Assembly (NCBI GenBank): GCA_001823055.1
Contig: MHTH01000013.1
Span: forward strand, 1 to 35,713
Origin: Candidatus Vogelbacteria bacterium RIFOXYB1_FULL_42_16
GTDB taxonomy: Bacteria; Patescibacteriota; Minisyncoccia; Phycocordibacterales; XYD1-FULL-46-19
DNA length: 35,713 bases
Direction of reading: 5' to 3'
Shown: positions 1-35,713 of the stretch, piece after piece
Position numbering within the stretch: position 1 is the stretch's first letter
How the letters are laid out: every line of letters begins with the position of its first letter
The notes under the pieces: generated by a model
The model's input: only the letters and a program-made list of their open reading frames with translations
Database searches by the model: none
What the model was told of the DNA's origin: nothing
Made by a program: the position numbers and the translations under genes

Positions 1-1
1 C

Positions 2-97
2 GGTTCCAAAGAATTGGCTTGTTCAGCCGGCACTTGTGAAATAGATTTTGTGTCAGCCGGCAGTGTCGATGCAGATAAACAAGAAGAGAAGAAATAG
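2..97 (+). CDS. C-terminal fragment of an unidentified protein (...GSKELACSAGTCEIDFVSAGSVDADKQEEKK*)
   Basis: Open frame from the window edge to TAG at 95-97; too short to assign to a family. Confidence 0.5.
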   Translation, partial: GSKELACSAGTCEIDFVSAGSVDADKQEEKK

Positions 98-128
98 GTG
101 GCTCAACTTATTAAATTTAAAAGCACAG

Positions 129-151
129 AAAACCCACCAGCGAGGGGTTTT
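129..151 (+). terminator. Probable intrinsic terminator hairpin
   Basis: AAAACCC-ACCAGCGAG-GGGTTTT inverted repeat after the first ORF, followed by a T-rich stretch. Confidence 0.55.
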
Positions 152-340
152 CTTCTGCTCCATGTGACCATTTTGCCATTGTTCTCCGCTTCGCTACGAA
201 CGTTTCGCCGATGGCAAAAACCATGCTGGTCACCATTACGCAAGGCTTTTAAATTCAATAAGTTTTGCTTCAGTTGTTGGTAAAAACCATGTCGGCAGGG
301 CTATGCAAGGGTTTCAAATTGGATTAGCTCCGCTTCCATT

Positions 341-379
341 ACCCCCCATTGTCAAGGTGTCACCTTGACAATGGGGGGT
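341..379. repeat. Perfect 19-bp inverted repeat with 1-nt centre
   Basis: accccccattgtcaaggtg t caccttgacaatggggggt. Confidence 0.9.
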
Positions 380-413
380 TGGAGATTTTTGTTTTTTATG
401 TTATAATTGGAAG

Positions 414-829
414 AGCTGGTCAGTAGGCAGTCGCTCTTTGTCGCAAGACAGGGGGAGGAAAGTCCGAACACTGTCGTCATACCTTTCGAGGTGTGGCGGT
501 AAAATGGTAGCGGGTAACGCCCGTCTGGTGTAAACCAAGAGGTGCGAACAGAAACGACCCGGTTAAGTCCGGCTGAAACGGCAAAATCCTTACTGCAGTG
601 CAAGGCCGTGTCTGCACACCAATCATGGCATTGTGTCTAAGTTTTTTGTAAATTTGAAACTAGATTCAATACTAAACAATCTAAAATTCAATTGGTTTTT
701 AAAAATTGATTTTAGACACAAAAAACGATGCCATAATTGGTGTGCAGAAGTGCCGCTAGAACCAAGTAGTAATATTTGGTCCAGATAAATGATTGTCCAA
801 GACAGAATTCGGCTTATCGCTGGCCAGCT
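414..829 (+). ncRNA. rnpB: RNase P RNA (bacterial type A-like) with a long extended hairpin
   Basis: Hallmarks: GGGGGAGGAAAGTCCGAACA, GAAACGGCAAAATCC, GTGCAAGGCC, AGATAAATGATTGTCC, ACAGAATTCGGCTTAT; P1 pairing AGCTGGTCAG with CTGGCCAGCT. Confidence 0.93.
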
Positions 830-871
830 AAAATAAATACCCCACCTCGCGAGGTGGGGTATTTATTTTAG
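828..871. terminator. Bidirectional terminator, perfect 44-bp palindrome
   Basis: CTAAAATAAATACCCCACCTCG|CGAGGTGGGGTATTTATTTTAG between rnpB and a convergent ORF. Confidence 0.85.
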
Positions 872-1119
872 CCTAAAAGCAGTTTTTTGACTCGAATTTT
901 GCCGGTTTTGGCATTGTCGCGAATGAATTTTAGAATATCTTTTATTTTATAGAGGCGATAAGTGTTGGTCTGGCGCACCGCCGGCAATTTGCCGGTTTTA
1001 TCCCAATGACGTAAAGTGCTGGGTGATGAATCTAAAATATCCGCTGCCACTTTTATGGTGACAAAGTTCTTTTTTTCAGCCATTGTGATTTTAGCGACGG
1101 GCATAGTATAATAAGTCAA
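868..1119 (-). CDS. MerR-like/excisionase-like helix-turn-helix protein (true start may be the internal MPVAKI Met)
   Basis: FVTIKVAADILDSSPSTLRHWDKTGKLPAVRQTNTYRLYKIKDI resembles a MerR-type winged HTH. Confidence 0.8.
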   Translation of the reverse strand: MTYYTMPVAKITMAEKKNFVTIKVAADILDSSPSTLRHWDKTGKLPAVRQTNTYRLYKIKDILKFIRDNAKTGKIRVKKLLLG

Positions 1120-1151
1120 GTTTAATAGTAGATTATTCCAATAAAAATAAG

Positions 1152-3473
1152 ATGCAACTTTTCACTGACAAGGATTCGTGGCTTTCTGGTGACAATCTGG
1201 CTAGGAGCTTGTTTTTTATCATTTTTTTACTTTTTCCGATGATCGTTTTACCGTTTTCCGGTTTATACCTGGAAAGTTTCAAATACCTCTGGCTATCTCT
1301 GGGGGTGGTAGCGATATCTTTTTTCTGTCTAATTAAAGCTTATAAAAACAAAAATTGGCGTTTGACGAAAAATCCCATCATTTATGGTCTGTTGGCAATA
1401 GTTGGTGCCACTTTTTTGACCGCGACTTTATCGGAAAGTCCGCTCAATGCTCTCTTGAGTTTTGAAAAAGATTCTTTTTTTTCGATCTTGTTTTTGTCGG
1501 CCATCGCTTTTTTACCATTGGCGATTTATCGGGTCAAAGATGATTTGTTAAAATTTAGTTTTCTTCTCGGCTTGACTTCTTTTTTTACCGCCCTATTGGA
1601 ATTGGTTTTATTGTTGGCTAGTCGTTTTTTAAATTGGTCTATTTTTAAAAATTATCAGGGCTTGATCAGTCTTTCTTGGTTTGACCGATCTCTGTTTTTT
1701 GGTTTGGTGGTAGTTATTTCTCTCGTTTTGTTTGAATTCTTCGCCCGCAAGAAATCTTGGCGTCTGAAAGTTCTCTCGTTATTGCCCCTGATCATCTCGA
1801 TGCTATTCTTGGTTTTAACCAATTATTTAGCGGTTTGGCTGATGTTGGCTTTTTGTTCTCTGGCTTTAATCGTTTTTTTGATCCGTCGCAGTGGTTGGGT
1901 GGAGATGATCAGTTTACCGGCGCTGATTTTAACCATCTCTATTGTCTTTGTTATCTTTAGTGCCCAAACTTCTTGGCTGAGTAAGGGGGTGAATTATGTC
2001 CAGCAATCCCTCCGAGTCAATATTTTTGAAGTTCGACCCAATTGGTCTAGTACTTGGGCTGTGACCAGAATGGCCATTAAAGCCGATCCTTTGACTGGCG
2101 TCGGACCGACTCTTTTTTGGCGCGCTTGGGATCTCTATAAACCAAAAGGTGTCAATGATTCTCCTTATTGGAATACCGATTTCAATTATGGTATCGGCTT
2201 TATTCCTTCGATGGTTACGACTGGTGGTCTACTTGGTCTCTTGGGTTGGTTGGCTTTTTTACTGGCAACGATTTTTGTTGTCGCTAAATCAGCTTTGGTT
2301 TTTTGGCAAAAACCGGATGAAAAAAATAGCCTATTGATCTTTTCTTTTCTTCCCGTGGTCTATCTACTGTCGAGTCTGATTTTTCGTATTCCCGGTTTGG
2401 TAAATTTAGCCCTCCTTTTTATCTTTCTTGGTTGGTTGATGGTCGCATGGAAGGAGACGGGGATCGATTCGAACGAATGGACAACGGGCAAAGATGAAAA
2501 AAAGGCTGCTTTTGCTTCCAGATTATCTTGGCTAGCCTTTATTTGTTTGGTGTTGATTTTTATCTGGTTGATGCTTAATTTGTTTTTACTTTTGTTGTCG
2601 CAACGAAGTTCGACTCTGGCTTCCATGGGGAAATTTGATCAATCAGTTCGTCGTTTGGAATTAGTCAACCTTCTGTCGCACTCTGATTTTTATGAACGTC
2701 AGCTAGTCGAAGTGAAATTTTTACAATTAAGCAATTTCGTCAATACTGCCACCAGTAGTTCGAAAGACAATCAAGAAAAATTCACCAATTATTTTAACGG
2801 TATCAAAACAACGGGTGAAAAAGCGGTCAAACTTGATCCTAACAATTATCTAAACTGGCTTGTTTTGGCTCGTCCCTATGCCTTTGTCGCCACTCTGGGG
2901 GTAACTGGAGCGGAAAATATCGCTAATTCTTTTTATCAAAAGGCGCTAGCTTTAAATCCGCACAACCCGGGTATTTGGTTGGAAATGGGACGTTTTTCTC
3001 TGGCCTTGAAAAAAGAGGATGAAGCCAAAGATCGAATTAAAAAAGCGCTTGATCTTAAAGCTAATTATCTTGGCGCTCATTTGGTTTTGGCGCAAATTTA
3101 TTTGAATAACGGTTCGCTCAATTTGGCGGTCAAAGAAGCTGAAGATGCTGTCCGCTCTTCACCCAATGATTACAATGCTTGGTTTTTGTTGGGTTATCTA
3201 AAATATGAACAAGGGAAAGTAGAAGAAGCAACGCAAATTTTTTCCCGTTCGATCCAGATTCAACCGGATTTTGCTAATGCCAAGTATTATGTCGGGTTGT
3301 CACTTGATCGCCTCGGCCAACGCGAAGAAGCTTTATCAGTTTTCCGTGAATTACTGGTTTCCAATCCGGACAATCAATTACTCAAAAAAATTATCAGCAA
3401 TCTAAATGCTGGTCGTTCGGCTCTAGCGGAACCGGAAGCGCCCAAAAGCACCAAGAAAGATAAAAAGAAATAA
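1152..3473 (+). CDS. O-antigen ligase/polymerase-like membrane protein with C-terminal TPR repeats
   Basis: Multiple TM segments, Wzy_C-like periplasmic loop (GVGPTLFWRAW..), then tandem TPR-like repeats. Confidence 0.8.
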   Translation: MQLFTDKDSWLSGDNLARSLFFIIFLLFPMIVLPFSGLYLESFKYLWLSLGVVAISFFCLIKAYKNKNWRLTKNPIIYGLLAIVGATFLTATLSESPLNALLSFEKDSFFSILFLSAIAFLPLAIYRVKDDLLKFSFLLGLTSFFTALLELVLLLASRFLNWSIFKNYQGLISLSWFDRSLFFGLVVVISLVLFEFFARKKSWRLKVLSLLPLIISMLFLVLTNYLAVWLMLAFCSLALIVFLIRRSGWVEMISLPALILTISIVFVIFSAQTSWLSKGVNYVQQSLRVNIFEVRPNWSSTWAVTRMAIKADPLTGVGPTLFWRAWDLYKPKGVNDSPYWNTDFNYGIGFIPSMVTTGGLLGLLGWLAFLLATIFVVAKSALVFWQKPDEKNSLLIFSFLPVVYLLSSLIFRIPGLVNLALLFIFLGWLMVAWKETGIDSNEWTTGKDEKKAAFASRLSWLAFICLVLIFIWLMLNLFLLLLSQRSSTLASMGKFDQSVRRLELVNLLSHSDFYERQLVEVKFLQLSNFVNTATSSSKDNQEKFTNYFNGIKTTGEKAVKLDPNNYLNWLVLARPYAFVATLGVTGAENIANSFYQKALALNPHNPGIWLEMGRFSLALKKEDEAKDRIKKALDLKANYLGAHLVLAQIYLNNGSLNLAVKEAEDAVRSSPNDYNAWFLLGYLKYEQGKVEEATQIFSRSIQIQPDFANAKYYVGLSLDRLGQREEALSVFRELLVSNPDNQLLKKIISNLNAGRSALAEPEAPKSTKKDKKK

Positions 3474-3485
3474 AACGCTAAAAAA

Positions 3486-5156
3486 ATGGTTTCCAAATTG
3501 GCGCGGTTTTTACAAAAAGAATGGACCAGTCTGCACCAAGCGGCCTTTCTTTTGGCGGGGACGGCGATCTTGTCTCAATTTCTTGGTCTATTGCGCGATC
3601 GTCTACTGGCTTCATCTTTTGGTGCCGATAGTCAACTGGATGTTTATTATGCCGCTTTTCGCTTGCCGGATATTATTTATGTCTCAGTGGCTTCTTTTGT
3701 TTCAGCTACGGTTTTGATACCACTGATTATTAGACGCGCCGAAGCTAAAGTTTCGATTGATAAATTTCTCAATTCTATTCTCTCGGCTTTTTTGTTGGTA
3801 ATGGTGATAGTCTCTTTTCTTTTATTTTTATTGATGCCGATCGTCGCCCATTGGATTGCCCCGGGTTTTGATCAAGCTTCGACTGATTTATTAGTTACCT
3901 TATCGCGTCTGATGCTTTTGTCGCCACTTTTGCTAGGTCTATCCAATTTGCTGGGCAGTATTGTTCAAGCCAATCGTCAATTTACTTCTTTTGCCCTTAG
4001 CCCCTTGCTTTATAATCTTGGTATCATTTTTGGGATTGTCGTCTTTTATCCTTATCTAGGCTTGGTTGGTCTGGCTCTCGGTGTTTCTTTGGGGGCGGTC
4101 TTTCATCTCTTGATTCAAGTGCCGGCAATTATCAAAGTCGGTTACGCTCCAAAATTGACAGCGATCAATTGGTCGGAAATTTGGTCGGTCGTGTCGGCGT
4201 CCTTACCGCGTACCTTGACTCTTTCGGCTCATCAAATTTCTCTGGCGGTCTTGGTCGCGATTGCCTCACTTTTTTCTAAAGGTTCGATTTCTGTTTTTAA
4301 TTTTGCTTTCAATTTGCAGTCGGTGCCATTAGCGATTGTCGGCGTCAGCTATTCGGTGGCCGCTTTTCCAGTTTTGGCCAGTTATTTTTCCGCCGGCAAA
4401 TTAAAAGAATTTATCGGTCAAATTGTTTCCGCGTCTCGGCATGTTATTTTTTGGGCCTTGCCGGCCACGGTTTTTTTTATCGTCTTGCGGGCGCAAATCG
4501 TGCGGGTGATTTTGGGCTCTGGCCAATTTGACTGGCAGGCAACACGCTTGACGGCAGCTTGTTTGGCACTGTTTGTTGTCTCGGTTTTGGCTCAAAGCTT
4601 GATCCTACTTTTAGTTCGGGGCTATTATGCCGCTGGTCAGACTAAAACTCCGCTTATTTTAAATTTATCTTCTTCGATTTTGATTATCGTTTTTGCTTTT
4701 GGCTTTAAAGAAATTTTTATTAAATGGGACCTCTTTCGTTATTTTTTAGAAAGTCTCTTGCGTCTTGACGACCTACGTGGCTCCGAAGTCTTGATTTTAC
4801 CTTTAGCTTTTAGCCTCGGTATTATTATCAATCTGGGCGCCTTGGCCATTTTCTTTGAACGTCATTTCGGTCACTGGTTTAAGGGGGTAGGCAAGACTTT
4901 CTTTCAGTCTTTTTCGGCTTCGGTCATGGGTGGGGCGGTGACCTATCTTGTCCTTGCTTTGTTAGGTCGTTATTGGGGACTGGATCATTTTTGGTCAGTT
5001 TTTGGCCAAGGAGTAGTTTCCGGTCTGATCGGAGTAGCCGTATGGCTGGCGATTTTGATTTTATTGAAAAGTGAAGAATTAGTGGAATTGTCGAAATCTC
5101 TCTTTGCTCGGGTCTGGAAGGCTCAACCTATTGTTCCGGAGGCCGAAGGGTTGTAG
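3486..5156 (+). CDS. murJ: MurJ/MviN-like lipid II flippase
   Basis: LGLLRDRLLASSFGADSQLDVYYAAFRLPDIIY motif and ~14 TM topology. Confidence 0.9.
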   Translation: MVSKLARFLQKEWTSLHQAAFLLAGTAILSQFLGLLRDRLLASSFGADSQLDVYYAAFRLPDIIYVSVASFVSATVLIPLIIRRAEAKVSIDKFLNSILSAFLLVMVIVSFLLFLLMPIVAHWIAPGFDQASTDLLVTLSRLMLLSPLLLGLSNLLGSIVQANRQFTSFALSPLLYNLGIIFGIVVFYPYLGLVGLALGVSLGAVFHLLIQVPAIIKVGYAPKLTAINWSEIWSVVSASLPRTLTLSAHQISLAVLVAIASLFSKGSISVFNFAFNLQSVPLAIVGVSYSVAAFPVLASYFSAGKLKEFIGQIVSASRHVIFWALPATVFFIVLRAQIVRVILGSGQFDWQATRLTAACLALFVVSVLAQSLILLLVRGYYAAGQTKTPLILNLSSSILIIVFAFGFKEIFIKWDLFRYFLESLLRLDDLRGSEVLILPLAFSLGIIINLGALAIFFERHFGHWFKGVGKTFFQSFSASVMGGAVTYLVLALLGRYWGLDHFWSVFGQGVVSGLIGVAVWLAILILLKSEELVELSKSLFARVWKAQPIVPEAEGL

Positions 5157-5178
5157 GATAGGTTTCTACTGTATGGAT

Positions 5179-5295
5179 CCCGTTAGAAGCCACGATCACT
5201 TTTTATTAATGGGGTCTTAACAAATTAGTTTATATTATTAGTTCAGAATCAAAAAAAGTGGAAAACGATAGAGATCGTGATCTGCTTCTAACGGG
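5179..5295 (+). repeat. Copy 1 of a 116-117 bp imperfect hairpin element (CCCGTTAGAAGC...GCTTCTAACGGG)
   Basis: 14-bp terminal stem, ATCT bulge and 7-bp inner stem CACGATC/GATCGTG; flanked by direct repeat ATGGAT (5173-5178, 5296-5301); homologous to 8487-8602. Confidence 0.85.
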
Positions 5296-5393
5296 ATGGA
5301 TTTAAACCGAGTCAGAAATTTTAGCATTATTGCCCACCCCAGTAGCACAGCAGAGCTGGCTACGGGGCAGGCATCGATCATGAAAGAAACATT
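5296..5393 (+). pseudogene. Fossil of a lepA 5' end (MDLNRVRNFSIIAH...), interrupted by a GC-rich micro-hairpin
   Basis: ATGGATTTAAACCGAGTCAGAAATTTTAGCATTATTGCCCAC vs functional ATGGATTTAAGTCGTGTCAGAAACTTCAGTATCATTGCTCAT; then CCCAGTAGC..GGCTACGGGG, then ATCGATCATGAAAG. Confidence 0.85.
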
Positions 5394-7196
5394 ATGGATT
5401 TAAGTCGTGTCAGAAACTTCAGTATCATTGCTCATATAGATCATGGAAAAAGTACTTTGGCGGATCGGCTTTTGGAAGTGACTGGCACCATTGAAAAAAG
5501 AAAAATGCGCGAACAAGTGCTCGATAGTATGGAGTTAGAGCGAGAGCGGGGTATTACAATAAAGATGCAACCGGTGCGGATGGATTATAGTTTGGCTGGA
5601 GAAAAATATGTTTTAAATCTTATTGATACGCCGGGACATATCGACTTTTCTTATGAAGTTTCGCGTTCACTTAAAGCCGTCGAAGGTGTCTTGTTGTTGG
5701 TAGATGCCGCTCAGGGTATTCAGGCCCAGACTTTTACGGTTTTAAATATGGCTCAAGAATTAGGACTAACTATTATTCCCGTGTTGAATAAAATCGATTT
5801 GCCTAATGCTCGAGTAGAAGAAGTCAAAGCCGAAGTGGTTAATTTATTGAATTGCTCGCCCGTTGAAGTGATTTGTGTTTCTGGCAAGACGGGCGCTGGC
5901 GTGGATCAATTATTAGAAACGATTGTTCGACGGATTCCACCAGCTAAAGCTGAATTTGATGCTGATGCTTCGGTGCGGGCACTGGTTTTTGATTTTGAAT
6001 ATTCTACCCACAAAGGGGTGGTGGTTTATGTGCGAGTACTTGATGGTCAAATTAAAAAAGGGGACAACCTATCTTTTTTTGCTTCGGGTGAAAAATTTAC
6101 TGTTTTGGATTTAGGTTTTTTTCGACCGGGACAAGTTTCGCGCGATTGTCTGGAGGCCGGTGATATCGGTTATTTGGTGACCGGTATTAAAAAACCCGGT
6201 GAAGCAAAAGTTGGCGATACGGTTATTTCCCCGCTCGCTCCCTTGCCACCTGTTCCCGGTTATATGACGCCCAAGCCGGTGGTCTGGGCGTCTGTCTATC
6301 CGGAAAGTCAGGACGATTTTGCTCTCCTCAAGCAGTCGCTAGAACGACTACATCTACAAGATGCCTCCTTGTCTTTTGATGAGGAATCTTCCGGCGCTTT
6401 GGGGCGTGGCTTTCGGTGTGGTTTTCTCGGCATGCTTCATCTGGAAATTATTACCGAAAGATTAAAAAGAGAGTTTGGTCTAGTTTTGATTGTAACCACT
6501 CCCAGTATTAGCTATCGATTGATTTCTAAACAATCTGGTTCAGAAATGATGGTCTATTCACCTCATCTTTTTCCTCTCGAGACCAAAGATTGGCAAGTGT
6601 TTGAAACTTGGGTGGCGATTAGGATTATTACTCCGGCCAATTATTTAAGTCCACTGGTTCAGTTATTACATGAACACGAAGCCGAGATTGTCGCGATGGA
6701 TAATTTTGGCCACGGTCGCACTGTTTTGAATGTTAAAATGTCTTTACGTGAATTGATGCGTGGATTTTTTGATGAATTGAAAAGCGCTTCTTCCGGCTTT
6801 GCCTCTTTTTCTTATGAATTATCGAGTGAACGTCAGGCTGAAGTCGCTCGCTTGGATGTCTTGGTCAATAGCGAAATCATTTCGGCTTTTTCCAGAATTG
6901 TTTCCGGACGACGAGTTCAACGCGAAGCCGAGGACATGGCCGAGCGTTTGAAAAATCTGATGCCAAAACAATTGATTACGATTAAAATTCAAGTTCAAGG
7001 TCTCGGCCGAATTTTAGCCGCTCGATCAATTTCGGCTTTACGCAAAGACGTCACCGACTACCTCTATGGTGGCGATATTACGCGTAAAATGAAATTGCGT
7101 GAGAAACAGAAAAAAGGCAAAAAGAAAATGCAACAAATGGGGCGCGTCAATATCCCTCAAGAAGTCTTCTTGAAGATGATGAAAAATGGGGATTAA
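5394..7196 (+). CDS. lepA: Elongation factor 4 (LepA GTPase)
   Basis: NFSIIAHIDHGKSTLADRLL, RERGITIK, DTPGHIDF, NKIDLP; LepA C-terminal domain (MKLREKQKKGKKKMQQMGRVNIPQEVFL). Confidence 0.97.
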   Translation: MDLSRVRNFSIIAHIDHGKSTLADRLLEVTGTIEKRKMREQVLDSMELERERGITIKMQPVRMDYSLAGEKYVLNLIDTPGHIDFSYEVSRSLKAVEGVLLLVDAAQGIQAQTFTVLNMAQELGLTIIPVLNKIDLPNARVEEVKAEVVNLLNCSPVEVICVSGKTGAGVDQLLETIVRRIPPAKAEFDADASVRALVFDFEYSTHKGVVVYVRVLDGQIKKGDNLSFFASGEKFTVLDLGFFRPGQVSRDCLEAGDIGYLVTGIKKPGEAKVGDTVISPLAPLPPVPGYMTPKPVVWASVYPESQDDFALLKQSLERLHLQDASLSFDEESSGALGRGFRCGFLGMLHLEIITERLKREFGLVLIVTTPSISYRLISKQSGSEMMVYSPHLFPLETKDWQVFETWVAIRIITPANYLSPLVQLLHEHEAEIVAMDNFGHGRTVLNVKMSLRELMRGFFDELKSASSGFASFSYELSSERQAEVARLDVLVNSEIISAFSRIVSGRRVQREAEDMAERLKNLMPKQLITIKIQVQGLGRILAARSISALRKDVTDYLYGGDITRKMKLREKQKKGKKKMQQMGRVNIPQEVFLKMMKNGD

Positions 7197-7248
7197 TCTT
7201 TACCCCACGAAATAATCACGAAAAACAATGACCTGATTGGTGTGCAGG

Positions 7249-7362
7249 CTATCGGAACATGAAGGGTAGGGAATAGAGAGCCACCATGCTCAAAATTACC
7301 AAAACGCCGACGATCGCCGAAACAATCCGCAAGATTTTCTTATGTTTGCTCTGAAGTAACAT
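7249..7362 (-). CDS. Small (37 aa) single-TM protein MLLQSKHKKILRIVSAIVGVLVILSMVALYSLPFMFR, absent from the ORF track
   Basis: Intact ATG-to-TAG frame with a basic N-terminus and one hydrophobic helix. Confidence 0.5.
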   Translation of the reverse strand: MLLQSKHKKILRIVSAIVGVLVILSMVALYSLPFMFR

Positions 7363-7374
7363 CAGTTGTAGTAT

Positions 7375-7755
7375 ATGATTGTGGCGGAAAATTTTCAAGT
7401 CAGAAGAGGGAATAAGAAATGGCTTTATTTTTTAGCTTTGCTTCTGTTGATTGCCAATGGTTTTTTGTTTCGGGGAGTCTGGCGTTTATACCAAAAAAGT
7501 CAGATTGCCAGTAACAATTATTTGTCAGCCAAGGAGCGGTTGGATAAATTAGAGGTTCGGAAAAATTTTCTTCAGGGGCAACTGGCCGAGCTCAAAACTG
7601 AACAAGGTTTGGAAAAGCAGATTCGCAATAGCTTCTCGGTGGTGAAGGCTGGCGAGAAAATGGTCGTGATCGTCGATAGTCCGGATCAGGCGACCACTTC
7701 GATCGATAAAGGTAACCCGTTGTGGCGGGCGATCAAATCGATTTTTGGCAGATAA
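7375..7755 (+). CDS. Septum formation initiator (FtsB/DivIC)-like protein
   Basis: N-terminal TM followed by a coiled coil and KTEQGLEKQIRNSFSVVKAGEKMVVIVD. Confidence 0.8.
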   Translation: MIVAENFQVRRGNKKWLYFLALLLLIANGFLFRGVWRLYQKSQIASNNYLSAKERLDKLEVRKNFLQGQLAELKTEQGLEKQIRNSFSVVKAGEKMVVIVDSPDQATTSIDKGNPLWRAIKSIFGR

Positions 7756-7801
7756 TTTTTTAGCCAGTCATTTTAAAAATAATATGGCTAGTTAAAAATA
7801 T

Positions 7802-7820
7802 GCGAGTATGGTTTAGTTTG
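7802..7820 (+). pseudogene. 5' part of an interrupted tRNA-Gly pseudogene
   Basis: GCGAGTATGGTTTAGTTTG; GCGAGTA complements TACTCGC at 7980-7986. Confidence 0.7.
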
Positions 7821-7843
7821 CCCTCTCATTTTTTTTAAATTAT

Positions 7844-7917
7844 GCGGAATTGGTTTAGTGGTAGAACATGTGCTTCCCAAGCATAGGGCACGGGTTCGAT
7901 TCCCGTATTCCGCACCA
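7844..7917 (+). tRNA. tRNA-Gly(CCC), CCA encoded
   Basis: Cloverleaf: GCGGAAT/ATTCCGC acceptor, anticodon loop TTCCCAA, T-arm CGGGTTCGATTCCCG. Confidence 0.95.
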
Positions 7918-7927
7918 AAAACTTGTT

Positions 7928-7987
7928 AGGGTGAATAGAATGCGACCTTACCAAGGTTGAGACAGGTGTTCGATCCCCTTACTCGCA
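7928..7987 (+). pseudogene. 3' part of an interrupted tRNA-Gly pseudogene
   Basis: GAATGCGACC TTACCAA GGTTGAGACAGGTGTTCGATCCCCTTACTCGCA; anticodon loop and T-arm recognisable, T-arm about one nt short. Confidence 0.7.
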
Positions 7988-8067
7988 CACGGGTTCGATT
8001 TTTACCTGTCCGAAGCGGAAGCAGAGGCAGGTCCGTATTTTGTGTAATGCAACACTTTTATTTACAG

Positions 8068-8123
8068 CTGTCAAAACTATACCAAATATACACGATCGTG
8101 TATATTTGGTATAGTTTTGACAG
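8068..8123. repeat. Perfect 56-bp spacerless palindrome
   Basis: CTGTCAAAACTATACCAAATATACACGA|TCGTGTATATTTGGTATAGTTTTGACAG. Confidence 0.95.
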
Positions 8124-8169
8124 AAAATTTTTATACGGTACATTTTTAAGGTTAAAATTTAAATAGAAT

Positions 8170-8466
8170 ATGTCTAAAAATTTTATTAAAAACAAAGAAG
8201 ATTTTACTTGCCTCAATTGCGGAGCCGAGGTGATTGGCAATGGTTACACTAATCATTGCCCGAAATGTTTGTGGAGTCAGCATGTCGATAATTTGCCCGG
8301 CGATCGGGCTAACAGTTGTTGTGGTCTCATGGAGCCAATCGGAATTGAAAAAGAGGGCCAAGATCACGACTTAGTTCATCGCTGTCAAAAATGTGGTCTG
8401 ATCAAGAAAAATAAGACGATCAGAGATGATGATATTGGTAGTTACTTAACGGGTATGTTAAAATGA
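8170..8466 (+). CDS. RNHCP domain protein
   Basis: Zn-ribbon CLNCG..YTNHCPKCLWSQHVDNLPGDRANSCCGLMEP..HRCQKCG. Confidence 0.88.
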   Translation: MSKNFIKNKEDFTCLNCGAEVIGNGYTNHCPKCLWSQHVDNLPGDRANSCCGLMEPIGIEKEGQDHDLVHRCQKCGLIKKNKTIRDDDIGSYLTGMLK

Positions 8467-8486
8467 AAAATATTTTGAGGATGAAT

Positions 8487-8602
8487 CCCGTTTAGAGGCC
8501 GCGATCGCTGTCTATTTATGGGTAGTGTCGTCAAAAGTTTGTTTTATCAGTTATAAATTTAAAACAGAAAACGGTCATTGATCGCGATCTGCCTCTAACG
8601 GG
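8487..8602 (+). repeat. Copy 2 of the 116-117 bp imperfect hairpin element
   Basis: CCCGTTTAGAGGCCGCGATCGC...GATCGCGATCTGCCTCTAACGGG; same fold as 5179-5295 with compensatory changes; flanked by ATGAAT/ATGAAA. Confidence 0.85.
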
Positions 8603-8839
8603 ATGAAAAAAGTTACTATTTATACCGCCTCAACTTGTCATTTTTGTCACATGGCCAAGGATTTTTTTAGAGAAAAAGGGGTGGCATTTGAGGAATTTGA
8701 TGTTGGTGTTGATGTCGCCAAGCGTCAGGAGATGATGCAAAAAAGTGGTCAAATGGGCGTGCCAGTCATTGTGATTGACAATAAAGAAGTGATTATCGGT
8801 TTCAACCAACCTTTGATTTCTCAATTGTTGGGGATTTAG
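8603..8839 (+). CDS. Glutaredoxin-family protein
   Basis: CHFCHMAKDFFREKGVAFEEFDVGVD..GVPVIVIDNKEVIIGF. Confidence 0.93.
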   Translation: MKKVTIYTASTCHFCHMAKDFFREKGVAFEEFDVGVDVAKRQEMMQKSGQMGVPVIVIDNKEVIIGFNQPLISQLLGI

Positions 8840-8848
8840 TTTTTTTGA

Positions 8849-8886
8849 AAATCGCCCCGCCCTCACTCGTGAGGGCGGGGCGATTT
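8849..8886. terminator. GC-rich bidirectional terminator
   Basis: AAATCGCCCCGCCCTCAC-TC-GTGAGGGCGGGGCGATTT. Confidence 0.9.
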
Positions 8887-8922
8887 CTAGTTGAATAATT
8901 TTATGCTAAGTTATTATCATTA

Positions 8923-8995
8923 CCCCTCGTAGTTCAATGGATCAGAACAACCCCGTCCTAAGGGGTAGATATAGGTTCGACTCCTGTCGGGGGGA
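8923..8995 (+). tRNA. tRNA-Arg(CCT), CCA not encoded
   Basis: CCCCTCG/CGGGGGG acceptor, anticodon stem ACCCC/GGGGT with loop GTCCTAA. Confidence 0.9.
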
Positions 8996-9029
8996 CAAAG
9001 TCTAATTTAATTTGCTATAATTTATTTAT

Positions 9030-9281
9030 ATGGACAATCAAAATCTTGACCAAAAAGTCGAAGCGATAAAAAGTTTAGCTGAGGAGAATAATAAAATCTT
9101 GCGGAGAATGAAGCGGTCAATGCAATTGGCCAGATTTTTTAGTGTTTTGAAATGGGTGGTGGTTATTGGCGGGACAGTGGGAATTTACTATTACTTTCAA
9201 CCAATAGTCAACCAGTTACTCGATACTTACAGTCAACTATTGGGTGGTCTAGGCGGAGTGCCAAAATTGCCAAATATTTAG
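9030..9281 (+). CDS. Small single-TM hypothetical protein
   Basis: Intact ORF with a coiled N-terminus and one TM helix. Confidence 0.65.
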   Translation: MDNQNLDQKVEAIKSLAEENNKILRRMKRSMQLARFFSVLKWVVVIGGTVGIYYYFQPIVNQLLDTYSQLLGGLGGVPKLPNI

Positions 9282-9652
9282 AATTCTAAATTTTTTCCTT
9301 TATAGGCGTCTGCTTCATCGATGAATTTTTTGCTAACTTTTGTGCTATGAACCGTTGCATGGCAGTTGGAACACAAAAGAATGCATTTTTGTAGTTCTTT
9401 TTTTATAAATTCCCATTTTTTGTTAGCCACATTGCCAATAATAAAATCTTTTTCTTGTGGTTTTAGATGGTGAAATTCAAAGGCTGCTTGATCACCTTTC
9501 CAGCCACAATATTGGCATTTTCCTCCTAAAAATTTAACGGCCGCAGCTTTGGCACGGTATCTTCTGATTTTGGTATTACACACGCCACAACGAGCACGAC
9601 CTTTTTTATGATAATACTTAAATTCTTTATTGCATAATCTACACAGGATCAT
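9278..9652 (-). CDS. HNH endonuclease-like protein with N-terminal zinc ribbon
   Basis: CRLCNKEF..CGVC, CQYCGWKG..FEFHHLKPQEKDF..CILLCSNCHATVH. Confidence 0.85.
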   Translation of the reverse strand: MILCRLCNKEFKYYHKKGRARCGVCNTKIRRYRAKAAAVKFLGGKCQYCGWKGDQAAFEFHHLKPQEKDFIIGNVANKKWEFIKKELQKCILLCSNCHATVHSTKVSKKFIDEADAYKGKNLEF

Positions 9653-9744
9653 ATCATCTAGTATAGCATCTAATGTTCTACCAAAACATAGTAAAGTGTT
9701 GAAAAATGACTTGTTTCTTGTTATTATTCAATAATTATTTATTT

Positions 9745-9818
9745 GCCCAGGTAGCTCAGTTGGCTAGAGCATTTCGCTGAAGACGAAGGGGTCGCCGGTT
9801 CGAGCCCGGCCCTGGGCA
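9745..9818 (+). tRNA. tRNA-Phe(GAA), CCA not encoded
   Basis: GCCCAGG/CCTGGGC acceptor, loop CTGAAGA. Confidence 0.95.
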
Positions 9819-9820
9819 CA

Positions 9821-9866
9821 TCACCTAAAAATCCGTTTACCAGCTGGTAAACGGATTTTTAGGTGA
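9821..9866. terminator. Perfect 46-bp palindromic bidirectional terminator
   Basis: TCACCTAAAAATCCGTTTACCAG|CTGGTAAACGGATTTTTAGGTGA between tRNA-Phe and convergent hsp20. Confidence 0.9.
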
Positions 9867-9869
9867 TTA

Positions 9870-10349
9870 TCAAATCGTGCGGATTTTGACCTTTTGGGTG
9901 CGATTCTTGTCGATTCTCGGTAATTTAATGGTCAATAGGCCGTGTTTTTCAAAGGCTTCGACATTGTCAGGATCAACTTCCGCCGGTAGGCTGATGGTGC
10001 GAGCAAAAGAGCCCCAGTATAGTTCCTTGGTGTGATAATTGTTACCAACTGTTTCCGTCTGTCTTTCTCGTCGGCCTTCGATAGTGATCGACTCGCGGGC
10101 AATATCAATATTGATATTTTCTGGCTTGACGCCGGCAATCATGGTTTGGACGATAATTTCATTTGGTTTTTCGTAGACATCAATCGCGAGTTCACCGACT
10201 TCTTCTTCTGATTTTTCCAGCCAATCATCATCGTGAGAAATTATTTTAGTCCCGTATTGGCTGTCATCAACAATACTGTCATCATCAGAGACAGAAATAC
10301 TGCCGGTGATGCGTTCAAAAAACGATCTTTTGTCTTTATTGCCGAACAT
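9870..10349 (-). CDS. Hsp20/alpha-crystallin small heat shock protein
   Basis: ELAIDVYEKPNEIIVQTMIAGVKPENINIDI..FARTISLPAEVDPDNVEAFEKHGLLTIKLPR. Confidence 0.95.
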   Translation of the reverse strand: MFGNKDKRSFFERITGSISVSDDDSIVDDSQYGTKIISHDDDWLEKSEEEVGELAIDVYEKPNEIIVQTMIAGVKPENINIDIARESITIEGRRERQTETVGNNYHTKELYWGSFARTISLPAEVDPDNVEAFEKHGLLTIKLPRIDKNRTQKVKIRTI

Positions 10350-10381
10350 ATTTAAAAATTATTTAAAATTACTGATCAAAA

Positions 10382-11119
10382 TTAAAAATTTGGCTTGACT
10401 CGTTTGGCGAGCTCAAAGAGAAAGAGAATAATGAGGACAAAAATCCAAAGAACAAACATAATCGGCAACATCATTTGTCCACCACTAATAATTATAAGAA
10501 AATTAAAGGCGGTATGCAAGGCAATAGCCAAGATTACGCCACTAAAAATAGTTAGCCATTTCTGAAGAGATTTTTTATAGAAAGTTAAAGCCCAAGTGGC
10601 GCCGATTAGTGCCGAGCAAACTGTATGGAGAATCGTTGAACCTAAAAAGCGTAGTCCTCCAGTGAATAAAAAGACGCCAAAAGTTTCTTGTTGAGACAAA
10701 GAATTGATTAAGAACAAAAGATTTTCCATACTGGCAAAACCGAGAGCGACCGTGATCATATAGATCATGGCATCGATTGGCTCGTCTAGGTGGCGATTGC
10801 GTCCGATAATAAAAGCGATAGCGCTAAATTTAACCAGTTCTTCGATCACTGCCATATTGATGAAAGGTAGAGTCGACAGCCAGCCAATCCAACCGCTTAT
10901 CTCTAAAGACGGCGATTCAAATAGTTTTTCTAAAAAAAAGGCCACAAAGACAGCAACCAAACCAAGAGTAAAAGTATAAAGAATCAGGCTTTTAGGTTCG
11001 GGATTTTTATGATCTTCCCATAGCCAAAACAATAACCATAAAATCACTGGCAAAAAACCGGTGACAAAAGCCAAAAGAATCATTTGTGGGTCAATCGTTG
11101 CTAGAGTGGTACTAGTCAT
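10382..11119 (-). CDS. PrsW-family intramembrane metalloprotease
   Basis: EELVKF, HLDEPIDAMIYMITVALGFASMEN, H in helix 'ILHTVCSALIGA'; ATG at 11119 overlaps the valS stop (track start 11140). Confidence 0.85.
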   Translation of the reverse strand: MTSTTLATIDPQMILLAFVTGFLPVILWLLFWLWEDHKNPEPKSLILYTFTLGLVAVFVAFFLEKLFESPSLEISGWIGWLSTLPFINMAVIEELVKFSAIAFIIGRNRHLDEPIDAMIYMITVALGFASMENLLFLINSLSQQETFGVFLFTGGLRFLGSTILHTVCSALIGATWALTFYKKSLQKWLTIFSGVILAIALHTAFNFLIIISGGQMMLPIMFVLWIFVLIILFLFELAKRVKPNF

Positions 11120-13229
11120 TTTGGTGAGGCCAATCTTCAACTATTAATAATGAACTGGTGGTGGAAAATTTACCGATCTGCCATAATTCTTCGGTCACAA
11201 AAGGCATAAAAGGATGAAGCAGTTTAAGAGTTTGACCTAAAATCAGACGCAGGGTTTGTCGACGGGTATCGGCGACTTCACCTGGTGTGGCCAAAATCGC
11301 TTTGCTTTCCTCGATAATTTCGTCAGCCAGACGATGCCAAGCATAATGATAAATTTTTTCACCTGCTAAATAAAAACGATAATTTTCCAAATCATTTGTC
11401 ACAGCGGTCGCTAACTCGTTAAACTCTTTCAATAAGTTGGCTTCGGTCGGCGTTTCGTTGTCTGTCGGAGCATAACTTAAAATAAATCGACTGATATTCC
11501 AGAGTTTATTGGAAAAATGTTTGTAAGCTTTGATTTTATCCTCGGCTAGAGCCATGGCTGTGCCGGGAGTATTACCAATCACCAACGCCATGCGGAGAGC
11601 GTCGGCGCCGTATTTATTGACAATCTCGATCGGGTTAATAACATTGCCTTTACTCTTGCTCATTTTGAGGCCTTGGCCGTCGCGAACCATACCGTGCAGA
11701 TAAACAGTATGAAAAGGAATTTGATTGGTGCGATAGAGACCGAGCATAATCATGCGGGCGACCCAAAAAAAGAGAATATCGGCACCGGTTTCCATCACAG
11801 CGGTCGGATAAAAATTTTTATAATCTTTGTTTTCCGGATAACCGAGAGTGGCAAAAGGCCATTGGCCGGACGAAAACCAAGTATCAAAAGTGTCTGGATC
11901 TTGGACTAACTCACTGCCACATTGGCCGCAAGTAGTTTTTTTGTTTTCCAGATCAGGTACACCAAAATCGCATTTAGGACAAATTTTAGCCGGAATTTGA
12001 ATCCCCCAAGCGATTTGGCGAGAGATATTCCAATCACGGATATTGTCCAACCAATTAGTAAATATTTTTTTTGAGAAATCGGGAATAATTTTTATGTCGC
12101 CATCGTAAACTGCCTTCAGAGCTGGTTTGGCTAATGGTTCCATTTTGACAAACCATTGGGGAATGACTCTTGGCTCCAAAACCCGTCCACATTTATAGCA
12201 GGCAATGACATTGTGTTCGTAAGGTTCTTCTTTGATCAGCAAGCCAAGCTCTTTTAAATCGGCAACGACCGTGGTCCGCGCTTCGTCGACTTTCAGGCCG
12301 GTATATTTGCCGGTCTTGTCGTTGAGTTTGCCAAATTGATCGATGACTTCGATGGCGGGGAGATTGTGTCGCTTGGCCAAATCAAAGTCGTTTTGGTCGT
12401 GAGCGGGCGTAATTTTCAGAGCGCCAGTGCCAAAATCTTTTTCTACGATTGGATCAGCAACGACTTTTAATTTCATTGAACCGATCGGCGTTTGAACTTC
12501 AATGTCTTGATCGATATATTGCTGGTAGCGTTCATCATCTGGGTTGACCGCTACCGCTACATCGCCAAACATGGTTTCGGGACGGACAGTGGCGACGACC
12601 AATGGTCCGTATTGTAGATAATAAAGTTTGTCGATCCGAGTCTCGGTGCTTGTTTCCAGATCAGACAGAGAAGTTTGATGTTTAGTGCACCAGTTGACCA
12701 AACGCTTGCCCCGATAAATCAAATCATCGTCATAGAGTTGTTGAAAGGTGCCGTAAACTGTTTTGATGATCGCTGGATCGAGAGTAAATTTTTCTCTTGA
12801 CCAATCACAGGAAGCACCGAGAGCTTTTAGCTCCGCTTCCATATATTTTTTATTTTCTAGCGTAAAAGCCATAATCTCGTCGTATAGTTTTTGGCGATCC
12901 ATGCCAAAACGAGACCGGCCTTCTTTTTCCAATTTCTTTTCGTAGACCACTTGGGTTTCAAAGCCGGCATGATCGGCGCCCGGTAGCCACAGAGTTTTAA
13001 AGCCTCGCATCCGCTTGTAGCGAATCATCAAATCTTCAATCGTGACAAAGAGGGCGTGACCGGCGTGGAGATGGCCGTTGGCGTTGGGCGGAGGCATAAT
13101 GATGGTGAAAGGTTTGGAACGGTCACCAGATAGGTTTTCTGGCTGAAAAAAACCGCTCTCTTGCCAGAGATCGTAGATTCTTGATTCAGTGTCAGCTGGA
13201 TTGTAGGGTTTTTCCAGTTTTGGGTCCAT
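11112..13229 (-). CDS. valS: Valyl-tRNA synthetase (compact, 705 aa)
   Basis: PPPNANGHLHAGHAL, WLPGADHAGFETQ, KMSKSKGNVINP. Confidence 0.96.
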   Translation of the reverse strand: MDPKLEKPYNPADTESRIYDLWQESGFFQPENLSGDRSKPFTIIMPPPNANGHLHAGHALFVTIEDLMIRYKRMRGFKTLWLPGADHAGFETQVVYEKKLEKEGRSRFGMDRQKLYDEIMAFTLENKKYMEAELKALGASCDWSREKFTLDPAIIKTVYGTFQQLYDDDLIYRGKRLVNWCTKHQTSLSDLETSTETRIDKLYYLQYGPLVVATVRPETMFGDVAVAVNPDDERYQQYIDQDIEVQTPIGSMKLKVVADPIVEKDFGTGALKITPAHDQNDFDLAKRHNLPAIEVIDQFGKLNDKTGKYTGLKVDEARTTVVADLKELGLLIKEEPYEHNVIACYKCGRVLEPRVIPQWFVKMEPLAKPALKAVYDGDIKIIPDFSKKIFTNWLDNIRDWNISRQIAWGIQIPAKICPKCDFGVPDLENKKTTCGQCGSELVQDPDTFDTWFSSGQWPFATLGYPENKDYKNFYPTAVMETGADILFFWVARMIMLGLYRTNQIPFHTVYLHGMVRDGQGLKMSKSKGNVINPIEIVNKYGADALRMALVIGNTPGTAMALAEDKIKAYKHFSNKLWNISRFILSYAPTDNETPTEANLLKEFNELATAVTNDLENYRFYLAGEKIYHYAWHRLADEIIEESKAILATPGEVADTRRQTLRLILGQTLKLLHPFMPFVTEELWQIGKFSTTSSLLIVEDWPHQND

Positions 13230-13255
13230 TTAGACCATATTAGCAAAGAAAAGTG

Positions 13256-13396
13256 GTTATTTCAAAACTTTTTACTCGGCACAACATTTTAAGGGTACGG
13301 ATTTTTCGAAGCTTGAAAAATCCTGAAGTTTTCGCGTCGACACGCTCAAAACCCCCTTAAAATGTTGTGCCTCGTAATTCAAAGTTTTGAAATAAC
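13256..13396 (+). repeat. Structured repeat copy A (three-way-junction element)
   Basis: Outer arms GTTATTTCAAAACTTT/AAAGTTTTGAAATAAC; core AAGGGTACGGATTTTTCGAAGCTTGAAAAATCCTGAAG..ACCCCCTT. Confidence 0.93.
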
Positions 13397-13398
13397 AT

Positions 13399-14559
13399 TT
13401 AGTTTCCAAGCTTTAGATTCCCGTCAGCTTTGATTTTACCAATCGTTGGGAGTTTAGCTTTAACTGTCAATTTTAAGTAACCAGCGCCAGCGATCATGGT
13501 GGCGTTGTCGCCAGTTAGATTTTGGTCGGGGAGAATGAGTAAGATTTTTTGGTCAGTGTTAGTGACAGTCTTAGTAAAAGCCTCGCGAATGGCGCGGTTG
13601 GCGATGACACCACCACCGACGATGATCGACTTGGTGCCGTATTTTTTAGCAGCCGACATTGTTTTAGCGACAACGACTTCGGCGGCTGCGTCTTCAAATT
13701 CTTTAGCGATAGATGCTTTTTGCTCGGAGGAAAGGTCGCCCAATTTTTTAATGAGATAAAGAACGGCGGTTTTTAGACCAGAAAAAGAAAAATCAAAATC
13801 ACCGGAGTGGAGCATGGGGCGTGGTAGTTTGATCTCATCTCTTTTTTTACCAATTTCTGCCAGTTTGGAGATTTCTGGTCCGCCTGGGTATGGTAGATCG
13901 AGGAGGCGAGCAACTTTATCGAAAGCTTCACCGACGGCATCGTCGCGAGTATGACCAATGGCTTGGTAGTCACGCCATTTTTTAACTAAAACCAATTCGG
14001 TATGCCCTCCCGAAATGATGACTCCCACTGCCGGAAAAGAAATTTTTATTACTTTCTTATTTAAAAGTGGGGCAATTAAATGTCCTTCGAGATGATTGGT
14101 TGGCACGACTGGAATATCCCAGAGCAAGCTTAGGGCTTGGGCAAAATTTATTCCCACCCACAGGGCTGGTTCAAGGCCGGGTCCCGAAGTGACAGCGATG
14201 GCGTCAATTTTTGGCGCTGGTATGTCCACGATCTGATCAAAAAAAGCAGTTCTTAACTCAGGCTCTCTTTCGAGAATTTTTTCTAGTTTTCTAGCTTGCC
14301 CCGTGGCGAGCCCATCAGCGAGTTTTACGGGGTTTTTTGAAGTCGAATTTAGCGCCTCAATTAATAGGGGCACTAAATTCTTGCCGTGCTCTCTTTTGGC
14401 GAGCATTGGCACTACACCGCCGAATTCGCGGTGAAGTTCGATCTGAGAAGAAACTAATTGGGTCAAGACCGAAAAAACCGGTTTAGTTAAACCGCCCTTG
14501 GCCTCAACGATACTGATAGCCGTTTCGTCACAACTGGTTTCTATGGCTAGAATTTTCAT
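13399..14559 (-). CDS. tsaD: tRNA N6-threonylcarbamoyladenosine synthase component TsaD
   Basis: MKILAIETSCDETAISIVE, EHGKNLVPLL, GISGGHTELV-type motif (IISGGHTELV); start chosen at MKILAIE (track start 14592). Confidence 0.95.
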   Translation of the reverse strand: MKILAIETSCDETAISIVEAKGGLTKPVFSVLTQLVSSQIELHREFGGVVPMLAKREHGKNLVPLLIEALNSTSKNPVKLADGLATGQARKLEKILEREPELRTAFFDQIVDIPAPKIDAIAVTSGPGLEPALWVGINFAQALSLLWDIPVVPTNHLEGHLIAPLLNKKVIKISFPAVGVIISGGHTELVLVKKWRDYQAIGHTRDDAVGEAFDKVARLLDLPYPGGPEISKLAEIGKKRDEIKLPRPMLHSGDFDFSFSGLKTAVLYLIKKLGDLSSEQKASIAKEFEDAAAEVVVAKTMSAAKKYGTKSIIVGGGVIANRAIREAFTKTVTNTDQKILLILPDQNLTGDNATMIAGAGYLKLTVKAKLPTIGKIKADGNLKLGN

Positions 14560-14616
14560 AATGGGACTATAACAAAAAATGACCCAAAACAAAAACCACT
14601 TTAAAAGCAGTTTTTG

Positions 14617-14690
14617 TGGGCCTGTGCAGATTTGAACTGCAGACCTTTACAATGTCAATGTAACGCTCTAACCAGCTGAGCTACAGGCCC
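14617..14690 (-). tRNA. tRNA-Val(GAC), CCA not encoded
   Basis: GGGCCTG/CAGGCCC acceptor, anticodon stem TTACA/TGTAA with loop TTGACAT. Confidence 0.95.
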
Positions 14691-15373
14691 ATATTTTCAA
14701 TAATTTTCTGACAAAACTTTCTGCTAATGTATACTAATTTTCGTTGTATTGCAACGTTACCACAATCAATTACGCAGACACCTTTATAGTGAGAGTAAGT
14801 TTTTGTTTTTATCGTTCTTTTATCTATCGATACTTTCCTAAATCTTTTAATCGGCACTTTTAACTCTCTTGACCAGTATTTTTTCATTAATTCCGGATTT
14901 TGATCTGCTCGCAAATGTAAATAAAAAGAAATCGAATCTATTTTTAGGTTGTATAAATTTTGTATTGATTTTAGAAATAATTTTAAAATCAATGGGTCAG
15001 AATTACCCATGCTTGTTTTTGTTCCGGCCTTTGTACCCTCTCCAAGATAAAGCATGGCTAAACTTAATTCCAAAATCTCATCATTTATAAGTATTTTATT
15101 GAGAGTTTTTTCTGCTTCGATTTCAGCAACTAATATTCTGTCAGCTTTTTGTTTATTGTGCCACTTTACCGCACCTTTTCTGGCTTTGATTAAAGCTTTT
15201 TGATGTTTTTGTTCGAGGATCTTTTTTTGCGATTTTTTCAGCTCAATATTTTTAAACCAACCGCTCAAAGTTGAGCGGGGAATTTTTAATTCCGATTCAA
15301 TATCTCTGATTGATCTACCCTGTTTTCTTAATTTAACGGCTTTGTCCTTATACTCGAACCACTTTGACTTCAT
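14681..15373 (-). CDS. HTH plus LAGLIDADG-like (homing-endonuclease-like) protein
   Basis: N-terminal HTH (GRSIRDIESELKIPRSTLSGWFKNIEL), then LSLAMLYLGEGTKAG..MGNSDPLILKLFL..FYLHLRADQNPELMKKYW. Confidence 0.6.
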   Translation of the reverse strand: MKSKWFEYKDKAVKLRKQGRSIRDIESELKIPRSTLSGWFKNIELKKSQKKILEQKHQKALIKARKGAVKWHNKQKADRILVAEIEAEKTLNKILINDEILELSLAMLYLGEGTKAGTKTSMGNSDPLILKLFLKSIQNLYNLKIDSISFYLHLRADQNPELMKKYWSRELKVPIKRFRKVSIDKRTIKTKTYSHYKGVCVIDCGNVAIQRKLVYISRKFCQKIIENMGL

Positions 15374-15424
15374 GTATAAATTATACTATCTATGGTTCGA
15401 ATATTGTATAGAAAAAGGGGATAA

Positions 15425-16021
15425 CTATGATCGTCTTTTTCTCCACCAGAACCAGATCGCGACAGCTACCATTCCCACAACAACAATGATGTCCATATAG
15501 TTTCCATATTCTTTGATTATTTCCCAATTTTGTCCCAGATAATAGCCGATGATGGCCAGAAGATCATTCCACAAAAAAGCACCGATGGCGGTATAGATGA
15601 CAAATTTTCCTAGGTTCATCTTTCCGATCCCGGCTGGAATAGAAATCAGATGTCGGACGATCGGAATAAAACGACTGAAAAAAACCGCCTTCTCGCCACT
15701 GCGAGCAAAAAATTCTTCCGTCTTTTTCAGGTGTTCTTCATTGAGCAATAAATAATGACCGAAACGCAAAACCAGTCTCCGACCGCCATAATATCCGAGC
15801 CAGTAGGAAAACAGTGAACCGATCAGACTGCCAACCATACTCCACCAAGCAATACCAAGCAGAGTCATTTCTCCCGAATACCACAAAAAGCCGGCAAAGG
15901 GCATAATCGCTTCGCTGGGAATCGGGAAGATCATGCTTTCCAGTGCCATAGCAAAAACTAGTCCCGGGTAGCCAGTGACTGCGAGAATGGCAGTAATGTA
16001 GTCGACGATGATGGTGGTCAT
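15425..16021 (-). CDS. DedA/SNARE-associated (VTT) family membrane protein
   Basis: ESMIFPIPSEAIMPFAGFL..GSLIGSLFSYWLGYYGGR..FFSRFIPIVRHLISIPAGIGKM. Confidence 0.93.
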   Translation of the reverse strand: MTTIIVDYITAILAVTGYPGLVFAMALESMIFPIPSEAIMPFAGFLWYSGEMTLLGIAWWSMVGSLIGSLFSYWLGYYGGRRLVLRFGHYLLLNEEHLKKTEEFFARSGEKAVFFSRFIPIVRHLISIPAGIGKMNLGKFVIYTAIGAFLWNDLLAIIGYYLGQNWEIIKEYGNYMDIIVVVGMVAVAIWFWWRKRRS

Positions 16022-16104
16022 ATTAAAGATTATGATAGCATTTAATCAGATTAAAGTGGAATAATAAATTTGCGTTTCGCACTCATAATTTATGTGGTCC
16101 ACCT

Positions 16105-16156
16105 TCACATCATAGAGAAAAGAGCGCACTGCTGCGCTCTTTTCTCTATGATGTGA
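16105..16156. terminator. Hairpin/terminator abutting the 3' end of tRNA-Glu
   Basis: TCACATCATAGAGAAAAGAGCGCA-CTGC-TGCGCTCTTTTCTCTATGATGTGA. Confidence 0.85.
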
Positions 16157-16225
16157 CCTTACCGGGAATCGAACCCGGATTTACGCCGTGAAAGGGCGCT
16201 GTCCTAACCGTTAGACGATAAGGCC
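16154..16225 (-). tRNA. tRNA-Glu(TTC), CCA not encoded
   Basis: GGCCTTA/TAAGGTC acceptor, loop CTTTCAC, T-arm CCGGGTTCGATTCCCGG. Confidence 0.95.
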
Positions 16226-16357
16226 AAATATTCTATTGTCTTTCCTTTGCCGTTACCTGCCTGCCTGCAGGCAGGAATGATAAGGCCGAAAAACATAAAA
16301 ATCCTAACATTTTTTTGAAAAAATGCCAAGAAAGTGTTAGGATTTGCTTGTCTTCAC

Positions 16358-16444
16358 GGAGGCGTGGCTGAGTGGTTGAAGGCACCGCATTCGAAACGCG
16401 GCAGGGGTGAAAGCCCCTCGGGGGTTCAAATCCTCCCGCCTCCG
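16358..16444 (+). tRNA. tRNA-Ser(CGA), long variable arm, CCA not encoded
   Basis: GGAGGCG/CGCCTCC acceptor, loop TTCGAAA, variable arm GGGGTGAAAGCCCC. Confidence 0.95.
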
Positions 16445-16621
16445 CACTAGCTATTTTTAATATATCGAAAACATGAAGATATATTAAAAATGGATAGCGG
16501 TTTTGTGGCAGGGGATTTGAAGGGCACAGGTTCAAACAAGCGAAGCTTGAGAACCGAGCCGGGGTCGAGAGTACTTTATATTTTGCGAGTAACCGAAGCA
16601 AAATATTTAGTAACTCGTGAC

Positions 16622-16640
16622 CAAATCCTCCCGCCTCCGC
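16622..16640 (+). repeat. Second copy of the tRNA-Ser 3' end
   Basis: CAAATCCTCCCGCCTCCGC, identical to 16427-16445, here followed by CA (CCA-like). Confidence 0.9.
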
Positions 16641-16684
16641 CAGATTTGCAACTTTGAACCTAAGTAGAATAAGGGTTTTTTAGG

Positions 16685-17476
16685 CTATTCAAGTCTTTTA
16701 CCGACTTGCTTCATTTTTGTATCAATCTCCGAGTAAAGATCTTTTCCTGCTTCCTCAAATACCGTGAGTAAATCTTCATAAGTATTTTTTCCTCCTAATA
16801 AATCCCAAAATTCTGCGCCAACGAGCACTTCTATTTTTAAATCAAATAATCCTTGAAGTGTCCACCGTTCATATGGTTGTGGTTCATAGGGGTTATAAGG
16901 GATAGCTACAATAGTTTTGATTTTCACTTTCGGGTCGATACTTCCACGCATCGCTACCCAATCAAGAAGTTGTTTCTTGATTCCTGTAAATTCATTGATA
17001 TTTGGCTTTGCAGATTTAATTTCAAAATAATTCTCTACCCCGTTCTTATCTATTACAAAAAGGTCGACACGCTTTTTAAGTTTATTCCCCATTTCTCCTT
17101 TTTGGGCCAAAGATATAATTTCTTTAACCTCCTTATCTTTATCGGGTTTCCGACTAGCCGATCTCAATTCTCTCATTATCGAATCAATTTTGAGAACAGC
17201 TTCACTACTTACAAAACCCTCAAATGTTTTAAATTGATCTTTTGCTTCTTTTGCATGAGGTAACGCAATCATTTGACCAACTTTTTCAAATATTGAAGTC
17301 CCGAGGGTTGTATTTACTGAATGAATAAAAGAAAACAAGGCCATCCGATCTTTACCCAAAAGGCGAAAATGAAATGGCATTGAATTTGTTTCAGGATCAT
17401 AACCCGCCAGCTTTGTTCTTATTTTTGAAATAAGGTATGTTTTAATTTCTTGTTTTTGTTCTTTGGATAGTGCCAT
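16685..17476 (-). CDS. TdeIII-like type II restriction endonuclease
   Basis: KKRVDLFVIDKNGVENYFEIKSAKPNINEFTGIKKQLLDWVAMRG: PD-(D/E)xK-like D..ExK core; located 3 nt after the MTase stop. Confidence 0.75.
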   Translation of the reverse strand: MALSKEQKQEIKTYLISKIRTKLAGYDPETNSMPFHFRLLGKDRMALFSFIHSVNTTLGTSIFEKVGQMIALPHAKEAKDQFKTFEGFVSSEAVLKIDSIMRELRSASRKPDKDKEVKEIISLAQKGEMGNKLKKRVDLFVIDKNGVENYFEIKSAKPNINEFTGIKKQLLDWVAMRGSIDPKVKIKTIVAIPYNPYEPQPYERWTLQGLFDLKIEVLVGAEFWDLLGGKNTYEDLLTVFEEAGKDLYSEIDTKMKQVGKRLE

Positions 17477-17479
17477 AAA

Positions 17480-19054
17480 TTATTTTGTCTTAAAATGAAA
17501 TATAATTTCTGAATAAGGATTTCTATCACGTTCTGTACGATTCAATACAGGTCTCTTAAACTGATTCACAATCTTCATCCCCGCTTTTTCTGCAATTTCT
17601 GGATAGAGATTATACTTATCATTTGCCACAAGAAAAATATCAAAATCTGCTTTGAGATATTGTTTGCAGTTGTTTAATACATCTGCAATCCCTTGTGTAT
17701 ATGATCGGCGAGCCTCCATTCCTTGTCCTTTGTACAGCGGGCCTATTTCTAAATCGTCTTTTCGTTTAAATCCGAGAAGATCGTAAGCATAAGCGTGTTG
17801 TTCATGATAGTCAATTTGTCCAACATAAGGAGGCGAGCAAAAAATACCTGTAATTTTTTGTTTTTTAAGAATTTTAGAAAACTCTGGGTTTTGTTTCTCT
17901 ATTTTTTCAAAAATATTTACAGCTCTTGAGTCTCCAGTTAAAACAGAATAATGGACAGGTTTACGTAATCTGTTAAATTCTCTGATTCTACTTAGAGTAT
18001 CAAGAGCATACCGGTTTAGCATGCTTGTTATAGAGAAAAGTGGTTTGCAGATTTTTTTGTGCTTATAGCAATAATAAGTCGTAAGTTGAGGTTCTTTAAG
18101 TGTTGCTAGGTCGCTATGTGTAGTTGCACGGCAGGATCTAATTGTTCTGCTCAGAATAAGCGCTAAGATTTTGCGAGTCTTAACATCCTTTTCTTGTTTT
18201 ATTGTTTGGAATACATGGTCAATCTCACGGCGAACATTATCCATGAACCAAACATCGAGAAAGGAATCAGACTTGTCCTGCTTTAGTTTAATTAAATATT
18301 TTTTGAGTAATTTTTGATAAATAGGTAAAAATTCTTTCTCTTTTTCTGTGGCAAATTTATTTTCATCAAATATTCCTTGATTAATTTTGTATTTGAAGTC
18401 ATACCCTGGAAAATTCACCGAGTTAAATTTGGAAAGTTCAGCTAGAAGTTCATTTTCAAAATCTTGAATTTTATTATCGTGCTCAAAAGAATCAAGCGAG
18501 ACAGTTAATTTCTTAATTGCTTTTTGTAAGTATTCGTCATCGTAGTGGGTAGCCTTACAACTTGAAATCATGCAGTTAAACTCCGAGACATCTATGCCGA
18601 TAGAATGAATACCCATCTCTAGTGATTGGATAATTGTTGTTCCTGAACCCAAGAATGGATCAAGAATAATATCGCAAGCTTTGAAATAAGCTTCCTTTTT
18701 AAAATCATCAGTGTGATTATCTATAAAATATTCAACAAGCTGCGGAATGTATTTGCCTTTATATGGGTGGAGTCGATGGACATGCTTTGTAGTATCTATT
18801 TCTCTTAAATTATCGAAAGAAAGAGCCCAATTTAAATCATCACCAAGATTTTTTTTCCAACTTACTTCGCGCTTACCGTTATATGAAGTGTAATACTTTT
18901 TTAAATCATTCAAATCAACCATAGTTGAGCCGTTCTCTCCATGTTTTTTTACCTTTCCATATTGGACAAGATAAGAAATATTTGTTGGCAAAACTTCTTT
19001 CTCAAGAAAGCTTGACGCCCATTTTGATGCTTCGGGGATTGTTACTAGAGACAT
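17480..19054 (-). CDS. Site-specific DNA methyltransferase (amino-MTase, N4C/N6A type)
   Basis: Motif I DPFLGSGTT, motif IV FCSPPYVGQIDYHEQHAYAYDLLG. Confidence 0.9.
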   Translation of the reverse strand: MSLVTIPEASKWASSFLEKEVLPTNISYLVQYGKVKKHGENGSTMVDLNDLKKYYTSYNGKREVSWKKNLGDDLNWALSFDNLREIDTTKHVHRLHPYKGKYIPQLVEYFIDNHTDDFKKEAYFKACDIILDPFLGSGTTIIQSLEMGIHSIGIDVSEFNCMISSCKATHYDDEYLQKAIKKLTVSLDSFEHDNKIQDFENELLAELSKFNSVNFPGYDFKYKINQGIFDENKFATEKEKEFLPIYQKLLKKYLIKLKQDKSDSFLDVWFMDNVRREIDHVFQTIKQEKDVKTRKILALILSRTIRSCRATTHSDLATLKEPQLTTYYCYKHKKICKPLFSITSMLNRYALDTLSRIREFNRLRKPVHYSVLTGDSRAVNIFEKIEKQNPEFSKILKKQKITGIFCSPPYVGQIDYHEQHAYAYDLLGFKRKDDLEIGPLYKGQGMEARRSYTQGIADVLNNCKQYLKADFDIFLVANDKYNLYPEIAEKAGMKIVNQFKRPVLNRTERDRNPYSEIIFHFKTK

Positions 19055-19094
19055 AAATTATTATTTAAATGATAACATTTGCTTACAAAAAAGA

Positions 19095-19724
19095 CTAAAA
19101 ATCACTAATTGTCGCGACTATTTTTCCTTGAATCATAAAATCCTCTGTAAGAATAATTGGTTTGTGTTTTTTATTTTTAGATTTTGGTTTTAGTAATACG
19201 ACATCTGTTCTTTTCTCAAATTCTTTAATTGTGGCGTCATCATCAATCAAAGCTACAACGGTGTCTCCATTTTCTGCTGTATTTTGTTGTCTCACTAATA
19301 CCAAATCACCATCATTAATATTTTTTAGGTTCATTGAATCTCCGACCGCTCTAAGCAAAAAATATTTATGCGATGGTTTTGCTAGTTGAATAGAGACAGG
19401 GATCATTGTTTCTATGTTTTGTTCTGCTAAAAATGGTGCTCCACAGGGGGCGCTTCCCACAAGAGGGATGTCGACTGTTCGAGCGTGAGCATCACTTACT
19501 CGCAGATCTTTAATAAGTTTTATTTTCCCATCTTGTTTCGTGAGATAACCAGCATCAACAAGTTTGTCAATTATAAGCATTACAGAATAAGTAGATTTGT
19601 AACCCAATGTCTGCATGAGTTGGCGAGTCGAAGGAGCTGTTCCAAAGTGAACAACGGAGTTTCGGATGGCTTTCACAGTAGCCAATTCTTTTTTATTCAA
19701 GTCAACTTGTTTTGTATTGGTCAT
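19095..19724 (-). CDS. LexA-like S24 peptidase-family repressor
   Basis: Winged HTH N-terminus, Cys-Gly cleavage-type site SAPCGAPFLAEQN, GDSM serine, catalytic-type Lys region VVALIDDDATIKEF. Confidence 0.9.
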   Translation of the reverse strand: MTNTKQVDLNKKELATVKAIRNSVVHFGTAPSTRQLMQTLGYKSTYSVMLIIDKLVDAGYLTKQDGKIKLIKDLRVSDAHARTVDIPLVGSAPCGAPFLAEQNIETMIPVSIQLAKPSHKYFLLRAVGDSMNLKNINDGDLVLVRQQNTAENGDTVVALIDDDATIKEFEKRTDVVLLKPKSKNKKHKPIILTEDFMIQGKIVATISDF

Positions 19725-19726
19725 GG

Positions 19727-19742
19727 TGTACAATGGCGTACA
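19727..19742. promoter_or_regulatory. Candidate LexA-type operator TGTAC-N6-GTACA
   Basis: TGTAC AATGGC GTACA, perfect inverted repeat 3 bp from the lexA-like start in the divergent region. Confidence 0.5.
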
Positions 19743-20047
19743 AAGATTATAGCTCAGACCACTACAAACTGTCAAACACTACTAATCCACAGGACGCCAA
19801 CGGTTCTAAAATTAAAATAAACAGTTGGGAAATACCAATTAAAATGCCTTATTTAAAAATTTGGAAGGACAAACAAAACATGTTCCGGCTTACCATGAGA
19901 GGAGCAAATAATGAAATTATTTTTACTACTGAGGGGTATGTTAATAAATCTACTGTAGTAAATGCTGTTCGTTTAATTAAGTTAACTAATGCGATGACTA
20001 GAGTGGTTGATCTTACTATGCCAAAAACTTTATTAGGGAATCGTTAA
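19733..20047 (+). CDS. DUF1508/YegP-like protein (alternative start 19844, MPYLKIWKDK)
   Basis: MPYLKIWKDKQNMFRLTMRGANNEIIFTTEGYVNKSTVVNAV. Confidence 0.75.
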   Translation: MAYKDYSSDHYKLSNTTNPQDANGSKIKINSWEIPIKMPYLKIWKDKQNMFRLTMRGANNEIIFTTEGYVNKSTVVNAVRLIKLTNAMTRVVDLTMPKTLLGNR

Positions 20048-20058
20048 TAAATTATATT

Positions 20059-20268
20059 ATGAATACACCAAAATACATAAGAAATGCTGGTAAGCCATGG
20101 TCTCCTCAAGAAGAGAAGAAACTTACCAAATTAGCAAGGGAAAATACTCCAACAAGAGTGATTGGTTTAAAACTCGGTAGGCCTGTGGGTGGGGTGAGAG
20201 GAAAAGCTCAAGAATTAGAAGTTAGTTTGAGGCCGACAAATCAATCTTCGTATAATAGAAGAAAATAA
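20059..20268 (+). CDS. Small SANT/Myb-like DNA-binding protein
   Basis: GKPWSPQEEKKLTKLARENTPTRVIGLKLGRPVGGVRGKAQEL. Confidence 0.7.
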   Translation: MNTPKYIRNAGKPWSPQEEKKLTKLARENTPTRVIGLKLGRPVGGVRGKAQELEVSLRPTNQSSYNRRK

Positions 20269-20269
20269 T

Positions 20270-20533
20270 ATGACTAATTTTGCTCCCAAACTTGAAGATT
20301 CAAAAGATGGGCAACTATGGCAATTGATAAATCAATCAAGTCCCCACTATGGTTCACTGGCTTCTGACGAGTTAACTAGACGCACATTAATAAAACTGGA
20401 AGAAACAATCAAAACTTTCAACGAGCAATCCTCGAAACAAACAGATAAATTAGTAGGCCTCACTTGGTGGATTGTTGGTTTAACAGTAGCGATGCTTATT
20501 GGACTTATTATTCAAATAATTTTAGCTCTATAG
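20270..20533 (+). CDS. Small coiled-coil plus one-TM protein
   Basis: EQSSKQTDKLVGLTWWIVGLTVAMLIGLIIQIILAL C-terminus. Confidence 0.65.
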   Translation: MTNFAPKLEDSKDGQLWQLINQSSPHYGSLASDELTRRTLIKLEETIKTFNEQSSKQTDKLVGLTWWIVGLTVAMLIGLIIQIILAL

Positions 20534-20538
20534 AAAAC

Positions 20539-20871
20539 ATGAACTCAAATCCATTTCCAGAGTTAGAAAAGTCAGAATGGGATACTGCACACGAGAGTGC
20601 TGCTCCAAGTGGTATGAAAGGTCTCACGAGAGCTATGCAATTGATGACAACAGGGATCGCAAACACTAGAAGTCAAATAGGGACGCAGGTAAATTATCTA
20701 AATAAGCGAATAGAAGATTTAAACTCCAGATTAGATCAATTTAATAAATCTTCTGAGTTGTTAACTGAAAAGGCTCTCGGTTTAACCAAGTGGATAATGG
20801 TAGCAACGGTCATATCTGCTGGAGCTACGGCAATTTTAGCAGTAGACATTTTAGTACGCTGGTTTCAATAA
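20539..20871 (+). CDS. Small coiled-coil plus one-TM protein, similar layout to the preceding gene
   Basis: NKRIEDLNSRLDQFNKSSELLTEKALGLTKWIMVATVISAGATAILAVDILVRWFQ; start revised from 20464 to MNSNPF. Confidence 0.65.
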   Translation: MNSNPFPELEKSEWDTAHESAAPSGMKGLTRAMQLMTTGIANTRSQIGTQVNYLNKRIEDLNSRLDQFNKSSELLTEKALGLTKWIMVATVISAGATAILAVDILVRWFQ

Positions 20872-20883
20872 AGATCAGAATTT

Positions 20884-21055
20884 TTAAGAAATAGCATAAT
20901 CCACCATGTTCTGCCCTTTATCAGATTTCGGTTTCGGAATCTCAAACCATTCCGGATGAACTTTGTACATTGCCCTTAATTCTTGTATACTATTATCAAT
21001 ATCCTTGAATTTGAAACACTTTTTCGGTTCAAACTTCGGAACATCGCCTCCGCTA
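20884..21055 (-). pseudogene. Truncated reading frame (...GDVPKFEPKKCFKFKDIDNSIQELRAMYKVHPEWFEIPKPKSDKGQNMVDYAIS*)
   Basis: Open, protein-like frame without a start codon; in-frame stops just upstream. Confidence 0.4.
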
Positions 21056-21057
21056 AA

Positions 21058-21092
21058 CTATTAAACCCCTGCCATTGGCAGGGGTTTAATAG
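21058..21092. terminator. Bidirectional terminator hairpin
   Basis: CTATTAAACCCCTGCC-ATT-GGCAGGGGTTTAATAG. Confidence 0.9.
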
Positions 21093-21116
21093 TAGTTAAA
21101 CTAAATTTAAAATTCC

Positions 21117-21386
21117 TTACTTCTTTTTTCGGCGGACCAAGAAGTAATAAATTATATCTAATAAACCAATCGTGTTGATCACCAACAAGGCGATAAACCA
21201 CCACTTGTCACCATGACGAGCGGCTTTCCACAAAGCCAAACCTTTCCAGACCAATGTCCAGATGATTAAAGCGACTAAAAAAGTAGTCGCGCCGACGGCG
21301 CCAAATAACGCCGAGATGCCCCAGACTTCTGGTGGCATTTTGTCCAACCACGCGGGGCCGGAACTAAGAGCTAATAAGTTTTCCAT
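21117..21386 (-). CDS. DUF5652-like small membrane protein
   Basis: TLVWKGLALWKAARHGDKWWFIALLVINTIGLLDIIYYF. Confidence 0.8.
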   Translation of the reverse strand: MENLLALSSGPAWLDKMPPEVWGISALFGAVGATTFLVALIIWTLVWKGLALWKAARHGDKWWFIALLVINTIGLLDIIYYFLVRRKKK

Positions 21387-21440
21387 ATGTTTTAATTATA
21401 ACATTATGAAAATTGCTAACAATAAAAAATGTTGATATCT

Positions 21441-21574
21441 CAACTAAAAAACTTTTTACTCGACACCAACTTTTTAGGGTACGGATTTTTCGAAGCTTGA
21501 AAAATCCTGAAACGCTCGGCTCGACAGCCTCGCGACCCCCTAAAAAGTTGTGTCTTCGACAAGTTTTTTAGTTG
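21441..21574 (+). repeat. Structured repeat copy B
   Basis: Outer arms CAACTAAAAAACTT/AAGTTTTTTAGTTG; core TTTTTAGGGTACGGATTTTTCGAAGCTTGAAAAATCCTGAAACGCTCGGCTCGACAGCCTCGCGACCCCCTAAAAA. Confidence 0.95.
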
Positions 21575-21607
21575 ATTTTTTTAAAAAGACGAGCAGAATA
21601 CAATCAT

Positions 21608-22330
21608 ATGCTTTTTATTATTGCTTTACTGACTTTGGTTTTTACTTTGCTTGGTGGTTGGTTGGCGTTACGTTTTAGTGATCGCTTGCATTTGGTCCTT
21701 GGTTTTTCGGCTGGGGCGGTGATCGCGGTAGCGTTTTTTGATTTATTGCCGGAGGCAATGGCACTCGGAGCTGTCTGGGGATCAGAAACCATTGCGATGA
21801 TTGTTGGCATGAGTTTTGTCGCTTATCTTTTTCTCGATCGCTTTGTTTTTTTCCATCCGCACACTGAAGAATATTGTCACAATGAAAAACATCAGGCGCG
21901 CAGTTGGCTGTCGGCGATCACTTTATCGATCCATAGTTTTTTGGATGGTCTTTTGGTCGGCCTATCTTTTCAAGTCTCGACTACTATTGGTTTGGTCGTC
22001 ACTTTGGCAGTTTTAGCGCATAAATTTTCCGATGGTTTGAGTTTGGTTGGTTTGACCCTTAAAAATGGCACTGATCGCCAAAAAGTCTGGGGCTGGTTGT
22101 GGTTGGATGCCATCGCGCCGGTCGTGGGGATCTTGGTGGCCGGGTTATTTTTTCTGTCTGAAACTTGGTTGGGGGCGGTGCTGGCGATTTTCTGTGGTTT
22201 CTTTTTATACCTCGGCGCTAGCGAATTGCTACCAGAAAGTCATCATGGTCACTCGACACGCTGGACGACGGTGGCCACTTTGGTGGGTTTCGGCCTGATT
22301 TTTATTTTGATAAAAATAATCGGCTCTTAG
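21608..22330 (+). CDS. ZIP-family metal transporter
   Basis: Eight-TM-like; HSFLDGLLVGLSF, HKFSDGLSLVGL; start revised from 21572 to MLFIIALL. Confidence 0.9.
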   Translation: MLFIIALLTLVFTLLGGWLALRFSDRLHLVLGFSAGAVIAVAFFDLLPEAMALGAVWGSETIAMIVGMSFVAYLFLDRFVFFHPHTEEYCHNEKHQARSWLSAITLSIHSFLDGLLVGLSFQVSTTIGLVVTLAVLAHKFSDGLSLVGLTLKNGTDRQKVWGWLWLDAIAPVVGILVAGLFFLSETWLGAVLAIFCGFFLYLGASELLPESHHGHSTRWTTVATLVGFGLIFILIKIIGS

Positions 22331-23253
22331 CTGTTTTTTTGCAGAAAACTGTAAATATCTTCTACCGCTTTGATCGCATCGCCGGTGGCGATGTTGTTTT
22401 GATGATACAGACCATTAGTGCTATCACCAGCCGACCAAATGCCGACGGTGGAAGTCGTCTGGTGCTGATGATCTATCATGATGGCGCCGGTCGGGGTCAT
22501 ATCGACCAGACCTTTGACTAAATCGGTATTGGGTTCAAAACCGATTTCCACAAAGACGCCGGTCACTGGTTGCTCGATCGTTTCGCCGGTCTGGCTTTTT
22601 TTATAAGTAATCTGATTAACAAATTGCTCGCCTTTGATGGCGATGATTTCCACATCAGACAAGGCTTTGAATTTAGGATTTTTGAGCAGGCTATCAATCG
22701 TAATTTGTTCGGCGCGAAAAGTTGGACCGCTTTCTAGTAAGGTCACAGATCGACAATAGGCGAGCAGTTGGCTGGCGGTGTTAAAACCAGCATTACCACC
22801 GCCGATGACCACGACGTCTTGGTCAGAAAAGAGTGGTCCGTCGCAGGAAGCACAATAGGTGACACCTTTTTGGTCAAATTCTTTAGCGCCAGCGATAGTT
22901 AATTTGCGTCGACGACCGCCAGTAGCGATCAAGATTGTTTTGGTGGTGTAGAGATTGTTTTGGTTGGTTTTTATTTCAAACCCGTCAGCAATTTTGGTAA
23001 TCGCCACGGCCAAGTCGCCTTCTTTGATGGTCAAAATATCAGATTCGTAGGAACGAAGATGGTCTGTCAATTGTTTAGCCAAATCTTCACCACTGATTGA
23101 CCGGACGCCGATCCAGTTTTGAATTTCTGGCGAAACGGCCGATTGACCCTGAAAAAAATCGGACATAATAATAGTTTTTAATTTTTTGCGAGCGGAATAA
23201 ATGCCGGCAGAAACGCCAGCTGGACCGCCACCAATGATTGCGAGATCGTACAT
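22327..23253 (-). CDS. Thioredoxin reductase-like FAD/NAD(P) oxidoreductase
   Basis: DLAIIGGGPAGVSAGIYSARK, GVTYCASCDGP, VVIGGGNAGFNTA, GIWSAGDSTNG. Confidence 0.92.
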   Translation of the reverse strand: MYDLAIIGGGPAGVSAGIYSARKKLKTIIMSDFFQGQSAVSPEIQNWIGVRSISGEDLAKQLTDHLRSYESDILTIKEGDLAVAITKIADGFEIKTNQNNLYTTKTILIATGGRRRKLTIAGAKEFDQKGVTYCASCDGPLFSDQDVVVIGGGNAGFNTASQLLAYCRSVTLLESGPTFRAEQITIDSLLKNPKFKALSDVEIIAIKGEQFVNQITYKKSQTGETIEQPVTGVFVEIGFEPNTDLVKGLVDMTPTGAIMIDHQHQTTSTVGIWSAGDSTNGLYHQNNIATGDAIKAVEDIYSFLQKNS

Positions 23254-23335
23254 TAATTTATAATTTTTTACTAATAAAATGAGATACGAATATTACGCGA
23301 TACTAATGATACGAATCTACATTTGTATCGCACTA

Positions 23336-24541
23336 CTATTTTTTTGTCCGGCGTAGGAAAGCGGGAATGGATGACCAATCATCATCGGTGTCGGTAGTGT
23401 TCAGATCGTCGCTCTCTTCGATAATTCTGGGAGATTCCGGCGCGATTGCTCGTGGTCGGAAAAAAGATTCGCGATCGCGTTTGGGAGCGATGTCTTTTTC
23501 CTCGTCTTCTTTATTTTTCTGATCATTTTTTGTTTCGGTGGTCAGCCGATCGGCGTTGATAAACGTCGAGACGGTTTTTCTCCCACCTTCGGGGAAACCG
23601 CAAGCGATAACGGTAATTTTAACTTCATTTTTCTTTAATTTATTGTCCAAGATGGTGCCAAAAATAACTTTAGCATCGTTGTCGACTGATTCGGTGATGA
23701 TTTTGGCGGCGTCTTGGATTTCAAACATGGTCAGATCTTCACCCCCAGAGATGGTGAACAATACCCCCTTGGCGCCGTTGATCGACAGGTCGAGAAGCGG
23801 TGAGCTAATGGCGGCTTTGGCGGCTTCGATCGCGCGGTTTTCACCGGCAGCGACCCCAATACCCATCAGAGCCGAGCCAGAATTTTGCATAATGGCACGG
23901 ATGTCGGCAAAGTCGACGTTGATGACACCGGGCATGGTAATGGTGTTGGAGATACCTTCGACGGCTTGGCGGAGGATTTCATCACACATGGCAAAGGCCG
24001 AAGTGTGCTTGGTTTCTTTGTCGACGATACTCAAAATGCGATCGTTGGGGATAACCACAAAAGCGTCAACTTCTTTGCGTAGATCGTCCATGCCTTTTTC
24101 GGCAATGATCATGCGATTTTTACCTTCGAAGAAAAACGGTCGAGTAACGACAGCAATCGTTAGAGCGCCTTGATCTTTGGCGGTCTTGGCGATAATTGGC
24201 GCGGCACCAGTACCGGTGCCACCACCCAAACCGCAAGAGACAAAAACCATATCGGCGCCTTTGATGGCGTTTTGGATATCCTCCAAACTTTCTTCGGCAG
24301 CGCGTCGGCCGATTTCCGGATCCATACCCGTACCGAGACCGCGAGTCAGGTTTTTACCAATGTGGATTTTCTTTTCCGCTGGGGAGTGGTGGAGATGTTG
24401 AGCATCGGTATTCATGACAATAAACTCGACTCCGCGAGTGTCGCTTTTGACCATGTGGTTGATGGCATTGGTGCCCGAGCCACCCACGCCAATAACCTTG
24501 ATGCGAGCGAATGATTCTACTTCGGGGGTGATTTTTGGCAT
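23336..24541 (-). CDS. ftsZ: Cell division protein FtsZ
   Basis: [10 protein letters not shown] tubulin signature, [13 protein letters not shown]-terminal SSIPAFLRR peptide. Confidence 0.97.
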
Positions 24542-24655
24542 AAATAAAAAGACAATTTAATGCCACTATCTTAGCATTTGACGAATAAAAGTCAAAAACC
24601 GATTAAAAATCGGGGATAAGCTCAAAATATGTTGATTTTAAAGGCTAAAATTGGC

Positions 24656-25825
24656 CTAAGGCCACAGTTCTCTAAAGATGTTTTTGACGACAGAAAAAAC
24701 CATTGGAGTATGGTGACTTTTCTGCATCCCGCCCTTTTCGTTGTCTTCATCAATATCATACAAACATAACCCGTAAGCGACCGACCAGACTGATTCCTTG
24801 ATCTGATTTTTGGAATTGGTGGCAATTTCTGGACTGGAAATTTTGGCTGGCAATTTAAAATAATTTTTGGCCAATTCTTCGATATTACCAATGCCGGAAC
24901 CGCCACCGGTAATAACCACGCCGGCCGGCAAGAGGCCGGAACAACCGATCTTTTTCAGGTGGCCTTCGACGTATTCAAAAATATCCGACAAGCGAGCGTG
25001 AATAATATCGTCCAATTTTTTCTTGGCGATCGTGCCTTCGGCTTCACCGCGTTTGACACGCTCGGCATCTTCGAGAGGAATACGAAAACCGAGAGCGATA
25101 TCGTTGGTGATGTCGGTCGAGCCCAAAGGAAAGACTTGAATGGAGATTGGTAGATTTTCCTCGAAAACCGCAATCGAAGTGGTTTGCGAACCGATATTGA
25201 CTAAAACACAACCAGAAACTTTTTGCAGTTTTGATAAGACCGCGTAACTGGCGGCCAGTGGAGAAGCGACAATGTCATCAACAATGATGCCGGCTTCCTC
25301 GACGACTTTGATCAGATCGCGCAAGTGCTGGCTGGAACAAGTGACAAATAAAGTTTTGACTTCCAGTTTATTGCCTCGCAAACCTTCCACTCGCCCGAGG
25401 ACTTTTTTATTGTCCAGTTTGAAAGAAATGGGCAGACGATGGATGATGTTGCGATTGGTGGCATCGGGCAAAGTGGCTTCGGCCGATTCCATCGCCCGAG
25501 TAATTTCCAGTGAATTTATTTCGGCGTCCGGTCGAGAAACCGAAACCGAGCCGTCGATCAACTTTGATTCCAAAGTGGCTCCGCCGATTCCGAGCACAAC
25601 TTTTTTGATTTTTAATTTGGTGATCCTTTCGGCATCAGCTAGTGCCACTCGAACGCTTTCCAAAGTTTCTTCGGCGTTGATCACATAACCCCGACGCAGA
25701 CCGCGAGAATTTTTTTTGACTAAAGCTAAAACCGTCGGGAAATTGTCCCCGTTTTTATATTCGCACACGACGACTCGGAGTGAGGCCGTGCCGATATCCA
25801 GACCGGTGATGATTTGGCGTGACAT
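24656..25825 (-). CDS. ftsA: Cell division protein FtsA
   Basis: GLDIGTASLRVVVCEY, LVNIGSQTTSIAVFEENL, GVVITGGGSGIGNIEELA. Confidence 0.95.
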   Translation of the reverse strand: MSRQIITGLDIGTASLRVVVCEYKNGDNFPTVLALVKKNSRGLRRGYVINAEETLESVRVALADAERITKLKIKKVVLGIGGATLESKLIDGSVSVSRPDAEINSLEITRAMESAEATLPDATNRNIIHRLPISFKLDNKKVLGRVEGLRGNKLEVKTLFVTCSSQHLRDLIKVVEEAGIIVDDIVASPLAASYAVLSKLQKVSGCVLVNIGSQTTSIAVFEENLPISIQVFPLGSTDITNDIALGFRIPLEDAERVKRGEAEGTIAKKKLDDIIHARLSDIFEYVEGHLKKIGCSGLLPAGVVITGGGSGIGNIEELAKNYFKLPAKISSPEIATNSKNQIKESVWSVAYGLCLYDIDEDNEKGGMQKSHHTPMVFSVVKNIFRELWP

Positions 25826-26201
25826 TGATGCGAAAAAGCTGGAAGAAACGCTTTTCTTCTTTGACCATTATACTGCTATGACGCAAACCTTTCAAATGCA
25901 AACAACCGTGGATAAATAAAAAGAGCAAATGATTTTTAAAATCATGATCAAAATCCGGCGCTTCTTCTTTGGCGCGAACCAGATTGATTAAAATCTCGCC
26001 TTCTTTTTCGGTTAAGGGAAAACTTAAAACATTAGTGGGATAATCATGGTGACGATATTTTTTATTGATCGTTTGTATTTCTGCCGGTTCAACAAAAACT
26101 AGTCCCAATTCATATTTGGGACCCAATATTTTGTCGGCAATAGAAGCAAAAGGGAGTTTAGGAACTCGTTTTTGTTTAAGCCGATTTACGATAGAAAACA
26201 T
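25755..26201 (-). CDS. ybeY: Endoribonuclease YbeY
   Basis: IHGCLHLKGLRH three-His motif, TNVLSFPL; overlaps the ftsA start by 71 bp. Confidence 0.88.
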   Translation of the reverse strand: MFSIVNRLKQKRVPKLPFASIADKILGPKYELGLVFVEPAEIQTINKKYRHHDYPTNVLSFPLTEKEGEILINLVRAKEEAPDFDHDFKNHLLFLFIHGCLHLKGLRHSSIMVKEEKRFFQLFRINVTPNHHRSGYRHGLTPSRRVRI

Positions 26202-26421
26202 CTTTGATTTTGCCGAGTTTGCGCAAGCGTTCGGTTTGGGCGCGTTTGGTCAGGCGTTTCAGAGCGTCGAGTTTTTTCTTGAGCTCGGACTTGGTGCGTT
26301 CGGCGTATTGACTGCCACGGACTTTGCGTAAATTACCGGCGCCGGACACGCGTTTGGAAAAACGGCGCAATAAACTGGTGCTAGTCTCGTTGGCTCCTCG
26401 TTTAACTTCAATTTTAGTCAT
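26176..26421 (-). CDS. rpsU: Ribosomal protein bS21
   Basis: MTKIEVKRGANETSTSLLRRFSKRVSGAGNLRKVR. Confidence 0.9.
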   Translation of the reverse strand: MTKIEVKRGANETSTSLLRRFSKRVSGAGNLRKVRGSQYAERTKSELKKKLDALKRLTKRAQTERLRKLGKIKDVFYRKSA

Positions 26422-26441
26422 AGTGCCAATATGCTAACACG

Positions 26442-27755
26442 CTAGAGGTTCTTTTTCAAGTATTCGGCCAGTTTATCGATTTTGACAGTGTATTGCGAAC
26501 GGTTATCCATATTGCGAACAATGACAGTACTCTCCAAAGCTTCTTTTTGGCCCAAAATAATGGCAAAAGGCACACCCGCTTTTTCAGCCAAGGCTAGTTG
26601 AACTGACAGGGAATCTTTGGCTAGCGACTGAGTAATCGATACTTTGGCTTTGCGCAAGATTTCGATGATTTCAAAACTTTTTTGCTTGGCGTCTTGGCTC
26701 AATTGGATAAAGAAGATTTTTGGTTTTTTAACAATTCGGGGGGTCAATTTGGCGTATTCTTCTTGCATCAAGACTCGGTCGACGCCGATCGCGCCACCGG
26801 TCGCCGGCACGTCTTTTTTGCCGGTCAGGACTTTGGCCAGATAGTCGTAACGACCACCGCCAGCTAGAGATAAGGTCGAATTGCTTTCCACCCCATCTTC
26901 GGCGACAGTTTTTTTATTACTAACGATTTCAAAAACAGTGCGAGAATAATAATCCAGACCGCGCACTAGATTGCTGTTGATTTCGTAAGAAATACCGAAC
27001 GAATCGAGATATTCCAAGACTTCTTTAAAATGTGCCTTACAGGGGGCGCATAAATAAGCGACTGATTCTGGCGCGTTTTGCTTGACCTCTTGGCAATGCG
27101 GATTTTTACAATCGAGCAAGCGCAAAGGATTGGTTTTCAAGCGTTCGCGACAATCGGCGCAGATACCTTTTAAATGTTTTTTGTAATAATTGACCAATTC
27201 CCGACGGTAAGAGTTGCGACAATCACTGTCGCCGATGCTGTTGATTTGGACCGAGATATCTTTCAGACCGGCCTCCTTTAAAATCGTATAGAGGATCATA
27301 ATGACCATGGCATCAGCTACACTTTTTTTGGTGCCGATGACTTCCAGATTGAATTGGTAGAATTGACGCCAGCGTCCTTTTTGCGGATTGTCATGACGAA
27401 AAACTGGTCCATAATTGAAAAGCATCACCGGTTGAGGCCAGCTTTGCATGCCGTGTTCGAAATAAGCGCGCATGACACCGGCAGTGGTTTCCGGTCGCAG
27501 GGCTAAATGATCACCACCTTTGGTTTTGATCGTGTACATTTCTTTGGTCACAATATCGGAATTTTCACCGACACTGCGATTGAAAAGTTCTTCTTTTTCC
27601 AACATGGTGGTCTCGATTGGTTGAAAACCGTAATACATGGAAATCTCGGCCGCTTTTTCCATAAAACCTTGGAGATGGAAAAAATCATTGCCGATCAAAT
27701 CGCGCATGCCCTTGGGTGACTTTAAGAGTTCTTCTTTATTTTTAGTTTTTTTCAT
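26442..27755 (-). CDS. hisS: Histidyl-tRNA synthetase
   Basis: PKGMRDLIGNDF, LRPETTAGVMRAYFEHG, LVRGLDYYSRTVFEIV; start chosen at MKKTKNKEELL. Confidence 0.96.
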   Translation of the reverse strand: MKKTKNKEELLKSPKGMRDLIGNDFFHLQGFMEKAAEISMYYGFQPIETTMLEKEELFNRSVGENSDIVTKEMYTIKTKGGDHLALRPETTAGVMRAYFEHGMQSWPQPVMLFNYGPVFRHDNPQKGRWRQFYQFNLEVIGTKKSVADAMVIMILYTILKEAGLKDISVQINSIGDSDCRNSYRRELVNYYKKHLKGICADCRERLKTNPLRLLDCKNPHCQEVKQNAPESVAYLCAPCKAHFKEVLEYLDSFGISYEINSNLVRGLDYYSRTVFEIVSNKKTVAEDGVESNSTLSLAGGGRYDYLAKVLTGKKDVPATGGAIGVDRVLMQEEYAKLTPRIVKKPKIFFIQLSQDAKQKSFEIIEILRKAKVSITQSLAKDSLSVQLALAEKAGVPFAIILGQKEALESTVIVRNMDNRSQYTVKIDKLAEYLKKNL

Positions 27756-27780
27756 ATTAATTTTTGAAAATTTGGGCGGG

Positions 27781-28437
27781 TTAATTTGTTTGACTGAAAT
27801 TGCCGGGCATAAAACCAAGTTTAGTGGGCGGTAACAGGCGAAGCAAAGCTCGGCCCTTCATGAACTTCATTTTGACTGGTCCCCAGCGACGCGAATCATA
27901 GCTGACTTCACGGTTGTCGCCGATTAAAAAATATTCATCAGCTCCCAGTTTGGTCGGCATGGCTTCGGTCAAAGTTAGGCCGTTGGCATAAGGCTCATCC
28001 AAAATAAAAACTTGTCCAGTCGATTTGGTAATGGTGACTTGATTGTTTTTGATGCTGATTGTTTCGCCCGGTAGACCGATAATTCGTTTGATAAAAAACA
28101 TCGACGGACTTTTAGGATAGCGAAAAATTGCCACCTCGCCTCGCTTCGGTGAGCGGAGGTAATAAGACAATTCATCGACGATCAAATACTCTTTATCATG
28201 AAAAGTCGGGTCCATCGAGGCGCCGGAGACAATAAAGGGTTGAGCGATAAAAGTGCGAATAGGCAAAACAATCGCCGCGGTGATAACGGCAAATTTAACG
28301 ATTTCCCAAAAAGATAGTTTGGAGCTGGATTTTGCTTGCTCGCCTGAATTCGGTGTAGCTGAAGTTTGGCTGGAGGTGTTTTTGACGGTAGTTTGAGACG
28401 AATTTTCGCTTGATTGAGCGCTATTTTCAGGTTCCAT
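27781..28437 (-). CDS. lepB: Signal peptidase I
   Basis: SGASMDPTFHDKEYLIVDEL, KRIIGLPGETISI, GDNREVSYDSRRWGPV. Confidence 0.95.
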   Translation of the reverse strand: MEPENSAQSSENSSQTTVKNTSSQTSATPNSGEQAKSSSKLSFWEIVKFAVITAAIVLPIRTFIAQPFIVSGASMDPTFHDKEYLIVDELSYYLRSPKRGEVAIFRYPKSPSMFFIKRIIGLPGETISIKNNQVTITKSTGQVFILDEPYANGLTLTEAMPTKLGADEYFLIGDNREVSYDSRRWGPVKMKFMKGRALLRLLPPTKLGFMPGNFSQTN

Positions 28438-28519
28438 GGAGTAATTTTACTATAGTTTTTGAGCTTGTGCAAATAAGGGTGTTTTGGCTGGTTTTGTCAT
28501 GTATGTTAAGCTTATTTAT

Positions 28520-29158
28520 ATGTCATATATTATTGTGGGTTTGGGAAATCCGGGTGAGGAATACGAAGCCACTCGGCATAATGCCGGGCGGATGGTAGTG
28601 GAGGCTTGGGCTAAAAAATATCAGGCCGAGGAAGATTTGAGCGACTGGAAATTTGATAAACTTTTGAATGCTCAAAAAAGCAGTGGTGAAGTTTTCCCCG
28701 AATTGTTGTCTGGTAAGAAAAATAAAAAAGGCGAAAAAGTATTGGCGCTTCTGCCGGAGACTTTTATGAATAATTCGGGCAAAGCTCTGCGTGATAAAAT
28801 AAAGGGGCCGAAAATGGCGGAGAAATTAGTAGTGGTGCATGATGATCTCGATTTGCCACTTGGTTCGATGAAAATTGTCTTCAATCGCGGTTCTGGTGGC
28901 CACAAGGGTCTAGAGTCGATTATCAAAGCGCTGAAAACGCAGGCTTTTGTCAGAGTGCGGTTGGGTGTGTGCCCAACGACGCCAACCGGTAAACTTAAAA
29001 AACCGGTGGGGGAGAAATTGATTGATTTTATTGTGGGTGAATTTAAACCGGATGAACTAAAAGTTTTTAAGAAAGTGACTAAACAAGCAGTGGAAGCGCT
29101 GGATTTGATTGTCGGTGAGGGGAGAGAAAAGGCCATGGGGGAAGTGAATAGTAGATGA
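28520..29158 (+). CDS. pth: Peptidyl-tRNA hydrolase
   Basis: MSYIIVGLGNPGEEYEATRHNAGR, TFMNNSGKAL, VVHDDLDLPLGSMKIVFNRGSGGHKGLESI. Confidence 0.96.
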   Translation: MSYIIVGLGNPGEEYEATRHNAGRMVVEAWAKKYQAEEDLSDWKFDKLLNAQKSSGEVFPELLSGKKNKKGEKVLALLPETFMNNSGKALRDKIKGPKMAEKLVVVHDDLDLPLGSMKIVFNRGSGGHKGLESIIKALKTQAFVRVRLGVCPTTPTGKLKKPVGEKLIDFIVGEFKPDELKVFKKVTKQAVEALDLIVGEGREKAMGEVNSR

Positions 29159-29237
29159 TAGCTTTTAGGTTTTAGGTGATAGAAAAAAACGAGGATGACA
29201 ATACAAAATTTTAAAATTAAAAGTTAAAAATAAAAAT

Positions 29238-29777
29238 ATGAAAAAGATAATGATCGTTGCTGTCGTTATTGTGTTTGTTAGTGTTGGAGCTTACTTTTTT
29301 AAAGACAAAGAAAGTAAAAATAAATCAGAGATTTCTGTAGAAGTGACGAATGTGTCAAACGAACAATTAACAGATAATTGGAAAACTTTTATTAATTCTC
29401 ATGATGGGTATTCTTTTAAATATCCAGAAAAAATGGGATCACCAGTTATAAATGGATATTCGGAACTCAGTTCTTTTGGTTTTAAAATTTCCAGTGATTT
29501 TGCTGGAATGGCACCTAATTTTGCCACCATCTATATTTTTAATGGTTCGATAGATAAAGCTATTGCTTCGTATAAAAAAATCGATAGTAATGGTAGAATA
29601 TATAAGGGTACAGAAGATATTATCATCGGTGGTAAAAAGGGAAGAATATTAAATTGGACATTTTCTTCCGATAACTCTAAACTCATACGTTCTTCTTATT
29701 TTGTTGAGTATCAAACCGGAAAAACCCTAATGATATATGGATCTAAAGAATTTTTAACCACGATCAAGTTTTTGTGA
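29238..29777 (+). CDS. Secreted or membrane-anchored hypothetical protein, PsbP-like
   Basis: N-terminal TM/signal; WKTFINSHDGYSFKYPEKMGSP. Confidence 0.65.
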   Translation: MKKIMIVAVVIVFVSVGAYFFKDKESKNKSEISVEVTNVSNEQLTDNWKTFINSHDGYSFKYPEKMGSPVINGYSELSSFGFKISSDFAGMAPNFATIYIFNGSIDKAIASYKKIDSNGRIYKGTEDIIIGGKKGRILNWTFSSDNSKLIRSSYFVEYQTGKTLMIYGSKEFLTTIKFL

Positions 29778-29850
29778 ATGTAAATTTTAAAGTTAAAAGT
29801 TGAAAATATAGATTAAAAATTTACATAAGTTAAACATATGGGGAGCTAAT

Positions 29851-29880
29851 CAAAAAATCCGCCAGTTGGCGGATTTTTTG
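29851..29880. terminator. Bidirectional terminator hairpin
   Basis: CAAAAAATCCGCCA-GT-TGGCGGATTTTTTG. Confidence 0.92.
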
Positions 29881-29896
29881 AGGGTTAAACTTACAA

Positions 29897-30042
29897 ATTT
29901 TGAATTACAAGAACTCGTTGAGGCAGAAACTTTTTAGGGGGTCGTGAGGTTGTCGAACCGAACGCTTCAGGATTTTTCAAGCTTCGAAAAATCCGTACCC
30001 TAAAAAGTTTGCTGGTGATAAAGAGTTTTTGCAATTCAAAAT
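29897..30042 (-). repeat. Structured repeat copy C (reverse orientation)
   Basis: Reverse complement carries TTTTTAGGGTACGGATTTTTCGAAGCTTGAAAAATCCTGAAGCGTTCGGTTCGACAACCTCACGACCCCCTAAAAA; outer arms ATTTTGAATTACAAGAACTC/GAGTTTTTGCAATTCAAAAT. Confidence 0.95.
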
Positions 30043-30048
30043 TATCAA

Positions 30049-31209
30049 TTATTTCCCTTCCTCCTTTTTTTCTCCCACTTCCGGCAGGGTAATCGCGCCG
30101 AAAGACAAAGTCATTTTCTGATTCCTGGGTTCGAACAAGTTGATGGTAAAAGTATAAGTCTTGCCTAGTTCCAAAGTTTTGCGCAATTCTTCTTCGGTTT
30201 TGAATTCGGAAATGTGAACCAAACCGGCTACGCCTTCTTCGATGCTAATCAACGCACCGTGTTTATTGTATTTAATCACGACCCCTTTGACAATTTCACC
30301 GCGTTTGTATTTCTTTTCCGCTTCGGACCATGGATTGGTCTTTAAGGCTTTGATCGACAGGGAAATCTTATCGTCTTTAATTTCAATAATTTTGGCCTTG
30401 ACCTTTTCGCCTACCTTGAAAACATCGCGCGGATTTTCGACTAGCGACCAATCGATTTCGGAAATGTGAACCAAGCCTTCCAAGCCATCTTCAACTTTAA
30501 TGAAGATACCGAAATCAACGGCGCCAGTCACTTCACCGTCGACAATGTCGCCGAGGGAATATTTTTCAATCAAAGTTTTCTTGGCTTTATTATCCTGATT
30601 TTTTTCCGAGAAAATTAATTTATTTTCGCGTGGGTCGGCGGTAATAATCGAGACTGATAACATTTTACCGACTAATTTTTTCAATTCATCGGCAATCTTG
30701 TCTTTATCACCATCGGTGACGCGCGGATAATGGTCGGCTTTTAGTTGAGAAGCGGGGATAAAACCGTCGATGCCTTGCCATTCCATAATCAAACCGCCCT
30801 TGTTGGCATCTTTGACCATAACATCAAAAACCGCTTTGCTTTTGATCGCTTTTTCGGCGTCACTCCAGACCAAGGCTTGCTTGGCTTCTTTTAGTGACAG
30901 CTCAAAATAGCCCTCCTCGCCTTCTAGAGCGACGACTTTGGCAGTTACCAAATCTCCGATATTAACCTTTTTTATGACATCGCGAGCGTTTAGATATTCG
31001 CGACCGAAAATAATACCAGTGCCAAAAGGAATGATTTCGACATACAAAGACATCTTTTCCTTGGCAATTACTCGACCTTCGACTAACGCTCCCACATCAG
31101 GCAGAGCGGAAGAATTCTTGGTGACTTCTTCCATGGTAGCGCGAACCGCGACTTTACCGACGCCACCGACCGCTTCCTCGTTTTCAATTTCTACTAATTT
31201 TTGATTATC
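30049..31209 (-). CDS. rpsA: Ribosomal protein bS1-like, multiple S1 domains
   Basis: Repeated S1 motifs (GDIVDGEVTGAVDFGIFIKVEDGLEGLVHISEIDW); start at MDNQKL (track start 31224). Confidence 0.92.
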   Translation of the reverse strand, partial: DNQKLVEIENEEAVGGVGKVAVRATMEEVTKNSSALPDVGALVEGRVIAKEKMSLYVEIIPFGTGIIFGREYLNARDVIKKVNIGDLVTAKVVALEGEEGYFELSLKEAKQALVWSDAEKAIKSKAVFDVMVKDANKGGLIMEWQGIDGFIPASQLKADHYPRVTDGDKDKIADELKKLVGKMLSVSIITADPRENKLIFSEKNQDNKAKKTLIEKYSLGDIVDGEVTGAVDFGIFIKVEDGLEGLVHISEIDWSLVENPRDVFKVGEKVKAKIIEIKDDKISLSIKALKTNPWSEAEKKYKRGEIVKGVVIKYNKHGALISIEEGVAGLVHISEFKTEEELRKTLELGKTYTFTINLFEPRNQKMTLSFGAITLPEVGEKKEEGK

Positions 31210-31394
31210 CATAAAATAACACATTTAGCCCGTCTTTAGACGAACACTGGAGTCGATTTCAGGGCTTCGGAGAGGGCTTTTAAGGGCGCTTGATCCGGGC
31301 CGAGAGATTTTTCCCACAGTCCTTATAATGTGGTAGAGTATATAACGAAAAAAAGATTTTGCAAACCAAGGTTATTTTGGTATAATAAGGTAGA

Positions 31395-31525
31395 AAATAT
31401 GACAGTTTTCTCGCTGATCTAATTTTTAGGGTACGGATTTTTTGAAGCTTAAAAAATCCTGAAACGCTCGTTTCGTCAAACTCGCGACCCCCTAAAAATC
31501 AATCAGCTCAAAAATCTTTTCATTT
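31395..31525 (+). repeat. Structured repeat copy D
   Basis: ATTTTTAGGGTACGGATTTTTTGAAGCTTAAAAAATCCTGAAACGCTCGTTTCGTCAAACTCGCGACCCCCTAAAAAT, GCTGAT/ATCAGC flanks; outer ends approximate. Confidence 0.92.
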
Positions 31526-31561
31526 TTCTGCCAATTTAAAATTTACTTAATAGGGTAAACC

Positions 31562-32185
31562 ATGATCATCAATTATTTCGGACAGGCTTTTATCAAGGCG
31601 CAATTTGGCGACACGGTCGTGGCCTTTAATCCGGTCGCTAAAGAATCCGAGGCCAAGGTCACTCGTTTTGGCGCCGATTTGTGTCTGATTGCCTCTAATG
31701 TGCCGGAAGCCAATGGTCTGGATTCTGTTACCTATGCCAACAAAACGCCTTTTGTCATTGATGGTCCGGGCGAATATGAAAAAACTGGTATTTTTGTGCG
31801 GGGTATTGCCTCGGGCGGAGTTGATGGCTCGGTCAATACTATTTATACGATGACTTTGGATGGGATCAATATCTGTCATCTAGGTTTGCTAAAGGATCCC
31901 AAATTGCCGGATGAGGCCGTGGAAGATATTGGTTCAGTCGATATTCTTTTTGTGCCGATCGGCGGAGGTCAAGTTCTCGAGCCAAAAGAAGCGGCCAAGG
32001 TGGTCGCTGGTTTGGAGCCGAGCGTGATTGTGCCAGTGATGTATGACGACAATCCCGAAGCGCTAAAAATTTTTCTCAAAGAAGCCAGCGATGGCAAGGA
32101 AACAACTGTCGACAAATTGACCGTCAAACGCAAAGATTTGGATGGTAAAGTTGGTGAGGTTATAATCATCAAAGCCGATATCTAA
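31562..32185 (+). CDS. Metallo-beta-lactamase-fold protein lacking the canonical HxHxDH motif
   Basis: IINYFGQAFIKAQFG..FVIDGPGEYEKTGIFVRGI..DILFVPIGGGQVLEPKEAAKVVAGLEPSVIVPVMY. Confidence 0.82.
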   Translation: MIINYFGQAFIKAQFGDTVVAFNPVAKESEAKVTRFGADLCLIASNVPEANGLDSVTYANKTPFVIDGPGEYEKTGIFVRGIASGGVDGSVNTIYTMTLDGINICHLGLLKDPKLPDEAVEDIGSVDILFVPIGGGQVLEPKEAAKVVAGLEPSVIVPVMYDDNPEALKIFLKEASDGKETTVDKLTVKRKDLDGKVGEVIIIKADI

Positions 32186-32190
32186 TTTTT

Positions 32191-32493
32191 ATGAGTCTTC
32201 AAGAAACAATTATTCGTTGGCAAGGAAAAAATGACGCTGACAAAAAAAACTTGGCCGTTGGGCTGGCGATTTTTGGCACCGGATTGATTTTTATTGTTTG
32301 GGCGGTTTTTTTTATGATTGATATCAATCGCCCAGCTCCGGCGCCAGCACCAAAAGAAACGGCTCCAGTCGCGGTCATCGATCAAAGATCTACTTGGCAA
32401 AAGGTTTCCGAGGGTTTGACTGACACGACCGATTCAATTTTACACGGGGCAAGAGTTATGCTGGAAAGAACCGGTCTCTTTAAAAATAATTAA
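32191..32493 (+). CDS. Small single-TM hypothetical protein
   Basis: Intact ORF between the MBL gene and gyr[26 protein letters not shown]. Confidence 0.65.
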
Positions 32494-32498
32494 CGACT

Positions 32499-34982
32499 AT
32501 GGCTAAAAAAACAGATCAACCGGCAAAACCGGAAAAAATAGAGAAAATTTTCGCCGAGGGCGAAGAGCGGATTCAAGCGATCAATATTGTTTCGGAAATG
32601 CGCGAGTCCTATCTCGATTATTCTATGTCCGTCATTGTTGGTCGGGCCTTGCCTGATGTCCGCGATGGCTTGAAACCGGTTCATCGACGAATTTTGTTTT
32701 CCATGAATGAGCTCGGTTTGACCGCCAGCAGTAAATTTCGCAAATCAGCGACGGTAGTGGGCGATGTTTTAGGTAAATATCATCCTCATGGTGATTCGGC
32801 TTGTTATGATGCCATGGTCCGAATGGCTCAAGATTTTGCCATGCGTTACCCGCTAATTGCTGGCCAAGGAAATTTTGGTTCGATCGATGGGGATAGTGCG
32901 GCGGCGATGCGTTACACCGAAGCAAAAATGTCGCGCTTGTCGGCGGAATTGTTGCGCGATATTGAAAAAGAGACCGTTGATTTTACTCCCAACTATGATG
33001 GCACCAGACAAGAGCCGTCGGTTTTGCCGAGTGTCGTGCCCAACTTGCTTTTAAATGGTGCTATGGGCATTGCCGTCGGTATGGCCACCAAGATTCCTCC
33101 ACACAATTTGACCGAATTGATGGATGCTTTGGCACATTTAGCTGATCATCCGGAGGCGACCACTGAAGATTTATTGGCTTATGTTAAAGGTCCCGATTTT
33201 CCGACCGGTGGTTTGGTTTTTAATCAAGAAGATATTCGTCATGCTTATGCCACCGGTCGGGGTGGAGTGCTGATCAGAGGAGAAGCGGAAATTGTCGAAA
33301 ACAAAGCCGGCAATTTTCAGATCATCATTTCCTCGATTCCTTATCAGGTCAACAAATCGGAATTAATCGTCAAAATCGCTGATTTGGTGCGGGATAAAAA
33401 GATCGAAGGCATCCGCGACATTCGCGATGAATCGACTCGCGACATTCGCGTGGCCATTGATCTGAAAACTGGCGCTCATCCGCAGAAAATTTTAAATGCA
33501 TTATATAAACATACTGATCTGGAGACCACTTTCAATTACAACATGTTGACTTTGGTAGAAGGCGTACCAAAACTTTTACCTTTGCGTTCGATTTTGGAAG
33601 AATTTATCGGCCATCGGCAGGTGATCATCACTCGGCGGACTAAATACGATCTGCGTAAAGCCGAAGAACGGGCGCATATTTTGGAAGGCTTGAAAAAAGC
33701 CCTTGATCATATCGATGAGATTATCAAGCTGATTAAAAAATCCAAAGATACCGACGAAGCCAAAGCCAATTTGATGAAGACTTTCAAGTTTTCTGATTTG
33801 CAAGCCGTGGCCATTTTGGAAATGCGTTTGCAAAAACTGGCTGGCCTCGAACGTCAGAAAATCGAAGACGAATTGAAAGAAAAATTGGCTTTAATCAAAG
33901 ACTTGAAAGCAATCTTGGCTGATCCAAAAAAAGTGTTGGCCATCAGCAAACAGGAATTTTTGGAAATCAAGGAAAAATATGGCGATGCGCGTCGGACCAA
34001 AGTAATCAAAGGCGGAGCCAAAGAAATCAATCTGGAAGATCTGGTACCGGAAAAAGAAGATGTGCTAGTTTTGACCGCCGGCGGTTATATCAAACGCACC
34101 GATCCGAGCGAATATCGGGCTCAACGCCGAGGTGGAGTGGGCGTGATTGATTTGAATATGAAAGAAGAAGATTTCGTCACGACCTTACTGACCGCCAATA
34201 CTCACGACGACCTGCTTTTCTTCACCAATCGGGGTAAGGCTTACCAAATCAAAATGTATGATGTGCCAGAAGGCAAACGTGCGACTCGGGGCAAGTCAAT
34301 TATGAATTTTTTGTCGCTGACCGATGATGAAAAAGTGACTAGTATTTTACCGATGCCAAAAGTCTTGAAAGATGTGAAATTCTCGCTCTTGATGGTGACC
34401 AAAGACGGTGATGTCAAAAAAGTCTCGGCTGACAGTTTCCGAGATGTTCGCCGGAGTGGCATTATCGCTATTAAACTTGGTGATGGCGATTTGTTGTTGT
34501 CGGTTTGCGCGGTGGCCAAGGGCGACCAAATGATTTTGACCGCGCAATCGGGTCAATCGATTCGGTTTAAAGAGTCTGATGTGCGGGAAATGGGCCGAGC
34601 GGCCGGTGGCATTCGCGGTATGAAATTGAAAAAAGGCGATTTTATTGTCGGCGCCGATTGTATTCCGGCCTCTCTCAAAGAAGGTAGTTTGTTGGTGATG
34701 ACCGATACTGGCCACGGCAAGCGGACTCTGCTGAAAGAATTTAAAGATCAGAAGCGTGGTGGTTCGGGCGTCAAAGCGGTCAATATTACCAAGAAAACCG
34801 GTCCGCTAATGGTCAGTAAAGTCATTGATGGCACCCAACAGGAAATCATTGCCATTTCCAAGCAAGGTCAAATTATTCGCACCAACATCGACGAGATTCC
34901 GACTATTGGTCGAGCGACCCAAGGCGTGCGCATTATGAAATTGAAAGAAGGGGATGGGATTGCTTCGCTCACTTGTTTGTAA
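32499..34982 (+). CDS. gyrA: DNA gyrase subunit A
   Basis: [55 protein letters not shown]-terminal GyrA beta-pinwheel repeats. Confidence 0.97.
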
Positions 34983-34994
34983 TAGAGATTAATA

Positions 34995-35032
34995 ATTCGC
35001 CCATATTTTTGCTTCGCAAAATGTGGGCGAAT
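34995..35032. terminator. Hairpin terminator after gyrA
   Basis: ATTCGCCCATATTTTTGC-TTC-GCAAAATGTGGGCGAAT. Confidence 0.85.
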
Positions 35033-35080
35033 GTTAGTTTTACACTTTGAGCTTTGAGTTTTGCACTGTATAATAAAATC

Positions 35081-35632
35081 ATGTCTTTTGCTGATCCTGA
35101 AAGTATCGTTGCCAATTTTGGTCTAGTGGCCGGTCAAGAGATCGCTGATTTTGGTTCGGGCATCGGTCCCTATGCTTTGGCTTGCGCTAAAATTGTCGGT
35201 CAAACCGGCAAGGTTTATGCGGTGGACATTCAAAAAGATATTTTAGAGCGCCTAAAAAACGATGCCCAAAAACTCGGTCTCAATAATGTTGAAATTATCT
35301 GGGGCGATATTGAAAGCGCTGGTGGTGTTAAATTGAAAGATGAATCACTCGATGCGATTATTTTAGCCAACGCTCTTTTTCAAGCCGAAGATAAAGTTGG
35401 AGTGGTCAAAGAAATGCATCGTCTATTGCGAACGCGTGGACGAGTCTTTCTGATCGATTGGCGAGATTCTTTCGGTGGTTTGGGTCCCAAGCCGACCGAT
35501 GTCTTGGTGCCAGAAAAAGCCGAAGAACTTTTTAGCACCAATGGTTTTGAAAAAATCAATTCATTGGCCGGCGAATTTTCGGCTGGCGATCATCATTATG
35601 GTCTAATTTTTTCTAAACACGGACAAATATGA
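35081..35632 (+). CDS. Class I SAM-dependent methyltransferase
   Basis: GQEIADFGSGIGPYALACAKIVGQTGKVYAVDIQKDILERL; start revised from 35054. Confidence 0.9.
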   Translation: MSFADPESIVANFGLVAGQEIADFGSGIGPYALACAKIVGQTGKVYAVDIQKDILERLKNDAQKLGLNNVEIIWGDIESAGGVKLKDESLDAIILANALFQAEDKVGVVKEMHRLLRTRGRVFLIDWRDSFGGLGPKPTDVLVPEKAEELFSTNGFEKINSLAGEFSAGDHHYGLIFSKHGQI

Positions 35633-35713
35633 AAAATCTAAATCCTTTTCAAGCGATTCTTTTAGTTGTCTTTGGCTTTGCCGCCATCATCGCCGTTTTA
35701 GTTTTTGGCGGTT
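35629..35713 (+). CDS. N-terminal part of a membrane protein (MKNLNPFQAILLVVFGFAAIIAVLVFGG...), runs off the window
   Basis: ATGA overlap with the preceding methyltransferase stop. Confidence 0.6.
   Translation, partial: MKNLNPFQAILLVVFGFAAIIAVLVFGG

Follow-up and report, generated by a model that had tools for sequence, protein, structure and literature searches.

The RNase P RNA gene (rnpB) of this Candidatus Vogelbacteria genome carries a long hairpin that is very probably a MITE-like palindromic element, lineage-specific and non-autonomous, residing there as one copy of many. The element would have spread by DNA transposition, with one copy settling in the P16/P17 arm. The evidence comprises membership of a dispersed family, inverted ends, direct repeats, covariation between the arms, retention of P15 and L15, and recurrence in other genera.

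Position of the Hairpin in the RNase P RNA

The window (the whole stretch of 35,713 nucleotides analyzed) contains a bacterial class A rnpB at positions 415-832 of the forward strand. It scored 116.6 bits against RF00010 in cmscan (gathering score 100), above the curated cut-off for class A, and aligned full-length with positions 1-367 of the model. This was the single RF00010 match in the 611-kb genome, whose small size, like the traits of its relatives, is consistent with CPR/Patescibacteria. The conserved core of the gene was present, with AGGAAAGUCC and ACAGAAUUCGGCUUA intact. Just upstream, at 341-379, lies a perfect 19-bp palindrome, ACCCCCCATTGTCAAGGTG.CACCTTGACAATGGGGGGT, followed by a T-rich run, which is probably a terminator.

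The initial annotation had described a long hairpin at 611-748 of the window and proposed that it replaces P15-P17, including the L15 loop. The hairpin is real, the element proper occupying 612-747, with U611-A748 as a flanking pair outside it. In the Infernal alignment it falls within the P16/P17 region of RF00010 as an insertion flanked by GCAAGGCCGUGU and AAGUGCCGCUAGA, and the model passed through P15 before reaching the long insert. The proposed replacement therefore holds for P16/P17, whereas P15 and L15 are both kept. Directly beneath the insert are P15 (5' strand GGC at 604-606; 3' strand GCC at 752-754) and the internal loop L15, with C607 and GUGU on the 5' side (607-611) and AAGU on the 3' side (748-751), all on the forward strand; only P16/P17 is made up of the element. 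These assignments come from the Infernal alignment, together with the fold of the region for the 5' strand of P15, and with the parses of rnpB from relatives for the other three strands.

As the annotation had also noted, L15 lacks the GGU that usually, though not universally, pairs with the 3' CCA of tRNA; the loop reads 5'-GUGU/AAGU-3'. It had linked this loss both to the insertion and to the absence of encoded CCA from five of six tRNA genes. That count is correct within the window, where only tRNA-Gly has CCA, but does not extend to the genome, in which 13 of 30 tRNA genes checked have CCA directly downstream. Nor did the link withstand comparison with relatives: those with ordinary P16 hairpins (10-47 nt) have L15 loops similarly without GGU, typically GUGU/AAGU or GUG/GAGU, so the insertion did not cause the loss. 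In a survey of CPR genomes (PMC8172020), the UGG motif is missing from 23 of 35 circular genomes, and GGU is absent from many CPR and cyanobacterial RNase P RNAs, so that its absence does not disqualify a gene from the class. Given the short-P16 relatives, this survey and the tRNA genes with CCA, the insertion and the change in L15 are separate matters; judged from the sequences compared, loss of GGU is a trait of the clade.

A Dispersed Family of Palindromic Elements

BLAST of the window's own genome with the 138-nt hairpin as query yielded 68 pieces, which resolved into 17 full-length copies (130-136 bp, the rnpB copy included) and at least three solo ends. A mobile hairpin of a dispersed family, lodged in rnpB, had been suspected from a match of 23 out of 27 positions to 7221-7247; that match is genuine, lengthens in BLAST to 31 nt with 84% identity (E = 0.003 in the genome), and belongs to a family far larger than had been claimed. 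The matching sequence, at 7217-7247 of the forward strand, is a solo right end, which lies 20 nt downstream of lepA (ending at 7196) and has no left half upstream. The closest full-length relative of the rnpB copy is at C10:18916-19049 (71% identity over 136 nt; E = 3.5e-12). The rnpB copy fitted the family alignment over its whole length, with a mean identity of 0.64 (range over all copies, 0.58-0.70). An assembly chimera through a shared repeat is unlikely because even the closest family member shares only about 70% identity with the rnpB copy, and one at a near-identical repeat is unlikely because the copy fits the family from end to end at a mean of 0.64.

All full-length copies ended in CTGCACACCAAT...ATTGGTGTGCAG or near variants. 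Terminal inverted repeats, as in MITEs, were present in all 17, each end departing from the 12-mer at no more than one position, apart from one end that departs at two. The consensus opens with CTGCACACCAAT, a variable NNNNN and CATCGCGTCTTTGTTTTTT; after some 60 AT-rich bases it continues with AGACGCAAAAAACAATG, a second variable NNNNN and ATTGGTGTGCAG. The element measures about 135 bp in all: its inverted ends are conserved over 12 nt, the arms span about 27 bp each, and the AT-rich core takes up about 60 nt. In rnpB, the left arm (612-638, forward strand), delimited by the alignment of copies, comprises the conserved 12-nt end, a variable CATGGCAT and TGTGTCT; the right arm (714-747, forward strand) is AGACACAAAAAACGATGCCATAATTGGTGTGCAG, complementary to the left arm in the copies, the fold and the alignment. 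Searching the genome with the end pattern recovered 12 exact copies, as against none with a backwards control pattern. The pattern from end to end occurred in this genome only, and was absent from the other 396 of the 397 genomes of its order and from the other 15 of the 16 of its family that were scanned. A wider scan of genome contigs gave one match, in a KSB1 MAG; this was a near-perfect palindrome with an unrelated interior, and we rejected it as unrelated to the element.

At 612-747 of the window, and in other copies, the blocks GCGTCT/AGACGC and GTTTTTT/AAAAAAC occur in crossing order in the two arms. Because of this order a simple hairpin cannot accommodate both pairings, and it is possible that they form a conserved pseudoknot or a switch.

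Signs of Mobility

Direct repeats of 4-10 nt flanked many copies, e.g., GGATAAC, GGACAAC, GTCAAC and GTTTTGTTTT. The summed flank-repeat score was 71, compared with 21 ± 7.5 when right flanks were dealt to other copies, and none of the 2000 permutations reached the observed value. Target-site duplications, another feature of MITEs, are thus a property of the family as a whole, with clear repeats of 4-10 nt at about 9 of the 17 copies. In the same flank analysis of 17 copies, no direct repeat was found at the ends of the rnpB copy itself. The exact insertion point in rnpB cannot be fixed, because the outermost C-G of the element falls exactly where an ordinary P16 has its base.

The two arms agreed in 94 of 102 cases at six variable stem positions, compared with 54.5 ± 5 after permutation. 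The arms therefore covary: their sequence changes but their complementarity is kept, pointing either to selection for the hairpin or to a folded intermediate in copying.

Among the 11 TGTGGAYAAC (DnaA-box-like) sites of the genome, five directly adjoin copies (C2:29066, C7:19442, C10:4224, C23:29896 and C23:34783), and at these sites GGAYAA is mostly repeated at the opposite end of the copy. The element may have a target preference for such sites. A search for an autonomous parent among the GIY-YIG genes of the window's genome found none, the single such gene (C8:7706) being without matching inverted repeats.

Insertions in the Same Arm of Related Genomes

Among parsed rnpB genes across the order, P16 was variable in both length and sequence. 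Inserts of >60 nt were present in P16 of 12 of the 42 relatives' rnpB genes with a reliable parse; G020 was left out, its "P16" of 254 nt running past the gene. The short P16 hairpins of relatives are unrelated in sequence to the element and stand on the same P15/L15 base. The palindromic families found in P16 of several genera were unrelated, each being dispersed within its own genome: the P16 family of G059 recurred at about 17 other loci, that of G038 at about 12 and that of G048 at 3, while for G011, G027, G373 and G335 at least one further convincing copy was present. The P16 sequences of G009, G011, G029, G094, G373 and G089 (AGAGGTTGGAG / CTGGAAACTGG type) are partly of low complexity, and their dispersal counts were given less weight. 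The strongest cases of dispersed P16 families are those of G000 (the window's genome), G059, G048 and G027. In G038, G027 and G194, one palindrome was found in two arms of rnpB, i.e., P16 and the arm upstream of P12. Other mobile hairpins have settled independently in this arm in relatives, two of them with a nuclease gene still in place.

The dispersed palindrome of G038, the family of which occupies both rnpB arms, was also seen inside the 23S rRNA gene (L156, G038:C28:26600-27000).

Comparison with Known Systems and Alternative Explanations

MITEs and bacterial palindromic elements, e.g., the Rickettsia palindromic elements, are short, ORF-less and multi-copy, with inverted ends and direct-repeat flanks. 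Palindromic elements within functional genes are tolerated because the element folds on itself. The window's element resembles them in being short (130-136 bp), ORF-less and multi-copy (17 copies), with inverted ends and flanking direct repeats; it differs in that, of the genomes scanned, this one alone has its end sequence, and in that its host site is P16/P17 of RNase P RNA. The literature searched, most of it other than subscription titles, contained no paper that connects RNase P or tmRNA with the Rickettsia elements, and none describing a P16 of RNase P RNA formed by dispersed palindromic elements.

We propose that a nuclease or transposase mobilized the element, that its moves left short direct repeats behind at many sites, and that one copy either inserted into the short P16 of rnpB or took its place. 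The ancestral short P16 would have been the target of insertion, with its remnants trimmed afterwards. Pairing with itself, the insert would form a long stem on top of P15/L15, which are kept, at a distance from the conserved core, and would be carried as a passenger arm. Because the hairpin is self-contained, P15/L15 is retained and the core is untouched, the RNase P RNA most likely still works with the hairpin in place.

Compatible with such a mobile hairpin, albeit somewhat unlikely, is the idea that the long stem acts as an intervening sequence excised by RNase III, which would leave the mature RNase P RNA in two pieces. The known intervening sequences of 23S rRNA are likewise long stems in peripheral arms, and in G038 palindromes of one family occur in both rnpB and 23S rRNA.

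It is improbable that the copies, instead of being MITEs that duplicate their target sites, are integron attC-like or IS200/REP-like single-strand hairpins that a tyrosine enzyme mobilizes. The covariation of the arms is as expected of folded-strand substrates, and left flanks often end in AAC while right flanks mostly start with G. However, direct repeats flank many copies, and the R boxes (RYYYAAC/GTTRRRY) and cassette arrays that characterize attC sites were not found: the right flanks, which include GGATAAC, GCAAGAA and ACGAACC, are not consistently GTTRRRY, and the copies are scattered singly.

Very improbable is the reverse direction of spread, with P16 of rnpB as the source and the dispersed copies as its offshoots. 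Any one copy could be the ancestor of all, and the rnpB copy is no outlier, but the ends of the copies include no P15/L15 or further rnpB sequence, the rnpB copy is no closer to the rest than the others are (its mean identity of 0.64 falling inside the range of 0.58-0.70), and the unrelated dispersed families in the same arm of other genera fit a target rather than a source. That P16/P17 was extended in place in this lineage, the genomic look-alikes being chance palindromes or terminators, is scarcely credible: P16 does differ among members of the order in both length and sequence, and PMC8172020 reports an extended P15 helix in CPR, but against this stand 17 copies of equal length with a common 12-nt end and a conserved internal block, a full-length match at E = 3.5e-12, and direct repeats flanking many copies.

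In the part of PMC8172020 dealing with diverged CPR RNase P RNAs, UGG/GGU is missing in most and P15 is extended in one genome; no extension is identified there as a dispersed mobile element, unlike that in the window. Repeats of the STRR type lie inside rnpB of heterocyst-forming cyanobacteria, according to the passage of PMC2858038 that cites Vioque 1997. They too represent a repetitive DNA family within rnpB, but STRR are short tandem repeats, whereas the window's element is a single palindrome of about 135 bp with inverted ends and no tandem units. In these bacteria, one peripheral arm of a nearly universal, essential ribozyme repeatedly accepts mobile DNA, and such inserts explain some of the unusual differences in length among their RNase P RNAs.

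GIY-YIG Reading Frames between Inverted Ends

P16 of G046 and P16 of G219 each enclose an intact ORF, about 83 codons long, with a match to the GIY-YIG catalytic domain (E = 6.4e-18 and 8.5e-17, respectively); in both genes the ORF is flanked by inverted ends (CCCCCACCACTTTATG and CCCCCCACCAATTTTATG). Both genes were called as rnpB by Infernal (117 and 39.4 bits), the weak score of G219 being due to its inserts. No second DNA copy of the G046 insert was found in its own genome. The P16 of G048 has ends of the G046 type and no ORF, and downstream in the G219 gene (P19 region) there is a sequence, CCCCCCACCAATTTTGTTTCC...GGAAACAAAATTGGTGGGGGG, with the ends of the P16 GIY-YIG insert and again no ORF. 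Flanking inverted repeats scored above all 60 mononucleotide shuffles for 19 of the 72 GIY-YIG ORFs examined, some of these being weak or possibly neighboring hairpins. The ends (CACCCACACCAATCCCTTTAT) of a GIY-YIG element in G009, which belongs to the window's own taxonomic family, have ten bases, CACACCAATC, in common with the window's element.

These shared bases suggest, without proving it, that the GIY-YIG elements have an ORF-less relative in the window's element; a GIY-YIG parent is plausible, and may have been a GIY-YIG-encoding hairpin element such as those still intact in P16 of G046 and G219. Many inserts at the tops or bases of stem-loops have been described in CPR rRNA genes, where those with GIY-YIG match no intron class and look to be outside classical homing; RNase P and inverted repeats are not mentioned in that paper (PMC11270868). 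In the present case, inverted repeats enclose the GIY-YIG ORFs, and ORF-less derivatives accompany them. In the literature searched, mostly other than subscription papers, we found no report of an rnpB gene with GIY-YIG ORFs enclosed in this way.

More tentatively, we envisage as a possibility that this lineage and its relatives harbor a class of very small DNA elements, of about 300 bp, in which an ORF of about 83 codons for GIY-YIG lies between hairpin-forming inverted ends, accompanied by ORF-less derivatives. The structure-selective nuclease would mobilize its own hairpin, the peripheral helices of RNase P RNA (P16/P17, the arm upstream of P12, and P19) would serve as recurrent safe harbors, and the window's element would belong to an ORF-less branch. 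Such GIY-YIG hairpin elements might be a minimal mobile element, with a mechanism that is directly testable. The natural series of short P16, ORF-less palindrome and palindrome with nuclease gene offers a test of insertion tolerance in an essential RNA.

Several further loci were observed. The rnpB of G219 (L236, G219:C6) has three palindromic inserts, the third of which, CCCCGCACCTACTTTG...CAAAGTAGGTGCGGGG, lies shortly past the 5' strand of P4; a mir-4520 match in this locus fell below the gathering score and was dismissed as just a G/C-rich palindrome. In G009, the GIY-YIG element with inverted ends (L147, G009:C44) adjoins a tRNA gene, and GGTGCCTA of the tRNA is repeated on the far side of the element. 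In G041 (L224, G041:C7:359672-360569), rnpB is immediately preceded by a GIY-YIG ORF that has inverted ends (CCACGTGAGATAA), and P16 of that rnpB starts with CCCCGTGGGATAAAA, which is possibly related to those ends.
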